Shown: positions 1 to 64,000 of the stretch, piece after piece
Layout: each line of letters opens with the position of its first letter
Numbering within the stretch: position 1 is the stretch's first letter
Assembly: GCA_943787375.1 (NCBI GenBank)
Contig: CALSME010000002.1
Coordinates: 124,001-188,000 of the forward strand
DNA from: an uncultured Polaribacter sp.
GTDB lineage: Bacteria > Bacteroidota > Bacteroidia > Flavobacteriales > Flavobacteriaceae
DNA: 64,000 bases
Direction of reading: 5' to 3'
The notes under the pieces: generated by a model
What the model was told of the DNA's origin: nothing
What the model saw: only the letters and a program-made list of their open reading frames with translations
Databases searched by the model: none
Translations under genes and position numbers: made by a program

Positions 1-209
1 TGAGCAGAAACGATGTCGATCAAGGACATATTTCTTTGCATCCCGCTGGAATTCCTCACGGCCCCCACCCGGGAGCAACTGAGCGTAGTATTGGACATAC
101 AAAAACAGAAGAATTGGCGGTAATGGTAGACACATTTAAACCCCTACAAGTAACTGAAGAAGCGATGAAAATTGCCGATGAAGACTACTATAAGTCTTGG
201 CTGGAGTAA
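1..209 (+). CDS. hmgA: Homogentisate 1,2-dioxygenase, C-terminal fragment (cut by window edge)
   Basis: Only the last 68 codons are present, read in frame from base 3 to a TAA at 207-209. The fragment carries the SLHPAGIPHGPHPG stretch typical of the iron-binding cupin region near the C-terminus of homogentisate dioxygenase, followed by the ELAVMVDTF segment and a short tail. The enzyme opens the ring of homogentisate to maleylacetoacetate in tyrosine and phenylalanine degradation. The next gene makes its substrate, so the two probably form one unit. The missing N-terminus is due to the window edge, not to damage. Confidence 0.9.
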   Translation, partial: SRNDVDQGHISLHPAGIPHGPHPGATERSIGHTKTEELAVMVDTFKPLQVTEEAMKIADEDYYKSWLE

Positions 210-334
210 AAAAATATAAATACAAGTTGAAGAAGGAATAAAAGCGTTTAAAAAAATGACAATGGTTTTTCAAAATAAAGTCCAATCCATTTTTTCACTC
301 TTCTCTATACTTTCTAAACAAATATAAAATAAAG

Positions 335-1498
335 ATGAGTACAAAAGAAATAAAATCAGTCAACTACGGATTAGAAAAAATATTTGCGGGCGCACAAGAT
401 TTTCTTCCTTTATTAGGAACCGATTATGTAGAGTTTTACGTAGGAAATGCAAAACAAGCAGCACATTTTTACAAAACTGCATTTGGTTTTCAATCCTATG
501 CGTATCGTGGATTAGAAACAGGATCTAAAAATGCTGTGAGCTACGTGTTGACGCAAGATAAAATAAAACTGGTATTGACAACGCCATTAAATAGCAAATC
601 ACCCATTAACGATCACATTGTAAAACATGGAGACGGGGTGAAAGTGATTGCACTTTGGGTAGAAGATGCCAGAAAAGCCTATGAAGAAACCACATCTAGG
701 GGTGCAAAATCCTACATGGAACCAACCGTAGAATCCGATGAACATGGAGCGGTTGTAAGAGCAGGGATCTACACCTATGGGGAAACCGTTCATCTCTTTG
801 TAGAACGTAAAAATTACAAGGGCGTATTTTTGCCAGGTTTTCAAAAATGGGAATCCGCCTACAATCCGCCAGCAGCAGGTTTAAAATACATTGACCACAT
901 GGTGGGAAATGTGGGGTGGAACCAAATGGATATATGGGTAAAATGGTATGAAGATGTAATGGGATTTGAGAATTTCTTATCCTTTGATGACAAGCAAATT
1001 CACACAGAATATTCAGCCTTAATGAGTAAGGTAATGTCGAATGGAAATGGGCGAATTAAATTTCCTATTAACGAACCCGCGAAAGCAGCAAAACGCTCTC
1101 AAATTGAAGAATATTTAGATTTTTATGAAGGAGCGGGTGTGCAACATATTGCCGTTGCAACCGATGACATCATAAAAACAGTAAGTCAATTAAAAGCAAA
1201 TGGTGTAGAATTTTTATCAACACCTCCCGAAGAATACTATCGATCTGTTCCTGGAAGATTGGAAGAATTTAGTCATGAATTAAGAGAGGATATCGAAAAA
1301 TTAAAAGGGTTAGGCATTATGATTGATGCCGATGAAGAGGGGTATTTATTACAAATTTTCACAAAACCAATTGAAGACAGGCCAACCTTGTTTTTCGAAG
1401 TCATTCAAAGAATGGGCGCCAGAGGTTTTGGTGCAGGAAATTTTAAAGCCCTTTTTGAATCGATTGAAAGAGAACAAGCAAAAAGAGGCACATTGTAA
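335..1498 (+). CDS. hppD: 4-Hydroxyphenylpyruvate dioxygenase
   Basis: A 387-residue protein of normal family length that converts 4-hydroxyphenylpyruvate to homogentisate. It has two vicinal-oxygen-chelate halves, the first beginning near residue 28 (LLGTDYVEFYVG) and the catalytic one near 185. The expected iron ligands are visible as H188 (YIDHMVGN), H271 (GVQHIAVA) and E355 (FFEVIQR), followed by the conserved GARGFGAGNFKALFESIE tail. It lies 125 bases after hmgA on the same strand, so two consecutive tyrosine-degradation enzymes are adjacent. A perfect palindrome just downstream probably terminates the transcript. The ATG start fits the usual N-terminus. Confidence 0.97.
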   Translation: MSTKEIKSVNYGLEKIFAGAQDFLPLLGTDYVEFYVGNAKQAAHFYKTAFGFQSYAYRGLETGSKNAVSYVLTQDKIKLVLTTPLNSKSPINDHIVKHGDGVKVIALWVEDARKAYEETTSRGAKSYMEPTVESDEHGAVVRAGIYTYGETVHLFVERKNYKGVFLPGFQKWESAYNPPAAGLKYIDHMVGNVGWNQMDIWVKWYEDVMGFENFLSFDDKQIHTEYSALMSKVMSNGNGRIKFPINEPAKAAKRSQIEEYLDFYEGAGVQHIAVATDDIIKTVSQLKANGVEFLSTPPEEYYRSVPGRLEEFSHELREDIEKLKGLGIMIDADEEGYLLQIFTKPIEDRPTLFFEVIQRMGARGFGAGNFKALFESIEREQAKRGTL

Positions 1499-1505
1499 AA
1501 AACAC

Positions 1506-1540
1506 AATCCCATAAACAACTAGTTGTTTATGGGATTTTA
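1506..1540 (+). terminator. Perfect 32-base palindrome, likely terminator of hppD
   Basis: Bases 1506-1537 read the same on both strands: two 16-base arms meet at CTAG with no spacer, and a short run of T follows (1536-1539). It lies 7 bases after the hppD stop and before kynA. As RNA it would form a long hairpin with a tight loop, as expected of an intrinsic terminator. The zero-spacer symmetry is unusual, and a protein-binding role is not excluded. Confidence 0.6.
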
Positions 1541-1642
1541 AAAGAATACGAATGAAGCATCTAAACATTAAATCACCTTTCTCATAAATTCACTTTCAAA
1601 CAAGTAAGTGCATAAATGAAATTTTAACTAAAAAAAAGAAAA

Positions 1643-2566
1643 ATGAGTAAAGATGAAATATTAAAGGCCATCGAGGAAAAATATGACAAACTTGGGGTTC
1701 CGTTAGACGCCATGTTAGAGGGTTTGTTGTGGAGTACTCCAATCACTTATTGGGATTATATCCAGACAGACGCATTGTTGGGCTTGCAAACTCCAAGAAC
1801 AAATCAACCCGATGAAATGGTATTTATTATGTATCATCAAGTCAATGAGTTATTGTTTAAAATGGTTTTATGGGAAATTGATCAAGTTGCAAAAAAGACC
1901 GAAGTTTCCGCAGAAAAATTTGCAATGCATCTCAACAGAATAAGTCGGTATTTTGACATGCTAAGCAGTTCTTTTACCGTTATGGCAGATGGAATGGAGC
2001 AAGCACAATATTTAAAGTTCAGGAATACATTAACACCAGCAAGTGGTTTTCAATCTGCACAATATCGAAAAATTGAATTTGCTTCTACAGAGTTAATTCA
2101 TTTAATCGATGTGCGATATCGAGATACAATAGACCGAAATTCCTCCTTTAAAAATGCCTATGACCATTTATATTGGCAAGCTGCAGGTATAAATCATAAA
2201 ACAGGAAAAAAATCAACCCTAATCAATTTATTTGACAAAAAGTATTTGGGAGACTTTATTGATTTTATGGAAGATTATAACGAAATTAATTTATCTAAAA
2301 AATTCAAACAACTTCCAAAAGAAGTTCAACAAAACGAAGAATTAATTCAAGCAATGCGTCATTACGATCATACCGTAAACGTAAAGTGGGTGCTAGCACA
2401 CTACAATGCCGCAGGCAAATATCTCGGTGGGAAAGACAAAGATTTAGAAGCAACTGGAGGGAGTAGTTGGCGGAAATACTTACATCCAAAATTCCAACGT
2501 AGAATTTTTTATCCGTATCTATGGTCTGAGGAAGAGTTGAAAAATTGGGGAACTGATTCACAATAA
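1643..2566 (+). CDS. kynA: Tryptophan 2,3-dioxygenase
   Basis: A 307-residue cytosolic heme enzyme that opens the indole ring of L-tryptophan to N-formylkynurenine, the first step of the kynurenine pathway. The segment FIMYHQVNELLFKMVLWEID near residue 60 matches the family's conserved substrate-site helix with its active-site His. The C-terminal WVLAHYNAAGKYLG and TGGSSWRKYL segments match the heme-ligand and substrate-binding loops, with a few extra residues between them relative to the human enzyme. It starts about 140 bases after hppD, extending the aromatic amino acid catabolism theme. No other kynurenine-pathway genes lie in the window. Confidence 0.9.
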   Translation: MSKDEILKAIEEKYDKLGVPLDAMLEGLLWSTPITYWDYIQTDALLGLQTPRTNQPDEMVFIMYHQVNELLFKMVLWEIDQVAKKTEVSAEKFAMHLNRISRYFDMLSSSFTVMADGMEQAQYLKFRNTLTPASGFQSAQYRKIEFASTELIHLIDVRYRDTIDRNSSFKNAYDHLYWQAAGINHKTGKKSTLINLFDKKYLGDFIDFMEDYNEINLSKKFKQLPKEVQQNEELIQAMRHYDHTVNVKWVLAHYNAAGKYLGGKDKDLEATGGSSWRKYLHPKFQRRIFYPYLWSEEELKNWGTDSQ

Positions 2567-2636
2567 GTTCATTAAAAATTACTTTTATAATTTTTGTAAC
2601 ATGATTTGTCAATCCTTTTTTATATGTTTGAAATCC

Positions 2637-3425
2637 ATGAAAAAAAGAACCCTCTTATTTGCACTGTTTTTTTTAACCCTTGCGACTTTTAGTCAAGAAA
2701 TTAGTCCAGAAAAAAACACGGTCTTTAAAAACGGAGAATGGCTTCGTTATAAAATGAGCTATAGCGGCTGGATGCGTGCCGGAACTGCAGTTTTAAAACT
2801 AGAGGAAAAGGAACTTAATGGTAAAAAAGTTTTGCATGCAACTGGAACTGGCTGGACTTCTGGAATGATTAAGTGGTTCTTTAAAGTAGATGACACCTAT
2901 GAAAGTTACTTTGATAAAGAAATTATAAAACCCTACTTTTTCAAACGAAAAATAGACGAAGGTGGCTACAAAAAAAACAGAAACACCACGTTTAATTACA
3001 AAACAAAAAAAGCCCTCGTTCAAGATTTTATCAAGAAAAAAGATACGTCGATTACATTTTCAGAAGTGCAAGACATGCTCTCTTCTTTTTATTATTTAAG
3101 AAATCAGAACGTTGATACCTTAAAAAAAGGAGAGGAAATTAGTATTGACATGTTTTTAGACTCACAAATCTATCCGTTTAAACTTCGTTTTTTAGGAAAA
3201 GAAACTCTAAAAACAAAAGTCGGAAAGGTAAAAACTTTAAAATTTAGACCTTTGGTTCAGGCTGGTAGAATATTTAAAGCGCAAGAAAGTGTTACGATTT
3301 GGATTACTGCAGATAAAAACAAAATTCCAATTAAAATGAAGGCCAACCTATCCGTGGGTTCATTAAGAGCCGACTTAGAGGCTTATAAAGGTTTGGCGAA
3401 TTCATTTGAAAAAGTTTTTAATTAA
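2637..3425 (+). CDS. DUF3108-family secreted protein
   Basis: A protein of about 262 residues of unknown function. It begins with a signal peptide (MKKRTLLFALFFLTLATFSQ) and continues as a beta-rich domain resembling DUF3108. I chose the ATG at 2637: the in-frame ATG at 2601 would put twelve extra residues (MICQSFFICLKS) before a clean signal peptide. The family is predicted to be periplasmic or outer-membrane-associated. It lies between kynA and an M23 peptidase on the same strand, so an envelope role is reasonable but unproven. Confidence 0.75.
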   Translation: MKKRTLLFALFFLTLATFSQEISPEKNTVFKNGEWLRYKMSYSGWMRAGTAVLKLEEKELNGKKVLHATGTGWTSGMIKWFFKVDDTYESYFDKEIIKPYFFKRKIDEGGYKKNRNTTFNYKTKKALVQDFIKKKDTSITFSEVQDMLSSFYYLRNQNVDTLKKGEEISIDMFLDSQIYPFKLRFLGKETLKTKVGKVKTLKFRPLVQAGRIFKAQESVTIWITADKNKIPIKMKANLSVGSLRADLEAYKGLANSFEKVFN

Positions 3426-3501
3426 ATTCTTTCTCTAAATCGCTACGAAACCGTTCACTTAACTTCGTGAAATTCATTAAAAAATTACTGCATTTTATTT
3501 G

Positions 3502-3509
3502 TACTTTTG
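3502..3509 (+). promoter_or_regulatory. Candidate -7 box for the M23 peptidase gene
   Basis: TACTTTTG matches the Bacteroidota -7 consensus TAnnTTTG and ends 14 bases before the ATG at 3524. This implies a very short leader. No well-spaced -33 TTG box is evident. Confidence 0.45.
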
Positions 3510-3523
3510 GTGTCAATTGAAAT

Positions 3524-4813
3524 ATGACCTTTAAAATTCGTTTCTTGAAAAAACTATTTAGCCTTATCTTTCTTTTTTCTTTGATACTTTCGTGTACTAC
3601 AAAAGAAGAAAAATCCGTTAAAAAAATGATAGTGCCTCCCGTAATCATTAAAGAATACGGATATGTATTGAATGATTATAAGGTGATAAAAGATACGATA
3701 AAAAGTGGTGAAAGCTTTGGAATCATCCTAGACAGACATCATGTGATGTACCCTACAATCAATAAAATTGCACGTACTATAAAAGAAACTTTCGATGTAA
3801 GAAGGGTGCGTGCAGGAAAACCATATACAATCTTAGCACACAAAGATTCTACAGAAAAAGCACAGGTTTTTATTTACAACCATGACAAAATCAATGCAAC
3901 AATTGTAGCATTTACAGACTCCACAGTTACGGCGCATCGCTATAAAAAACCGATTAAAATTGTAGAAAAAGAAATTGGTGGAAAAATATTTTCAAGTTTG
4001 TCTGTGACTATGGACAGCCTTCATGTAAATCCGGGATTGACAAATACAATTGCAGATGACATTTATGCCTGGACATTGGATTTTTATAAACTCCAAAAGG
4101 GAGATGAGTTCAAACTCGTTTATGAAGAGAAATACATCAATGATACCGTATTTGCAGGTTTCGGAAATGTTAAATCCGCCGTTTTTAAACATAAAAACAG
4201 GAATTTTTACGCTTTTCGCTTTTTAGCCGATAGCACAAAAGGACTGGTAGACTATTATGACGATGAAGGTAAAATATTGAGGCGTCAGTTTTTAAAATCA
4301 CCCATAAAATTTGGCTCCAGAATCTCTTCTCCTTATAATCTGAAAAGAAGAATTAGACACTATGGCTATCGTGTAAAGCCCCACAAAGGAACCGATTTTG
4401 CAGCAAGAGAAGGAACGCCCATTATGGCAACTGCTAGTGGAACCGTTACTGAGTCTACCCAAAAAGGTGGGAATGGGAAGTATGTAAAAATTAGACATAA
4501 TAACACCTACGAAACCCAATACCTTCATATGAGAAGACGAAATGTAAAAAAAGGACAATTCGTAAAACAAGGAGACATTATTGGATGGGTAGGAAGAACA
4601 GGAAGTACAGAGGGCAGACATGTGTGTTATCGTTTTTGGAAAAACGGCAGACAAGTAGATCCTTTCAAACAAAAACTCCCTGCTGCAAAGCCTCTAAAAG
4701 AAAGCATTAAAACAAAATACTTGGCGTTTATTAAAACACCTAAAACAAGATTAGACAATATAGAAATCACTGAAACAAAAAGTGAATCAGCAGAGATAAT
4801 TGCTGAAAATTAA
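3524..4813 (+). CDS. M23-family peptidoglycan endopeptidase lipoprotein
   Basis: A 429-residue predicted lipoprotein (hydrophobic leader, then LILSC with Cys24) carrying a C-terminal LytM/M23 domain from about residue 260. M23 enzymes cut peptide cross-links in peptidoglycan. The HxxxD zinc motif is present (H287 and D291 in PHKGTDFAA), as is H335 in QYLHMRR. The usual terminal HxH appears as H366-V-C368 in GRHVCYRFW, so the second His, normally a zinc ligand, is Cys. I recall this HVCYRF variant from other Bacteroidota peptidases, so it is probably functional. A 9-base gap separates it from pgi. Confidence 0.88.
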   Translation: MTFKIRFLKKLFSLIFLFSLILSCTTKEEKSVKKMIVPPVIIKEYGYVLNDYKVIKDTIKSGESFGIILDRHHVMYPTINKIARTIKETFDVRRVRAGKPYTILAHKDSTEKAQVFIYNHDKINATIVAFTDSTVTAHRYKKPIKIVEKEIGGKIFSSLSVTMDSLHVNPGLTNTIADDIYAWTLDFYKLQKGDEFKLVYEEKYINDTVFAGFGNVKSAVFKHKNRNFYAFRFLADSTKGLVDYYDDEGKILRRQFLKSPIKFGSRISSPYNLKRRIRHYGYRVKPHKGTDFAAREGTPIMATASGTVTESTQKGGNGKYVKIRHNNTYETQYLHMRRRNVKKGQFVKQGDIIGWVGRTGSTEGRHVCYRFWKNGRQVDPFKQKLPAAKPLKESIKTKYLAFIKTPKTRLDNIEITETKSESAEIIAEN

Positions 4814-4822
4814 AAAATAAAT

Positions 4823-6403
4823 ATGGCTTTAAAAAACATTAACCCAACCACTACAAAGGCTTGGAAAGACTTATCAGATCACTTTAATGAAATTGAAAAA
4901 ACAACTCTTAAAGAACTTCACCTAGATAAAAATAGGCAAGCGGAGTTCTCTATCCAAAATGAAGATGTTCTTGTCGATTTTTCAAAGAATAGAATCACCA
5001 AAAAAACCTTAGCTCTTTTAGTTGCTTTGGCAAATGAAGTAGATTTAAAAGACGCAATTGAAAAACAATATACTGGTGCAGTTATCAATGCAACAGAAGG
5101 CAGAGAAGTTTTGCACACCGCACTAAGAAGCACTTCCGATGAGCCTGTGTTTGTAAATGACAAAAACATAAAACCTCAGATTCAAACTGCTTTGCGAAAA
5201 ATTAAAAGTTTTAGTAATAAAGTGATTTCTGGAAAATGGAAAGGATTTACAGGCAAAGCAATCACAGATATTGTAAACATTGGTATTGGAGGTTCTGATC
5301 TTGGACCAGACATGGTTGTCGAATCATTAAAGTTCTACAAAAATCATTTGAATACCCATTTTGTATCAAATATTGATGGGGATCATGTTTCTGAAATCAT
5401 CAAACACCTAGACCCAGAAACCACCTTGTTTGTCATTGTTTCTAAAACCTTTACAACACAAGAAACAATTACAAATGCCAATACAATTAAAGATTGGTTT
5501 TTGTCGCAAAAAAAATGCCCTGCAACTATTTTTGATGTCGCAAAACATTTTGTTGCCGTGTCTACAAACTTAAAATCTGTGGAAGATTTCGGGATCGATA
5601 AAGCCAATATTTTCCCAATGTGGAATTGGGTTGGAGGTCGTTTTTCTCTATGGTCAGCTGTGGGAATATCCATTAGTTTATCTGTCGGTTTCTCGAACTT
5701 TAAAGCGCTTTTAAACGGTGCCGAAGAAATGGACCTTCATTTTAAGAATGAAGAGTTTGATAAAAACATCCCCGTAATCTTAGCCTTAATTAGTATTTGG
5801 TACAATAATTTTCACAAAGCAGAAACCGAAGCCATTTTACCATACACACAATATTTAACAAAATTATCTGCCTATTTACAACAAGCCATTATGGAAAGTA
5901 ATGGAAAGAGCGTCGATCGAAATGGAGATCGCGTCAACTACCAAACAGGCACCGTTGTTTGGGGAAGTACTGGAACCAATATGCAGCATGCATTTATGCA
6001 GTTGGTTCACCAAGGAACCAAGTTAATTCCGTGTGATTTTATTGGGTATAAAGAATCGTTGTATGGGCTTTCGGATCATCATCAGAAATTAATGGCCAAC
6101 TACAATGCACAAATGGAGGCGTTGGCTTTTGGGAAAACAAAAGAAGAAGTCCATTTAGAATTAAAGTTTTCTGGAGATCAAGATCAAATAGCAACCCTAC
6201 TCCCTTTCAAAGTTTTTGAAGGAAACAATCCAAGCACCCGTATTTTGTTTGATAAGTTAACGCCAAAATCTTTGGGGAAACTCATTGCCATGTACGAACA
6301 CAAAATTTTTGTACAAGGAATTCTTTGGAACATCTACAGCTACGATCAATTTGGCGTTGAACTTGGGAAGGAATTGGCAAAAAAACTGCTAAATAAATTG
6401 TAA
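4823..6403 (+). CDS. pgi: Glucose-6-phosphate isomerase
   Basis: A 526-residue enzyme interconverting glucose 6-phosphate and fructose 6-phosphate. Diagnostic segments include GIGGSDLGP near residue 155, the signature [11 protein letters not shown] near 270, the active-site ESNGKSVDR near 355, and a C-terminal [19 protein letters not shown]. It follows the M23 gene by 9 bases, so the two are probably co-transcribed. The last 145 bases of the gene occur again, almost unchanged, at 9409-9553 in front of the second TonB receptor, showing that its 3' end was duplicated. The copy here is complete and looks functional. Confidence 0.97.
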
Positions 6404-6593
6404 GAGGTTCTTTTTTACAAAAACAACCTATGTTAATAAAATTGTTAACATTTTGTAATCATCGTTTTATCTAAAAGCTGAATTTTATATACTTTTAAGT
6501 GTCTTAATTTCTTGTTCAACTAACATTAAGTTTGAGATGTCGTCTTCCAATAGTTGGTGGATTTGAAAATCACTTAACCTCTAAAATTTAGCA

Positions 6594-9302
6594 ATGAAAA
6601 ATTTAAAAAATGTATTGTTTCTCGTAATGTTTTTTGCAACTGCAATGATCATTGGACAAACTAAAGTTTCAGGAACAATTGTAGACGAAAACAACCAACC
6701 CCTACCCGGGACAAGTATTCTCGAAAAAGGGACAACTAACGGAACCGAAACAGATTTTGACGGAAAATTTATATTGAACGCTCAATCAAATTCAGGAATT
6801 TTAGTAATTTCTTACATCGGGTACAAATCGATGGAAGTTTCTTTTTCGCCATCTAAAACAGACATAGGTTTGGTCCAGCTATTTGATGATACAAATGCGT
6901 TGGATGAAATAATCATAAAAGGTATTGTAGATGTTGCAAAAAATAGAGAAACACCTGTAGCAGTTTCAACGATTAAAGCTGCAGAAATAGAAGATAAATT
7001 AGGTTCTCAAGAGTTTCCAGAAATTCTAAATAATACACCATCCGTTTATGCGACTAAATCAGGAGGAGGTTTTGGAGATGCTCGCATTGAAATTAGAGGT
7101 TTCTCTCAAGAAAACATTGCTGTATTGATTAATGGTGTTCCTGTAAATGATATGGAAAACAGTCGTGTTTACTGGTCTAATTGGGCTGGTTTGTCAGATG
7201 TAACAACTGCAATTCAAGTACAAAGAGGTTTAGGTTCTTCTAAGCTTGCAATTTCATCAGTTGGTGGTACAATAAATATTCTAACCAAAACTACAGATAA
7301 GCAAGAAGGTGGATCCTTTATTTCTTCTATTGGAAATGACGGCTTTCTAAAAACAGTAGCTTCTTATTCAACAGGTAAAAAAGAAAACGGTTTTGCTGCT
7401 TCATTCTTATTAAGTAGAACTACAGGGGGTGGATATGTAACAGGTACCGAATTTGAAGGATATAATTACTTTATTGGATTAGGATAGGAGTTCAATGAAA
7501 ATCATGACCTTCAATTTATGTTGACTGGAGCTCCACAAGCACATAATCAAAGAACGACCAGTTTTTACAATATGGCTACTTTGGGTAATTATTTACAATA
7601 TGGAGAGAAATACAACTACAATCATGGATACTTAAACGGGAAGGAATATAACTGGAGACGAAATTTTTATCATAAGCCAATCACTTCTGTAAACTGGAAT
7701 TGGGACATTAACGAAACCTCATCATTATCAACGTCCGCTTATATTTCTTTTGGGCGTGGAGGTGGAACTGGAGATATAGGAAGATTGCCGGGATATAAGT
7801 TTGCCTCAAGTTCCATCTATAGAAATCCTGTTAATGGTCTAGTAATGTGGGATGATATTGTAAAATACAATCAAGGAGAGACAGTTACATTTTCAGATGG
7901 AAATCAATATACCAGACCAAATGATGGCGGAATAAATGACGCCAAAGATAACGGATTAACTAGAAGAGCTTCTATTAACTCTCACAATTGGTTTGGGTTA
8001 TTATCTAATTATAGTTTAGAATTAAATCAAAATTTAACCTTAGATTTTGGGATTGATCTCCGATCTTATACAGGAATTCACTACCGAAGAATAGATGATC
8101 TTTTAGGCGCAAACGGTTACATCGATAGTGACAATATTAATAATCCTTCCAACCAGTTAACAGCAACTTATGGATCTGATTTAAGTGATTTAATAAACGT
8201 TTTTAAAAGCACAAATGAGGAAGAAAAAATTGATTATCACAATGATGGGAAAGTACGTTGGTTTGGAGCTTTTACTCAATTAGAATATAAAAATGATAAT
8301 ATTTCTGGATTTATCCAAGGAGGACTTTCGCAACAAGGGTTCAAAAGGATAGACTATTTTAATTACCTAAACTCTGACCCATTACAAGAAACCGATTGGC
8401 AAAATATTATGGGAGGAAATATAAAGGGGGGATTAAATTGGAATATTAATGACGAACAAAATATTTTTGCGAATGCTGGCTACTATTCTAAACAACCTTT
8501 CTTTGATGCAGTATTTTTGAATTATAAAAATGATATTAATCTTGATACAAAAAACGAAAAAATAATCGGTCTTGAATTAGGTTATGGCTTTCAAATAGAA
8601 AAATTTAAAGCGAATGTAAATTTATATCGAACAGAATGGCGAGATCGTTTTGTAAGAATTGGATATCAAAATAGTGCAGGAGATGAAGGGAATGCACAAT
8701 TAAATGGGATTAAACAAATCCATTTTGGCTCTGAATTTGAATTTACATTTGATGCAAGTGATAAAATTCGTTTTTTAGGAACTTTTTCCTATGGTAATTG
8801 GACATATAAAGGAAAAATTACAGGAAATGCTTTCGATGAAAATCAAAACCAAATTGGCATAGTAGATTTAGATGTAAATAATGTAAAGGTTGGTAATTCT
8901 CCTCAATCTATTAGTAGAATTGGAATTGAATTAAAACCATTTAACAGCTTTAAAATTGATTATAATCTAAGATATAACACTAGGCTGTACTCCGCTTTAG
9001 TAATCGGTGATGATCTAGATGGTAGTGATGCGACAAGCCTGAACCCCGCAATTAAACTTCCAGGGTATTCAGTATCTGACTTGGGTGTTTCATATAGATG
9101 GCTCTTAAATAAAGATCGAAAAAATTCTTTGAAATTAAGAATAAACCTAAATAACGTATTCGATAAAAAATATATAGCTGAATCTGCTACAAATTACGCT
9201 GTAAGACCTGGTGAAAAAACCTATAAAGGTATTAGTACCGGAAATAAAGTGTTTTTCGGTTTTGGAAGAACTTGGAATGCTTCTGTAAAATATAGTTTCT
9301 AA
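6594..9302 (+). pseudogene. TonB-dependent receptor 1, interrupted by one in-frame TAG
   Basis: The reading frame spans 902 sense positions plus the final stop but contains a TAG at 7485-7487 (codon 298). Both sides are in the same frame, and the sequence after the stop (EFNENHDLQFMLTGAPQ) continues the alignment with receptors 2 and 3. Receptor 3 has Lys at that position (SKEINENH). The part before the stop encodes a signal peptide, a carboxypeptidase-regulatory-like domain (about residues 23-95), a TonB-box-like DEIIIKG and the plug. The part after encodes the barrel, ending in a terminal Phe (SVKYSF). The lesion removes the barrel; restart at the ATG at 7518 would lack signal peptide and plug. 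A sequencing error, or readthrough, cannot be excluded. Confidence 0.85.
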
Positions 9303-9323
9303 AGAAACAACTTTCTAAATTCT

Positions 9324-9352
9324 AAAAACCACCTTTTTAAGGTGGTTTTTTT
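9324..9352 (+). terminator. Intrinsic terminator after TonB receptor 1
   Basis: Twelve-base arms (AAAAACCACCTT and its complement) flank a three-base loop and are followed by T. It lies 21 bases after the receptor stop. Its ACCACC/GGTGGT core recurs in the terminators at 12232 and 16324. Confidence 0.8.
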
Positions 9353-9376
9353 CTCAAATTTACACGTAGTATTTAA

Positions 9377-9553
<177 letters not shown>

Positions 9554-9577
9554 AATTAACATTTGCAGTTTTTTTTC

Positions 9578-9585
9578 TATATTTG
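9578..9585 (+). promoter_or_regulatory. Candidate -7 box for TonB receptor 2
   Basis: TATATTTG matches TAnnTTTG and lies 22 bases before the ATG at 9608. It is just downstream of the pgi remnant, so receptor 2 appears to have its own promoter. A TTG at 9563-9565 is closer than the normal -33 spacing. Confidence 0.45.
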
Positions 9586-9607
9586 AACAAACTAAACTTT
9601 ATATATA

Positions 9608-12211
9608 ATGAAAATAATTAAAAACTTATTATTTGTAGCTTTATTCTTTATGGCAGCCACTGTCATGGGGCAAACCAAGGTTACTGGAACGGTGGTCGAT
9701 GAAAATAACCAACCCCTTCCTGGATCTAGTGTTCTTGAAAAAGGGACAACCAACGGAACAGAATCTGATTTTGATGGCCAATTTACATTGAACGCACAAT
9801 CGAATTCAGGTGTTTTAGTAATTTCTTATATCGGTTACAAATCGATGGAGATTTCTTTTTCTGCTGCAAAAGCCAACGTTGGTGCTGTTCAATTAGTTGA
9901 AGACGCAGATGCATTAGGTGAAGTAGTTATTATTGGTAAAGGAGTTATTGATTTAGCAGGGGGTAGAAAAACACCCGTAGCGGTTTCAACAATTAAAGCT
10001 GCCGAAATTCAAAGAAAAATTGGAACACAAGATGTTACCATGACATTGGTAAATACGCCTTCTGTATATGTTGCAGGACAAGGTGGTGGTTTCGGTGATA
10101 CTCGTATTTCTGTAAGAGGATTCGATCAAACAAACACTTCTTACCTATTAAACGGACAACCCATTAATGGAATGGAAGATGGCAAAATGTACTGGTCTAA
10201 CTGGTCTGGAATTAGCGACATTGCAAGTGCAGTTCAAATTCAGAGAGGTTTAGGAGCATCTAAATTGGCCATTTCTTCAGTTGGAGGTACCACCAACTTT
10301 GTAACAAAAACAACAGATAAAAAACCAGGAGGTTACTTTTCTACAGCTTTGGCAAATGATGCCTACTTTAAATCTACTATGTTTTACAACACAGGTCAGA
10401 ATGAAAGTGGTTTTGCAACCTCTGTAATGTTTTCTCACTGGCAAGGTGATGGATACAACGAAGGAAACAAAGGACAAGGACAAACGTACTTTGTGTCTTT
10501 TGGATACAACCCAAATGAAAAACACAACTTTAACTTCTTAATTACTGGAGCGCCACAATGGCACGACCAAAACTATTCTAAAAGTATTTCTTCTTACCTA
10601 GAATACGGTAGAAGATACAACAACAACTGGGGTACTTACCAAGGTGAATACAAAACAGAACGAAGAAATTTCTATCACAAACCCGTAATGAATATTAACT
10701 GGGATTATGCGATTAGCGATGATTCGAACCTTTCTACAGTACTTTATGCTTCATGGGGACGTGGAGGTGGAACTGGAAACAGAGGAAACAGAGAAAGAAC
10801 AAATACTGGGTATGTAGATTATGATGCAATTTACGCAAACAATGCGTCTGCTGTTGACGGAAACTTCGGAAACGGAGCCTACATTACAAGATCTTCTATG
10901 AACAACCATAGCTGGTATGGAATGGTTTCTAACTTTGAAAAGCAACTGAATGACAATTTAGTTTGGAACGTTGGAGCCGATTTAAGAACCTACTACGGAA
11001 CTCACTTTAGACAAGTAAAAGATTTACACGGATTGTCTTCTTGGACAGAGGACAGAAGATTAAAAGATGCAACGCACAATCGAGTTGGAGATGTAGTTTC
11101 TGTAACCGCAAATACTGCATTTAGCGCAAACCCTTGGGCAACCTTCTTTAATTCTGCAAACGAAAACGAAAGAATTGATTATGACAGTAGTGAAAGAATT
11201 TCTTATGCTGGAATGTTTACGCAACTAGAATATGCTACTGATAAACTATCAGCATTCGTACAAGGTTCATTGTCTCAGCAAAATCACCAAAGATTTGATA
11301 GATATGATTACGATGCAAATTCTCAAGATTCCGAAAAAGTAAGTAATGTTGGTTATAACGTGAAAGCTGGAGGTAGTATTATTGTAGATGAAAGTAATAA
11401 AGTGTATGCGAATGCAGGTGTTTATTCACGTCAACCATTTCACGATGCCATCTTTAATACCTATGATAACAGAGTAAGTCCTTTCACTCAAAATGAAGAT
11501 ATTTTAGGATTGGAATTAGGATACTCTTATGCTAAAAACAACTTTAGTGCAAATGTAAATTTATACAGAACCTCTTGGAAAAACAGAGTGGTAAGTTCTT
11601 CAAGAGTTGTAGACGGAGTTGTTGAAAATACGTTGAACTTTGGTGCGGAGCAATTGCACCAAGGAATCGAGATTGACTTTAGAACAAAGATGCTAAATGA
11701 CAAACTAACCTTTAAAGGATTTACTTCTATTGGAGATTGGGAATATGTTGGAAGTACTGTTCGAAGAGTAGTCGATGAGGATCAAGTAGTTTTATCTGAA
11801 TCAAACAATGATGTAGATGGTGGTAAAGTTGGAGATGCAGCTCAATTCACTTTAGGATTTGGTTTAGACTATGCAATTACAGACAACTTATCTATGGATT
11901 TTGACTGGAGATTGTATGATGGTCTATACGCAAACGTAGGAGCAGTAAAAAATAACTTAGAATTGCCTACTTATGACATTGCAGATTTAGGGATTTCTTA
12001 CCGTCTTTTTATTGGAGAAAACAAAGACAAGAATTTAGATTTCAGATTGAATGTAAACAACTTGTTCTATGAGGTGTACTTGACGGACCTTAGAGACAAT
12101 GATGAGGCATCTACAATCGCTTCAGAAAACTGGAAAGGGATTAACAAATCTAACCGAGGAATGTTTGGTTGGGGAAGAACTTGGAATGCTTCTGTGAAAT
12201 ACAGCTTCTAA
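9608..12211 (+). CDS. TonB-dependent receptor 2
   Basis: An intact 867-residue outer membrane receptor. In order it has a signal peptide ending at TVMGQ, a carboxypeptidase-regulatory-like domain (about 23-95), a TonB-box-like GEVVIIG near 112, a plug with RGFDQTN and GGGFGDTR segments, and a beta-barrel ending in SVKYSF with terminal Phe. Such receptors import ligands across the outer membrane using TonB energy. There is no SusD-type partner beside it, so a SusCD glycan system is not supported, and the ligand is unknown. Its N-terminal 100 residues are closest to receptor 1, but its plug differs more from receptors 1 and 3 than those two do from each other. Confidence 0.92.
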   Translation: MKIIKNLLFVALFFMAATVMGQTKVTGTVVDENNQPLPGSSVLEKGTTNGTESDFDGQFTLNAQSNSGVLVISYIGYKSMEISFSAAKANVGAVQLVEDADALGEVVIIGKGVIDLAGGRKTPVAVSTIKAAEIQRKIGTQDVTMTLVNTPSVYVAGQGGGFGDTRISVRGFDQTNTSYLLNGQPINGMEDGKMYWSNWSGISDIASAVQIQRGLGASKLAISSVGGTTNFVTKTTDKKPGGYFSTALANDAYFKSTMFYNTGQNESGFATSVMFSHWQGDGYNEGNKGQGQTYFVSFGYNPNEKHNFNFLITGAPQWHDQNYSKSISSYLEYGRRYNNNWGTYQGEYKTERRNFYHKPVMNINWDYAISDDSNLSTVLYASWGRGGGTGNRGNRERTNTGYVDYDAIYANNASAVDGNFGNGAYITRSSMNNHSWYGMVSNFEKQLNDNLVWNVGADLRTYYGTHFRQVKDLHGLSSWTEDRRLKDATHNRVGDVVSVTANTAFSANPWATFFNSANENERIDYDSSERISYAGMFTQLEYATDKLSAFVQGSLSQQNHQRFDRYDYDANSQDSEKVSNVGYNVKAGGSIIVDESNKVYANAGVYSRQPFHDAIFNTYDNRVSPFTQNEDILGLELGYSYAKNNFSANVNLYRTSWKNRVVSSSRVVDGVVENTLNFGAEQLHQGIEIDFRTKMLNDKLTFKGFTSIGDWEYVGSTVRRVVDEDQVVLSESNNDVDGGKVGDAAQFTLGFGLDYAITDNLSMDFDWRLYDGLYANVGAVKNNLELPTYDIADLGISYRLFIGENKDKNLDFRLNVNNLFYEVYLTDLRDNDEASTIASENWKGINKSNRGMFGWGRTWNASVKYSF

Positions 12212-12231
12212 AAAAATCTTTATACTTTTAT

Positions 12232-12259
12232 AAAACCACCTCAATGAGGTGGTTTTTTT
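12232..12259 (+). terminator. Intrinsic terminator after TonB receptor 2
   Basis: Eleven-base arms (AAAACCACCTC and complement) with an AAT loop are followed by a run of T. It lies 20 bases after the receptor stop and shares its stem core with the terminators at 9324 and 16324. Confidence 0.85.
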
Positions 12260-12678
12260 ATGCTTCGCTTTTAGTCTTCAAAAAAGTAAAGAAGTGCCTT
12301 TTCTGAATTCGTTATAGCAGCAGTTGGAAAAAAGGAAATTAAGTAATAGACTATTTTAAACGCAACAAGTAGTGTAAAAAAGTTAATAACTCAAATACTT
12401 AAGGTTTCCCTGAAAGAAAAATTAATGCCGAAAAAGTGGAAATGTACCTAGTACGTGTTTTTGTTAAAGGTTTTAACAAGTTATATCTGCGTTTTACAAG
12501 TGCGAACGTTTTGTTAATAACCCTGTTAATACTTAGTAGATTGATTTACAGATAATATATTGAATTATATTTACATTTAATCTTCTTAAAGTTTTGTTAA
12601 ACCTTAACATTAAGTTAACATTGTAACTCTTCAAAATTTGGAATTTTGCAGAATAATTTAACCCCATAAAATTTATTA
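12260..12678 (+). other. 419-base AT-rich leader region of TonB receptor 3
   Basis: No open reading frame or RNA gene is recognisable. The last 90 bases are rich in TTAAC/GTTAA words, including TTAACATTAAGTTAACATT at about 12603-12621. Part of this (ACATTAAGTT) also occurs upstream of receptor 1 near 6523. It probably contains the receptor 3 promoter and possibly an operator, but I cannot point to a convincing -7 box. Confidence 0.4.
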
Positions 12679-15222
12679 ATGAAAAATTTTAAAAACTTAT
12701 TATTTGTAGCATTGATGTTAGTATCAACTACTGTATTAGGACAAACTAAAATTTCAGGAACGGTTGTAGACGAAAGCAATCAATCATTGCCTGGAGCAAG
12801 TGTTCTTGAAAAAGGAACCATGAATGGAACGGAAACAGATTTTGACGGAAAATTCTCGTTAAACACCACCTCTAATTCAGGGGTATTGGTTGTTTCTTTT
12901 ATTGGATACAAGACCGTTGAAATTTCTTTTTCTTCAACAAAATCTAATTTGGGTGCTATCCAATTAGAAGAAGGAGGAAGTACATTAGATGAAATTATCA
13001 TCACATCTACATCATTTGCAATTGATAGAAAAACCCCAGTAGCGGTTTCTACAATTAAAGCAGCTGATATTGAAAGAAAATTAGGAACTCAGGAATTTCC
13101 AGAGGTTTTAAAGTCTACACCTGGAGTGTATGCTACAAAATCTGGTGGTGGTTTTGGAGATGGTAGAATTAACTTACGTGGATTCAATTCTGAAAACGTA
13201 GCCGTAATGATTAACGGTGTTCCCGTAAATGATATGGAAAATGGTAGAGTATACTGGTCTAACTGGGCTGGATTGTCGGATGTAACATCTGCAATGCAAG
13301 TTCAGAGAGGTTTAGGTGCTGCGAAAGTAGCGGTTCCTTCTATTGGAGGTACGATTAATATCTTATCAAAAACTTCTGACGTAAATAAAGGTGGAAACGT
13401 TGTTGCTTCAACAGGTAACAATGGATACCAAAAATACGGCTTTACATTATCTACTGGATTAATGGAAAATGGATTGGCTGCTACTGTATCTTTTGCTAAA
13501 ATATCTGGTGAAGGTTATATTGAAGGAACACAATTTGAAGGATCTAACTACTTTGTTAACTTCTCTAAAGAAATCAATGAAAATCACAAGATTTCTTTTA
13601 CAAGTTTTGGAGCGCCACAAAGACACGGACAAAGACAAAACATGAGTACCGTTTCTACCTATAGAAATGCAGAAGCTGGGAATCAATTTAATCCAGATTG
13701 GGGTTATAAAGATGGTCAAGTAACACATATTGAAGATAACTTTTACCACAAATCTCAAACGTCATTAAACCACTATTGGACCATTAATGATAACACTTCT
13801 TTATCTACTGCTGCATACGTATCTTACGGTAGTGGTGGTGGTGGTGGAACTGCTGGAACTAACAGAGATTTATTTGGTGTTAGACTTGGTGGTGCAGACC
13901 AACCTGTAGATTTAGACAACATTGTTGAAATCAACAGAGCAAACGGAGCTTTAGGTTCTGAAGCAATCTTAAGAGCCTCTAGAAATGACCACGAATGGTA
14001 CGGGTTATTATCTACCTTCAAAACAGACTTAACGGATGAACTTACTTTTATCGGTGGATTGGACGTAAGAACATACACAGGAAAGCACTTTAGAGAAGTA
14101 ACAGACTTATTAGGAGGTGATTATTACTTTGACAACGAGAATGTGAACAATCCAAATGCAGCTTTAGTAGTTGGTGACAAAATGGGCTACAACAACGACG
14201 GTGAAGTTGGTTGGTTAGGTTTCTTTGGTCAATTAGAATATGGAACAGAAAACTTTGATGCATTTGTATCTTCATCTCTTCAAAAAACTTCTTACCAAAG
14301 AATTGAATACTTTTTATATGACTTAAGCACAGAAGCTGGAAAAGATTTAGCAACTTCTGAGAAAATCAAATTGGATGGATATAGTATTAAAGGAGGTGCA
14401 AACTACCGTTTAGACGATGTTCAAAATGTTTTTGCAAACATTGGTTATTTCGAAAGACCAGCTGCATTCAATGCTGTTTTTAACGGATACAACAACACGA
14501 AAATCAACAGAGATGCTGAAAACGAAAAAGTATTCAGTTTAGAATTAGGGTATGGTGTTAGAGCTGAAAAATTTGCAGCCAATGTAAACGTATACAGAAC
14601 ACAGTGGAATGACAGAACTTTTACAAGAAGCGTAAGAGCTACTGAGCCTGGTGCTGAAGACTATACCGCAAACCTTTTAGGCGTAAACGCTTTACACCAA
14701 GGAGTTGAGTTTGATTTCACCTACAAGCCTTCTAACAACCTTAACTTTTCAGGGATGGTATCTTTAGGAGACTGGAAATGGGACAACAACTTAGAAGATG
14801 TACCTGTATTCAATGAAAACCAAGAAGAAGTAACAACTCTTTCTTTACCTATTAAAGGATTGAAAGTTTCTAACGCAGCACAAACAACTGCTGCATTAGG
14901 GATGTTATACAAATTCTGGGACAGAACAAGTATTACGGTAGATTACAACTACTTTGCAAACTTATATGCTCGTATCGATGTTTTAAACTATGCAAACGCA
15001 ACAGAAACACCAACCGATTCTTATAAAGTACCAAGTTACGGTACTGTAGATGCAAGTTTACGTCACAGTTTTAACTTTGGAACATTTGACACGACACTTA
15101 CTGCTCGTGTAAACAACTTATTGGATACAGAATATATCGCAGATGCTATTGACGCTTCAGATCCATTAGTATTTTTTGGTTTCGGTAGAACATTCAGTTT
15201 AAGTGCAAAAATTAAATTTTAA
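12679..15222 (+). CDS. TonB-dependent receptor 3
   Basis: An intact 847-residue receptor with the layout of its neighbours: signal peptide ending at TVLGQ, regulatory-like domain (about 23-95), TonB-box-like DEIIITS near 110, plug containing ATKSGGGFGDGR and NGVPVNDMENGR, and a barrel. Its plug is closest to receptor 1. The C-terminus ends FGRTFSLSAKIKF, unlike the SVKYSF of the other two. The repeat lipoprotein gene starts 12 bases later with no terminator between, so the two are almost certainly co-transcribed and may form a surface complex. The substrate is unknown. Confidence 0.92.
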   Translation: MKNFKNLLFVALMLVSTTVLGQTKISGTVVDESNQSLPGASVLEKGTMNGTETDFDGKFSLNTTSNSGVLVVSFIGYKTVEISFSSTKSNLGAIQLEEGGSTLDEIIITSTSFAIDRKTPVAVSTIKAADIERKLGTQEFPEVLKSTPGVYATKSGGGFGDGRINLRGFNSENVAVMINGVPVNDMENGRVYWSNWAGLSDVTSAMQVQRGLGAAKVAVPSIGGTINILSKTSDVNKGGNVVASTGNNGYQKYGFTLSTGLMENGLAATVSFAKISGEGYIEGTQFEGSNYFVNFSKEINENHKISFTSFGAPQRHGQRQNMSTVSTYRNAEAGNQFNPDWGYKDGQVTHIEDNFYHKSQTSLNHYWTINDNTSLSTAAYVSYGSGGGGGTAGTNRDLFGVRLGGADQPVDLDNIVEINRANGALGSEAILRASRNDHEWYGLLSTFKTDLTDELTFIGGLDVRTYTGKHFREVTDLLGGDYYFDNENVNNPNAALVVGDKMGYNNDGEVGWLGFFGQLEYGTENFDAFVSSSLQKTSYQRIEYFLYDLSTEAGKDLATSEKIKLDGYSIKGGANYRLDDVQNVFANIGYFERPAAFNAVFNGYNNTKINRDAENEKVFSLELGYGVRAEKFAANVNVYRTQWNDRTFTRSVRATEPGAEDYTANLLGVNALHQGVEFDFTYKPSNNLNFSGMVSLGDWKWDNNLEDVPVFNENQEEVTTLSLPIKGLKVSNAAQTTAALGMLYKFWDRTSITVDYNYFANLYARIDVLNYANATETPTDSYKVPSYGTVDASLRHSFNFGTFDTTLTARVNNLLDTEYIADAIDASDPLVFFGFGRTFSLSAKIKF

Positions 15223-15234
15223 AAAATAACAATC

Positions 15235-16299
15235 ATGAAAAAAATATTTTATTCATTCGCAATCCTTTCTTTGGTGCTTACATCTTGTAACCCTATGGAA
15301 GACATTTATAAAGAAGTAGATGCTCAAGAAACTATTATTTCTGGTGAAGCAAAATTTACTTTAACTGACGGAGACTATGATGATTTAGGTTTAAACTACG
15401 GTAACTTTAGCTCTACTGACGACGCTAAAGAAATGCTTCCTGAGTTTTTATCTGACAAATTTCCAGCATGGGGTAAAGAATCATTAGCTGAAGTAACTTT
15501 TAAGTTATACCAACCAGCATATGACGAAAGAAGTTTAGATGTATATACAGTAACTTCTCAAGACTATGCAGATGGTGGACATACTTATGGAAACTTTAGT
15601 CGTGATTCTCACATTATTGACTTCTTAAACACAAAGTACACTGCACCAGCAAACAGATTGTTGGTTTCATTAACCTATAAGTACTATTCAGGAAGTGTAT
15701 CTACCTTAAACAATGGTTTCTTATTTGTAAATGGAGAATGGCAAATGGCTACTGGTTTCACAGCAGATGAGTATGAAACAATGGGCGAAGGATACTCGAA
15801 CTTCTCTAATGAAGACGAAGCTTTGACTAAAATACCAGTATTTTTACTTGAAAAATTTAGATTTTCTGGAAAAATGGCTGGAGATATTGAGCCAATCATG
15901 TATAAATTATATGTGAGTGGATCTGTGTTAAGCTATATTGCTAACTTTATCTATGATGGAGCAGCTTGGTCTGTTTACAACAATGTTGTAAATGAAACCA
16001 TTAAATTTGGACATGATGGTATGAACTGGGTTCCAGACAACACCATTAAGTACACATTAACTGCTGCTGATTATGAATTTGTTGGTAATGGGAATTACGG
16101 AAACTTTGATGTAAGAGCTGGAAAAGACGAAGAGTCTGTTGAAGCGCGTTTGGCAAAAATCAACACGATCTTGTTAAACAACTTCCCTAGTGATGCAGAA
16201 GGTCAAAAATACTTGGTTTCTTATAACATTTATAATGGAGCTGCAGGTGTATGGACAATGGCAGTTATCAAGTCTGGATCAGCATATATTTTACAATAG
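15235..16299 (+). CDS. Lipoprotein with four YGNF-type repeats, partner of TonB receptor 3
   Basis: A 354-residue lipoprotein (leader followed by LTSC, Cys18) of no family I recognise. It contains four degenerate copies of one unit, starting near residues 41, 105, 174 and 274. Each opens with T-x2-(D/E)-Y, continues to Y-(G/S)-N-F, then an acidic helix-like stretch with a hydrophobic (I/L)-x-(D/N)-F/K-F-like end, and closes with a Y-K-(L/Y)-Y type strand. Short W-containing beta segments (NGEWQ, DGAAWSVY, DGMNWVP) separate the units. It is neither SusD-like nor TPR-like by eye. Twelve bases separate it from receptor 3, so a surface ligand-binding or accessory role for that receptor is a reasonable inference. 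Confidence 0.85.
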   Translation: MKKIFYSFAILSLVLTSCNPMEDIYKEVDAQETIISGEAKFTLTDGDYDDLGLNYGNFSSTDDAKEMLPEFLSDKFPAWGKESLAEVTFKLYQPAYDERSLDVYTVTSQDYADGGHTYGNFSRDSHIIDFLNTKYTAPANRLLVSLTYKYYSGSVSTLNNGFLFVNGEWQMATGFTADEYETMGEGYSNFSNEDEALTKIPVFLLEKFRFSGKMAGDIEPIMYKLYVSGSVLSYIANFIYDGAAWSVYNNVVNETIKFGHDGMNWVPDNTIKYTLTAADYEFVGNGNYGNFDVRAGKDEESVEARLAKINTILLNNFPSDAEGQKYLVSYNIYNGAAGVWTMAVIKSGSAYILQ

Positions 16300-16323
16300 T
16301 AACATCTAATTTTTACTGTTTTT

Positions 16324-16352
16324 AAAACCACCTCCTATGAGGTGGTTTTTTT
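16324..16352 (+). terminator. Intrinsic terminator after the repeat lipoprotein gene
   Basis: Arms AAAACCACCTC and its complement flank a CTAT loop, followed by a T run. It is the third copy of nearly the same stem in the receptor array and marks the end of the receptor 3-lipoprotein transcript. Confidence 0.85.
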
Positions 16353-16402
16353 ATATAATAAATAGTTAACTTTACCACCTTAATAAAACGACGAATTACA
16401 TT

Positions 16403-16825
16403 ATGAAAGACATCCATTCTTATTGGGCCTATTTGGTTTTAGCTTTTTTAGCTTTTGCTGTGGTGAATGCCATTATTGGGTTCACACAAAAAAAAGAATT
16501 TAAAGACAAAGATCTTAGAATCGGGCTATTTACCTTGATCGTTTCGCACATCCAATTGTTAATTGGCTTGGCTTGGTATTTTATGTCTCCATGGTACAAA
16601 GCGCTTAAAACAGATCCTAGTGCTGTTATGGGAGATAAAACTACCCGATTATTGGCAGTAGAACACCCAAGCATGATGATTATTGCCATTGTACTGATTA
16701 CAATAGGCTGGTCTAAACACAAAAAGAAAACAACAGATACTGCACGATTTAAGACCTTTGCGATCTTCTATGGTTTGGCACTATTGATCATTCTTTCCAG
16801 AATTCCTTGGAGTAACTGGATCTAA
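16403..16825 (+). CDS. Small four-helix integral membrane protein (cytochrome b-like hypothetical)
   Basis: A 140-residue protein with four hydrophobic segments (about 8-27, 40-62, 88-104 and 119-134). Histidines occur near helix ends (HSYWAYLV, SHIQLLIG, VEHPSMMI), which is why related proteins are sometimes labelled cytochrome b. I see no proven heme motif, so function is unassigned. It starts the tightly packed three-gene operon with an acyltransferase (3-base gap) and an acyl-ACP desaturase, so a link to membrane lipid metabolism or to electron supply for the desaturase is possible but inferred only from context. Confidence 0.75.
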   Translation: MKDIHSYWAYLVLAFLAFAVVNAIIGFTQKKEFKDKDLRIGLFTLIVSHIQLLIGLAWYFMSPWYKALKTDPSAVMGDKTTRLLAVEHPSMMIIAIVLITIGWSKHKKKTTDTARFKTFAIFYGLALLIILSRIPWSNWI

Positions 16826-16828
16826 ACG

Positions 16829-17557
16829 ATGAAATTTATAAGCTACCTTTTATCACCGGTATTCTTAGTGGTTTTCTTTCTGCTATTGGTTATCTTCCAC
16901 CCACTGCAGTGGTTGAGCTTCAATATTTTTGGCATCAATGCCCATAAAGTAATCGTAGACACGCTGAATTGGTTTTTAGTAAAATCATTACTCATATTGT
17001 GTGTTCCCGTTCGCTTTGAAAACAAACACAAGCTTTCAAAAGAAAAGAACTATATTTTTGTGGCCAATCATCAAAGTTTGTATGACATTCCCCCATTAAT
17101 CTTATACTTAAGAAAACATTCTCCTAAGTTTGTTGCCAAAATAGAATTGGGAAAAGGAATTCCCAGTATCTCCTACAATCTAAAACACGGAGGTGCCGCT
17201 TTAATTGACCGAAAAGACCCTAGGCAAGCTTTGTCGGCATTGGCTAGTTTTTCAAAAAGAATCAACTCCAACAAATGGTCTGCAGTAATTTTTCCCGAAG
17301 GAACACGAAGTACAACAGGAAAACCTAAGAAATTTGCTACAAATGGAATTAAAATGATCGCGAAGTACAATAAAGATGCGTACATTGTTCCAATAACAAT
17401 TAATAATTCTTGGAAAGTTTATAAATACGGAAAATTTCCTCTTGGTCTTGGAAGTCCAATTAGCATAAAAACGCATGAACCTATAGCAATAGCTTCTTTA
17501 CCGTTTGAAGAATTAATGACAAAAGTTGAAACAATAATTACATCTCATATAAAATAA
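16829..17557 (+). CDS. PlsC-type 1-acyl-glycerol-3-phosphate acyltransferase
   Basis: A 242-residue membrane-associated acyltransferase. An N-terminal hydrophobic helix (about 6-25) is followed by the catalytic H-x4-D motif (H81 to D86 in NHQSLYD) and the substrate-binding FPEGTRS (155-161). Such enzymes add a second acyl chain to lysophosphatidate or related lipids. It is packed between a small membrane protein and an acyl-ACP desaturase with gaps of 2-3 bases, consistent with an operon that sets membrane acyl composition. Exact acceptor specificity cannot be read from sequence. Confidence 0.93.
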   Translation: MKFISYLLSPVFLVVFFLLLVIFHPLQWLSFNIFGINAHKVIVDTLNWFLVKSLLILCVPVRFENKHKLSKEKNYIFVANHQSLYDIPPLILYLRKHSPKFVAKIELGKGIPSISYNLKHGGAALIDRKDPRQALSALASFSKRINSNKWSAVIFPEGTRSTTGKPKKFATNGIKMIAKYNKDAYIVPITINNSWKVYKYGKFPLGLGSPISIKTHEPIAIASLPFEELMTKVETIITSHIK

Positions 17558-17559
17558 GT

Positions 17560-18540
17560 ATGTCTCTACAAAACATTCGAAAAGAAGTAATGAAGACCCT
17601 GGAAAAAAACATCGACACCTTCGTCGATAAATTTTTAATTCCAGCAGAAAAGATTTGGCAACCCACCGATTTTTTACCCAACTCACAAAAGGATACTTTT
17701 ATTGATGAAATAAAAGAAATTCAAGAATTGTCTAAAGATTTAAGTGATGATTTTTGGGTGGTTCTAGTAGGTGATACTATTACCGAAGAAGCACTCCCTA
17801 CTTATGAGTCTTGGCTATTAGACATCGACGGTATTTCGCAACAACCCGATAACGGTTGGGCAAAATGGATTCGTTCCTGGACTGCAGAAGAAAACAGACA
17901 CGGAGATACTTTAAACAAATACTTGTACTTGTCTGGAAGAGTAAATATGCGTGAAGTAGAAATTACGACCCAACATTTAATTTCTGACGGTTTTGATATT
18001 GGAACGGCATCCGATCCTTATAAGAACTTTGTATATACCAGTTTTCAAGAATTGGCAACCTATATTTCACACAACAACGTCGCAAAAATTGCTCGTAAAA
18101 AAGGACATAAAGCCTTGGCTAAAATGTCTAAGATTATTGCAGGAGACGAAATGCGTCACCACGTTGCATATACAGAATTTGTAAGACAAATTTTTGCCAT
18201 TGACCCCAGTGAAATGATGTTGGCCTTTCAACACATGATGAAGCACAAAATTGTGATGCCCGCGCTGCATTTAAGAGAATCATTTTGCCAAAAAGGAACT
18301 CTGTTTACTGATTTCTCTACTGTTGCTCAAAGAGCAGGCGTATATACCGGTTTCGATTATATTGATATTTTAAGGAAACTAAACGCTGCTTGGGAAATTG
18401 AAAAAATTACAGGCTTAACTGCAGAAGCAGAAAAAGCAAGAGATTATTTATTGAAACTTCCAGACAGAATGTATCGAATTACAGAACGTATTATAATTCC
18501 AAAAACAAAGTTTCAATTCAAATGGTTGAATCCAATCTAA
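17560..18540 (+). CDS. Acyl-ACP desaturase (ferritin-like diiron)
   Basis: A 326-residue soluble diiron enzyme that introduces a double bond into an acyl chain carried on ACP. All ligands of the plant-type enzyme can be placed: E76 (TEEALPTY), E111 and H114 (EENRHGD), E164 (SFQELAT), and E197 and H200 (DEMRHH). It ends a three-gene operon and is followed by a strong hairpin. With PlsC directly upstream, the operon probably tunes membrane fluidity, as expected in a cold or marine flavobacterium. Double-bond position is unknown. Confidence 0.95.
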   Translation: MSLQNIRKEVMKTLEKNIDTFVDKFLIPAEKIWQPTDFLPNSQKDTFIDEIKEIQELSKDLSDDFWVVLVGDTITEEALPTYESWLLDIDGISQQPDNGWAKWIRSWTAEENRHGDTLNKYLYLSGRVNMREVEITTQHLISDGFDIGTASDPYKNFVYTSFQELATYISHNNVAKIARKKGHKALAKMSKIIAGDEMRHHVAYTEFVRQIFAIDPSEMMLAFQHMMKHKIVMPALHLRESFCQKGTLFTDFSTVAQRAGVYTGFDYIDILRKLNAAWEIEKITGLTAEAEKARDYLLKLPDRMYRITERIIIPKTKFQFKWLNPI

Positions 18541-18548
18541 AGAATACC

Positions 18549-18583
18549 AAATCTCCTTGTAAAATTACAAGGAGATTTTTTTT
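18549..18583. terminator. Bidirectional terminator between desaturase and nitrilase genes
   Basis: Perfect 14-base arms (18549-18562 and 18565-18578) with a two-base loop carry a T run on the plus strand and A-rich bases on the other side. It sits in the 41-base gap between two convergent stops, so it can serve both genes. Confidence 0.88.
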
Positions 18584-19364
18584 ATTTAGTAATTTCAAAA
18601 ATATCTTGATCCTTTAAAAAAGGCAGCTTTAGTCTGGTAGTGTCTTGGTGAGGTTTAGAGACCGTTAGTATGGCAACTTGGTTCTTATTATTTTCAAAGT
18701 TTGTTAAACAATTTCCAAGACAATCGTAAGCCGCAGATTTCCCTGCGTATTGATGCCCATTAGCATCTTCTCCAACCCGATTAACACCTATTGTATAGGT
18801 CATATTTTCAATAGCTCTGGCTTTTAACAACGCATTCCATGCTTGAATTCTTGGAGTCGGCCAATTGGCCACATACAACAAAAGGTCATACTGTTCGGTA
18901 TTTCGTGACCAAACAGGAAAACGCAAATCATAACAAATGAGCGGACAAATTCTCCATCCTTTATAAGTTACAATTAACTTATTGGTCCCTGCCGAGTACA
19001 CTTCATGTTCTTTTACTAAAGTAAATGAATGCCGTTTATCATAGAATTCAATTTTTCCAGTAGGGTGTACAAAAAGCAATCGATTGTAAAATTGATTCCG
19101 ATCAGAAATCACCAAACTACCCACAATAGCAGCCTTCTTATTTGCCGCCATTTCTTGCATCCAAACAACAGAGGTGCCGTCCATTTTTTCGGCTACTTTT
19201 GAGGCATTCAAGGTAAAGCCAGTGGTAAACATTTCTGGCAAAACAATAAGTGCAATGTCTACTGGAATTGTCGCTATTTTACGTTCAAATTGTGCGCGAT
19301 TTTCCGTTGGGTTTTCCCACACTAAATCAGATTGAATAATAGCTACTTTTAATTCGGACGTCAT
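18582..19364 (-). CDS. Nitrilase-superfamily amidohydrolase (omega-amidase type)
   Basis: A 260-residue cytosolic hydrolase with the complete nitrilase triad: E44 (LPEMFTTGF), K110 (YDKRHSF) and C144 (LICYDLRFP). The length and the CYDLRFP context fit the omega-amidase/YafV branch, which hydrolyses alpha-keto-glutaramate-type amides as metabolite repair or methionine salvage. Substrate assignment is by family resemblance only. A -7-like box lies about 33 bases before its ATG. It is convergent with the desaturase gene and divergent from the nuclease gene. Confidence 0.9.
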   Translation of the reverse strand: MTSELKVAIIQSDLVWENPTENRAQFERKIATIPVDIALIVLPEMFTTGFTLNASKVAEKMDGTSVVWMQEMAANKKAAIVGSLVISDRNQFYNRLLFVHPTGKIEFYDKRHSFTLVKEHEVYSAGTNKLIVTYKGWRICPLICYDLRFPVWSRNTEQYDLLLYVANWPTPRIQAWNALLKARAIENMTYTIGVNRVGEDANGHQYAGKSAAYDCLGNCLTNFENNKNQVAILTVSKPHQDTTRLKLPFLKDQDIFEITK

Positions 19365-19396
19365 TTTTTAATGGATAAAATAAAGTTTAGTTCCTT

Positions 19397-19404
19397 CAAA
19401 AATA
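19397..19404 (-). promoter_or_regulatory. Candidate -7 box for the nitrilase gene
   Basis: Read on the minus strand the bases are TATTTTTG, matching TAnnTTTG, 32 bases upstream of the nitrilase ATG in the divergent gap with the nuclease gene. Confidence 0.4.
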
Positions 19405-19441
19405 AGATAAATATTGTACATTGTTTTTCAAATTGATATGA

Positions 19442-22192
19442 ATGCATTCTTTTATTTCTGAAACAATAGATACTATTTTAAAAACTACAAAATCCTTTGA
19501 AAATGTGGTTTTTGTATTGCCTTCTCAAAGGGCGGGTGTTTTTGTGAAACAAACATTGAAAGATAAAATTAGGGCAGGTTTTCTTCCTGAAATCCAAAAT
19601 ATTGGAAGCTTTATAGAAGAAGTGTCAGAAATTTCGAAAGTCGATAGCGTAGCCCTATTGTTCCATTTTTATACCATTTATAAAAGTGTTGAAAAAAACC
19701 CAGATTCATTTGACAAGTTTTCATCATGGGCGTTTACTGTACTGCAAGATTTCAATGAAATCGATCAGCATTTAGTCAATGCAAAAGAAATATTTGTGTA
19801 CTTAAGAGATATTGAACGTTTAAAAAAGTGGTCTGTAGAGGGTACTTTTAAAGAAACAGAAATGGTAAAAGATCATTTTTCTTTTGTGGAAAAATTGGGT
19901 GAATTTTATCCAAAACTCTACACTTTTTTAAAAGAGAAAAACATTGGCTACCAAGGGTTAATTTATAGAGAGGCAACCCTAAAAATGGATGCATATCTCC
20001 AAAAGAATCAACATAAAAAATTCTTTTTTATTGGTTTCAACGCTTTAAACAATGCAGAAGAAGTCTTGTTTCAAAAAATGCTGGCAGCGCAGAATACAAC
20101 AATTTATTGGGACATTGACGCGGCTTTTTTAGACAAAAAACAACAAGCAGGTCAGTTTATAAGAAAATACAAAAACACCTGGAAACATTATGAAAAAAAC
20201 GATTTAAATACCATTGGAACTGCTTTTTTTGACAAAAAAAACATTGAAGTCATTGGACTTTCAAAAAACATTTCTCAAATAAAATACGCCGGAGAAATTT
20301 TATCAAAACTACCGAAATTGCAAAATACTGCCATGGTTTTGTCAGATGAAACATTGCTGCCAATTACATTAAATTCTTTGCCAAAAAATGTAGACGCCAT
20401 AAACATCACCATGGGATATCCTTTAAAAGACATCCCTTCTACTGCTTTAATGTACAGTGTGTTTCAATTATTTTTATCGCAAGAAAAACTTCAGAAAAAA
20501 GTAGAAAATTGCTTCTATTACAAAGATGTCATTCGTTTTATAAAGGAACCCGCGATTTACAAATTACTTCAAAAAGACAGTCTTTCGATCGCGGATGAAA
20601 TAGCAACCGCAATTGCGAAAGAAAACAACACTTTTATTGACCTAGCCGACCTAAACACATTCCTAAAAAAGCTCGAGATAACTACACAAAAAACGGTTGC
20701 TGCTATTTTTAATCCATTTTCAACAATTGCAGATTTCATTTCACGCATCCTAGAATTAATTAACCTATTAAAAGAGGATACGAACCCATTAGAAAAAGAA
20801 TTTTTATTCCGTTTTCATACGATTTTCATGCAGCTTCAAAATTTGCATAATGACTATCATTATTTTCAAAATTTAAAAACATTGCACTTGTTTTTTAAGC
20901 AATTAATTGGGTTTGAGAGCCTGTCTTTTCAAGGAGAACCCTTAAAAGGATTGCAATTAATGGGCATGTTAGAAACACGTGTTTTAGATTTTGAAAACGT
21001 CATCATTACTTCTGTAAATGAGGGTATTTTACCCGCCAACAGTCTGCAACAATCTTTCATCCCTTTTGATGTAAAAGTGGAGTTTGACTTGCCAACTTAC
21101 CGAGAAAAAGATGCTATTTTTTCCTATCATTTCTTTCGTTTACTACAAAGAGCTAAAAATATTTTCATTCTCTACAATACAGAACCCGATGTATTTGGAA
21201 GTGGCGAAAAAAGTCGTTTTGTGACCCAATTAGAAATGATGCGTGATGACATTCAGCAAAAAATGATTAGTCCAAAAGTAGTTACAGAAAAAGCAATTTT
21301 AAAAGAAATTCCTAAAAATGAGGCGGTCATAAACATCTTAAAGACGTTGGCTCAAAAAGGAATTTCCCCATCGGCGTTGACAAGTTATTTGTACAATCCA
21401 ATTAAATTTTACAAACAGAAAATTTTAAAAATTAGAGAATTAGACGATGTCGAGGAAACTGTCGCTTTTAACACGCTTGGGACGGTTGTTCATGAAACCT
21501 TGGACGAATTGTACTCCCCTTTTGTAGGGCGTTTTCTAGAAGCAGAAGCGGTTTCAGAAATGCTTAAAAAAGCAAAGCCTCTTGTAGAGAAGCATTTTAA
21601 AATAGGGTTTAAAAGTGGCGATTTAAAAACGGGTAAAAATCGTCTTATTTTTGAGGTTGCCAATCGATTTGTTGTCAATTTTCTACAACAAGAACTTACC
21701 CTGTTAAAGGACCCAAACAATCAATTAAAAATAATTGCTACCGAAGAGAACTTGGCAGCAACAATTCTGGTTGATGGATTGAATTTTCCAATAAAAATTC
21801 ATGGACAGGTAGATCGAGTTGATGAACTGAATGGAGTAACCAGAATTATCGATTACAAGTCTGGAATGGTGTCTAGCACAAATTTAAAAGTACCCGATTT
21901 CTCGAATATTAGAGATGAAAAATACCACAAAGCCGTTCAGGTTTTATTGTATGCTTTCTTGTATACAAAAAACAAAAATTATGCCTTTAACAAGCCTTTA
22001 GAAGCGGGAATTATCTCATTCAAAAACTTAAAAAATGGGTTTTTATCGACGAATTTCTCTACCTCAAGAACAAAAGATGCTTTGATTACAGAAGCGAAAT
22101 TAGCCGAGTTTATTGAAGAAATAAAGTCGTTTTTAATAGAAATGTATGACTTAGAAACTCCTTTTATAGAACCTCCAAATTTAAAGTACTAA
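19442..22192 (+). CDS. AddB-like PD-(D/E)XK nuclease / inactivated helicase
   Basis: A 916-residue protein of the AddB/RecB-nuclease type seen in Bacteroidota. An N-terminal helicase-like region starts with PSQRAGVFVKQTL. A C-terminal nuclease domain (from about residue 640) shows SPSALTSYLYNPIKFY, then HETLDELY, then VDRVDELNG and IDYKSG, giving the H...D...D-x-K active-site series. The Cys expected in a Fe-S-type nuclease at YLYxCPxKF is Asn here, so the iron-sulfur cluster of Bacillus AddB is probably absent. The likely role is double-strand break end processing with an AddA-like helicase encoded elsewhere. Its stop overlaps that of the convergent stress-protein gene by four bases. Confidence 0.85.
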   Translation: MHSFISETIDTILKTTKSFENVVFVLPSQRAGVFVKQTLKDKIRAGFLPEIQNIGSFIEEVSEISKVDSVALLFHFYTIYKSVEKNPDSFDKFSSWAFTVLQDFNEIDQHLVNAKEIFVYLRDIERLKKWSVEGTFKETEMVKDHFSFVEKLGEFYPKLYTFLKEKNIGYQGLIYREATLKMDAYLQKNQHKKFFFIGFNALNNAEEVLFQKMLAAQNTTIYWDIDAAFLDKKQQAGQFIRKYKNTWKHYEKNDLNTIGTAFFDKKNIEVIGLSKNISQIKYAGEILSKLPKLQNTAMVLSDETLLPITLNSLPKNVDAINITMGYPLKDIPSTALMYSVFQLFLSQEKLQKKVENCFYYKDVIRFIKEPAIYKLLQKDSLSIADEIATAIAKENNTFIDLADLNTFLKKLEITTQKTVAAIFNPFSTIADFISRILELINLLKEDTNPLEKEFLFRFHTIFMQLQNLHNDYHYFQNLKTLHLFFKQLIGFESLSFQGEPLKGLQLMGMLETRVLDFENVIITSVNEGILPANSLQQSFIPFDVKVEFDLPTYREKDAIFSYHFFRLLQRAKNIFILYNTEPDVFGSGEKSRFVTQLEMMRDDIQQKMISPKVVTEKAILKEIPKNEAVINILKTLAQKGISPSALTSYLYNPIKFYKQKILKIRELDDVEETVAFNTLGTVVHETLDELYSPFVGRFLEAEAVSEMLKKAKPLVEKHFKIGFKSGDLKTGKNRLIFEVANRFVVNFLQQELTLLKDPNNQLKIIATEENLAATILVDGLNFPIKIHGQVDRVDELNGVTRIIDYKSGMVSSTNLKVPDFSNIRDEKYHKAVQVLLYAFLYTKNKNYAFNKPLEAGIISFKNLKNGFLSTNFSTSRTKDALITEAKLAEFIEEIKSFLIEMYDLETPFIEPPNLKY

Positions 22193-22983
22193 AGCTTCCC
22201 TCGTAAGATTAATAGAGGAACATTACAATAAAACTCTTCTTTTAAGATTACATTTTTCTCCCAAAGCTTTTTAAAGAAACCTCTTTTACGTCTAAAAACG
22301 CATAATAAATCGGGATTCATGAGTTTCATATTGCTTAAAACACCTTGGTAAGTTGTCGCGCTCTCTGTGACAGTTAAAGTAGTTTTAAGTGTTTCTAAAT
22401 CGGCATTTAATACCAAGTCTTCATCGGTATGCTTAGGGGTCTTCACCAACAATAAATTTACTGCTGCATCAAAAGTACTTGCAAACGCTTGCAAAGGTTT
22501 TAAGGTCTTTCTTTTATTGATAACCCCCGATTTAAAAGCGGTTAAAATAGATTTTATCGGTTGGTAACCATATCCGTTTGGAATGATTAGAACAGGGATT
22601 TCTGTTCTTTTAACAATGCTTCCAGTAGTTCTTCCTAAAAAAACCTCATCCTTAATCGAATTGCTTTTTGGGCCCACGATAATCAAATCAATTCCAAGCT
22701 CATTATCTATAGAATCTATGGTATCTAAAACACTTCCCTTAGCCGAAATTAATTTAATTTCAACATTTTTTCGGTTTACAGAATTTACAACAGAACGCAT
22801 GTACAAATTTGTTTCACGTTCGATAATCGAATCAATATTAATAATCGTTCCCGCTTTTGTTTGAAAATTATAGGCTCTAAAAACAAAAACTTTTGCTGCA
22901 AATTTTGCTGCAAAATCAATCGCATATTGCAAGGTATTTGAAGCGTTTTCTGTGGATCCAACAGGAACTAAAATATGTTTCAT
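22189..22983 (-). CDS. Universal stress protein, tandem-domain
   Basis: A 264-residue protein. The first half (MKHILVPVGSTENASNTLQYA to about residue 140) is a clear UspA domain with a nucleotide-binding-like loop (GPKSNS then GRTTGSIVK). The second half is a degenerate UspA-like unit. Such proteins bind ATP or AMP and accumulate under stress; a specific role cannot be given. Its stop (TAG) is nested in a CTAA shared with the nuclease gene stop. A second single USP-like gene lies in the SulP cluster at 51898. Confidence 0.88.
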   Translation of the reverse strand: MKHILVPVGSTENASNTLQYAIDFAAKFAAKVFVFRAYNFQTKAGTIINIDSIIERETNLYMRSVVNSVNRKNVEIKLISAKGSVLDTIDSIDNELGIDLIIVGPKSNSIKDEVFLGRTTGSIVKRTEIPVLIIPNGYGYQPIKSILTAFKSGVINKRKTLKPLQAFASTFDAAVNLLLVKTPKHTDEDLVLNADLETLKTTLTVTESATTYQGVLSNMKLMNPDLLCVFRRKRGFFKKLWEKNVILKEEFYCNVPLLILRGKL

Positions 22984-23005
22984 GATTTTGTGTTTTTTAT
23001 ATCTA

Positions 23006-23013
23006 CAAAGGTA
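23006..23013 (-). promoter_or_regulatory. Candidate -7 box for the universal stress protein gene
   Basis: Minus-strand TACCTTTG matches TAnnTTTG and lies 22 bases upstream of the ATG. The same octamer serves the divergent MATE gene 43 bases away. Confidence 0.45.
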
Positions 23014-23055
23014 CAGATTTTTATACGATTCGCTTTTTAAAGCTGGGAGGAAGTG

Positions 23056-23063
23056 TACCTTTG
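23056..23063 (+). promoter_or_regulatory. Candidate -7 box for the MATE transporter gene
   Basis: TACCTTTG matches TAnnTTTG and ends 19 bases before the TTG start at 23083, which supports that start and implies a short leader. Confidence 0.5.
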
Positions 23064-23082
23064 TTGCTGAAATTTCTTTTAT

Positions 23083-24417
23083 TTGAAAACAGAGATCCGT
23101 TTTAAAAACATTAACAAATTAGCAATTCCAGCACTCATTGCAGGAATTGCAGAACCTCTTCTGTCTATTACAGATACTGCCATTATTGGAAATATAGACA
23201 GCAATGCTACAGAGAGTTTGGCTGCTGTAGGGATTGTGGGTGCGTTTATATCGATGCTAGTATGGGTTTTTGGACAGGTTCGAAGCGCCATTTCTTCAAT
23301 TATTTCCCAGTATGTTGGCGCACATAAATTAGAGGAAGTCAATGATTTGCCTGCCCAAGCAACGGCTATTGTGCTTTTGGGAAGTTTGTTGGTTTTGTCA
23401 ATCTCCTACCCTTTTGCAACAACTATTTTCGAGTTTTACAATGCATCCGGCTTGGTCTTAGACTATGCTGTAACGTATTTTAAAATCCGGATTTTTGGCT
23501 TTCCTTTTTCATTATTCGTTTTTGCTATTTTTGGCACTTTTAGAGGTTTACAAAACACCTATTATCCAATGGTGATTGCGATTACTGGTGCACTTTTAAA
23601 TGTTGTTTTAGATATTGTACTTGTCTATGGAGTTGAAGGGCTTATCGCGCCAATGCGTATTGAAGGAGCTGCTTATGCAAGTGTGCTATCACAAATTGTA
23701 ATGGCAGGTATTGCAGTATACTTATTGATAAAAAAGACCTCAATTTCATTAAAAGTTCAGCTGCCTTTTAACAAAGAAATCAAACGCATGTTGGGCATGA
23801 TTTCCAACTTATTTATTCGAACCATTGCCTTAAATGTTGCCCTGTATTTTGGGACTTCCTATGCAACAAGTTACGGAAAAGAGTACATTGCTGCCTATAC
23901 CATTGGATTGAATATTTGGTTTTTAGGAGCCTTTATGATTGATGGCTATTCGAGTGCGGGCAATATTTTGTCTGGAAAATTATTAGGCGCAAAAGACTAT
24001 CAAACACTTCTAAAACTAAGTCGTAAATTAACAAAATATGGATTTGTAATTGGAGGGTGTTTGACCATTTTTGGAGGTCTTTTTTATGAATCTATCGGAA
24101 CAGTTTTCACAAAAGACCCCGTGGTTTTAGAAAAATTTTATGCAAGTTTTTGGATCATTTTAGCCATGCAACCGCTTTGTGCGATTACTTTTATTTTTGA
24201 CGGAATGTACAAAGGCATGGGAGAAATGAAAATACTGAGAAACTTACTTCTTCTTTCTACAGGGGTTGTTTTTATTCCTGTTTTACTCGTTTTTGATGCC
24301 TTCGATTATAAATTACATGCCATTTGGATAGCGTTTACTTGTTGGATTGTGGTACGTGGGTTTCCGTTAATTCTTCTTTTTAGGAGGAAATTTATACCGC
24401 TTGGTCAAAAAAAATAG
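23083..24417 (+). CDS. MATE-family efflux transporter (TTG start)
   Basis: A 444-residue polytopic protein with about twelve transmembrane helices and the MATE pattern: an N-terminal INKLAIPALIAGIAEPLLSI helix and a repeated half beginning near residue 230. MATE pumps export cationic drugs or metabolites in exchange for Na+ or H+. No ATG is available: a stop lies 15 bases upstream in frame, and the first plausible start is TTG at 23083, just after a good -7 box. Beginning later would cut the first helix. It is divergent from the stress-protein gene. Confidence 0.9.
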   Translation: MKTEIRFKNINKLAIPALIAGIAEPLLSITDTAIIGNIDSNATESLAAVGIVGAFISMLVWVFGQVRSAISSIISQYVGAHKLEEVNDLPAQATAIVLLGSLLVLSISYPFATTIFEFYNASGLVLDYAVTYFKIRIFGFPFSLFVFAIFGTFRGLQNTYYPMVIAITGALLNVVLDIVLVYGVEGLIAPMRIEGAAYASVLSQIVMAGIAVYLLIKKTSISLKVQLPFNKEIKRMLGMISNLFIRTIALNVALYFGTSYATSYGKEYIAAYTIGLNIWFLGAFMIDGYSSAGNILSGKLLGAKDYQTLLKLSRKLTKYGFVIGGCLTIFGGLFYESIGTVFTKDPVVLEKFYASFWIILAMQPLCAITFIFDGMYKGMGEMKILRNLLLLSTGVVFIPVLLVFDAFDYKLHAIWIAFTCWIVVRGFPLILLFRRKFIPLGQKK

Positions 24418-24457
24418 AAAACTCTCTTTCAAGAAATAGATTTGATGAATAAAAACT

Positions 24458-24465
24458 TACTTTTG
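24458..24465 (+). promoter_or_regulatory. Candidate -7 box for the crotonase gene
   Basis: TACTTTTG matches TAnnTTTG, 18 bases before the ATG at 24484. A TTTG at 24441-24444 lies upstream but at short spacing. Confidence 0.45.
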
Positions 24466-24483
24466 ACTTAAATTAGTAGCAAA

Positions 24484-25251
24484 ATGAACACAACGCGCAA
24501 AAACGGCAGTTTATCTACCAATATAGTACAGAAAATTGCGACGGTAGAATTTGGGCATCCTGCAAGTAATTCTTTTCCAAGTGAACTCTTGGAACGATTG
24601 ACCAATGAATTGCATGCACTTTCAAAGAATGAAGCAGTTGCCGTAATCATTCTAAAATCTGAAGGAAATGGCGCATTTTGTGCAGGAGCTTCTTTTGATG
24701 AACTTATTGCAATTCGGAATCTAGACGAGGGCGCGCGCTTTTTTGCGGGCTTTGCCAACGTTATAAATGCCATGAGAACCTGTACCAAATTAATTATTGG
24801 TCGTGTTCATGGAAAAGTCGTTGGTGGTGGTGTTGGTTTGGCTGCTGCTTGTGATTATGTTTTAGCAACCGATAAAGCGGCTATAAAATTATCGGAATTG
24901 ACTATCGGAATTGGCCCTTTTGTGATTGCTCCAGCGGTAGAACGAAAAATGGGACTGTCAGGATTTTCTGAACTCGCACTGAATGCTACTGCTTGGAAAA
25001 GTGCTTATTGGGCAAAAGAAAAAGGATTATTTGCTGGTGTTTTTGAATCGGTAACAGAATTGGATACAGAAGTCGCTTTGTTGTCAGAAAAATTAGCGAG
25101 CTACCATCCAGGTGCTTTAATAGAAATGAAAAAAATCCTTTGGAAAGATACTGCACATTGGGAAACACTCTTGCAAGAAAGAGCCGCTATTTCTGGACAA
25201 TTGGTCTTGTCTATGTTTACCAAAAATGCTTTGGCAAAATTTAAAAAATAA
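24484..25251 (+). CDS. Enoyl-CoA hydratase/isomerase (crotonase) family protein
   Basis: A 255-residue crotonase-fold protein. The oxyanion-hole segments are visible: GAFCAGASFDEL near residue 64 and GKVVGGGVGLAAACDY near 104. KLSELTIGIGP near 133 follows, with a Glu at the position of the first catalytic residue. The second catalytic Glu is less certain, so the reaction (hydratase, isomerase or hydrolase) is open. No other beta-oxidation gene is adjacent. Downstream is a tiny membrane peptide gene and queD. Confidence 0.88.
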   Translation: MNTTRKNGSLSTNIVQKIATVEFGHPASNSFPSELLERLTNELHALSKNEAVAVIILKSEGNGAFCAGASFDELIAIRNLDEGARFFAGFANVINAMRTCTKLIIGRVHGKVVGGGVGLAAACDYVLATDKAAIKLSELTIGIGPFVIAPAVERKMGLSGFSELALNATAWKSAYWAKEKGLFAGVFESVTELDTEVALLSEKLASYHPGALIEMKKILWKDTAHWETLLQERAAISGQLVLSMFTKNALAKFKK

Positions 25252-25272
25252 AAACAATCGTTTTAAAACAAT

Positions 25273-25374
25273 ATGGATATGGGGGGAGATTATTTATTTG
25301 CAGTCTTAGCTGTAGGAATCGTAATTATGTACTTTTACAACAAAGTTAAAAACAAAAGAAACCGACGTAAATGA
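25273..25374 (+). CDS. 33-residue single-span membrane peptide, coupled to queD
   Basis: A small reading frame from ATG at 25273 to TGA at 25372-25374. The peptide has a short polar start (MDMGGDY), a hydrophobic span (LFAVLAVGIVIMYFY, about residues 8-22) and a strongly basic tail (NKVKNKRNRRK). This is the classic shape of an N-out, C-in bacterial micro-membrane protein. Its TGA overlaps the queD ATG as ATGA, suggesting translational coupling. I do not recognise a family. The composition and the overlap make a real gene more likely than chance. Confidence 0.6.
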   Translation: MDMGGDYLFAVLAVGIVIMYFYNKVKNKRNRRK

Positions 25375-25820
25375 ACACAATAAGAATTACAAAACAGTTT
25401 AATTTTGAAACAGGGCATGCCTTGTACGGATATGATGGAAAATGTAAAAATGTACACGGACATAGTTATAAACTGTCTGTAACGGTTTCTGGAGCTCCAA
25501 TTACTGACAATTCACATGTAAAGTATGGAATGGTAATTGATTTTTCTGATTTAAAGAAAATTGTGAAAGAGGAAATTGTTGACATTTTTGACCATGCAAC
25601 TGTTTTTAATCAAAACACACCACACATAGAATTGGCAAAAGAACTTCAAGCCAGAGACCATCATGTCATTTTAGTTGACTATCAGCCAACAAGTGAGATG
25701 ATGGTAATTGATTTTGCTGCCAAAATTAAAAGTAGGTTGCCAAAGAACATCAACCTTTTTTCTTTAAAATTACAGGAAACAGATACGAGTTTTGCAGAAT
25801 GGTTTTCGAGCGATAATTAA
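25371..25820 (+). CDS. queD: 6-Carboxytetrahydropterin synthase / 6-pyruvoyl-tetrahydropterin synthase family
   Basis: A 149-residue enzyme of the PTPS/QueD fold. The zinc ligands H16 (FETGHAL), H29 and H31 (VHGHSY) and the catalytic Cys25 are all present, and a later DHATVFN matches the family active-site His region. QueD makes 6-carboxytetrahydropterin for queuosine and other 7-deazaguanines; PTPS makes a biopterin precursor. No other queuosine genes are nearby, so QueD is favoured by phylum rather than by context. It overlaps the upstream small membrane peptide gene by four bases. Confidence 0.88.
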   Translation: MNTIRITKQFNFETGHALYGYDGKCKNVHGHSYKLSVTVSGAPITDNSHVKYGMVIDFSDLKKIVKEEIVDIFDHATVFNQNTPHIELAKELQARDHHVILVDYQPTSEMMVIDFAAKIKSRLPKNINLFSLKLQETDTSFAEWFSSDN

Positions 25821-25840
25821 ACGCCGAAAGCATACTACAT

Positions 25841-26407
25841 TTACTTTCCGTTAAAGGTGTTCATGGTGTTGTTTAAACCCGCTGTTCCAAAAGAAGGGAT
25901 AACTTTTGCGGCTACAGGTAAACGTTCAATGAGAAGGCTGGTTTCTTCTTTGTTCCATTGGCCTAAAACAAAATCGGCTTGCCTTCCTTTGCTATAATTA
26001 CCACCAACACCAAATCGGAAACGGGCATATTCTTGGGTATTTAGTTTTTCTTGAATGTCTTTCAATCCATTGTGTCCGCCGGCAGATCCTTTTGCTTTTA
26101 CGCGAATGGATCCGAAATCAATGTGCACATCATCGGTTACCACCAAAAGATTTTCGAGGCCAATGTTTTCTTGCTGTAGCCAGTATTTAACAGCTTTCCC
26201 GCTTAAGTTCATAAAGGTACTTGGCTTAAGCAATATAAAGGTTCTTCCTTTCCATCGAAAGTTTGCTACATCACCCAATTTTAGAGTCTCAAAGATGGCC
26301 TTGTGTTCTTGAGCAACTTCATCAAGAATTTTAAACCCAATATTATGACGTGTATTTGTGTAGGTCTCTCCAACATTTCCCAACCCAACAATTAAATATT
26401 TTTTCAT
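25841..26407 (-). CDS. pth: Peptidyl-tRNA hydrolase
   Basis: The enzyme releases peptides from prematurely dropped peptidyl-tRNA. The core starts MKKYLIVGLGNVG, with the catalytic His in NTRHNIGF, the Asp in VTDDVHIDFG, and the family segment GSAGGHNGLKDI. From ATG 26407 the protein is 188 residues, the usual length. The frame stays open to 26476, with another ATG at 26470, giving a basic N-terminal extension (MNLKKFFAKLFLAK) that some flavobacterial annotations keep. A -7 box at 26474-26481 overlaps that extended start, so I prefer the short form. It follows rplY and prs on the same strand. Confidence 0.92.
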   Translation of the reverse strand: MKKYLIVGLGNVGETYTNTRHNIGFKILDEVAQEHKAIFETLKLGDVANFRWKGRTFILLKPSTFMNLSGKAVKYWLQQENIGLENLLVVTDDVHIDFGSIRVKAKGSAGGHNGLKDIQEKLNTQEYARFRFGVGGNYSKGRQADFVLGQWNKEETSLLIERLPVAAKVIPSFGTAGLNNTMNTFNGK

Positions 26408-26473
26408 GACCTCTTCTTTATAAGCAACTTTGGCTAGAAATAATTTAGCAAAGAATTTTTTCAAATTCATTTT

Positions 26474-26481
26474 CAAAAATA
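26474..26481 (-). promoter_or_regulatory. Candidate -7 box for pth
   Basis: Minus-strand TATTTTTG matches TAnnTTTG. Transcription from it would start near the ATG at 26470 and leave about 60 bases of leader before the ATG at 26407, which bears on the choice of pth start. Confidence 0.4.
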
Positions 26482-26526
26482 CGAATTAATCTCTAGTGAA
26501 GCTTCCTCATATAAATTTTGAACATA

Positions 26527-26557
26527 AAAAAAGCGTTACTTTACGCAACGCTTTTTT
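26527..26557. terminator. Terminator after rplY
   Basis: Eleven-base arms (AAAAAAGCGTT and complement) flank a nine-base loop, with A/T tracts on both sides so it works in either direction. It lies 20 bases after the rplY stop on the minus strand and separates rplY from pth. Confidence 0.82.
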
Positions 26558-26576
26558 AAATTCTATTGTATAAAGC

Positions 26577-27188
26577 TTATTCTGCAGCTGGTGCAGCAGC
26601 TTCTGTTGCTTCTTCAGTAGTTTCTTCTTCTTCTTCTGCTGTTGCATTACGAGAAGTTCTCACCTGAACAACTACGGTGTTGTCTGGGTGCATAAAGGTG
26701 TACTCGTCATTAAATAATGAGGTTACCAATAATTTACTACCAATTTTTAATTCAGAGATATCTGCAGAAATAAAGTCAGGTAAATTCGCAGGCAATGCTT
26801 TTACTTTTAATTTACGATTTGTAAAACGTAAAGATCCACCATTTAATACTCCTGGAGAAGTTCCTGTTAATTTTACTGGAATGTTCATGGTTACTTCTTT
26901 ATCATCAAATAACTGATAGAAATCTACGTGTAAAATTCTGTCTGATACTGGGTGAAATTGAATGTCCTGTAAAATTGCAGTTGTTTTTTGTCCATCAACA
27001 TCAAGACTTGCGGTAAAAACGTCTGGAGTGTATACCAGTTTTTTAAATGCTTTCTCTTCTGCTGAAAAATGCACTGGCTTTTCTCCTCCGTATATAACGC
27101 AAGGAACCATACCAGCATTACGTAGAGCCTTTGTTGCTACTTTCCCTACGCTTTCTCTTTTTGATCCTTTAATTGTAATTGATTTCAT
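26577..27188 (-). CDS. rplY: 50S ribosomal protein L25/general stress protein Ctc
   Basis: A 203-residue two-domain L25 (Ctc type), which binds 5S rRNA in the large subunit. The N-terminal L25 domain (to about residue 95) includes [17 protein letters not shown], and the C-terminal beta domain includes [17 protein letters not shown]. An acidic Ala/Glu-rich tail (about residues 183-203) is typical of Bacteroidota versions. It follows prs by 18 bases on the same strand, reproducing the widely conserved prs-rplY-pth order. Confidence 0.95.
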
Positions 27189-27206
27189 TACTTTTTTATT
27201 AATTGT

Positions 27207-28148
27207 TTACATTAAAAATTGTCCACTTATTGAGGTATTGTTCTGCACTTTTTGCATAACATCCGCAAATAATGGGGCGCAAGATACTACTTTTATTTTA
27301 GAAGTAGCTTTCTTTAAAGGAATAGTATCGGAGACAATAAGCTCTGTTAATGCTGAGTTTTCTATTTTCTCATAAGCGCCTCCAGAAAGGATTGGGTGTG
27401 TACAAATGGCGCGCACACTTAGGGCACCTCTTTCTTTCATTAAATTGGCGGCATGGGCTAAAGTTCCTCCAGTATCAATCATGTCATCTACTAAGATTAC
27501 ATTCTTTCCTTTTACGTCACCAATTAACTCCATATGAGAAATGACATTTGCTTTTTTACGTTGTTTGTAACAGATCACTACATCGGAATGCAAGTGTTTG
27601 GAATAGGCATAGGCTCTTTTAGAACCGCCCATGTCTGGAGATGCAATGGTGAGGTTTTCTAATTTTAGGCTGTTGATGTAGGGCATGAAAATGGTAGAGG
27701 CGTACAAATGATCTACGGGCTTTTCGAAAAATCCTTGAATTTGATCGGCATGTAAATCCATGGTCATAATTCGGGTTGCTCCAGCGGTTTGCAATAGATT
27801 GGCCACTAACTTTGCGCCAATAGCTACTCTGGGTTTGTCTTTTCGGTCTTGTCTTGCCCATCCAAAATAAGGCATTACTGCAGTAATATGTCTTGCAGAT
27901 GCTCTTTTTGCGGCATCAATCATTAATAGCATTTCCATTAAATTGTCGGCAGTTGGAAATGTAGAGCCTATTAAAAAGACTCTTCTTCCTCTTACAGATT
28001 CTTCAAAAGCGGGCTGAAATTCGCCATCGCTAAAATGAGTTGTGGTTACTTTTCCGAGTTCGGCACCGTATGCTTTGGCTATTTTTTCGGCCAATTCTGT
28101 ACTCTGAGAACAAGCAAAAAGTTTTGGGGCAAGTTGATTTGAAGACAT
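27207..28148 (-). CDS. prs: Ribose-phosphate pyrophosphokinase
   Basis: A 313-residue cytosolic enzyme making PRPP from ribose 5-phosphate and ATP for nucleotide, His and Trp synthesis. Recognisable segments are FSDGEFQPAFEESVRGRRVF, WARQDRKDKPR (ATP site), MDLHADQIQGFF (divalent-metal signature) and ILVDDMIDTGGTL (PRPP/ribose-phosphate loop). It heads the prs-rplY-pth group on the minus strand, with a -7-like box about 30 bases upstream of its start and divergent from the tRNA-Leu gene. Confidence 0.97.
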   Translation of the reverse strand: MSSNQLAPKLFACSQSTELAEKIAKAYGAELGKVTTTHFSDGEFQPAFEESVRGRRVFLIGSTFPTADNLMEMLLMIDAAKRASARHITAVMPYFGWARQDRKDKPRVAIGAKLVANLLQTAGATRIMTMDLHADQIQGFFEKPVDHLYASTIFMPYINSLKLENLTIASPDMGGSKRAYAYSKHLHSDVVICYKQRKKANVISHMELIGDVKGKNVILVDDMIDTGGTLAHAANLMKERGALSVRAICTHPILSGGAYEKIENSALTELIVSDTIPLKKATSKIKVVSCAPLFADVMQKVQNNTSISGQFLM

Positions 28149-28175
28149 TTAGTTGTGGTTTGTTGTTGTGTTTCA

Positions 28176-28183
28176 CAAAAATA
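28176..28183 (-). promoter_or_regulatory. Candidate -7 box for prs
   Basis: Minus-strand TATTTTTG matches TAnnTTTG, 27 bases upstream of the prs ATG. Confidence 0.42.
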
Positions 28184-28238
28184 TAAATTATTTAATGAGT
28201 TTGGATGAAATTTAAGAGATTAAAATTAAAATATTTGT

Positions 28239-28246
28239 TAGCTTTG
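28239..28246 (+). promoter_or_regulatory. Candidate -7 box for tRNA-Leu
   Basis: TAGCTTTG matches TAnnTTTG and ends 16 bases before the first base of the tRNA, a normal distance for a promoter of a processed tRNA. Confidence 0.5.
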
Positions 28247-28262
28247 CAACCTACTTCAAATT

Positions 28263-28344
28263 GCTCAAGTGGCGGAATTGGTAGACGCGCTGGATTCAAA
28301 ATCCAGTTTTTTCGGAAGTGCGGGTTCGATTCCCGCCTTGAGTA
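28263..28344 (+). tRNA. tRNA-Leu (anticodon CAA)
   Basis: An 82-base class II tRNA. The acceptor stem pairs GCTCAAG with CTTGAGT (first pair G-T). The D region has GGCGGAATTGGTAGACGC. The anticodon stem CTGGA/TCCAG encloses TTCAAAA with CAA at 28297-28299, reading UUG. A short variable arm follows, then the T arm GCGGG-TTCGATT-CCCGC. The discriminator is A28344 and CCA is not encoded. A terminator hairpin follows directly. Confidence 0.97.
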
Positions 28345-28350
28345 CAAAAC

Positions 28351-28391
28351 AAAACCTCAACTATTTGATTGTAAACAGATTGAGGTTTTTT
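28351..28391 (+). terminator. Terminator of tRNA-Leu
   Basis: Arms AAAACCTCAA (28351-28360) and TTGAGGTTTT (28380-28389) enclose a 19-base loop and are followed by T. It begins six bases after the tRNA. Confidence 0.75.
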
Positions 28392-28426
28392 GTTTCACAA
28401 CCTTTACCATCCCAAGATAGTTTTAT

Positions 28427-28434
28427 TAAATTTG
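28427..28434 (+). promoter_or_regulatory. Candidate -7 box for the HGSNAT-like gene
   Basis: TAAATTTG matches TAnnTTTG, 31 bases before the ATG at 28466. Confidence 0.42.
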
Positions 28435-28465
28435 CAAAGCCAATCCGATAAATACTCCACCCTTA

Positions 28466-29551
28466 ATGCGATCTAAAAACAAAAAAAGGTTACACTTTAT
28501 AGACGCCATACGAGCATTTGCAATTTTAATGATGTTGCAAGGTCATTTTATAGGGCTTAGTTTGGAAGCATTTGATACACTAGCTTCTTTAAAAAGAAGT
28601 ACGGGAACCTCTGGCTCATTTTTTTTTGACCATTGGTACTTTATGAAAGGGCTTACAGCTCCCTTGTTCTTTTTTGTTACGGGACTGGTTTTTGTGTTTT
28701 TACTCCTGCAAAATCACGATCCAGAAAAGCGAAACCCAAGAGTAAAAAAAGGAATCGTTAGGGGTTTTGAGCTTATTTTCTGGGGCTATTTGCTACAACT
28801 TAATCTGCGATACTTCACCGGTACTTTTTATAGTGATACTCCCATCATTTATGCATTCCATGTTCTGCAATGTATTGGGGTAAGTATTTTAATTTTAATC
28901 GGCTTGTACCTAATATATAAAAGCATAAAAAGAATTCCTTTATTCCTTTACTTCTTAGTGGCTGGAATCTTTTGTTTTGAGGTTTATAATACCTTAAAGA
29001 CAGTAGACTCATTTCCTACAAACAGTCCGCAACTCCTTCAAAATATTTTCAAAGGACCTCATGCCATTTTCCCATTAATTCCTTGGGCAGGCTTTGTGCT
29101 ATTTGGCGGAGTATTTGGAGTTGTGATGCATGCTTTAAAAAAGAAGTTCACGAGTATTCCACTAAGCATTGCCCTACTTAGTATTGCTTTTGGATTGAAA
29201 TACATTTCTTATAAACATGGTGCTGTTTGGCTCTACAATCGATTGGGAGAAGTGCTCATCGTAACGGTTGTTTTTATTCAACTCGAAAATTGGTTTTCTA
29301 AAAGATGGAAATTATTTTTATCAGTAGGGCAAAAAACACTCTTTATATACCTGTGGCACACCATCCTATTATATGGTGGAATTGTAGGTTTTGGGTTGAC
29401 CAATTTCATAAAAAGACAACTGACAGCTCCTGAAGCCATTTTTGGTGCCCTACTCTTTTTAATTGGCTTTGTCTATTTCTCAAAATTAAGCCCCTTTTTT
29501 GATGCACTTAAAGCACGGGTTTTCAAATTTTTAAAACTACCCGTTTCTTAA
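28466..29551 (+). CDS. HGSNAT/DUF1624-like multi-span membrane protein
   Basis: A 361-residue protein with about nine or ten transmembrane helices. The N-terminal LHFIDAIRAFAILMMLQGHF matches the start of the heparan-alpha-glucosaminide N-acetyltransferase-like (DUF1624) family, with the motif His in QGHF. These proteins are thought to transfer acyl groups across the membrane to envelope sugars, but the bacterial substrate is generally unknown. It is followed by a separate HupE-like gene with its own promoter box. There is no polysaccharide gene cluster around it to suggest a target. Confidence 0.78.
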   Translation: MRSKNKKRLHFIDAIRAFAILMMLQGHFIGLSLEAFDTLASLKRSTGTSGSFFFDHWYFMKGLTAPLFFFVTGLVFVFLLLQNHDPEKRNPRVKKGIVRGFELIFWGYLLQLNLRYFTGTFYSDTPIIYAFHVLQCIGVSILILIGLYLIYKSIKRIPLFLYFLVAGIFCFEVYNTLKTVDSFPTNSPQLLQNIFKGPHAIFPLIPWAGFVLFGGVFGVVMHALKKKFTSIPLSIALLSIAFGLKYISYKHGAVWLYNRLGEVLIVTVVFIQLENWFSKRWKLFLSVGQKTLFIYLWHTILLYGGIVGFGLTNFIKRQLTAPEAIFGALLFLIGFVYFSKLSPFFDALKARVFKFLKLPVS

Positions 29552-29616
29552 TACTGCATTTCATTGCGCAATTTTCATAAAACAGAAATGGGAGTTCATT
29601 CTTCCAATCTTTTTAA

Positions 29617-29624
29617 TATCTTTG
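29617..29624 (+). promoter_or_regulatory. Candidate -7 box for the HupE/UreJ-like gene
   Basis: TATCTTTG matches TAnnTTTG, 30 bases before the ATG at 29655. Confidence 0.45.
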
Positions 29625-29654
29625 ATAATCAACTAAAAAAACAATTCTTAAAAA

Positions 29655-30236
29655 ATGGATGCTTTTATTCTCTATTTTAAAATGGGCTTTTACCATGTCT
29701 TAGATTTTTCTGCCTACGACCATATCTTATTTCTAATTGTACTAGCCGTTGTTTTTAATTTCAAGCAACTGAGAAAGGTGGGTTGGTTGGTCACTCTTTT
29801 TACAATAGGACATTCCATCACATTGGGGTTATCTGCCTTTGAGTTTATATCTGTTAACACAAAACTTATCGAATTTTTAATTCCCGTTACCATTCTAATA
29901 ACCGGTTGTATTAATGTTTTTAGAGCAAAAAAAGCAGCCTCTGGGAAAGAGAGCATCAATTTAGTATTCGCACTCTTTTTTGGCCTTATTCACGGATTGG
30001 GTTTTTCTACCTATTTTAAAATGATGGTAAGCAAAGGCGAAGACAAAATAATGCCACTCTTAGAATTTGCATTAGGCATCGAGGTCTCACAAATTATCAT
30101 TGTTTTTGGGATTTTAGTCCTTGGAACGCTTCTTGATTTTTTTACAAGAGTCTCCAAAAGAGATTGGATTTTAGTCGCTTCTTCAATTGTTATTGGTATT
30201 TCATTACAAATAATGTTAGAGCGCATCTATTGGTAA
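29655..30236 (+). CDS. HupE/UreJ-family membrane protein
   Basis: A 193-residue protein with six hydrophobic helices. Three polar motifs of the HupE/UreJ_2 family are present: YDHILFLIVLAVVF near residue 21, TIGHSITLGLSAF near 51 and FGLIHGLGFSTYF near 109. Their Asp and His residues are suited to Ni or Co binding. Family members associated with hydrogenase or urease act in metal uptake, but there are no such enzymes here, and the flavobacterial branch is functionally uncharacterised. Confidence 0.85.
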   Translation: MDAFILYFKMGFYHVLDFSAYDHILFLIVLAVVFNFKQLRKVGWLVTLFTIGHSITLGLSAFEFISVNTKLIEFLIPVTILITGCINVFRAKKAASGKESINLVFALFFGLIHGLGFSTYFKMMVSKGEDKIMPLLEFALGIEVSQIIIVFGILVLGTLLDFFTRVSKRDWILVASSIVIGISLQIMLERIYW

Positions 30237-30346
30237 AATGGTAAAAGTACCTTTTCTGAGAAAAAGAACTTGAAACCATCATATTATATCCAATTTTATC
30301 AACTTATTAACGCCTTTATTCTACAAATCTTTTTACTTTCGTGGTC

Positions 30347-30772
30347 ATGACAGCACAAAAGCAATTAAAATACGATGTCGCATATCTAAAAATGGCCTTT
30401 GAGTGGGGAAAACTTTCCCATTGCAAGCGCAAACAAGTAGGAGCACTCATTGTGAAAGATCGTATGATTATTTCTGACGGTTTTAACGGAACACCTACTG
30501 GTTTTGACAATTGCTGTGAAGATGCCGAAGGGCTTACAAAATGGGAAGTGCTGCATGCAGAAGCAAACGCGCTTTTAAAAGTTGCCGCTTCTACACAATC
30601 TGCAAAAAATGCTACTTTATACATTACACTTTCACCTTGTACACAGTGCAGCAAGCTCATTCACCAAGCAGGAATCAAAAGAGTCGTATATGCAAATGCC
30701 TATAGAGACCGAGCAGGCTTAGATTTTCTAGAAAAAGCAGGGGTAACTACGATGCACTTACCTTATGAATAA
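30347..30772 (+). CDS. dCMP deaminase / cytidylate deaminase family (ComEB-like)
   Basis: A protein of about 141 residues with the zinc deaminase signature: LHAEANALL (His and catalytic Glu) and SPCTQCSKLI (two Cys ligands). The length and the WGKLSHCKRKQVGALIV N-terminus match dCMP deaminases, which make dUMP for thymidylate synthesis. I use ATG 30347; a GTG six bases upstream (30341) is also in frame. Its stop overlaps the start of the S41 protease gene by eight bases, indicating co-transcription. Confidence 0.9.
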   Translation: MTAQKQLKYDVAYLKMAFEWGKLSHCKRKQVGALIVKDRMIISDGFNGTPTGFDNCCEDAEGLTKWEVLHAEANALLKVAASTQSAKNATLYITLSPCTQCSKLIHQAGIKRVVYANAYRDRAGLDFLEKAGVTTMHLPYE

Positions 30773-32333
30773 AAACAACCTACCCATCTATTTTTCATTG
30801 GCTGTAATCTTTGGTGTCTTAATTGGTTCCCTTTTTAACGGAGACGCGAGCGGATTTACATCCTTCTCTTCAAATGCGAAGAATGAATTGAAAATAAAAA
30901 AACTACTCAACTACATACAAAGAGACTATGTAGACACCGTAAATACGGACAAACTTTTGGATGGTGCAATTGCACAAATGCTCCATAAATTGGACCCGCA
31001 CTCTGTCTATATTCCTAAAGAAAATCTACAGGCGATTACAGAGAATATGCAAGGTAATTTTGTGGGAATTGGCGTTCAGTTTCGAATGATAAAAGATTCC
31101 ATTACAGTCATACAGCCCATTAAAGGAGGCCCCAGTATAAAAGCAGGAATCAAAGCAGGAGATCGAATTTTAATGGCTGATAATGACACGTTGTTTGGCA
31201 AAGAAATAAGCAGCGGGAGCGTCCCAAAATTTTTGAAAGGAAAACCGGAAACAAAAGTTGCTTTGCAAATATACAGAAAGTCGACCGACAGTCTATTTAC
31301 CGTTTCAATTACGCGTGGTAAAGTAAATATTAAAAGTGTAGACTTGGCCTACATGATCAACGACAGTCTTGGCTATATGAAACTCGATCGTTTTGCTAGA
31401 AATACCTATCGCGAATTTAGAACTTCCTTACAGGCTTTAAAAACGAAAGGAATGACCAATTTAATCCTCGATTTGCGGGGCAATGGTGGAGGATTTATTG
31501 ACATTGCGAATCGTATTGTTGATGAATTTTTAGAAGATAAAAAACGCATTGTTTTTACAAAAAACAATAAAAATGAAATCACAGAATCTTTTGCAACCGA
31601 AAACGGTATTTTTGAAGACGGAGGCGTTTATGTCTTTATGGATGAAAACTCCGCTTCTGCATCCGAAATCTTAGCAGGCGCTTTGCAAGACAATGACAAA
31701 GGAACGATTGTAGGGCGTCGTTCTTTTGGAAAAGGCTTGGTGCAACAAGAAATGGACTTGGGCGATGGTTCTGCTGTACGTTTAACAATTGCGCGGTATT
31801 ACACCCCAACAGGAAGGTCTATTCAAAAACCTTACAGCAGAAACGGAGACAATGCATATGCTTCTGACTTTCAGCAACGTGTAAGAAGTGGGGAACTCTC
31901 CAACAAAGACAGCATTCCAGTGGTAGACTCTTTACGCTATACAACACCAAAAGGAAAAATTGTTTACGGAGGTGGCGGTATTATTCCAGATGTTTTTGTG
32001 CCTATCGATACCACTTCTTATATGAACAACTTCTATTTTATTGCAATTACGAATTTTGCCTTTGAATATGTTGATCGCAACAGAAAGAAAATTGCTGAAA
32101 AATGGACTTTAGACACTTTTATTACTGATTTTGATACAGATGCACTCATTTTTGATGAATTCTATGCGAAAATAAAAGAATTTAAGCCTTCGATTAAAAC
32201 ACAAGAAATCATTCAGAAATATTTAAAATCTTCGATTGCAAATGAAATTTTTGGTGATGTTGGATTTTACCGAATGCAGCATAAAGAGGATAAAATGATC
32301 CTGAAAGTATTGGAGTTGGAAAATCAGCAATAA
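30765..32333 (+). CDS. S41-family C-terminal processing peptidase
   Basis: A 522-residue envelope protease. An N-terminal hydrophobic anchor or signal (about 6-25) leads to a PDZ domain (MQGNFVGIGVQF through KAGDRILMAD, about 85-175) and the peptidase core with catalytic Ser in ENSASASEILAGAL and Lys in RRSFGKGLVQ. Tsp/Prc-type enzymes degrade or trim periplasmic proteins from the C-terminus. It overlaps the dCMP deaminase gene by eight bases and is followed after 18 bases by an LpxH-like gene, so all three may share a transcript. Confidence 0.93.
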   Translation: MNKNNLPIYFSLAVIFGVLIGSLFNGDASGFTSFSSNAKNELKIKKLLNYIQRDYVDTVNTDKLLDGAIAQMLHKLDPHSVYIPKENLQAITENMQGNFVGIGVQFRMIKDSITVIQPIKGGPSIKAGIKAGDRILMADNDTLFGKEISSGSVPKFLKGKPETKVALQIYRKSTDSLFTVSITRGKVNIKSVDLAYMINDSLGYMKLDRFARNTYREFRTSLQALKTKGMTNLILDLRGNGGGFIDIANRIVDEFLEDKKRIVFTKNNKNEITESFATENGIFEDGGVYVFMDENSASASEILAGALQDNDKGTIVGRRSFGKGLVQQEMDLGDGSAVRLTIARYYTPTGRSIQKPYSRNGDNAYASDFQQRVRSGELSNKDSIPVVDSLRYTTPKGKIVYGGGGIIPDVFVPIDTTSYMNNFYFIAITNFAFEYVDRNRKKIAEKWTLDTFITDFDTDALIFDEFYAKIKEFKPSIKTQEIIQKYLKSSIANEIFGDVGFYRMQHKEDKMILKVLELENQQ

Positions 32334-32351
32334 TAACGTTTCTTTGTACCA

Positions 32352-33119
32352 ATGATTTCCATCTCAACATCCGCAAACAAAAAAGTTTATTTTGCATCTG
32401 ATCAGCATTTAGGAGCACCTACTTCTGAGGCCAGTTTTGTGCGTGAAAAAAAGTTTTTATGCTGGTTAAACACCGTAAAAAAAGATGCAGAAGCTATTTT
32501 TTTATTAGGCGATTTATTTGACTTCTGGTTCGAATACAAGACCGTTGTTCCAAAAGGGTTTGTGCGTGTTTTGGGAAAGTTGGCCGAAATAAAAGATAGT
32601 GGAATACCTATTTATTTTTTTGTTGGAAATCATGATTTATGGATGACCGATTATTTCGAAAAAGAACTCAATATTCCTGTTTATCATTCACCACAAGAAT
32701 TTCAGATCAACAATAAGAAATTCTTAATTGGTCATGGAGATGGTTTAGGTCCTGAAGACAAAGGTTATAAACGCATGAAAAAAGTGTTTACACTTCCTCT
32801 ATTTCAATGGTTATTTCGCTGGCTACATCCAGATTTAGGTGTGAAATTAGGGCAGTATTTATCTGTTAAAAACAAAATGATTTCGGGAGATGAGGATGCC
32901 AAATTTTTAGGAGAAGACAAAGAATGGTTAGTCTTATACTGTCAAAAAAAACTGACTCAACAACACTTCGATTACTTTGTGTTTGGGCATAGACACTTGC
33001 CTTTAGATATTCAATTACAAGAAAATTCAACCTACATTAACTTAGGAGATTGGATTACTTATTTCACCTATGGTGAATTTGAAAACAGTCAATTATCGCT
33101 AAAAGAGTTTAAACATTAA
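32352..33119 (+). CDS. UDP-2,3-diacylglucosamine diphosphatase-like phosphoesterase
   Basis: A 255-residue metallophosphoesterase. The metal motifs follow the LpxH order: FASDQHLGAP, LGDLFDFWFEY, VGNHDLWM, GHGDGLGP and FGHRHLP. LpxH releases UMP from UDP-diacylglucosamine to make lipid X in lipid A synthesis, and this is the likely role in a Gram-negative flavobacterium. The gene lies 18 bases after the S41 protease. Its TAA overlaps the TAA of the convergent aminotransferase within TTAA. Confidence 0.88.
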   Translation: MISISTSANKKVYFASDQHLGAPTSEASFVREKKFLCWLNTVKKDAEAIFLLGDLFDFWFEYKTVVPKGFVRVLGKLAEIKDSGIPIYFFVGNHDLWMTDYFEKELNIPVYHSPQEFQINNKKFLIGHGDGLGPEDKGYKRMKKVFTLPLFQWLFRWLHPDLGVKLGQYLSVKNKMISGDEDAKFLGEDKEWLVLYCQKKLTQQHFDYFVFGHRHLPLDIQLQENSTYINLGDWITYFTYGEFENSQLSLKEFKH

Positions 33120-34387
33120 CAGGAGATATCTGTAATAAATTTCTTTATCTTTTCTACACCTTCAAAAATATTTGGAGTGTATCGTTTTATAAAATCAAGG
33201 TCTATTTCTTTTGCTTCTTGATATGATTTCATCACTTCCTGTCCATCAAAATCTACGAATGCAATTCTGAAAAACAACGCTTCTTTTTCAAAACCAAAAT
33301 CAACTCCAGGCAACATGGCTACTTTGTAGTTTTCTAAAACATAGGTTGCCAAATCAACATTTGTATGAATCCCGAGTTTTGAAATTTGAGTTTTAAACTC
33401 ATTGAATCCAATCGCCATATAAAAAGCGCCTTGTGATTTTGTACATTCTATAGCAATATCCGAAAACTCTTTGTAAATGTATTCGGAGATGCTCTTTAAA
33501 ATAAAAGACGAATCGCTTACGTGTTTTTGTAAGTCTTGCTCATATTCATAGGCTTTAAGCGCTGCAAACTGAACAGGAGAAGAAACACAGCTAAAGGTTT
33601 CGCTAAACAGTGCTTTGTAGGCATTTTGGTACATTTCAAAAGCACGCGGCAATCTCATAAACCCTAATCGATAGCCCCCCGCAGAAAACACCTTACTCAA
33701 GCCTCCAAAAACAATTGTTTTCTCTGGGTAACAACAAGAAATACTTGCTGAAAACGGAGCTGAAAAATTTATTTGTGAATAAATTTCATCAGAAAAAACG
33801 ATGAGGTTATACTTTCGACACGCAATTGCCAGCGTTTTATATTCTTCAGCTGAATACACGGCACCTGTTGGATTATTGGGTGAATTTAAAATTAATATAT
33901 ATTGTTTTTTAGCGTTTTTATTCTCGAAAAAAACCTCTAAATCCTGTGCTGTAATTTTAAAATCATTCTTAAAATCAGTATCAATGATATGGTACTTTCC
34001 TCCTTTCGACTGTATTTGGGGAATATAACTGACCCAGCTTCCTTTTGGAATTAAAAACACTCCTTCGAAAATTAAGATCGACTGATACAATAACTCTTTA
34101 CTCCCTGGACCAATAAAAATTGATTCTTTCTGGCTTTTTATATTTTGAAAACGTCCTAAAAAAAAGGCAATCTGTTCCCTTAATACTTCCAAACCTGCTA
34201 CAGGTAAATAGTGATTGTTGTGCGCATGTTCTTTTAATGCCCCTACAATAGAACGGTGAATTGGAAAGGGGGATTGCCCAAAACCAAAATGACTAATCAT
34301 TTCTCCCTTGACTCTTAATTCTTTTACCTTCTCATTAATCAAAAGGGTTGAGGATTGTTTTAAAGAGGCTATATTTTTGTTAATCAT
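33116..34387 (-). CDS. PLP-dependent class I/II aminotransferase
   Basis: A 423-residue fold-type I aminotransferase. The PLP-binding Lys lies in FGGLSKVFSAGGYRLG, with the upstream LNSPNNPTGAVYS and FSDEIYSQINF segments typical of the aspartate-aminotransferase superfamily. The N-terminus (FGFGQSPFPIHRSIVGAL) is less standard, so the amino acid handled cannot be stated. The gene is alone on its strand, convergent with the LpxH-like gene, and has a good -7 box 26 bases upstream. Confidence 0.9.
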   Translation of the reverse strand: MINKNIASLKQSSTLLINEKVKELRVKGEMISHFGFGQSPFPIHRSIVGALKEHAHNNHYLPVAGLEVLREQIAFFLGRFQNIKSQKESIFIGPGSKELLYQSILIFEGVFLIPKGSWVSYIPQIQSKGGKYHIIDTDFKNDFKITAQDLEVFFENKNAKKQYILILNSPNNPTGAVYSAEEYKTLAIACRKYNLIVFSDEIYSQINFSAPFSASISCCYPEKTIVFGGLSKVFSAGGYRLGFMRLPRAFEMYQNAYKALFSETFSCVSSPVQFAALKAYEYEQDLQKHVSDSSFILKSISEYIYKEFSDIAIECTKSQGAFYMAIGFNEFKTQISKLGIHTNVDLATYVLENYKVAMLPGVDFGFEKEALFFRIAFVDFDGQEVMKSYQEAKEIDLDFIKRYTPNIFEGVEKIKKFITDISC

Positions 34388-34412
34388 AATAGAATGCGTA
34401 TAATACTTTACA

Positions 34413-34420
34413 CAAATTTA
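34413..34420 (-). promoter_or_regulatory. Candidate -7 box for the aminotransferase gene
   Basis: Minus-strand TAAATTTG matches TAnnTTTG, 25 bases upstream of the ATG. Confidence 0.45.
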
Positions 34421-34577
34421 AAAAATTACCATTTATTAGTTCAAAAAGTAGTGTGAATTGCTATGAATTGAGAACTAATAGTTAAAGAAGTATATAAATT
34501 TTAAAGGCAAAGCTTAAAATTAAAGCCTATCGCTTACAGATAGTAACGAAAAATTCAGTTGTTTTAAAAAGTTCCTT

Positions 34578-36443
34578 TTACTCTTTTAGGAAAAACGTAC
34601 TTTTTAATAGCAAATTATCATCATTAAAAACTTGAAGAATATAAATTCCTGTTTTAAAATGTGCTAAGTTTACGGCTGTTTTTGTTTGGTCTATAGAAAC
34701 AACCTCAAGAAGCTTTCCTTGAATTGAATATATTTTTACTTGCAATGGAACATGAATCCCTTTAAAGTGCAATTCACTTTCTACTGGATTTGGATACATA
34801 GAAAGATCCATAAATTCATTTTCCTCCGAACGAAGGGTGCTTCCTTGTGTAAGTTCGTATCTTTTATTAACGGCTAGGTCTGTAAATGTTTGGGTGTCTG
34901 TGGAAGACCAAATAACTTTTAATTGCGAAATTATTGCATTGTCTGCCAATCCAAAATGGGCAACTAATGAACTTTGACTGGCGTGACTTCCTTGTCCGTG
35001 AACTTCTTGAAGCAGTTGCTCTCCATTCACTGTCAATTCTATTTTAGCACCCATGGCATCTTTGTTAATCGTAGTTCCTTTTAGAGAAACTTGTACCCAA
35101 TTCTTTGCATCGTTGTTATTTGGGTTTAATTGATTCTGGTACAGCATCGTTTTGGCATCTGTTCCATCTGAACTGTCTTGTACCACCACTAAAATATCTA
35201 AATCACCATCTTTGTCATAATCACAATATAGCATTCCGCGACCTCTATTTAAGTCGTTTATTCCTACACTTACAGAAACATCTGTAAAGGTTAAATCTCC
35301 GTTATTTATAAAAAGTTTATTTGGATCTTCTTCGCCTGTTGCAATAAAATCTAATGTGGGTATTCTTCCGTTGGCAACAAACAAATCTGGCCATGTATCG
35401 TTATTAACATCTAGAAAAGCAGTCCCCCAACTTGTTGTAAGTAGCGAAGAACTTCCTTCTGAATAAGTGTTTTCAACACCAGCAGCAGCAGCTATGTCTG
35501 TAAAATTTTGATTTCCATCATTTTGAATGAGTACATTACTTCCAATATTTGACACGTAATAATCAAAGTCACCGTCTTTATCAAAGTCAGCCGAGGCAAT
35601 TCCCATTCCGTAAACAGCAACATCCATGTTGGTTTCAACAGATACATCCGTAAAAGAACTACTAGGAAAATCATTCCTTAAAATAGTATTGGGCACTATA
35701 AATTCACCAAAATCATTCGCAATATAAAGGTCGGTATCATTGTCTTGATCAAAATCAGTAGGCATAACTGCCAATGCACAACCATTATTTGTAAGCCCAA
35801 GCGCTGTACTTATTTCTGAGAAGGTTCCGTCTCCATTATTCTTATAGAATTGATTTTCATAACAATCATGATCAAACCCATTAATTTCTCCATCATCATC
35901 ATATAGAAAGGCACTGCTTTCCACATAATTTACGGTATAGATATCTAAAAATCCGTCATTATTATAATCTAACATTGAAGCACCCATAGAAAAGGAAGCA
36001 ATAGATAAACCGTATTCAATTCCTTTTTCTGAGAAAGTGCCATCTCCGTTATTCATAAAGAGGAGGTTTCTTTCTAGATCGCCAGCATTATCTTCTCCTC
36101 GCCAGGTGGTAATGTATAAGTCCCGATAACCATCATTGTTCACATCGCCACTAACGACTCCAACAGTATAATATTCCGCTGTGATTGCCAACCAACTATC
36201 GGTAATCAAACTAAAGCTCCCATTTCCAAGATTCTTATACAAGTGATCTTTTCCTTTTCCTGATGTTAAATAGAGGTCTTCCCAACCATCATTATCATAA
36301 TCAAAAAAAACACCACCGCCACCCATATTGGCAAACTGCTCAAAGATATGGTCAATTCCTGAGGTGATACTAACCTCTGAAAAGGTTTGAGAATAAAAAG
36401 TTGAAGCCCATAAAAGAAGCAACAAAAAGGAGGTGTTTTTCAT
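34578..36443 (-). CDS. Secreted FG-GAP/VCBS repeat protein with ASPIC/UnbV domain and type IX sorting signal
   Basis: About 621 residues from ATG 36443, which starts a clean signal peptide (MKNTSFLLLLLWASTFYSQ); the frame extends to a TTG at 36482. The body is a series of FG-GAP/VCBS-like beta-propeller repeats with Ca-binding-like DxDxDG loops (for example FDYDNDGWEDLY and FDKDGDFDYY). An ASPIC/UnbV domain follows (about residues 440-520), then a C-terminal type A sorting domain beginning MYPNPVESELHF. It should be exported by the type IX system and held on the surface or released. It ends a minus-strand cluster with a TonB receptor and two lipoproteins, though a hairpin precedes it. Confidence 0.9.
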   Translation of the reverse strand: MKNTSFLLLLLWASTFYSQTFSEVSITSGIDHIFEQFANMGGGGVFFDYDNDGWEDLYLTSGKGKDHLYKNLGNGSFSLITDSWLAITAEYYTVGVVSGDVNNDGYRDLYITTWRGEDNAGDLERNLLFMNNGDGTFSEKGIEYGLSIASFSMGASMLDYNNDGFLDIYTVNYVESSAFLYDDDGEINGFDHDCYENQFYKNNGDGTFSEISTALGLTNNGCALAVMPTDFDQDNDTDLYIANDFGEFIVPNTILRNDFPSSSFTDVSVETNMDVAVYGMGIASADFDKDGDFDYYVSNIGSNVLIQNDGNQNFTDIAAAAGVENTYSEGSSSLLTTSWGTAFLDVNNDTWPDLFVANGRIPTLDFIATGEEDPNKLFINNGDLTFTDVSVSVGINDLNRGRGMLYCDYDKDGDLDILVVVQDSSDGTDAKTMLYQNQLNPNNNDAKNWVQVSLKGTTINKDAMGAKIELTVNGEQLLQEVHGQGSHASQSSLVAHFGLADNAIISQLKVIWSSTDTQTFTDLAVNKRYELTQGSTLRSEENEFMDLSMYPNPVESELHFKGIHVPLQVKIYSIQGKLLEVVSIDQTKTAVNLAHFKTGIYILQVFNDDNLLLKSTFFLKE

Positions 36444-36454
36444 TATTATGATAT

Positions 36455-36490
36455 AAAAAGGCCCTGAAATATACAATTTCAAGGCCTTTT
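36455..36490. terminator. Hairpin between lipoprotein B and the FG-GAP protein gene
   Basis: AAAAGGCC and GGCCTTTT ends enclose GAAAT/ATTTC with small internal mismatches, and A/T tracts flank both sides. On the minus strand it ends the receptor-lipoprotein transcript or attenuates reading into the type IX protein, whose ATG is 12 bases on. Confidence 0.6.
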
Positions 36491-36512
36491 GTATTTAAAA
36501 AAGTTACTTTTT

Positions 36513-37325
36513 TTATAATTTATTAACTGCAGTATATGTTGAAGCAGCTCCAGTACCTATTTTAACACATGCAGCAAATTCATCAACTGTATTGTAAACA
36601 ATCGTGAAAAACCCACCTGCTCCTTCTCCACTAGCAACAGAGCCTGTAAAATCATAGGCCATATCTCCAGCAACAATAATTAAATTACATTCTATTGGAG
36701 CCGTAAATCCTTGATAAGGAACAATGCTTATTGAATAATCTCCTTCAGCTTCAAAAGAAGGCAAAGTAAAAGACTCTAAAGGTCCAACATTAATAGAATA
36801 GTCAACAATAGTTGCATTCGGGATTTCATAAGGTGCTTGAGGCGCAGCATCTCTCGTTAATATCATATCGATATCTACTCCAGAATTCCATGTCATTTGC
36901 GCATACATGTCTCCACCATTTCCAACATCAGCACCTGCAATGATTGTTTTGTTGCTTGAATCTGATACCGAAACATCATAGCCAGCTGCCGAAGCATACA
37001 AAGTTGTTATTTTCGTGATGGTTACAACGCGTACTGCAACTTCTGACATGTCTACAGGGATTATTGCAGTTTCAGATCTAGCATCTACATCTACAAACAT
37101 TTCTTGCCCATCTAACGTATAGGTTAATCTTGAAGAATAAGGCAAATCTCCATCTACATTGACAACTAAGTCATAGCTTTCTGAAGAAGCTCTCTCAAAT
37201 GCAGTATCTAAAGAAAGTACTGTTTTTGAAACTAAATTTTGAACTGGATCATCGTCATTTACAGCACAAGAGCTAAAAACAACAAGGGCCAATAAAATTA
37301 ATTTTATTTTATATATATTTTTCAT
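36513..37325 (-). CDS. Lipoprotein B of the TonB receptor 4 cluster
   Basis: A 270-residue lipoprotein (leader ending VVFSSC, then acidic DDDP, a surface-export-like context). No family is recognised. The C-terminal half (about residues 135-235) runs GGDMYAQMTWNSGVDIDMIL ... EGDYSISIVPY ... YDFTGS, a beta-rich pattern shared with lipoprotein A. This suggests a pre-peptidase C-terminal (PPC)-like or similar jelly-roll domain. It starts 11 bases after lipoprotein A and is presumably exposed on the outer membrane with receptor 4. Function is unknown. Confidence 0.82.
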   Translation of the reverse strand: MKNIYKIKLILLALVVFSSCAVNDDDPVQNLVSKTVLSLDTAFERASSESYDLVVNVDGDLPYSSRLTYTLDGQEMFVDVDARSETAIIPVDMSEVAVRVVTITKITTLYASAAGYDVSVSDSSNKTIIAGADVGNGGDMYAQMTWNSGVDIDMILTRDAAPQAPYEIPNATIVDYSINVGPLESFTLPSFEAEGDYSISIVPYQGFTAPIECNLIIVAGDMAYDFTGSVASGEGAGGFFTIVYNTVDEFAACVKIGTGAASTYTAVNKL

Positions 37326-37336
37326 CTTCTTTTATT

Positions 37337-38161
37337 TTATAGTTGATTAAGTGTATACGTTACCGTTGCTCCTGTAGTGGCTTTGTTGATTTCCAATACA
37401 ACAAACTCCATAGACCAGCCTCCTACTAAATCTAGGAAGGTACCTGTATAATTTCGTGTCTCGGTTGGTGCAACAACTTCAATAGCATAATCTATAGAAG
37501 AGTCTGTAACTGTCCAAGGACGTACTCTAAATAAATAGTCGCCGTCTGGAACACCGTCTACTAAAGTAACCGTTTCGCCTGGGGATGTACTGTACCCAGT
37601 ATCGTATTGAAATGCGGGTGGGTTGTCTACCAATCTACAATCTAAATCGCTAGATCCTGACCAGGTGAAGTTGAAAACAAAGTCTCCTGCTGTAGTAACA
37701 ATTGGTGTAGGAATGTCTCTTACACCCATTACTCTCGAATTCGCTCCTGTCCATGCAAAGTAGTTGTCATTTGAAAATGAAACGTCTGTAATTGCAATCG
37801 TATAGGTTTCATCTTCCGTTACACCATCGTCTGTTGGTGTTACATCGAAATAAACAGCGCTTTGTCCATCTACAAAAGTAATTGTACTTGGATAGTCTGC
37901 TTCTACGGTTCCGTCTGATGAGGTAACTGAAATCGCTACGTCAACGGTTCCTGTAATCGCAAATGGCATTTCTAATCGATACGTCATCGTTTCTCCTTCA
38001 TAAGGAGATGAGGTGGCATTGTCATCGGTGAAACTTACCTTAACTTCTTGTGGAAGTGGAGACAATTCGCCTGGGTTGGTAACACTATCGGTATTGTCTT
38101 CACAAGAAACTGCGAGCAAAGAGAAAAGAGCGATGTAAAGTATATTTTTAAGTTTTTTCAT
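37337..38161 (-). CDS. Lipoprotein A of the TonB receptor 4 cluster (Calx-beta-like)
   Basis: A 274-residue lipoprotein (leader ending LLAVSC, then EDNTD). The N-terminal part (about 40-130) resembles a Calx-beta domain: YEGETMTYRLEM, ITFVDGQSAVYFDVTP and TEDETYTIAITDV. The C-terminal part (about 155-270) has FTWSGSSDLDCRL, DGDYLFRVRPW and YTGTF and is similar in layout to lipoprotein B. It lies 19 bases after receptor 4, so both lipoproteins are in its operon. An adhesive or ligand-binding surface role is inferred. Confidence 0.83.
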   Translation of the reverse strand: MKKLKNILYIALFSLLAVSCEDNTDSVTNPGELSPLPQEVKVSFTDDNATSSPYEGETMTYRLEMPFAITGTVDVAISVTSSDGTVEADYPSTITFVDGQSAVYFDVTPTDDGVTEDETYTIAITDVSFSNDNYFAWTGANSRVMGVRDIPTPIVTTAGDFVFNFTWSGSSDLDCRLVDNPPAFQYDTGYSTSPGETVTLVDGVPDGDYLFRVRPWTVTDSSIDYAIEVVAPTETRNYTGTFLDLVGGWSMEFVVLEINKATTGATVTYTLNQL

Positions 38162-38180
38162 AATAAAAAGATTTTTCTGA

Positions 38181-41021
38181 TTATAATTTAAAGTTTAAAC
38201 GAGCAAACGCTGTTCTTCCGTTAATACCAAACTGAGAGGTAACACGTGGATAGATAAACTGATTCCCACTTGTTAAACCTGCTGGTGTTGGATCTGGATA
38301 CACATCGAAGATATTACTTGATCCAACAGTAAACGTTAGGTTTTCGGTAACATCAAAGCCAAAGGATAAGTCGGTAAGAAGTTTTCCGCCAAATACTTGA
38401 TTCCCTCCATCTGGATTAGTTACATCTCCAAAGAATGAGTTTCTTAAGAATACAGACCAGTTGTCTCCTTTTAAGGTGTGGCTTAAATTCCACTTTAATC
38501 TTGGACTCGCTAATTCTAAGAAAAACATCTCTCTAGATCCAAAATACGTATCTAATTGATCTGCTAAAAGTACAGATCCATGAATATCATCTACTTGCTC
38601 TGTTTTTACATAGGCAAACGCTAAGTCTGTTGTTAAAGCAACATTTCCTAGAATCGTTGCTCTGTGTGAAATATTTACATCCACTCCTGTGGTTTCTGTG
38701 TCAATTGCATTGGCAAAGAATCTTGCCTTACTAGCATCTACTGAACTTGGTAAATCAAAGTTTCCTGTTAAGGTTACTCGATCTTCAATAGCAATGAAGT
38801 ATGCATCTACTGTTAAGGTTAGGTTCGCTTCTGGAATTTTTGCAGTAACACCAAAACTTGTACTGAAAGACTCTTCTTGCTTCAATTGTGGAATTCCAAC
38901 TGCTTGTGCTTCTGGACTGTCATTCGAAGCTGTTAAAACTTCTACTGGATCTCCATTAATAAAGTTGGTGCTGATTGTATTAAAGTTTAACTGGTGTAAA
39001 GAAGGTGCTCTAAAACCAGTACTTGCTGCTGCTCTTAAATTCACATTGTCAGTTAACTTGTATAAAGAAGCTAATTTCCAGTTTAAAGTCGATCCAAAGT
39101 CACTGTAGTTCTCATAACGCAATGCACCTGAAACCATCCACTCTTCTGTGAAATCTACTTCTACATCGGCATACGCTGAATAACTGTTTCTAAATGCATT
39201 TCTTTCATTTCCAGGTCTAAATCCTGGGAATACTTGGATTCCTCCAGGTCTTCCTCTTCCAAAGAAATCGGTTACCTGTAAGGCTGGATCTCCATTCCAT
39301 TCGTCACCGTTAATATCATAAGTCATCCAAGATTCATCTTGTCCTGCAAATATTTGATAATTCTCTAATCGGTATTCTGCTCCAAAAGCAACATTCATCC
39401 CTTGAAACTTATCTTCATAAAATCTACTAAGATCTAAGTTGGTTGTATTCTCTGCTGCAGAAAATCCTCCTGCATTTACTTCTACAGGTGATCCTGATAG
39501 TAAGGTTGCGTTTACCGAGTTGCTGATATTAAACCCAAAAGAGTTTTCTCCCCAAGTGTTACTAAAATCTACATCCCATTCGCCTTGCTTCCCTCGAATT
39601 CCGAAAGCGGCAGACTTGTCTTTTACATCACTATTGATCTCTGGCAAGAAACCTGCTCTGTATAATCCTGTATAAGCTCTTGATTGGTCAGGTCTTCTAT
39701 AAAAACCTCCTGCGTTACCGTTTCTATAACTTACCCCTCCAAAAGCATAAAATTCTAAATCTTCTGTTAGTGGCAATTCCATGTTTGCGAAAAACTTCCC
39801 GCTTCTTAATTGAGACTGTCCTACTCTCATGTTAAAGTCGGTACGATCCAATCCACGTACTGCTAATTCTGCATCGGTAGTATTGAAGTTTAATAAAGAT
39901 TGTAACTCAGCCATGCTCGTTGCAGCACTAATATCATTTTTAAGTGCTAAATCAAAATGCTCCACACCTTGTGCAAAAAACTGAATGTCTGATAAACTGT
40001 ATTGTGTAATATCGGAGCCTTGTCCGCTATTAAATCCAACCCATTCTACAGAATTTGCTCCGTTAAAAATTGATCCTGAATATCCTGAGAAACCGGCTCT
40101 TCTTGAAGGTTCTCTTGTAGAAACAGATCCGGTAAAATTGATAAAACCACCATCTTCTGTTAAGCGAACTCCATAGTTGGCATCTAATTGAAAGCCTTCG
40201 CCATCAAATCCACCTCTTTGGTCATTCGTCTCACTTCCAACATTGGCGTTGGTATTCATTTGTAAGCTAAGTCCTACTGCATCTTTTAAGACAATATTGA
40301 TAACACCTGCAACGGCATCACTACCATATTGTGCAGCGGCTCCGTCTTTTAAAATCTCTATTCTTTTGATTGAAAAAGAAGGAATTGCGTTCATATCGGT
40401 TCCAACAGTTCCTCTACCAACGGTACTGTTTACGTTGACTAATGAAGTTTTATGTCTTCTTTTTCCATTCACAAGTACTAATACTTGATCGGGACCCAAC
40501 CCTCTTAAGGCCGCGGGATCAATATGATCGGTACCGTCTGAAATGGTTTGTGAAGTTGAGGTAAATGAAGGTGCTACAAAGTTTAAAATATCGTTCACAC
40601 TTACTTGTGGACTTACCGATGTTAATTCTGAAATGTCGATAATATCTACCGCTACTGGAGTGTTTGCAACGGTCCTGTTTTTATTTCTTGATCCTACCAG
40701 TACAACCTCGTCTAATGAAACATTGTCTTCTTGTAGGGTGATTGAAAGGTATTTGGTATCGGAAATCATTTTGGATACGGTTTCATAACCGAGTGAAGAA
40801 AATACTAACGTTGTTGGCATTTTTGTCAAATCAACAGAAAACATCCCTTGATCATCGGTAGATACTCCATTGGATGTCCCTTTCTCTAAAACGTTAATAT
40901 ATGGCAATCCTGATCCATCATCACCTACCACTTTTCCCTTAACTATCTGTGCTGAAATCGTTTGTGTTAACAAAAACAAACAGCTAATCACTAAACTCTT
41001 TAAAAAGTTATTTTTTTTCAT
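38181..41021 (-). CDS. TonB-dependent receptor 4
   Basis: A 946-residue outer membrane receptor. It has a signal peptide ending TISAQ, a carboxypeptidase-regulatory-like domain (about 26-95), a TonB-box-like DEVVLVG near 104, and a plug with LRGLGPDQVLVLVNGKRRH and GTDMNAIPSFSIKRIEILKDG. A long barrel ends FARLNFKL. The plug is of the general TonB receptor type rather than that of receptors 1-3, so it is a distinct lineage. Two lipoprotein genes follow at short spacing (19 and 11 bases), and there is no SusD. The upstream gap of 213 bases is divergent with moxR. Confidence 0.93.
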   Translation of the reverse strand: MKKNNFLKSLVISCLFLLTQTISAQIVKGKVVGDDGSGLPYINVLEKGTSNGVSTDDQGMFSVDLTKMPTTLVFSSLGYETVSKMISDTKYLSITLQEDNVSLDEVVLVGSRNKNRTVANTPVAVDIIDISELTSVSPQVSVNDILNFVAPSFTSTSQTISDGTDHIDPAALRGLGPDQVLVLVNGKRRHKTSLVNVNSTVGRGTVGTDMNAIPSFSIKRIEILKDGAAAQYGSDAVAGVINIVLKDAVGLSLQMNTNANVGSETNDQRGGFDGEGFQLDANYGVRLTEDGGFINFTGSVSTREPSRRAGFSGYSGSIFNGANSVEWVGFNSGQGSDITQYSLSDIQFFAQGVEHFDLALKNDISAATSMAELQSLLNFNTTDAELAVRGLDRTDFNMRVGQSQLRSGKFFANMELPLTEDLEFYAFGGVSYRNGNAGGFYRRPDQSRAYTGLYRAGFLPEINSDVKDKSAAFGIRGKQGEWDVDFSNTWGENSFGFNISNSVNATLLSGSPVEVNAGGFSAAENTTNLDLSRFYEDKFQGMNVAFGAEYRLENYQIFAGQDESWMTYDINGDEWNGDPALQVTDFFGRGRPGGIQVFPGFRPGNERNAFRNSYSAYADVEVDFTEEWMVSGALRYENYSDFGSTLNWKLASLYKLTDNVNLRAAASTGFRAPSLHQLNFNTISTNFINGDPVEVLTASNDSPEAQAVGIPQLKQEESFSTSFGVTAKIPEANLTLTVDAYFIAIEDRVTLTGNFDLPSSVDASKARFFANAIDTETTGVDVNISHRATILGNVALTTDLAFAYVKTEQVDDIHGSVLLADQLDTYFGSREMFFLELASPRLKWNLSHTLKGDNWSVFLRNSFFGDVTNPDGGNQVFGGKLLTDLSFGFDVTENLTFTVGSSNIFDVYPDPTPAGLTSGNQFIYPRVTSQFGINGRTAFARLNFKL

Positions 41022-41189
41022 AAAACTGAATTATTGATTAATATTTACAAATGTTTGCTTTTTTCATGACAAAAGCAAGTAAATGTTATAAAAATATTAA
41101 CATTTAACACATTTAAGAAGCAACTATCAGGAATATTTCGACTATTTATCTTTAACCTTCTTTTAACAACTGTTTTTTGGTTAATATTG

Positions 41190-41197
41190 TAGCTTTG
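41190..41197 (+). promoter_or_regulatory. Candidate -7 box for the Bat operon
   Basis: TAGCTTTG matches TAnnTTTG, 37 bases before the moxR ATG at 41235. A TTG at 41177-41179 is nearer than the usual -33 spacing. Confidence 0.45.
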
Positions 41198-41234
41198 TTC
41201 TTCTAAAAAAAATAACACCTTATAAAAAATAAAA

Positions 41235-42224
41235 ATGGATATTGACGTACGAGCTATTAATGAAAAAATTGAAAAAGAAAGTGCCTTTATAGACATTCTT
41301 TCATTAGAAATGAACAAAGTAATTGTTGGACAAAAACAAATGATCGAAAGTTTGTTAATTGGACTTCTAGGAAATGGTCACATTTTATTAGAAGGAGTTC
41401 CTGGTTTAGCAAAAACCTTAGCCATTAACACCTTATCAAAAGCCGTACAAGCAAGTTTTAGCAGAGTGCAGTTTACACCCGATTTATTACCTGCAGATGT
41501 TGTTGGTACCATGATTTACAACATGAAGGAGAATGATTTTGCCATCAAAAAAGGGCCCATATTTGCCAACTTTGTATTGGCAGATGAAATTAACAGAGCG
41601 CCTGCGAAGGTGCAATCTGCTTTACTGGAAGCAATGCAAGAACGCCAAATTACGATTGGCGACACTACATTTAAATTAGACGAACCCTTTTTAGTAATGG
41701 CAACACAAAACCCTGTAGAACAAGAAGGAACTTATCCTTTACCAGAAGCTCAGGTAGATCGTTTTATGTTAAAAGTGGTCATTGATTACCCGAAACTACA
41801 AGACGAACAAGTTATTATGCGTCAAAATTTATCTGGCGGATTTGCAACCGTAAATCCAGTAATCTCTGTAGATCAAATCTTAAAAGCCCGAAAAGTGGTG
41901 AATGAGGTTTACATGGACGAGAAAATAGAAAAGTATATTTTAGATATTATTTTTGCAACCCGATATCCAGAAAAATACAATTTACCGCAGCTAAAAGATT
42001 TAATTGGCTTTGGTGCTTCTCCTCGTGGAAGCATTAATTTAGCAAAAGCAGCGAAATGTTATGCCTTTATTAAAAGAAGAGGGTATGTAATCCCTGAAGA
42101 TGTAAGAGCGGTTGTGTTTGATGTTTTGCGTCACAGAATTGGAATTACTTACGAAGCGGAAGCAGAAAATGTAACCTCTGTAGACATCATCAATTCAATT
42201 ATCAATGAAATTGAAGTCCCTTAA
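41235..42224 (+). CDS. MoxR-family AAA+ ATPase (first gene of the Bat operon)
   Basis: A 329-residue AAA+ ATPase. Walker A is LLEGVPGLAKT (about residue 58), Walker B is LADEINRAP, sensor 1 is in MATQNPVEQEG, and the C-terminal lid contains FGASPRGSINLAKAAK. MoxR proteins act as chaperones for von Willebrand (VWA) proteins encoded beside them. Here it heads an eight-gene set (moxR, DUF58, BatD-like, batA to batE), the aerotolerance-type operon of Bacteroidota. A -7 box lies just upstream and the receptor 4 cluster is divergent. Confidence 0.95.
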   Translation: MDIDVRAINEKIEKESAFIDILSLEMNKVIVGQKQMIESLLIGLLGNGHILLEGVPGLAKTLAINTLSKAVQASFSRVQFTPDLLPADVVGTMIYNMKENDFAIKKGPIFANFVLADEINRAPAKVQSALLEAMQERQITIGDTTFKLDEPFLVMATQNPVEQEGTYPLPEAQVDRFMLKVVIDYPKLQDEQVIMRQNLSGGFATVNPVISVDQILKARKVVNEVYMDEKIEKYILDIIFATRYPEKYNLPQLKDLIGFGASPRGSINLAKAAKCYAFIKRRGYVIPEDVRAVVFDVLRHRIGITYEAEAENVTSVDIINSIINEIEVP

Positions 42225-42288
42225 AAGCCATTCTCACCAAGCCTTTAGTAATTACTAAAAGTGAAGCGCAAAAAAGTCAATAGCAAAA

Positions 42289-43158
42289 ATGGATACAAAG
42301 GAGATTCTTAAAAAAGTTCGGAAAATAGAGATTAAGACACGACGCTTGTCTGACCATATCTTTGGAGGTGAATATCACTCCTCTTTTAAAGGACGTGGAA
42401 TGACCTTCTCTGAAGTAAGGCAATACCAGTTTGGTGACGATGTAAGAGCAATCGACTGGAATGTTACTGCCCGATACAATGAGCCTTATATTAAGGTTTT
42501 TGAAGAAGAACGCGAATTAACCATGTTGTTAATGGTCGATGTTTCGGGTTCAGAATCTTTTGGAACGGCAACCCAATTTAAAAAAGATACGGTTACAGAA
42601 ATTGCTGCTACTTTAGCCTTTTCTGCTACACAAAACAATGATAAGGTAGGTTTGATCCTTTTTTCCGACGACATTGAACTCTACATTCCACCAAAAAAAG
42701 GAAAAAGTCATGTCTTAAGGATTATTCGCGAATTGATTGAATTTAAGTCGAAAAGCAAAAAAACAAACATTGGAACTGCTTTGAAATTCTTATCCAGTGT
42801 AACGAAGAAAAAAGCAATTGTTTTTATGCTTTCCGATTTTATGGATGATGGGTACGAGAAAACATTAAAAATCGCAGGAAAAAAACACGATTTAACAGGC
42901 ATTAGAATTTATGACAAGCATGATGAAGAAATTCCCAATCTAGGAATGGTGCCAATGTTAGATGCAGAAACTGGAGCAGTACAACTGATAAATACTGCAT
43001 CAAAAACAACAAGAACAAACTACAATACAAATGCAATTCGTTTGTTGAACTATTATACAGATACCTTTAAAAGAAGTGGTGCAGGAACCATAAACACTCG
43101 TGTCGACGAAAGTTATGTGAAGAAATTATTAGGATACTTTAAACACAAGGGGAAATAG
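42289..43158 (+). CDS. DUF58 domain protein of the Bat operon
   Basis: A 289-residue soluble protein of the DUF58 family with a VWA-like core. It contains GRGMTFSEVRQYQFGDDVR and IDWNVTARYNEPYIKVFEEE, the DUF58 hallmarks, and a MIDAS-type DVSGSESFG near residue 84. It follows moxR by 64 bases and is a standard member of MoxR-VWA operons, probably a client or adaptor of the ATPase. Molecular function is not established. Confidence 0.93.
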   Translation: MDTKEILKKVRKIEIKTRRLSDHIFGGEYHSSFKGRGMTFSEVRQYQFGDDVRAIDWNVTARYNEPYIKVFEEERELTMLLMVDVSGSESFGTATQFKKDTVTEIAATLAFSATQNNDKVGLILFSDDIELYIPPKKGKSHVLRIIRELIEFKSKSKKTNIGTALKFLSSVTKKKAIVFMLSDFMDDGYEKTLKIAGKKHDLTGIRIYDKHDEEIPNLGMVPMLDAETGAVQLINTASKTTRTNYNTNAIRLLNYYTDTFKRSGAGTINTRVDESYVKKLLGYFKHKGK

Positions 43159-43228
43159 GAAAGCGTGGTGCCTCTTTTAAAAAGAAGCTATTGCGAACTA
43201 AACCCTTAACAGTAAAAGAATTTAAACA

Positions 43229-44284
43229 TTGAAAATAAGTACAAAAAATACCCCATTTAAAAACCTAGTAGAAGGAAGACAAAGAACGTCTTCTACCTCT
43301 ATAAAGCGGCATATAAGAGGGTTCGGTTTTTTATTGATATTCCTGATTTCTATGGAGAGTTTTTCCCAAAAAAAACCACTCGTAAAAGCGGAAATTGACA
43401 CGACAAACATTCGAATTGGAGAACAATTCAATTTAAAAATTTCTATAAACGAAATCAAGAATGTAATCATTCCAAAACTCGAATTAAAAGGATTGGAAGT
43501 GATTGATTCTGCAAAAACCGACACCCTTAAAAACAGTCTTGTTAAAAAATATGTTATCACCGGTTTTGATAGTGGGTCTTTTTACATTCCGCAACAACAA
43601 ATCTTTGTTAAAAACCAAGCGTTCTTAACAGATTCATTACTGATTAACGTTGCAACTATAGCGATAGATACTTCAAAAATTAAAAAATTCCCCATAAAAT
43701 CGATCAAAAGTGAACCGTATGTTTTAGATGATTTTAAAGGATATATATGGATTGTCTTAGTAGTACTATTGCTATTGGGTCTTTTGGTGTATTTCATCTT
43801 CTTCAGAAAGAAAAAAGAAGTAAAAGAAGAAGTTGTCATCCCATTAATCCCTGCCTATGAAGAGGCGATTGAAAAATTGCACCAATTGGATGAAAAACTC
43901 TTATGGCAAAATAATATGGTAAAAGAGTACTATAGTGAATTAACAGAAATTGTAAGAAATTATATTGGACGAGATATTGAAATTCCCACCTTTGAGCAAA
44001 CTTCAAATGAAATCATTGAATTGATTGAAGCTCAGAACAACAAAAAGAAGTTAGGCCTTTCAAAAGAAACGATTGCTACTATAAATTCATTACTCAGAAA
44101 TGCAGATTTAGTAAAATTTGCAAAATCGAAACCTTTGTCTCATGAAATTGAAGACGATCGAAAGTTTGCGGAATTGATTATTACAAAAATTCAACCGAAA
44201 GTGGTCGAATATAAATCGAAAATTGAAGCACAAATACCTAAAATAAATACGAATTCAAAAAAAGCGACGAAAGATGTGGACTAA
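43229..44284 (+). CDS. BatD-like membrane protein of the Bat operon (TTG start)
   Basis: A 351-residue protein. A hydrophobic signal near residues 31-47 is followed by a beta-rich extracytoplasmic domain (PLVKAEIDTTNIRIGEQFNLK onward), a transmembrane helix (about 171-189, WIVLVVLLLLGLLVYF) and a cytoplasmic helical tail (from about 205). The layout is a short version of BatD. The frame offers no ATG before the signal: a stop lies just upstream and TTG 43229 is the first usable start, leaving about 30 polar residues before the hydrophobic stretch. It overlaps the next gene (batA) by 11 bases. Confidence 0.82.
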   Translation: MKISTKNTPFKNLVEGRQRTSSTSIKRHIRGFGFLLIFLISMESFSQKKPLVKAEIDTTNIRIGEQFNLKISINEIKNVIIPKLELKGLEVIDSAKTDTLKNSLVKKYVITGFDSGSFYIPQQQIFVKNQAFLTDSLLINVATIAIDTSKIKKFPIKSIKSEPYVLDDFKGYIWIVLVVLLLLGLLVYFIFFRKKKEVKEEVVIPLIPAYEEAIEKLHQLDEKLLWQNNMVKEYYSELTEIVRNYIGRDIEIPTFEQTSNEIIELIEAQNNKKKLGLSKETIATINSLLRNADLVKFAKSKPLSHEIEDDRKFAELIITKIQPKVVEYKSKIEAQIPKINTNSKKATKDVD

Positions 44285-45278
44285 TTTTGAGTTTTTAAAT
44301 CCTGGTTTTTTATGGCTTTTAGTGGGCGTTCCACTTTTAGCAATATGGCACTTTTTTACACGAAAAAAAGACATGGCTATCTTAAGTATGCCAAGTTTAA
44401 ATGGGTTTAAAGCAAATGCGTCTTTTGTTTCCAAACTAAAGCCTTTTTTATATGTATTACGATTAATGGCAATCACCTGTTTATTGGTTGCTTTGGCAAG
44501 ACCAAGAAATGTTTCTGTAAGTAAAAAAACAAAAACAAACAGAGGGATTGATATTGTCATGGCCATTGATGTTTCAGCAAGTATGTTGGCAAGGGATCTA
44601 AAACCGAACCGATTGGAAGCTTTAAAGAAAGTAGCAATCGACTTTGTAAATAGAAGACCCAATGACAGAATAGGAATTGTCGTTTATGCGGGAGAAAGTT
44701 TCACGCAAACCCCTATTACCAGTGATAAAGGTATTGTGAAAAACACCATTTCGGAACTGAAATGGGGGCAATTGGAAGGAGGTACTGCCATTGGAATGGG
44801 ACTCGGTTCTGCAGTAAACCGCTTAAAAGAAAGTGAAGCAAAAAGTAAGGTCATTATCTTATTAACGGATGGGGTAAATAACGCTGGTTTTGTAGATCCG
44901 AAAACAGCAACAGAACTCGCAAAAGAATTGGCCATTAAAGTCTATACAATCGGTATTGGCACCAATGGTATGGCAGATTTTCCTTGGAGTAAAGACCCTA
45001 GAACAGGAAAACTTCAGTTTAGAAAACAACAAGTTGAAATTGATGAGAAATTGTTACAATTTATTGCCGCAGAGACCCAAGGAAAATACTTTAGAGCTAC
45101 AAATAATGCTTCATTAAAAGAAATTTATGATGAAATTGACAAACTCGAAAAAACAAAGGTTGAAGAGTTTAAATATTATAATTATCAAGAAAAATACCGA
45201 ATATTAGTTCTTTTTGCTTTAGGGTTTTTACTCTTAGAGTTCCTATTAAGAAGTACGGTGTTTAAGAGTTTTATTTAG
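44274..45278 (+). CDS. batA: VWA-domain membrane protein BatA
   Basis: A 334-residue protein with two N-terminal transmembrane helices (about 10-26 and 60-77), a VWA domain (about 90-290) with an intact MIDAS DVSAS near residue 98 and LLTDGVNNAG, and a C-terminal helix. It belongs with BatB, the pair that characterises Bat operons linked to oxygen tolerance in Bacteroides. The VWA domain is predicted to face the periplasm and assemble with BatB to BatE. It overlaps the preceding gene by 11 bases. Confidence 0.93.
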   Translation: MWTNFEFLNPGFLWLLVGVPLLAIWHFFTRKKDMAILSMPSLNGFKANASFVSKLKPFLYVLRLMAITCLLVALARPRNVSVSKKTKTNRGIDIVMAIDVSASMLARDLKPNRLEALKKVAIDFVNRRPNDRIGIVVYAGESFTQTPITSDKGIVKNTISELKWGQLEGGTAIGMGLGSAVNRLKESEAKSKVIILLTDGVNNAGFVDPKTATELAKELAIKVYTIGIGTNGMADFPWSKDPRTGKLQFRKQQVEIDEKLLQFIAAETQGKYFRATNNASLKEIYDEIDKLEKTKVEEFKYYNYQEKYRILVLFALGFLLLEFLLRSTVFKSFI

Positions 45279-45329
45279 TGCTATTAAAAAATTAAAAAGT
45301 AAATTTTCAAAGCTTTTAATAACAAAGAA

Positions 45330-46376
45330 ATGTATCAGATAGAAGAGCCTATTTATTTTTATTTCCTCGCAATAATTCCAGCGGTAGTTGTGGTTTTCTT
45401 GTGGGTTTTTTGGTGGAAAAAAAAGACCCAACGAAAATTTGCAAACAGTAGTTTACTCATGCAATTAGCTCCAAATACATCGACCTTTAAATCGGTATTA
45501 AAACTTGCTTTTTTACTCATCGGATTGTCATTGTTAATTGTTTCATTGACCAACCCAAAAATGGGAACCAAAATAAAAACCGTAAAAAGAGAAGGAGTGG
45601 ATGTTGTTTTTGCTTTGGATGTTTCTAAAAGCATGCTCGCGGAAGACATTGCACCGAATCGATTAGAGAAGTCAAAACAAATTATTTCTAAAATCATTGA
45701 CAAATTAGGTTCCGATCGGGTTGGAATTATCATTTATGCAGGAAATGCATATCCTCTTTTACCAATTACAACAGATCATGCAGCTGCAAAAATGTTTTTA
45801 CAGAATGCAAATCCAGACATGGTTTCTAGTCAAGGAACGGCAATCAACGAAGCCTTAGACTTGGCCAAAACATACTATAATAATGATGAGCAAACCAATC
45901 GTTTTTTAATTATTATTTCAGATGGTGAAGATCATCAAGAAGAAACAAAACAAATTGCACAAAACATTTCGAATGAAGGCATAAAGGTATACACCATTGG
46001 TATAGGGACTGAAAATGGCGGACCCATTCCAATGAAACTAAATGGTTCTTTGATTGGTTACAAGAAGGACAACAAAGGCAAAACAGTAATTACCAAAAGG
46101 GTTTCAAAAGTTTTGCAAGACATTGCAGATGCATCAAACGGAAACTATATTGACGGAAATAAAACAGAAACTCCTGTAAAAGAACTCGCAACTATTATTG
46201 GAAATGCGAAGAAAAGTGAATTTGAAACCAAACAATTTTCAGATTATAAAGATCAATTTCAATGGTTTGTTGGAATTGGACTTTTATTTTTAATTATTGA
46301 CGGTTTCTTTTTTGAAAAGAAAACAAAATGGTTGAGAAAAGTTGATTTATTCGACGAAGAAAAAAACAAAAAATAA
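45330..46376 (+). CDS. batB: VWA-domain membrane protein BatB
   Basis: A 348-residue paralogue of BatA. N-terminal helices lie near residues 9-28 and 55-73, and the VWA domain has MIDAS DVSKS (near 95), GTAINEAL and IISDGEDHQEE. A final helix lies near 311-327, followed by a basic tail. It follows batA by 51 bases and lies just before batC. The pair of VWA proteins probably forms a membrane complex handled by the MoxR ATPase. Confidence 0.93.
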   Translation: MYQIEEPIYFYFLAIIPAVVVVFLWVFWWKKKTQRKFANSSLLMQLAPNTSTFKSVLKLAFLLIGLSLLIVSLTNPKMGTKIKTVKREGVDVVFALDVSKSMLAEDIAPNRLEKSKQIISKIIDKLGSDRVGIIIYAGNAYPLLPITTDHAAAKMFLQNANPDMVSSQGTAINEALDLAKTYYNNDEQTNRFLIIISDGEDHQEETKQIAQNISNEGIKVYTIGIGTENGGPIPMKLNGSLIGYKKDNKGKTVITKRVSKVLQDIADASNGNYIDGNKTETPVKELATIIGNAKKSEFETKQFSDYKDQFQWFVGIGLLFLIIDGFFFEKKTKWLRKVDLFDEEKNKK

Positions 46377-46383
46377 ACATCCG

Positions 46384-47199
46384 ATGAAACAAATTCAGAC
46401 AGTCTTTTTTCTTTTGCTGATTCTTTTATCATCAACTGAAATTTGCGCCCAAAAGGACACAATCGTAGCTCAAAGAGAAGCAAGAACCTTGGTGAGAGAA
46501 GGAAACAAACTTTATGAAAAAGAGAAGTATGACGATGCTTCTATTGCCTACAGAAAAGCCTTGGACAAGAGTAGTCAATACAAAAAAGCAACCTACAACT
46601 TAGGAAACTCAATGTATCAAAATAAAAACTATAAAGAGGCGGTTCCTCAATATGAATTGGCTGTAAAAGCTGCAAAAGACAAATTTGAAAAAGCAGACGG
46701 GTATCATAATATTGGAAATGCAATGTTGGAACAAAAACAATATCAACCCGCTGTAGATGCCTTTAAAAATGCTTTACGCAACGATCCGACAGACGATGAA
46801 ACGCGATATAATTTAGCCGTTGCTCAAAAATTATTAGAAAAAGAAAAGCAAGATCAAAAAAAGGACAAAGACAAAGACAAAGACAAAAAGAACAAGGATA
46901 ATAAAGACAAGGACGATAAGAATAAAGACAAGAACAAGGATAATAAAGACGGGAAAGACAAGGATAAAAAGGACGACAAAGACGGAAAGGGCGACAAAAA
47001 GAAAGAGGACTCAAAAGATCCTAAAAAGAAAGATGAGAAAGATCAAAAACAAAAGCCAAAACCACAACAAGGTCAAATGTCTCCTCAACAAATTAAGCAA
47101 TTGTTAGAAAGTTTAAACAACGAAGAAAAGAAGACTCAAAAAAAGATGAATGCTAAAAAAGCAAAAGGGAAAAAAGTAAAACAAGAAAAAGATTGGTAA
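46384..47199 (+). CDS. batC: TPR protein BatC with a long Lys/Asp tract
   Basis: About 271 residues from ATG 46384, which begins a signal peptide (MKQIQTVFFLLLILLSSTEICAQ); an upstream TTG frame at 46342 overlaps batB and is less likely. TPR units follow (EGNKLYEKEKYDDASIAYRK, NLGNSMYQNKNYKEAVPQYE, NIGNAMLEQKQYQPAVDAFK; about residues 35-145). Residues from about 155 to 220 are an extreme low-complexity run of Lys and Asp. The end is Gln- and Lys-rich. The TPRs suggest protein-protein contacts with BatA and BatB in the periplasm; the charged tract is probably disordered. Confidence 0.92.
   Translation: MKQIQTVFFLLLILLSSTEICAQKDTIVAQREARTLVREGNKLYEKEKYDDASIAYRKALDKSSQYKKATYNLGNSMYQNKNYKEAVPQYELAVKAAKDKFEKADGYHNIGNAMLEQKQYQPAVDAFKNALRNDPTDDETRYNLAVAQKLLEKEKQDQKKDKDKDKDKKNKDNKDKDDKNKDKNKDNKDGKDKDKKDDKDGKGDKKKEDSKDPKKKDEKDQKQKPKPQQGQMSPQQIKQLLESLNNEEKKTQKKMNAKKAKGKKVKQEKDW
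46853..47050 (+). repeat. Low-complexity AAAGAC/AAGGAT tract inside batC
   Basis: About 200 bases of imperfect six-base units coding Lys-Asp pairs, with AAG, AAA, GAC and GAT mixed. The tract is prone to slippage in multiples of six, which would keep the frame, so its length may vary between strains. Confidence 0.85.
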
Positions 47200-47318
47200 A
47201 TCTATCTTGAAACCTTTTCTAAAGGGAAAAAGCAAAGTTTTAGTTTAAAGAGTAAATAGTCATTGTTAAATAATAAAAGGAAGCGTAATTTCCCCTCTGG
47301 GGAGATAGAGAAAGTAAG

Positions 47319-49079
47319 ATGAAGTTGAAAATCTACATATCGATATTTGTAAGCATCCTAAGCATTGCTTTGGGAGCGCAAGAGGCAAAATTAACAACAA
47401 CGGTTAGTAAAAATAAGTTGGGTTTAAACCAACGTTTGCGCGTCGAATTTTCAATTAACAAACAAGGTGGAGATAACTTTACACCTCCACGATTCCAAAA
47501 CTTTAGAATTGTTGGAGGCCCGAGTCAATCGATAAGTCAATCCTATTTTAATGGAAAATCCAGTTACAAGCAATCCTATTCTTACATCGTTCAACCAACA
47601 AAAAAAGGAATTCTTATCATTCCTGCTGCAAGCATAGATGTTGATGGAAAAAAAATAAAATCCGACCCCGTAAAAGTCCGTGTTTTAGATCCTGTAGACA
47701 TCCCAAAAGACCCAAATGACCCCAACTACATTGCGCAACAGAACATTCATTTGGTTGCCGAAATATCAAACGCAAGGCCCTATGTTGGTCAAGGCGTTTA
47801 TGTAGAATATCGATTATACATAAGCAATAATATCAATGTCTACGATGCAGGTATTATTCAAGCGCCTAAATACAATGGTTTTTGGAGTCAAGAAATTAAA
47901 ATAAATGGATTAAGTGCTAAAAAAGGCACCTATAATGGAGAATCCTACAAATATTTTACACTTCAAAAATCCCTTTTAATTCCCACAAAATCCGGTAAAC
48001 TGTCTTTAGATCCAATGAAGATGGAAGTTGCTATTGGTGTCCCTACTGGTAGGGGAGATTTCTTCGGAAACCCGATCACAAAAAACATCCGAAAAGAATT
48101 TGCTTCAGCAAAAAAAATCATCAATTCAAAAGAACTTCCTTTAGATGGGAAACCGTTAAATTTTACAGGGGCTGTTGGCGATTATTCATTTTCAGTAGAC
48201 ACAGATAAGCAGGTTTTAAAAGCCAATGAAAGTTCACAAATAAAAGTAACCGTAAAAGGAAAAGGAAATTTGAAATTATTTGAGTTACCAAAAGTAGTTG
48301 TCCCAAAAGAATTAGAAATTTATGCCCCAGAGAGGAAAGAGCGTGTGCGTATTCTTTCAAGCGGAATCTCGGGAACTATTAGCGATCTATATACGGTTGT
48401 CCCTCAATTTAAGGGAAAATATAAGGTGCCAAATATTTCTTTTTCTTACTTTAATCCAATTCAAAAAAAATACAAAACAATTACAACAGAAGATGTTATT
48501 GTTAATGTTTTAGAGGGCAAGGAGCTCGTATCTTCGGTACCTAATTCTGCACAAAAACAAGCCTTAAAAATTACGGGAAAAAACTTTAGATATATTCAAA
48601 CCAAAACAACATTTACAGCAGGTAAACAAGATGATTTCTTTAAATCGAATCGCTTTTACCTCTTACTGTTGCTCTCTTTTATTGCAGTACCTATTGGAAT
48701 TTTTATTGCGAAGAAGCAGGAAGAACGCAATAGCGATTTTGTTGGAAATAAATTAAGACGTGCAGAACGACTTGCCAAAAAATATTTGTCTGAGGCAGCA
48801 AAACAATTGGGTAAAAAAGAAGCTTTTTATGAATCTTTAGAACGCGCTTTACATAATTATTTAAAGGCAAAGCTAGGCATAGAAACAATAGAGATTAGCA
48901 AAGAGAAAATTACACAAATTTTGCAAGACAAAAAAGTAAGTGAGGTGGCTATCAAACATTTTATGGAAGTACTTGAAGATTGTGATTTCGCAAGGTATGC
49001 TCCGAGTACAACTTTAGAAATGAAAGAGGAATATGAAAAAGCAAAAGAAATTATTATTGAACTAGACAAACAGTTTTAG
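47319..49079 (+). CDS. batD: BatD
   Basis: A 586-residue envelope protein. A signal peptide (ISIFVSILSIALGAQ) is followed by several beta-sandwich units. Segments such as GLNQRLRVEFSINKQGGDNF, ARPYVGQGVYVEYRLYISNN and VTVKGKGNLKLFELPK are typical of BatD. A transmembrane helix lies near residues 444-463 (FYLLLLLSFIAVPIGIFIAKK), then a cytoplasmic helical tail. It follows batC by about 120 bases and precedes batE by one base, so it is in the same operon. Confidence 0.93.
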   Translation: MKLKIYISIFVSILSIALGAQEAKLTTTVSKNKLGLNQRLRVEFSINKQGGDNFTPPRFQNFRIVGGPSQSISQSYFNGKSSYKQSYSYIVQPTKKGILIIPAASIDVDGKKIKSDPVKVRVLDPVDIPKDPNDPNYIAQQNIHLVAEISNARPYVGQGVYVEYRLYISNNINVYDAGIIQAPKYNGFWSQEIKINGLSAKKGTYNGESYKYFTLQKSLLIPTKSGKLSLDPMKMEVAIGVPTGRGDFFGNPITKNIRKEFASAKKIINSKELPLDGKPLNFTGAVGDYSFSVDTDKQVLKANESSQIKVTVKGKGNLKLFELPKVVVPKELEIYAPERKERVRILSSGISGTISDLYTVVPQFKGKYKVPNISFSYFNPIQKKYKTITTEDVIVNVLEGKELVSSVPNSAQKQALKITGKNFRYIQTKTTFTAGKQDDFFKSNRFYLLLLLSFIAVPIGIFIAKKQEERNSDFVGNKLRRAERLAKKYLSEAAKQLGKKEAFYESLERALHNYLKAKLGIETIEISKEKITQILQDKKVSEVAIKHFMEVLEDCDFARYAPSTTLEMKEEYEKAKEIIIELDKQF

Positions 49080-49080
49080 C

Positions 49081-49839
49081 ATGAAAAAAATCTTCTTTTT
49101 ACTGGTATTCATCTCCAATTTTGCATTTAGCCAAAATGCAGAAGCATTGTTTGCTGCGGGAAATGATTTTTATAAAAAAGGGGCAATTGAAAAGGCAATT
49201 GAAGCCTATCGAAAAATTGAATCTCAAGCAGTCATTTCCTCTGAATTGTATTATAATTTAGGAAATTGCTATTATAAATTAAATAACGTTGGCGCAACCA
49301 TTTACAATTATGAAAAAGCACTGCAATTAGACCCCTTAAATGAAGATGCTGCAAATAATTTGGTTTTTGCAAAAAGGTTGACCATCGATCGAATTGAAGA
49401 ACTACCAAAATCAGTTTTCCAAAAGTTAAATAAAAATTACTTACAAAAATACTCCTACAATCAATGGGCTATAATTTCTTGTGGCTTTTCATTATTAACA
49501 GCCGCCTTCTTTTTGCTGTTTTACTTTGCGCACCACTCTTCTAGAAAAAGAGTCTACTTTACAATAAGTATTGTAAGCTTTGTATGCTTTATTACTTCAA
49601 TATCAATTACACACAACCAATATAATTTTGCTAAAAACGAAATTTATGCAATTGTTTTTTCTGAAAAAGTGGATGTTAAAAATGGGCCTACTGTAAGTTC
49701 TGAAAGCATTTTTACGCTACACGAAGGCACCAAAGTAAAGATTCTAGATACCGTAGACCAATGGAAAAAAATAAAATTAGTAGATGGAGAGATTGGCTGG
49801 GTTGCTGCAAAACAAATTAAACTGTTGAACTTTTTTTAA
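49081..49839 (+). CDS. batE: BatE: TPR, membrane helices and SH3-like domain
   Basis: A 252-residue protein with a signal peptide (KKIFFLLVFISNFAFSQ), TPR-like units (ALFAAGNDFYKKGAIEKAIEAY, YYNLGNCYYKLNNVGATIYNYEKAL; to about residue 100), two transmembrane helices (about 138-155 and 161-178), and a C-terminal bacterial SH3-type domain (VDVKNGPTVSSESIFTLHEG through GEIGWVAAKQ). This closes the Bat operon. It starts one base after batD. The SH3 fold hints at wall or peptide binding in the periplasm, an inference from fold only. Confidence 0.9.
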   Translation: MKKIFFLLVFISNFAFSQNAEALFAAGNDFYKKGAIEKAIEAYRKIESQAVISSELYYNLGNCYYKLNNVGATIYNYEKALQLDPLNEDAANNLVFAKRLTIDRIEELPKSVFQKLNKNYLQKYSYNQWAIISCGFSLLTAAFFLLFYFAHHSSRKRVYFTISIVSFVCFITSISITHNQYNFAKNEIYAIVFSEKVDVKNGPTVSSESIFTLHEGTKVKILDTVDQWKKIKLVDGEIGWVAAKQIKLLNFF

Positions 49840-49872
49840 ATTTTATTTAACAGTTTATTTGAATTTGTTTTT

Positions 49873-49880
49873 TAAATTTG
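49873..49880 (+). promoter_or_regulatory. Candidate -7 box for the small membrane protein before SulP
   Basis: TAAATTTG matches TAnnTTTG, 25 bases before the TTG start at 49906. It suggests the following genes are transcribed separately from the Bat operon. Confidence 0.4.
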
Positions 49881-49905
49881 CACATTAATTTAGAATTGAA
49901 TCTAC

Positions 49906-50226
49906 TTGAGAGTTATTATTGCCCCTTTTTTTTCGCTTTTGTTTACTATTATGCTGGTGGCACCAACTGTTATTAGTTTGATGGACGAGACGCAAGAAAT
50001 AAGTGTTTTCTTAGATTTAAACGAAGAAGAAGAGAATAAAGAAGGTAAAAAAGGAAAAGAATCGAAAACAGATGCAAAATTAAAATTATTTACCGGATCA
50101 CAGAATGGATTTTCTGATTTAAATAAAATTCAGGAAAAGAGAAACATTCGTTTTCGATCTAAATATTACTTTTTAGAATATTCTAAAATAGACACTCCTC
50201 CCCCCAAAAAAACACTTATTTCATAA
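49906..50226 (+). CDS. Small hypothetical membrane or secreted protein (TTG start)
   Basis: A 106-residue protein with an N-terminal hydrophobic segment (about 3-25), an acidic then basic stretch (LDLNEEEENKEGKKGKESK), and a tail ending IDTPPPKKTLIS. There is no ATG: a stop lies seven bases before the TTG at 49906, and a -7 box precedes it. I know no function. It sits between the Bat operon and the first SulP transporter on the same strand; a gap of about 77 bases to SulP allows co-transcription. Confidence 0.6.
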   Translation: MRVIIAPFFSLLFTIMLVAPTVISLMDETQEISVFLDLNEEEENKEGKKGKESKTDAKLKLFTGSQNGFSDLNKIQEKRNIRFRSKYYFLEYSKIDTPPPKKTLIS

Positions 50227-50303
50227 GTAGTTCGTAAAAAATTCACACATTTTATCAAAAAAATAAACGCTCATTAAAAATTGGGTGTAAAAATATTATA
50301 TCT

Positions 50304-51887
50304 ATGTTTAAATATATTAAAAGCGATTTACCCGCAAGTATTGTAGTTTTTTTCGTAGCATTACCCTTATGTTTAGGGATTGCATTGGCAAGTGGCGCAC
50401 CGCTATTTTCTGGGCTTATTGCTGGAATCATTGGTGGAATTGTTGTCGGTGGACTTAGTGGTTCTAAAATTGGAGTAAGTGGTCCTGCTGCTGGATTGGC
50501 AGCAATCGTATTAACTGCTATTGGCACTTTAGGGGGGTATGAAAACTTTTTAGTGGCAGTCGTTTTAGGAGGAATTATCCAAATAATCTTTGGTTTTTTA
50601 AAGGCTGGGATTATTGGGTATTACTTTCCTTCATCAGTAATTAAAGGAATGTTAACAGGGATTGGAATCATCATTATTTTAAAACAAATTCCACATTTCT
50701 TTGGTTATAGTACAGATCCCGAAAGAAATTTCGCATTCTTTCAAGTAGACGGAGGAAATACATTTTCAGAAATTTTCAAAACCATCAACAATATTAGTTT
50801 AGGAGCCACTATTATTGGTGTTATTGGATTGGGTATTTTATTACTTTGGAGCAATGTTTTATCGAAGAAAGGACGTTTCTTCCAATTAGTTCAAGGACCG
50901 TTAGTGGCTGTTGTCGCTGGTATTGTTTACTTCTATGTAACAGATCAAGATTCGGCCTTCGGTATCAGTGCATCGCTATTGGTAAGTGTTCCAGTGCCTG
51001 ACAACTTAGAGATGTTCCTAGGACAATTTAGTTTTCCAAATTTCAACGCAATTACAAATCCAGAAGTTTGGATTGTTGGTTTTACCATCGCATTGGTTGC
51101 AAGTTTAGAAACCTTATTGTGTGTAGAAGCTACAGACAAATTAGATCCACATAAAAACGTAACCCCTACCAACAGAGAGCTCTTGGCTCAAGGGACGGGA
51201 AATATTATCTCCGGAATGATTGGAGGATTGCCAATTACTCAAGTAATTGTTCGGAGTTCCGCCAACATTCAATCGGGTGGTAGAACAAAGTTATCGGCAA
51301 TTATTCATGGGTTTTTATTGTTAATATCTGTCCTTTTAATTCCAACGTTACTAAATAAAATCCCACTCTCTGTATTGGCAGCCATTTTGTTAATTGTTGG
51401 TTATAAGTTAGCAAAACCAGGATTATTTATTAAGATGTACCAACAAGGGTGGAAGCAATTTCTTCCTTTTACAGTGACTGTTTTAGGAATTGTTTTTACT
51501 GATTTATTAGTGGGAATTGGCTTAGGATTAGCAGTCGGAATCGTAGTTATTCTAATCAAAAGTTTCCAAAACTCACACTTTCTTCATATAGAAGATAACA
51601 GCAATGGAAAACATAAAATTAAAATGACCTTGGCAGAAGAGGTAACCTTTTTTAACAAAGGAGCTATTTTAAATGAGCTTGACAGTTTGCCAAGAGAAAC
51701 CTACTTAGAATTGGATGTCAGAAAAACAAGATACTTAGACAATGATATCATTGAGATTATGGAAGATTTTGCAATTAAAGCAAAAGAGAGAGCGATCGAT
51801 ATTCGACTCATCTCTGAGAGAGGAATTGTAGAAAACCCTGCAAGTTATATTGAGTTTTTTGATTTGAGCCCTAAAAAATCAGCTTAA
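50304..51887 (+). CDS. SulP-family anion transporter 1
   Basis: A 527-residue secondary transporter with the SulP core of about 10-14 helices. The start (YIKSDLPASIVVFFVALPLCLGIALASGAPL, split here by context) and GLSGSKIGVSGPAAGLAAIV near residue 50 match the anion-binding helices. A GGLPITQVIVRSSANIQSG segment follows near 310. The C-terminus has a shortened STAS-like region (ELDVRKTRYLDNDIIEIMED). SulP proteins move sulfate, bicarbonate or related anions. With a beta-carbonic anhydrase two genes downstream, bicarbonate is the likely substrate. Confidence 0.92.
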   Translation: MFKYIKSDLPASIVVFFVALPLCLGIALASGAPLFSGLIAGIIGGIVVGGLSGSKIGVSGPAAGLAAIVLTAIGTLGGYENFLVAVVLGGIIQIIFGFLKAGIIGYYFPSSVIKGMLTGIGIIIILKQIPHFFGYSTDPERNFAFFQVDGGNTFSEIFKTINNISLGATIIGVIGLGILLLWSNVLSKKGRFFQLVQGPLVAVVAGIVYFYVTDQDSAFGISASLLVSVPVPDNLEMFLGQFSFPNFNAITNPEVWIVGFTIALVASLETLLCVEATDKLDPHKNVTPTNRELLAQGTGNIISGMIGGLPITQVIVRSSANIQSGGRTKLSAIIHGFLLLISVLLIPTLLNKIPLSVLAAILLIVGYKLAKPGLFIKMYQQGWKQFLPFTVTVLGIVFTDLLVGIGLGLAVGIVVILIKSFQNSHFLHIEDNSNGKHKIKMTLAEEVTFFNKGAILNELDSLPRETYLELDVRKTRYLDNDIIEIMEDFAIKAKERAIDIRLISERGIVENPASYIEFFDLSPKKSA

Positions 51888-51897
51888 AACAAAACAC

Positions 51898-52686
51898 ATG
51901 AAAAAACAAAAAATAGTAGTCTTGTCTCGATTGAAAAAAGGAGCAATATCCACCCTAAAAAGTGGGATCCGTTTGGCAAAAATAATGGATGGAGAGGTCT
52001 GTTTTTTCTGTGTAAAAAAACCCTCAGATATCATAGATAAAGATAGTCAGCTTTCAGCAATGAGAACCATTAATGAAACACACAAATTGACTGCAAAAAA
52101 AATGAAAAAAATAGTAGCAGCAGCGGCGGAGAATCATGGTGTGAACATAAATTACAGCTATACTTTTGGAAATATTCAAAATGAAATAGAAGATTATATT
52201 CAAATGCAGAAGCCGGATGTAATTGTTTTAGGGAAAGGGAAGTCTTCGCTATTTAATGCTCGAAATAAAAAAATGATTCACTTTATTTTAAAAAAATTTA
52301 ATGGTCAAATTTTAATTTCGGATGAAAATAATCCATTGGAACCCAGTAGCGATTTTTCTTTTGGTACCTTAATTAATACTTCCAATACTTCAAATCAAAA
52401 ATTTACCGAGCTTTTAATTCAAGATTCAAAGCAGCCGCATACTTCTTTTAGAATTAACGATGCTGAAAGAATTGATCAAAAGATAGCTATTTCAACGGAA
52501 GAGAAAAGCATTGAATATGTTTTTGAAAAAGGAGATAATGCCATTAAAAATATTGTTAAATACGTATCGAAAAGCAATATTAATTTATTAAATTTAAGGA
52601 GAGATAAAAACAACTTAAAATCAAGTTCAAAAAATTTAAATGAACTAATTAATTCTCTTAATTGCTCATTAATAGTAACCAATTAA
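51898..52686 (+). CDS. Universal-stress-protein-like protein in the SulP cluster
   Basis: A 262-residue protein. The first half has the UspA outline (KKQKIVVLSRLKKGAISTLK start, and PDVIVLGKGKSS then IHFILKKFNGQILISD at the end of the first domain near residue 140). The second half is divergent and probably a degenerate second domain. It sits 10 bases after SulP 1 and 10 before the carbonic anhydrase. That placement suggests it senses or regulates the transporter, as USP-type domains do in other transport systems, but no such role is proven here. Confidence 0.78.
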   Translation: MKKQKIVVLSRLKKGAISTLKSGIRLAKIMDGEVCFFCVKKPSDIIDKDSQLSAMRTINETHKLTAKKMKKIVAAAAENHGVNINYSYTFGNIQNEIEDYIQMQKPDVIVLGKGKSSLFNARNKKMIHFILKKFNGQILISDENNPLEPSSDFSFGTLINTSNTSNQKFTELLIQDSKQPHTSFRINDAERIDQKIAISTEEKSIEYVFEKGDNAIKNIVKYVSKSNINLLNLRRDKNNLKSSSKNLNELINSLNCSLIVTN

Positions 52687-52696
52687 AATTATTTTT

Positions 52697-53323
52697 ATGA
52701 AAGCACATACAAAAGAAACACAATCGGCAATTTCGCCAAACAAAGCCATCGAATTACTAAAAGAAGGAAACGCTCGTTTTGTTGAAAACAAGGAAGTAAC
52801 CAGAGATTTATTAGCGCAAGTTACCGCAACAAGTACGGGTCAATATCCATTTGCAACCGTTTTAAGCTGTATCGATTCCCGCGTTTCATCAGAAATTATT
52901 TTTGATCAAGGAATTGGCGACATTTTTAGTGCAAGAGTCGCTGGTAATTTTGTGAATGAAGATATTTTAGGAAGCATGGAATTTGCCTGTAAATTAGCAG
53001 GAACAAAAGTGATTGTCGTTTTAGGACACACTGCATGTGGCGCTGTTAAAGGAGCTTGTGATGATGCAAAAATGGGGAACCTAACGGCTTTACTTAGCAA
53101 AATAAAACCTGCAGTTAACGCAGTAAAATCTCCAAGCGAACCAAGTTTACGAAATTCTAAAAATATTGATTTTGTCAATGAAGTAGCTGCAAAAAATGTT
53201 CAATTAACCATTGGAAATATTAGAACACTGAGCCCTGTTTTAAAAGAAATGGAAGACAGCAATGCAATTCAAATAGTTGGTGCAATGTATGATATTAATA
53301 CCGGTGTCGTTACATTTTATTAG
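52697..53323 (+). CDS. Beta-class carbonic anhydrase
   Basis: A 208-residue enzyme interconverting CO2 and bicarbonate. Zinc ligands C58, H111 and C114 and the catalytic dyad D60-R62 are present in CIDSRVSS and GHTACGAVKGA. It is packed 10 bases after the USP-like gene and ends at a strong terminator before the second SulP gene. Together with SulP 1 it could trap imported bicarbonate for carboxylases, a scheme proposed for some marine flavobacteria. There is no obvious signal peptide, so it is cytosolic. Confidence 0.95.
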   Translation: MKAHTKETQSAISPNKAIELLKEGNARFVENKEVTRDLLAQVTATSTGQYPFATVLSCIDSRVSSEIIFDQGIGDIFSARVAGNFVNEDILGSMEFACKLAGTKVIVVLGHTACGAVKGACDDAKMGNLTALLSKIKPAVNAVKSPSEPSLRNSKNIDFVNEVAAKNVQLTIGNIRTLSPVLKEMEDSNAIQIVGAMYDINTGVVTFY

Positions 53324-53346
53324 TTTTCAGCAAGCACTCAAATGAG

Positions 53347-53382
53347 AAAACCAATCTTTAAATAGATTGGTTTTTTTTTTTT
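53347..53382 (+). terminator. Terminator after the carbonic anhydrase gene
   Basis: Eleven-base arms (AAAACCAATCT and complement) around a six-base loop, followed by a run of twelve T. It separates the SulP 1-USP-carbonic anhydrase transcript from SulP 2. Confidence 0.9.
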
Positions 53383-53421
53383 AAAAAATTATCGTAGTTT
53401 TATAAAACAGTATATTAATAC

Positions 53422-55284
53422 ATGAAAAAATTATTTACAAATATTAAGGGCGATATTTTTGGCGGAATTACGGCTGGAATTGTAGCACTTCCCCTAGCAC
53501 TTGCATTTGGTGTATCTTCGGGTCTTGGACCTGCTGCTGGACTATACGGTGCAATTTTTATTAGTTTTTTCGCTGCTCTTTTTGGCGGAACCAACACACA
53601 AATTTCCGGACCAACTGCGCCAATGACGGCTGTAAGTATGGTAATTATTGCTGGAATTGTAGCAGCAAATGATGGGGATATCTCAAAAGCTTTGCCAGCA
53701 ATTTTAACGGTATTTTTATTGGCTGGAATTTTTCAGGTTGGTTTGGGTGTTTTAGGCTTAGGAAAATACATTCGATACATTCCGTACCCTGTAGTTTCTG
53801 GGTTTATGACTGCAATTGGACTGATCATTTTACTCACCCAAATTCTTCCTTCAGTTGGATATTATCCAAAAGAAGACACTGCATATGTACAACAGTTTAA
53901 GCCTCAAGCAGAAGCGGTAATTTTAGAAAACATTTTAAAAGAAGAAGCAGGAGAAGGAATTTTAGTTTTAGAAAATTTTGAAGAAACCACTTTAAGAGGG
54001 AAGAGAATCACTCCAGAACAAATTTTATCTGAATCGGAAACACTTGCAGCTAAAGATGCTTCTGGTACCATTGGTGCTTTAAAAGTATTGCCTAGGGCTT
54101 TAAAAAATATTAACTGGCTAGAGTTCCTTCTGGCTTTAGGAACTATTGTTATTATCTATGGTTTTAAACGAATTACGACAGCTATACCAAGTACTTTGGT
54201 AGCTTTAGTTGTGGTCTCAGGAATTGCTTTTGGATTTGATTTAGGGTATCAAACAATTGAAGCAATTCCTACTGGAATTCCGCAAATTAATTTTGAAATA
54301 TTCTCCAGTTTTAGCATTGGAAGTATTACTCCTTATATATTTACAGCATTAACATTGTCTCTTTTGGGAGCTATTGATTCTTTATTAACAAGTGTCGTGG
54401 CAGATAACATGACAAAAACCAAACACAAACCCAATAAAGAATTAATTGGACAAGGAATTGGAAATTCGATTGCAGCCCTTTTTGGAGGAATTCCTGGAGC
54501 TGGAGCTACCATTAGAACGGTCGTAAACATTAATGCTGGAGGGAAGACAAAACTTTCTGGAATGATTGCGGGAATTATGTTACTCATTATAATGCTTGTT
54601 TTTGCAGATATTGCCTCTAAAATACCGGCAGCAGTTTTAGCAGGTATTTTAATTACTGTAGGAATAGGTGTAATGGACTATAAAGGTTTAAAAGCCATTC
54701 CTAGTTTGCCGAAAGATATTAAATTAGGCCCTTTAAAATTAAGTTCAGAAGTATTAATTATGTTAATTGTGCTTGGGCTTTCTACTTTTTGGGATTTAAT
54801 TTATGCCGTAGGTATTGGACTCATCATTGCATCTTTAATGTTCATGAAAAAGATTGGTGACTTAACCGCAGAAAGATCGAATGTAAAATTAATGAAAGAA
54901 GAATCTTGGTCTGACGAAGTTAATTTCCCAGAATATCTAAAAGAGAGCGTCTTTATAAAACACATTAAAGGTCCTTTATTCTTTGGTTCTACAAGTGATT
55001 TTCAGCAACTTTCGCTACAAATTCCAAGCACAGCCAAAATTGTGATTATACGTTTGGGTAGAATGCAATATATGGATCAATCTGGTCTTTATGCGATGGA
55101 AGATATGTTGCAAGAATTGAAAAAAAATGACATTGAAATTCTATTTGTAAACTTGTTAAAACAACCTCGCTATATGATGGAACGAATCGATATCATTCCA
55201 GATTTCATTCCTAAAAGTCAAATTTTTAAAGGAATCGATGCTTGTTTTTCATGGATCAAAAAAAACGTTGCAGCTGCAAAATAA
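53422..55284 (+). CDS. SulP-family anion transporter 2 with STAS domain
   Basis: A 620-residue transporter with a membrane core containing GGITAGIVALPLALAFGVSSG and FGGTNTQISGPTAPMTAV, a second conserved GGIPGAGATIRTVVNINAGG segment near residue 355, and a complete cytoplasmic STAS domain (from about 510) with IIRLGRMQYMDQSGLYAMED. It has an extra hydrophilic insert near residues 150-225, which SulP 1 lacks at the same place. It is a separate subtype, so the two are not recent duplicates. A terminator precedes it, hence a separate transcript, but the shared neighbourhood suggests a bicarbonate-related role. Confidence 0.93.
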   Translation: MKKLFTNIKGDIFGGITAGIVALPLALAFGVSSGLGPAAGLYGAIFISFFAALFGGTNTQISGPTAPMTAVSMVIIAGIVAANDGDISKALPAILTVFLLAGIFQVGLGVLGLGKYIRYIPYPVVSGFMTAIGLIILLTQILPSVGYYPKEDTAYVQQFKPQAEAVILENILKEEAGEGILVLENFEETTLRGKRITPEQILSESETLAAKDASGTIGALKVLPRALKNINWLEFLLALGTIVIIYGFKRITTAIPSTLVALVVVSGIAFGFDLGYQTIEAIPTGIPQINFEIFSSFSIGSITPYIFTALTLSLLGAIDSLLTSVVADNMTKTKHKPNKELIGQGIGNSIAALFGGIPGAGATIRTVVNINAGGKTKLSGMIAGIMLLIIMLVFADIASKIPAAVLAGILITVGIGVMDYKGLKAIPSLPKDIKLGPLKLSSEVLIMLIVLGLSTFWDLIYAVGIGLIIASLMFMKKIGDLTAERSNVKLMKEESWSDEVNFPEYLKESVFIKHIKGPLFFGSTSDFQQLSLQIPSTAKIVIIRLGRMQYMDQSGLYAMEDMLQELKKNDIEILFVNLLKQPRYMMERIDIIPDFIPKSQIFKGIDACFSWIKKNVAAAK

Positions 55285-55314
55285 TGTGATCATAAAATTT
55301 CTCTTATAAATACT

Positions 55315-55348
55315 AAAAACCCGAAATAGCTACTATTTCGGTTTTTTT
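55315..55348 (+). terminator. Terminator after SulP 2
   Basis: CCGAAATAG and CTATTTCGG arms with a CTA loop, A-rich before and T-rich after, in the gap between convergent stops. Confidence 0.85.
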
Positions 55349-55382
55349 GGCAATCGATTTTTAATAACTCAAATCGGAATGG

Positions 55383-55898
55383 TTATATAATTTCTTGAAG
55401 CAGCTCATCGGCTGTATCTTCTTTAATTATGGAAGGAAAAATTAATGGTGCAATTTTCTTGACTGGTGCATATAAGATTGAATCGTCTAATGTTTCTTTT
55501 TCTACAAAGGGAATCGTATTGTTCATTTTACCAAAAAAGATAAAAACAACGCTTAAAATGAGCCCTATTTTTAAAGCCCCAAAAAGACCTCCCAAACCTT
55601 TATTTAAAAACCCTAAAGCAGCAAAATCAGCCAATTTGGTTAATAATTTTCCTGCAAGCGCAATGACGATAATAATAATAATAAAGGTCCCTGCAAAAGC
55701 TGCTAAGGAAATATACTCCTCGCTCCAGGAAACACTATCTTTTAAATAATCTGAAATAAAATAGGAGAAATGGATAGAACCATATACACCAATGATTAAA
55801 GCAGCCAATGAAGCAACCTCAACGAAAAGACCTTTCATGATACCTCGAACGAATCCAAAGATTAAAAGTGCCGCAATGACAATATCAAAAATATTCAT
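55383..55898 (-). CDS. CvpA-family membrane protein
   Basis: A 171-residue protein with four hydrophobic helices. The N-terminal FDIVIAALLIFGFVRGIMKG and GLGGLFGALKIGLILSVVF segments fit the CvpA/colicin V production family. Family members are inner membrane proteins with roles suggested in envelope homeostasis, but no enzymatic activity is known. A -7 box (TAGGTTTG on the minus strand, 55915-55922) lies 16 bases before its start. It is convergent with SulP 2. Confidence 0.88.
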   Translation of the reverse strand: MNIFDIVIAALLIFGFVRGIMKGLFVEVASLAALIIGVYGSIHFSYFISDYLKDSVSWSEEYISLAAFAGTFIIIIIVIALAGKLLTKLADFAALGFLNKGLGGLFGALKIGLILSVVFIFFGKMNNTIPFVEKETLDDSILYAPVKKIAPLIFPSIIKEDTADELLQEII

Positions 55899-55914
55899 TT
55901 TTAATAATTTTCAT

Positions 55915-55922
55915 CAAACCTA
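55915..55922 (-). promoter_or_regulatory. Candidate -7 box for the cvpA-family gene
   Basis: Minus-strand TAGGTTTG matches TAnnTTTG, 16 bases upstream of the ATG. Confidence 0.42.
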
Positions 55923-55984
55923 CATATTTTTTTCCACATTATAAAAAGCACGTTTGTATCTTTACCACCTTATAAAAACACCTG

Positions 55985-56341
55985 ATGTCAAAAAACACTG
56001 AATTAAAAGAGAAATGGGAGTTGTTGGTTGAAAAACTTTCTACACAATTTGCAGATGGAGATGCGATTGATTTGGACTCCATCATATATCTTATTGGAGT
56101 ACAAGAATTAGGAAAAGGGCATAGAGTGTTTAAAAAGGATGAAAAAGTAAACTTAATGCACATTGCAATTTGTAAACTTTTGGAACCTTATGGGTATTAT
56201 GAATTTGATTATTATGATACAGATGGATGGCCACATTATAAAACCATTACAGACTTACCTCACTTAAAAGCAGGGGAACAAACTGTTTTAATGAAGGAAG
56301 CAATTGTAAGTTATTTTGAAGGTATTGGGTTTTTTAAGTAA
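55985..56341 (+). CDS. Conserved hypothetical protein
   Basis: A 118-residue soluble protein without a signal or membrane segment. It is rich in acidic and aromatic residues, with a distinctive FDYYDTDGWPHYK segment near residue 78 and a hydrophobic FADGDAIDLDSIIYLIG near 19. It looks like a conserved flavobacterial protein of unknown function. It is divergent from the cvpA-family gene, and its last eight bases overlap the convergent SDR gene. Confidence 0.75.
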   Translation: MSKNTELKEKWELLVEKLSTQFADGDAIDLDSIIYLIGVQELGKGHRVFKKDEKVNLMHIAICKLLEPYGYYEFDYYDTDGWPHYKTITDLPHLKAGEQTVLMKEAIVSYFEGIGFFK

Positions 56342-57128
56342 CTGACAATTTTCGAATCATTTTTGACAAGAGTTTCGGGTACAATCGTTTTACAAAAACA
56401 GCGAGTTTCTCTTTGAAACCAGCAATATAAACCTCCTCTTTTTTTCCTTCAATTGCCTTCGCCATTAATTTTGCAAAATGTGCTGGTGCAATTCCATTTT
56501 GAGTGGCTTTGTCCATTGTTTGTTGTGGAGAACCATCTCCGGTTAACGCATTTCTTGAAACATTGGTTGTTACAAAACCTGGGCATACTAAAGTAACCGC
56601 AATGTGATCTTCATAAACTTCTGCGCGCAAACTATCAAAAAACCCATGAAGTGCGTGTTTAGAAGCTGCATAAGAGGAACGTAAAGGAGTACCAATTTTA
56701 CCAACAATACTCGTGGTTGTTACAAAATGTCCGCTTCTTTTGGCGATAAAATGAGGCAGCAGTGCTTTTGTTAAGGCAATGGTGCCTATATAGTTAACAT
56801 CCATAATTCGTTTGTCAACAGAAATATCTGTGTCTTTGGCAAATGAGCGTTGACTAACCCCTCCATTATTAACCAAAATATCTACCCCACCAAAGAGCGT
56901 AATCGCAGCAGTTGCTTTCTCGTGTAATGTTTTAGAAGCTTCTAAATCTAATGCTAGAATTTTTACTTTTGAGGGATCAGCACAAGCCTGTTTCACCAAT
57001 TCTAAAGCAGCTGTTTTTCTGGAAGACAAAATTAAGGTGGCATTTTGTTTTGATAATTCAATTGCCAATGCCTTACCAATCCCTGAAGAAGCGCCTGTAA
57101 TCCAAACGACTTTATTAGAAAAACCCAT
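56334..57128 (-). CDS. Short-chain dehydrogenase/reductase
   Basis: A 264-residue classical SDR. The nucleotide-binding GASSGIGKALA lies near residue 12, NNGG (a variant of NNAG) near 89, the catalytic Ser is in TTSIVGKIG, and Tyr and Lys in YAASKHAL. The C-terminal RLYPKLLSKMIRKL tail is basic and hydrophobic and may associate with membrane, as in DHRS7-type enzymes. The substrate is unknown. It overlaps the convergent hypothetical gene by eight bases. Confidence 0.9.
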   Translation of the reverse strand: MGFSNKVVWITGASSGIGKALAIELSKQNATLILSSRKTAALELVKQACADPSKVKILALDLEASKTLHEKATAAITLFGGVDILVNNGGVSQRSFAKDTDISVDKRIMDVNYIGTIALTKALLPHFIAKRSGHFVTTTSIVGKIGTPLRSSYAASKHALHGFFDSLRAEVYEDHIAVTLVCPGFVTTNVSRNALTGDGSPQQTMDKATQNGIAPAHFAKLMAKAIEGKKEEVYIAGFKEKLAVFVKRLYPKLLSKMIRKLSVT

Positions 57129-57173
57129 GTTCTTATTTTTAAGTTAAATATAACCTTTTTAATGGAGAATTAG

Positions 57174-57181
57174 TATTTTTG
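57174..57181 (+). promoter_or_regulatory. Candidate -7 box for the TlpA-like gene
   Basis: TATTTTTG matches TAnnTTTG, 45 bases before the ATG at 57227. Confidence 0.4.
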
Positions 57182-57226
57182 GAGCGCTTATTGAACGGTA
57201 TTTAATGGATTAAAACCTCTTTGAAA

Positions 57227-58591
57227 ATGAAAAAATTTTGCTTGTTCCTCCTCTTTTGTTCCACATTTAGTTATGCTCAATTTTCAATCAACGGAACCCT
57301 AACAAAAGAGTTAGAAAGTGACTGGGTCATCCTCTATAAAATTGAAAGCACCCAACAGGTCTTTGTTGCAAACACAACGATTAAAAGAGATTCACTACTT
57401 ACTGATGGGAAAAAAGTAGCCGTTGGCACTTTTTCTTTCACCCTCCCGTCTACAGCAAAAAGTGGCACTTACCGGGTTACATATCGATTGAAAGGAGCTG
57501 GTTCTGTTGATTTTATTTTTAATAAAGAAAATATCAATTTTACCTTTCACCCAGATTATCCAGAGGCAACTGTATTATTTTCTGATTCAAAAGAAAATAT
57601 TCTTTACAGCGCATATTTAAAAGTATTTTCTTTAAAACAGCAAAAATTAGATTCCATTCAAATCGCAGTATTAAGAAACAAAACTCTGGTTTTAGATGCT
57701 GAATACAAAAAAATAACAACAGAAGTAACAGCGATTCAAAGGCAGTTTTTAAACCGTTCAAAAGGAATGTATGTCTACCCTTTTGTAAAAAATTCTATAA
57801 GAGAAATTCCTTCGAAAATCATAAAAACGCCCCAAGCGTATATGACAAATATGACAACCACTTTTTTTGATCACCTCGATTTTACCAATAAAAAATTAAT
57901 CAACTCTACTTTTTTAACCAATAAAATTATAGAGTATGTTTTTTATATCAATTACTCAGATGATCAAACACAACAAAACAATTTATTTAAAAAATCAATT
58001 GACGTTGTTTTATCTAAAATAAAAGATCCTCAATATAAAAAAGATATTATTGTTTTTTTAATAACAAAGTTTGAATCCATCAATAGCCTAGAAAGTATTG
58101 ATTACTTACTAGAAAGTCAATATAAAAAACTCCCTAAAAGTATTCAAGATCAAGAATTCGTCACTCAGAAAAAGAAGCTGTTTGCTGCTGAAGTTGGTCG
58201 CATAGCACCCGATTTTTCTTGGACAGAAAATGGAAAGGCCCTTCAACTTTCTACCCTAAATAGTGCTGAAAATTATCTGCTCATTTTTTGGAGTACAGAT
58301 TGCTCACATTGTTTAACTGAAATCCCACAGTTATACACCCATCTTCAAGGAAACAAATCGCTAAAAGTAATTGCTTTTGCGATGGAAAAAAACGATGCAC
58401 GATGGCGAAAAATGAAAAGCGATTTACCAAATTGGCATCATGTTTTAGGGTTGAAAAAATGGCAAAACGAGACGGCGGTTACTTATAATATCAATGCGAC
58501 TCCAAACTATTTCGTCCTCGACAAAAACAAGAAAATTATTGGAAAACCAGTCTTATTGAAAGATTTAAAGAGCTTTTTAGAACAACTTTAA
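57227..58591 (+). CDS. TlpA-like thioredoxin-fold protein with long N-terminal domain
   Basis: About 454 residues from ATG 57227 (a TTG at 57221 is also in frame). A signal peptide (MKKFCLFLLFCSTFSYAQ) is followed by a beta-rich domain (to about 120), a helical middle region, and a C-terminal thioredoxin domain (from about 325) with the redox motif CSHC in STDCSHCLTEIPQ. It ends with NINATPNYFVLDK, which has the expected cis-Pro. Such periplasmic proteins act in thiol-disulfide exchange. The stop overlaps that of yraN by four bases. Confidence 0.9.
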   Translation: MKKFCLFLLFCSTFSYAQFSINGTLTKELESDWVILYKIESTQQVFVANTTIKRDSLLTDGKKVAVGTFSFTLPSTAKSGTYRVTYRLKGAGSVDFIFNKENINFTFHPDYPEATVLFSDSKENILYSAYLKVFSLKQQKLDSIQIAVLRNKTLVLDAEYKKITTEVTAIQRQFLNRSKGMYVYPFVKNSIREIPSKIIKTPQAYMTNMTTTFFDHLDFTNKKLINSTFLTNKIIEYVFYINYSDDQTQQNNLFKKSIDVVLSKIKDPQYKKDIIVFLITKFESINSLESIDYLLESQYKKLPKSIQDQEFVTQKKKLFAAEVGRIAPDFSWTENGKALQLSTLNSAENYLLIFWSTDCSHCLTEIPQLYTHLQGNKSLKVIAFAMEKNDARWRKMKSDLPNWHHVLGLKKWQNETAVTYNINATPNYFVLDKNKKIIGKPVLLKDLKSFLEQL

Positions 58592-58947
58592 AAGTAAAGA
58601 AATGCGTCTTTTAAGTGTTCTATTTTGGTTGTATTCTTTTGATGAATAATTGCAATAATATCAAACCGTACCTCAACATCGAGATCTCTTTCTATGACAT
58701 AATTGTCAATTGCTGAAAGGAGTAATTTTATTTTTTTAGGATTTACAAAGTCTTGCGGATTTCCAAAATAATCGGAAGAACGTGTTTTTACTTCTACAAC
58801 GGCTAAGACATTTTCTTTCTGAGCAATGATATCTACTTCTGCTTTTAAAAAACGATAGTTCACTTCCAAAATTTGATACTCGTTTTTAATTAAGTAATCA
58901 ATTGCAAGTAGTTCTCCTTTTTCTCCAAGTTCGTTGTGCGCTGCCAT
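58588..58947 (-). CDS. yraN: YraN-family (UPF0102) nuclease-like protein
   Basis: A 119-residue protein of the YraN/UPF0102 family, with a restriction-endonuclease-like fold. LGEKGELLAIDYLIKNEYQIL, then VDIIAQKENVLAVVEVKTRSS, gives the E...D...E-x-K series. It is associated with DNA uptake or recombination in some bacteria, but function is unsettled. The stop is shared with the convergent TlpA-like gene in TTAA. Just upstream is the short symporter-like remnant. Confidence 0.93.
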   Translation of the reverse strand: MAAHNELGEKGELLAIDYLIKNEYQILEVNYRFLKAEVDIIAQKENVLAVVEVKTRSSDYFGNPQDFVNPKKIKLLLSAIDNYVIERDLDVEVRFDIIAIIHQKNTTKIEHLKDAFLYF

Positions 58948-58950
58948 ACA

Positions 58951-59097
58951 TTATTGAGTTTCTTTTAATTTTTGCGTATACCGCTTAATTTCTTTGATCA
59001 CTTTGGGCGCTAAAATAAAAGTAGAAATCATAGTGGGTATTTCCAATAAAACAAAGGTGGAGAAATCTACAATACAATTTTCGCTGTTTTTAATCAA
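58951..59097 (-). pseudogene. Probable remnant of an alanine/sodium symporter C-terminus
   Basis: A 48-codon frame with no ATG (first possible start TTG) between the LD-carboxypeptidase stop and yraN. It reads FSTFVLLEIPTMISTFILAP then KVIKEIKRYTQKLKE. This resembles the last helix and basic tail of AGCS-family alanine or glycine:cation symporters, which end with a D-x3-GLMAIPxxIxxLLLxxxV-type helix. It overlaps the end of the carboxypeptidase gene by eight bases. If real, the rest of the symporter was deleted when the carboxypeptidase gene was joined here. The family match is from memory and needs checking. Confidence 0.45.
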
Positions 59098-60094
59098 AAC
59101 TTATGGTTATGGTTGTATCAATTTCAAGGAGTACATTTCTCCCCATAATTAGGGCGTTATTAGTGGTTTCATGGCCTGCAGGAAAACCAAATAAAACAGG
59201 AATTTTTTCAGGAATACTCTCTAAAATAAGTTCTTCAATAGTACTTCCCCATTTTGTAGTATTTTGTTTAATATTGGAAATATCACCAACAATTACGGCG
59301 TTTACATTTTTAAAATGCCCCGCTCTTTTTAGGCTTTGCAACATCCGGTCGATGCTGTATTTATATTCACCTATTTCCTCAATAAATAAGATTTTTTGAT
59401 CGGTGTTTATTTGGCTTTCAGAGCCCAGCATAGAGGCTAAAATGGCAAGGTTCCCACCGACTAATTGTCCTTTTAGCGCGTTTATTGGCGTTGATAAAAC
59501 ACCTATTCTATTGTAAGGAGAAGCGGGTATTTCATAGGTAAGTTCTTCTCCAAAGAGGGCTTTTTTAAAAGTGGCAATGGTTTCAATAATTTCTATATCT
59601 TCATTCTGCAAGCTGGTGGCCATCATTGCGTGAATGGTTTCTACGCCTATGTTATGTATATGATTGTGAAAGGCAGTAATGTCTGAATATCCAATGATCC
59701 ATTTTGGTTGGGTTTGAAATCGTGAAAAATCGAGACGGTCTAAAATTCTCACAGAACCATATCCTCCGCGAGCAGCCCATACTGCTTTGATGTTTGGGTT
59801 GTCTAAGGCTTTTTGAAAATCGGCAGCTCGTTCTTTGTCTGTTCCTGAAAAATGCTTTCCGTTATTAAACATATTTTCTCCCAATACAACCTGTAAACCC
59901 CAGCTTTCTAAAAGTGCTGTTGCTTTTTCAATCACTTCGACTTTATTTTTTAAAATTCCTGCAGGTGCAACAATCGCAATGGTATCGCCTGTTTTTAATG
60001 CGGGTGGCTGAATTAATTTCACGGGTACTTCTTGGGCATTTCCCGAGAAGGATATCAGAAGTAAAGCAACAGTAAAAAATAGATTTTTCTTCAA
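59090..60094 (-). CDS. LD-carboxypeptidase (peptidase S66)
   Basis: A 334-residue protein with a signal peptide (LFFTVALLLISFSGNAQ) and the S66 pattern: GDTIAIVAPAG near residue 37, AARGGYGSVRILDRLDFS near 111, and the nucleophile Ser in IGYSDITAFHN near 140. The later Glu and His belong to the FIEEIGEYKYSIDRML and FPAGHETTNN segments. These enzymes trim the terminal D-Ala from tetrapeptides during peptidoglycan recycling. The signal peptide points to a periplasmic form. It is divergent from metG. Confidence 0.9.
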   Translation of the reverse strand: MKKNLFFTVALLLISFSGNAQEVPVKLIQPPALKTGDTIAIVAPAGILKNKVEVIEKATALLESWGLQVVLGENMFNNGKHFSGTDKERAADFQKALDNPNIKAVWAARGGYGSVRILDRLDFSRFQTQPKWIIGYSDITAFHNHIHNIGVETIHAMMATSLQNEDIEIIETIATFKKALFGEELTYEIPASPYNRIGVLSTPINALKGQLVGGNLAILASMLGSESQINTDQKILFIEEIGEYKYSIDRMLQSLKRAGHFKNVNAVIVGDISNIKQNTTKWGSTIEELILESIPEKIPVLFGFPAGHETTNNALIMGRNVLLEIDTTITISFD

Positions 60095-60182
60095 AATAGA
60101 CTCTTTTATGGGTGCAGCGATCCTAAAATTAGAACCCTGTAAATGTATTGATTTTCAATGGGTATTAAAACGGCGTTTTTTG

Positions 60183-60190
60183 TACTTTTG
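60183..60190 (+). promoter_or_regulatory. Candidate -7 box for metG
   Basis: TACTTTTG matches TAnnTTTG, 42 bases before the metG ATG. The same octamer is used in front of the M23 and crotonase genes. Confidence 0.48.
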
Positions 60191-60232
60191 TGTTTCAGAA
60201 ATAAATCTACAAAATAAATCAAGGAAAATTCG

Positions 60233-62308
60233 ATGAATACTCCAAAAAGATATACGATTACTGCCGCTTTACCTTATACAAATGGACCGATTCATATTGG
60301 GCATTTGGCCGGGGTCTATGTGCCCGCAGATATTTATGCCCGTTTTTTACGTTTAACAGGAAAAGACGTTGCATATATTTGTGGTTCTGACGAGCATGGG
60401 GTTGCCATTCCAATGCGCGCAAAAAAAGAAGGGGTGTCTCCGCAAGATATTATTGACAAATACCACGGCATCATCAAAAAATCTTTTGTTGATTTTGGGA
60501 TTTCTTTTGATAATTATTCTCGTACCTCTTCAAAAATTCATCATGAAACTGCTTCCGAATTTTTTACAAAAATGCACAATGATGGAGAATTCATTGAAGA
60601 AGTATCTGCACAATTGTACGATGCTGAAGCCAATCAGTTTTTAGCAGATCGTTTTGTTGTAGGAACTTGTCCGAAATGTAATTTCGAGGAAAGTTATGGC
60701 GATCAATGTGAAAGTTGTGGAACGTCTCATAACGCTACTGATTTAATCAATCCAAAATCTTCAATTACTGGAAATGTACCGAGTTTAAAAGAAACCAAAC
60801 ACTGGTTTTTACCTTTAGACAAACACGAAGCGTTTTTACGTGAATGGGTTTTAGAAGGACACAAAAAAGACTGGAAACCCAATGTATACGGACAAGTAAA
60901 ATCTTGGGTAGAAGACGGTTTAAGGCCAAGAGCAGTTACCAGAGATTTGGACTGGGGAATTCCAGTGCCTGTAGAAGGTGGAGAAGGAAAAGTCTTGTAT
61001 GTTTGGTTTGATGCGCCTATTGGATACATTTCATCGACCAAAGAATGGGCAGCTAGAGAAGGAAAAAACTGGGAAGATTACTGGAAAAAAGACGATACCA
61101 AATTGGTGCATTTTATTGGGAAAGACAACATTGTTTTTCACTGTATTATTTTTCCAAGTATGCTAAAAGCCCATGGAGATTATATTTTACCAGAAAATGT
61201 GCCTGCAAATGAATTTTTAAATTTAGAAGGCAATAAATTATCTACTTCTAAAAACTGGGCCGTTTGGTTGCACGAATATTTAGAGGAATTTCCAGGGCAG
61301 CAAGATGTCTTGCGCTATACCTTAACCGCAAACGCTCCGGAAAGTAAAGACAACGATTTTACTTGGAAAGATTTTCAAGCAAAAAACAACAACGAATTGG
61401 TGGCCATTTTTGGAAACTTCATCAATAGAGTAGTGGTGTTAACCAATAAATATTATACGGGAGAAGTGCCGCTTCCCGGAGCATTTACTACTATTGATGA
61501 AGATGTGTTAGCTGCTGTTAAAGAGTTTCCGAACACCATTGGAAAATCCATAGAACGATACCGTTTTAGAGAAGCCTCTCAAGAATTAATGAATCTGGCA
61601 AGACTTGGAAACAAGTATTTGGCAGATGAAGAGCCTTGGAAAGTGATTAAAGTAGATGCAGCACGTGTACAAACAATTATGTATGTTGCTTTGCAAATCT
61701 CTGCGGCTTTGGCGGTGGTTTCTGAGCCTTTTTTACCGTTTACTTCCTCGAAGTTGAAAACCATTTTAAACATTGACAAATTGCTCTCTTGGAGTGATAT
61801 TCATGAAAAAGAGGTGTTGCTTGCTGCAAAACATCAAATCAACAAAGCGGAATTATTGTTTTCTAAAATTGAAGACAAAAGCATTGAAGCGCAGGTTGAA
61901 AAATTACTAGCGACAAAAATAGCCAATGCTTCGGCAAGCTCAGCGGAAGCACATGAGAAAAAAATAGTGGCTCCGCAAAAAGAGGTCATTGATTTTGAGG
62001 ATTTTTCAAAATTAGATGTCCGAGTGGGAACTATTTTAGCGGCAGAGAAAGTTGCGAAAACCAAAAAATTATTACAGTTAAAAGTAGATGTTGGTATCGA
62101 TGTTAGAACCATAGTTTCTGGAATTGCTGAAAGTTTTTCTCCAGAAGACATTATCGGACAACAAGTTTCTGTATTGGTCAATTTAGCACCCCGTAAAATT
62201 AGAGGCGTTGAAAGCCAGGGAATGATTTTAATGACAGATACTCCAGACGGAAAACTTGCCTTTGTTGCGCCTGAGAGAAGTATTAAAAACGGTCAAGAAG
62301 TAAGTTAA
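60233..62308 (+). CDS. metG: Methionyl-tRNA synthetase with C-terminal tRNA-binding domain
   Basis: A 691-residue class I synthetase. The HIGH motif is intact ([11 protein letters not shown]) and the KMSKS loop appears as KLSTS ([12 protein letters not shown]). Zinc-ribbon cysteines lie in [18 protein letters not shown] near residue 146. The C-terminal 110 residues (from [20 protein letters not shown]) are an EMAP-II/Trbp111-like OB fold that dimerises and binds tRNA. The length is normal. The last base of its TAA stop is also the A of the ATG of the broken histone-deacetylase-family gene. Confidence 0.97.
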
Positions 62309-62643
62309 TGCTATAAATAGCATACCATCCTATTTATAGTCACGAATTGCCTGCGGGTCATCGATTTCCAATGGAAAAATACGACCTGCTTCCTGAACAA
62401 TTATTATACGAAGGGACCTGTATTGCTGAAAACTTCTTTACACCAGAAATTCTAAACAACAAGCATTTTTTTCCAGTGCATGATCCTGAATACTTCTTTG
62501 ATTTATTCAATATCTCGCTTTCTCAAAAAGCGGCTAGAAAAATTATATTTCAACTATTCCAAATTTGGCAAATCAGATTTTTGATGGATCTGTTAAACGA
62601 TTTGATTAAACATTTTCTCAGGTTGGAATTCAATTTTCGATAA
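62308..62643 (+). pseudogene. Histone-deacetylase/AcuC-family gene remnant
   Basis: From ATG 62308 the frame reads M-L-stop-I-A-Y-H-P-I-Y-S-H, then LPAGHRFPMEKYDLLPEQLL, matching the N-terminus of flavobacterial histone-deacetylase-like proteins (MLKIAYHPIY type). Codon 3 is TAA where Lys is expected. The match continues through HDPEYFFDLFNISLSQKAARKI. About ten bases are then missing and the frame shifts, with a vestige (GATGGATCTGTTAAA at 62583, coding DGSVK) in another frame. Roughly the last 220 codons are absent. At least three lesions make this a clear pseudogene. Confidence 0.85.
62311..62339. repeat. Perfect 10-base inverted repeat over the pseudogene start
   Basis: CTATAAATAG (62311-62320) and CTATTTATAG (62330-62339) are exact complements around a nine-base loop. 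The premature TAA lies in the first arm. There is no T tract, so a terminator role for metG is doubtful. Confidence 0.75.
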
Positions 62644-62880
62644 ATTGTTAGTGATGTGGTCGGCCCTGACATAAAATTCAAATTCAACGTCTTAAAAAAG
62701 GAAAATACTCTAAAAAGAATTTACCCGGAATTTTAAATTTCTAATTAAGCAATATGTTTTAAAAATAAAACCCTATTCTTTTAAAAAATTCGTGATTATA
62801 AACAGCCTAGAATCCATTTAATAAATTGGGCAATATTATTTGATTGATATTGACCAAACAATTGAAAATTTACTAATTTT

Positions 62881-63984
62881 TTATTTTTTAGCTTCCTTTA
62901 GTTTCAACACCCTTATTTTGGTCCAGTATTTTGTTGGTGTGACTCCTTTAATCTTTTTAAAAGCCCTATAAAATGTTTGAGGTGAATTAAATCCTGCGTC
63001 TTCAGACAAAGACTTTAAGTTTTTATTAATTAGGTAACCCTTTTCAATTAGCTCAACAACTCTATTAACTCTGTATGAATTAACAAAATCATTAAAATTT
63101 AATTTAGTATTTGTAAGTATCGCTTTTTGCACCTTTAATTTATTACAGCCAGTATGAGCCATGATATCATAGATGGTAAGTCTTCTTTTTAAGTAAGCTT
63201 TTTCATTTTTCATTAGATTCTCAATTTTAGAATAAGTCTCTTCGATAAGAAATTGCTCAATAATATCAACTTTTTTAAGAAGTGGAAAATAACTAAACAA
63301 AACAGGATTGAAAATAAAGAAAATAAGAGACAAAATTGAATTAATTAGAATAATTAATTGTATTCCTTCGTCAAAGACAGGGTTTATTATATTGAAGTAA
63401 TAACAGCTTGTTATCAGTATCGTTTCGATTAAAACAAATAGGTAGCTATAAATCCAAATTTCATAAAGTTGTATCTTTTTTATTCTATTTGATATTCGTA
63501 TTTCTTTTAAGCATATTCTCAGGAGGTATATAAATAATGAAATGGATACTATCGATTTTACAAATACTTTATCGCTAAAATAAACAGGGTTATTTATTTT
63601 TAGTAGCAAAATATTTGATTTAACAGTTTTGTAATTTAATAAATATACTTCAAAATAATTTAAAATTATGATTAGGGTATATAATATCAGTGGAATGAAA
63701 AAAAGATATGATATTTCTTTCTTATACCCTTGTATAGCAGAACAAACATGAAGTATGAGAAAAACAAAAGAGCTGATATGTAGAATGTTAATCAAGTCAA
63801 AAAAAACAGATCCAATATTATAAAATTGTATCCCCTTGAACAATGAAGTAGCTGATAGTAATAAAACCGTATGAATAATAATGTAATCTAAATGGAATTT
63901 GTTTTGGTGATTACGTTTAATAACTAAAAAGAAAACTAATGCAATGAGTAATATTATGACAGCATCAATAATTTGATTTTCCAT
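62881..63984 (-). CDS. Membrane-anchored AraC-family transcriptional regulator
   Basis: A 367-residue protein. The first 240 residues hold about seven hydrophobic helices (a 7TM sensor-like module). The C-terminus is an AraC-type double helix-turn-helix: RRLTIYDIMAHTGCNKLKVQK, then NLKSLSEDAGFNSPQTFYRA and GVTPTKYW. Such proteins sense a signal at the membrane and regulate genes, often nearby. The gene is noticeably richer in A and T, especially Ile and Lys codons, than its neighbours. It sits beside a gene wreck at the window edge, so recent acquisition is possible. Targets are not visible. Confidence 0.88.
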   Translation of the reverse strand: MENQIIDAVIILLIALVFFLVIKRNHQNKFHLDYIIIHTVLLLSATSLFKGIQFYNIGSVFFDLINILHISSFVFLILHVCSAIQGYKKEISYLFFIPLILYTLIIILNYFEVYLLNYKTVKSNILLLKINNPVYFSDKVFVKSIVSISLFIYLLRICLKEIRISNRIKKIQLYEIWIYSYLFVLIETILITSCYYFNIINPVFDEGIQLIILINSILSLIFFIFNPVLFSYFPLLKKVDIIEQFLIEETYSKIENLMKNEKAYLKRRLTIYDIMAHTGCNKLKVQKAILTNTKLNFNDFVNSYRVNRVVELIEKGYLINKNLKSLSEDAGFNSPQTFYRAFKKIKGVTPTKYWTKIRVLKLKEAKK

Positions 63985-64000
63985 TTTTATCTAATAATCT

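What the first reader, a model, noticed from the sequence alone, without database searches (positions are those of the whole stretch)
12679..16299. TonB receptor paired with a four-repeat YGNF lipoprotein: candidate undescribed uptake unit
The lipoprotein is made of four diverged units with Y-G-N-F at their heart and is 12 bases from receptor 3, with no SusD. A repeat-built surface lipoprotein serving a non-SusC receptor could be a new ligand-capture design.
Basis: partly seen in the sequence, partly recalled or inferred. Interest (0 to 1): 0.72.

Follow-up and report, generated by a model that had tools for sequence, protein, structure and literature searches.

The report
Repeat lipoprotein with its own receptor
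Marine flavobacteria carry a TonB-type receptor gene that is followed, in every example where the neighbouring DNA could be read, by the gene for a predicted surface lipoprotein built of repeats whose middle part differs even between close relatives; the two likely work together to capture and import material, possibly fragments of DNA.

Summary
In detail: receptor 3 (12679-15222) is followed 12 bp later by a 354-aa lipoprotein of four diverged units, and terminator-like hairpins bracket both genes. The lipoprotein reaches no Pfam or NCBIfam cut-off and no PDB sequence. Of 64 genomes (of 299 searched in the family) that carry it, 63 have a receptor directly upstream; the other is cut at a contig end. 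It is also so in 80 of 80 named loci, which partly overlap these, and in three more loci with other neighbours, one in another family and one in another class. Twelve family genomes have a related receptor without the lipoprotein; those receptors form a separate clade. So the pair is fixed. The lipoprotein is a mosaic: tether and last unit stay alike, while the middle switches between four units, four units plus a choice-of-anchor-J domain, or five to six units (at least 19 changes on the receptor tree), even beside receptors 95% identical. A lipoprotein nuclease (Endonuclease I) sits beside it in about half the loci, and its stalk length follows the lipoprotein's architecture; the window's genome has none. 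My reading: a receptor-plus-lid uptake pair with a constant dock and exchangeable capture module, perhaps for nucleic-acid fragments. Pairing is shown; surface position, docking and ligand are inferred.

The parts
12232..12256 (+). terminator-like hairpin after receptor 2, upstream border of the unit
   Evidence: consensus scan, 11 pairs with T tail
12679..15222 (+). receptor 3, TonB-dependent receptor with CarbopepD_reg_2 and Plug domains, 847 aa
   Evidence: ORF; Pfam CarbopepD_reg_2 66 bits and Plug 60.3 bits, both over cut-off
15235..16299 (+). repeat-built lipoprotein, 354 aa
   Evidence: ORF; no Pfam family at E<=1, NCBIfam only one hit far under cut-off, no PDB sequence at E<=10
15235..15288 (+). 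signal peptide and lipobox up to Cys18
   Evidence: sequence; Cys18 nearly invariant in alignment A1
15349..15513 (+). unit 1 (residues 39-93, YGNF at 55)
   Evidence: unit profile, shuffle test
15538..15696 (+). unit 2 (residues 102-154, YGNF at 118)
   Evidence: unit profile, shuffle test
15739..15921 (+). unit 3 (residues 169-229, YSNF at 187)
   Evidence: unit profile, shuffle test
15991..16044 (+). W-motif just before unit 4 (residues 253-270, ...FGHDGxxWVPDNT...), the best conserved stretch
   Evidence: mean pairwise identity 0.738 over 75 short forms; other regions 0.40-0.53
16039..16239 (+). unit 4 (residues 269-335, YGNF at 288), conserved last unit
   Evidence: unit profile; DNA identity to L194 and L198 returns to 88-89% here
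16324..16349 (+). terminator-like hairpin, downstream border of the unit
   Evidence: consensus scan, 11 pairs with T tail

Best explanation
Receptor 3 and the lipoprotein form a fixed two-gene pair in which the lipoprotein is predicted to sit on the cell surface, likely docks on the receptor through its conserved ends, and would hold its ligand, probably nucleic-acid fragments, with its exchangeable middle before TonB-driven import. Shown: the pair is adjacent wherever flanking DNA was held; the receptor belongs to one clade; tether, W-motif and last unit are the stable parts; the middle is replaced repeatedly; a lipoprotein Endonuclease I is the next gene in about half of the loci and its stalk length follows the lipoprotein's architecture. 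Inferred: surface position (acidic residues after the lipid-bearing Cys resemble the lipoprotein export signal), docking by the constant last unit (the receptor hardly changes when the middle does), a lid-like mechanism as in BtuBG or XusAB, and DNA or its pieces as cargo (nuclease next door; shared jelly-roll domain with a lipoprotein that Riemerella needs for natural transformation).
For: Adjacency: 63 of 64 family loci (the 64th is cut at a contig end and its receptor ends 67 bp before another contig's end) and 80 of 80 named loci, gaps 3-31 bp. Relocated pairs with other neighbours: L117 (other family), L119 (other class), L118, L064 and L082. Receptor tree: 67 paired rows and 16 unpaired rows are the two sides of one branch, SH-aLRT 100. 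Mosaic: window against L194 and L198, receptor 95% and neighbours 83-99% identical, lipoprotein 57% over 202 residues, DNA 38-66% in bins 15401-15851 and 88-89% from 16001; 85 locus pairs with receptors at least 78% identical but different architecture average 25% in the middle and 68% in the last unit, against 63% and 76% for 172 same-architecture pairs. At least 19 architecture changes on the receptor tree. Nuclease: Endonuclease I within two genes in 31 of 64 family loci against 0 of 12 loci of unpaired receptors (Fisher p 0.001, relatedness not controlled); L064, away from the usual neighbours, keeps receptor, lipoprotein and nuclease. Stalk: four-unit partners have two Big_9 domains in 15 of 16 family loci, five- to six-unit partners three in 5 of 7, choice-of-anchor-J partners none in 7 of 8. 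The choice-of-anchor-J insert matches NF038128 over cut-off in five of five long forms tested and the C-terminal part of the M949_1556 family in three. In Riemerella a DUF5689/choice-of-anchor-J protein and a receptor-like partner are needed for transformation (PMC8459023), and a tonB gene too (PMC8383284, abstract).
Against: No ligand, no expression and no contact were measured. The window's genome, 79% complete, has no Endonuclease I match, and 33 of 64 family loci and 40 of 75 named loci lack it within two genes. In the named set the link between architecture and nuclease presence is not significant (p 0.49; only two choice-of-anchor-J loci) and the three six-unit loci there have none. The distant loci L117, L118, L119, L181 and L197 show no Endonuclease I next door. 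The nuclease gap is usually 56-141 bp, so one transcript is not certain. The stalk rule rests on few independent events: three of the choice-of-anchor-J cases are one clade, one nuclease ORF is only 163 aa, and two lack the motif my script sought. The linked-chain model gave pTM 0.57 and no contact data. The receptor model resembles small-cargo receptors such as PqqU and FhuA. The DUF5689 pair lies near unpaired receptors too (L100, L105), so its closeness is old gene order, not proof.
Confidence: 0.5

Rival explanations
1. The pair is a lid-and-barrel importer like BtuBG or XusAB for an unrelated small cargo (metal chelate, vitamin, peptide, glycan piece), and the nuclease next door is an independent gene.
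For: The modelled receptor's best structural matches are small-cargo receptors (PqqU, Fiu, FhuA, FecA); half of the loci and the window's genome lack the nuclease; lipoprotein-assisted import of small molecules is known in Bacteroides (abstracts of PMC10404256 and PMC13142918).
Against: The nuclease is tied to paired receptors and not to the 12 unpaired loci, its stalk follows the lipoprotein form, and one relocated locus keeps all three genes. Such barrels all look alike to a fold search, so those matches say little about cargo.
Confidence: 0.33
2. The middle of the lipoprotein is swapped because phages or competitors use this surface protein as a handle; diversity reflects escape rather than ligand choice.
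For: Near-identical receptors carry unlike middles; surface receptors are common phage targets (general knowledge); solved structures exist of a phage lipoprotein on FhuA (listed).
Against: No PADLOC model matches the lipoprotein or nuclease; changes are whole-module swaps with a matching change in a nuclease stalk, which escape alone does not predict. It can be true together with the uptake role.
Confidence: 0.12
3. Adjacency is only inherited gene order with no functional link.
For: Most loci keep the same neighbours (pgi in 53 of 64 at position -2), so they are not independent.
Against: The pair stays together after moving, with a 3-31 bp gap in the named set (69 bp and about 120 bp in L117 and L119), and presence follows the receptor clade.
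Confidence: 0.03

Closest known systems
BtuB-BtuG and XusA-XusB (TonB receptor with surface lipoprotein lid, Bacteroides)
   Same: Non-SusC receptor gene paired with a surface lipoprotein gene; likely capture then hand-over (abstracts only).
   Different: This lipoprotein is built of repeated alpha-beta units with an exchangeable middle; no sequence match to any PDB chain at E<=10; cargo unknown.
RA0C_RS04915/RA0C_RS04920 of Riemerella anatipestifer (receptor-like protein with DUF5689/choice-of-anchor-J protein, both needed for natural transformation)
   Same: Receptor plus exported protein; long forms of our lipoprotein share the choice-of-anchor-J domain; a DUF5689 gene follows a second receptor a few genes away in 20 of 64 family loci.
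   Different: Our lipoprotein has no DUF5689 domain; the window's form lacks choice-of-anchor-J; the Riemerella sequences themselves were not held or compared; the like-looking pair in the window's genome is a separate locus.
SusC-SusD
   Same: Bacteroidota receptor with N-terminal carboxypeptidase-like domain and partner lipoprotein.
   Different: Receptor fails the SusC/RagA cut-off; lipoprotein is not SusD by Pfam or NCBIfam.
RagA-RagB alleles of Porphyromonas gingivalis
   Same: Alleles of a receptor-lipoprotein pair within one species (abstract in listing).
   Different: Here the middle of the lipoprotein changes architecture while the receptor stays about 95% identical.

Membership tests
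TonB-dependent receptor (receptor 3) | Plug domain | tested here: met
   PF07715 60.3 bits, cut-off 23.9
TonB-dependent receptor (receptor 3) | 22-strand barrel receptor fold | tested here: met
   No Pfam barrel hit for this protein, but the linked-chain model matches solved receptors, best E 8.9e-30, TM by target 0.78; strand number not counted
SusC/RagA (TIGR04056) | score over the model's cut-off | tested here: not met
   112 bits against 368, residues 24-185 only
SusD-like lipoprotein | SusD domain in the lipoprotein | tested here: not met
   no Pfam family at E<=1; NCBIfam only an unrelated hit under cut-off
choice-of-anchor-J (NF038128) | domain over cut-off 30 bits | tested here: not met
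   window form: no hit. Five of five long forms tested are over it, 43-55 bits
M949_1556 family lipoprotein (NF052645) | whole-length score over 475 bits | tested here: not met
   window form no hit; three long forms reach 37-62 bits on the C-terminal part only
BtuG / XusB lid | fold of the lipoprotein | tested here: inconclusive
   structure searches cannot exclude it
BtuG / XusB lid | stable complex with the receptor | not testable with these tools
   linked-chain model gives no contact data
surface-exported Bacteroidota lipoprotein | acidic export signal after the lipid-bearing Cys | tested here: inconclusive
   135 of 143 lipoproteins have two or more acidic residues within five residues that start two after the Cys; position differs slightly from the published signals (passages of PMC5080379)
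Endonuclease I (neighbour gene, not in the window) | PF04231 over cut-off | tested here: met
   three of three tested neighbours, 109-121 bits, cut-off 25

The most novel reading that the evidence does not exclude
The pair is an outer-membrane nucleic-acid importer with interchangeable capture heads: a constant docking unit holds the lipoprotein on its receptor, the swappable middle and the Big_9 stalk of a tethered Endonuclease I are matched in reach, so DNA is cut and handed over at the barrel mouth. It would be a second system beside the DUF5689 transformation pair in the same bacteria.
Probability: 0.28. Interest if true: 0.87.

Novelty: new variant of a known kind. Interest (0 to 1): 0.63.

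Why it matters
How Bacteroidota bring DNA and its pieces across the outer membrane is poorly known. If this pair imports nucleic-acid fragments, it gives a defined receptor, a capture protein and a matched nuclease to test, in bacteria common in the sea. Even if the cargo differs, a lipoprotein with a constant dock and exchangeable middle beside a nearly unchanged receptor is a natural set of swap experiments for how receptor lids choose their ligands.

Tried and rejected

Complex: one linked-chain prediction of receptor plus lipoprotein gave mean pLDDT 78.3, pTM 0.57 and no coordinates or error matrix that I could read, so nothing is claimed on docking from it.

Chance adjacency and gene order alone: rejected. 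Defence role: no PADLOC match. SusC-SusD: rejected by cut-offs. The DUF5689 pair as specific partner: weakened, because it also lies near unpaired receptors L100 and L105.

Single-unit profile: made and used on held sequences only, not against a public database. The phylum search used the whole-protein profile and scored only the first-look candidates, so its 8 of 395 is a lower bound. Papers: ten searches listed no paper on this lipoprotein; only open-licence PMC papers are held.

Caveats on counts: the family set (64 loci) and the named set (80 loci) share some genomes, so they are not added up. Architecture counts: 33 choice-of-anchor-J, 24 four-unit, 7 five- to six-unit; one of the 24 (L035) is a contig-broken fragment. 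Neighbour clusters were made by single linkage of BLAST hits. Trees used quick settings; the nuclease tree was poorly resolved. Locus pairs are not independent.
Full report
What is there. Receptor 3 (12679-15222, 847 aa) carries CarbopepD_reg_2 and Plug domains. Its stop is followed after 12 bp by the ATG of a 354-aa lipoprotein (15235-16299). Terminator-like hairpins lie at 12232-12256 and 16324-16349, so the two genes look like one short transcription unit (inferred). The lipoprotein has four units; five of six unit pairs score above all of 1000 shuffles and one is reached once. The core is YGNF three times and YSNF once. It has no Pfam family at E<=1, only one unrelated NCBIfam hit far under its cut-off, and no PDB sequence at E<=10. 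The genome holds one copy.

Who has it. A protein search found 898 relatives at E<=0.001, of which 120 were listed; those with names are mostly Polaribacter, with Lutibacter among the others. In the family, 64 of 299 genomes match at E<=1e-5. In a spread over the phylum, 8 of 395 match, two of them outside the family. A scan of named genomes gave 195 relatives, of which the best 80 were kept; they reach from Polaribacter to Flavilitoribacter and a Cytophagales genome.

The pair is fixed. In the family set, 63 of 64 loci have a receptor of 677-870 aa directly upstream on the same strand, 3-30 bp away, apart from one locus (L065) where my script took an early start codon and reports an overlap. 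The 64th (L035) begins at a contig end; its genome has a receptor that stops 67 bp before the end of another contig. In the named set it is 80 of 80, with gaps of 3-31 bp. In three further loci with other neighbours the pair is kept: L118, L117 (another family) and L119 (another class), with gaps of 12, 69 and about 120 bp. L064 and L082 are also moved. The receptor search found 76 of 299 genomes at E<=1e-160. The 12 extra genomes all have receptors that score higher with receptor 2 of the window than with receptor 3; none has the lipoprotein beside it, and 10 of the 12 lie next to the same pgi gene. In a tree of 83 receptors, 67 paired and 16 unpaired rows are the two sides of one branch with SH-aLRT 100. 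Receptor 2 of the window is on the unpaired side.

The lipoprotein is a mosaic. The unit profile and lengths give three architectures among 64 family loci: 24 with four units (one is a fragment), 33 with four units and an insert of roughly 190 residues between units 2 and 3, and 7 with five or six units. The insert is a choice-of-anchor-J domain, over NCBIfam's cut-off in five of five long forms tested. On the tree of 66 paired receptors the architecture changes at least 19 times. The closest case is the window's own group: L194 and L198 have receptors 95% identical to receptor 3 and neighbours 83-99% identical, but their lipoprotein has 532 aa with the insert and is 57% identical over 202 residues. 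At DNA level identity is 38-66% in the bins from 15401 to 15851 and returns to 88-89% from 16001, where the last unit begins. L120 and L121, equally close, keep the four-unit form. Over 85 locus pairs with receptors at least 78% identical and different architecture, mean identity is 66% for the N-terminus, 51% for unit 1, 25% for the middle and 68% for the last unit; for 172 pairs with the same architecture it is 72, 70, 63 and 76%. The stretch before unit 4, FGHDGxxWVPDNT, is the best conserved part (0.738 against 0.40-0.53 elsewhere, 75 sequences).

The nuclease. A lipoprotein Endonuclease I (PF04231, three of three tested over cut-off) is within two genes downstream in 31 of 64 family loci and is the next gene on the same strand in 32 of 75 named loci with a downstream gene held. 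None of the 12 unpaired loci has it (p 0.001 without control for relatedness). It is more frequent beside four-unit (16 of 23) and five- to six-unit forms (7 of 7) than beside choice-of-anchor-J forms (8 of 33) in the family set (p 4e-5), but in the named set this is not significant and the three six-unit loci there have none. The number of Big_9 domains in its stalk follows the lipoprotein: two in 15 of 16 with four units, three in 5 of 7 with five to six units, none in 7 of 8 with the insert (family set); in the named set two in 32 of 35 four-unit loci, the other three being on the opposite strand. The six-unit form needs seven changes for seven receptors, so several concordant changes look independent, though transfer of a joint lipoprotein-nuclease block is not excluded. 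The window's genome has no PF04231 match.

How it most likely works. Shown: fixed pairing, one receptor clade, constant ends and exchangeable middle, a nuclease whose stalk follows. Inferred: the lipoprotein is on the surface, since 135 of 143 have acidic residues soon after the Cys, similar to but not the same as published export signals (passages of PMC5080379). Inferred: it docks by its last unit, because the receptor barely changes when the middle does. Inferred: the middle binds the ligand, and the receptor imports it with TonB, as lids do in BtuBG and XusAB (abstracts and outlines). Inferred and least certain: the cargo is nucleic-acid fragments. Reasons are the nuclease and a link to Riemerella anatipestifer, where a DUF5689/choice-of-anchor-J protein and a receptor-like neighbour are essential for natural transformation (passages and Discussion of PMC8459023) and a tonBA mutant transforms less without loss of iron uptake (abstract of PMC8383284). 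Twenty of 64 family loci have a DUF5689 gene a few genes downstream, but so do two unpaired loci.

Against. No binding, expression or complex was measured; half of the loci lack the nuclease; the distant loci lack it next door; the linked-chain model is inconclusive; the receptor model looks like ordinary small-cargo receptors.

Odds. I put about 0.9 on a functional pair, about 0.75 on a lid-like capture role given the pair, and about 0.45-0.5 on nucleic-acid fragments as cargo. The confidence of 0.5 given for the best explanation is mainly for the pair with its capture role and this leading cargo; the cargo step is the weak one.

Noticed in passing
window 6594-9302: Receptor 1 is one reading frame broken by a single in-frame stop near 7485-7487 (ORFs 6594-7487 and 7518-9302); L120, L121 and L198 show receptor 2 directly after pgi in the gene lists, without such a gene.
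   Followed up: partly
window 9608-12211: Receptor 2 belongs to the unpaired receptor clade that sits alone beside pgi in other genomes.
   Followed up: yes
L201 3368-7857 (own genome, C2): A DUF5689 lipoprotein next to a 999-aa receptor ORF: the look-alike of the Riemerella transformation pair, far from the window's pair.
   Followed up: partly
L199 around 7001-8133: In Polaribacter filamentus the lipoprotein is split into ORFs of 100 and 253 aa.
   Followed up: no
L196 after 7001-8584: A 155-aa second lipoprotein-like ORF follows the 528-aa form.
   Followed up: no
L148: Record titled Rhodobacteraceae carries the flavobacterial gene order; the bin label is probably wrong.
   Followed up: no
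L184, L186, L187, L189, L190 (Psychroflexus) and L197: The pair lies beside other genes: clusters c50 and c51 in Psychroflexus, and a large receptor-like cluster (c49, about 1080 aa) in some of these loci.
   Followed up: no
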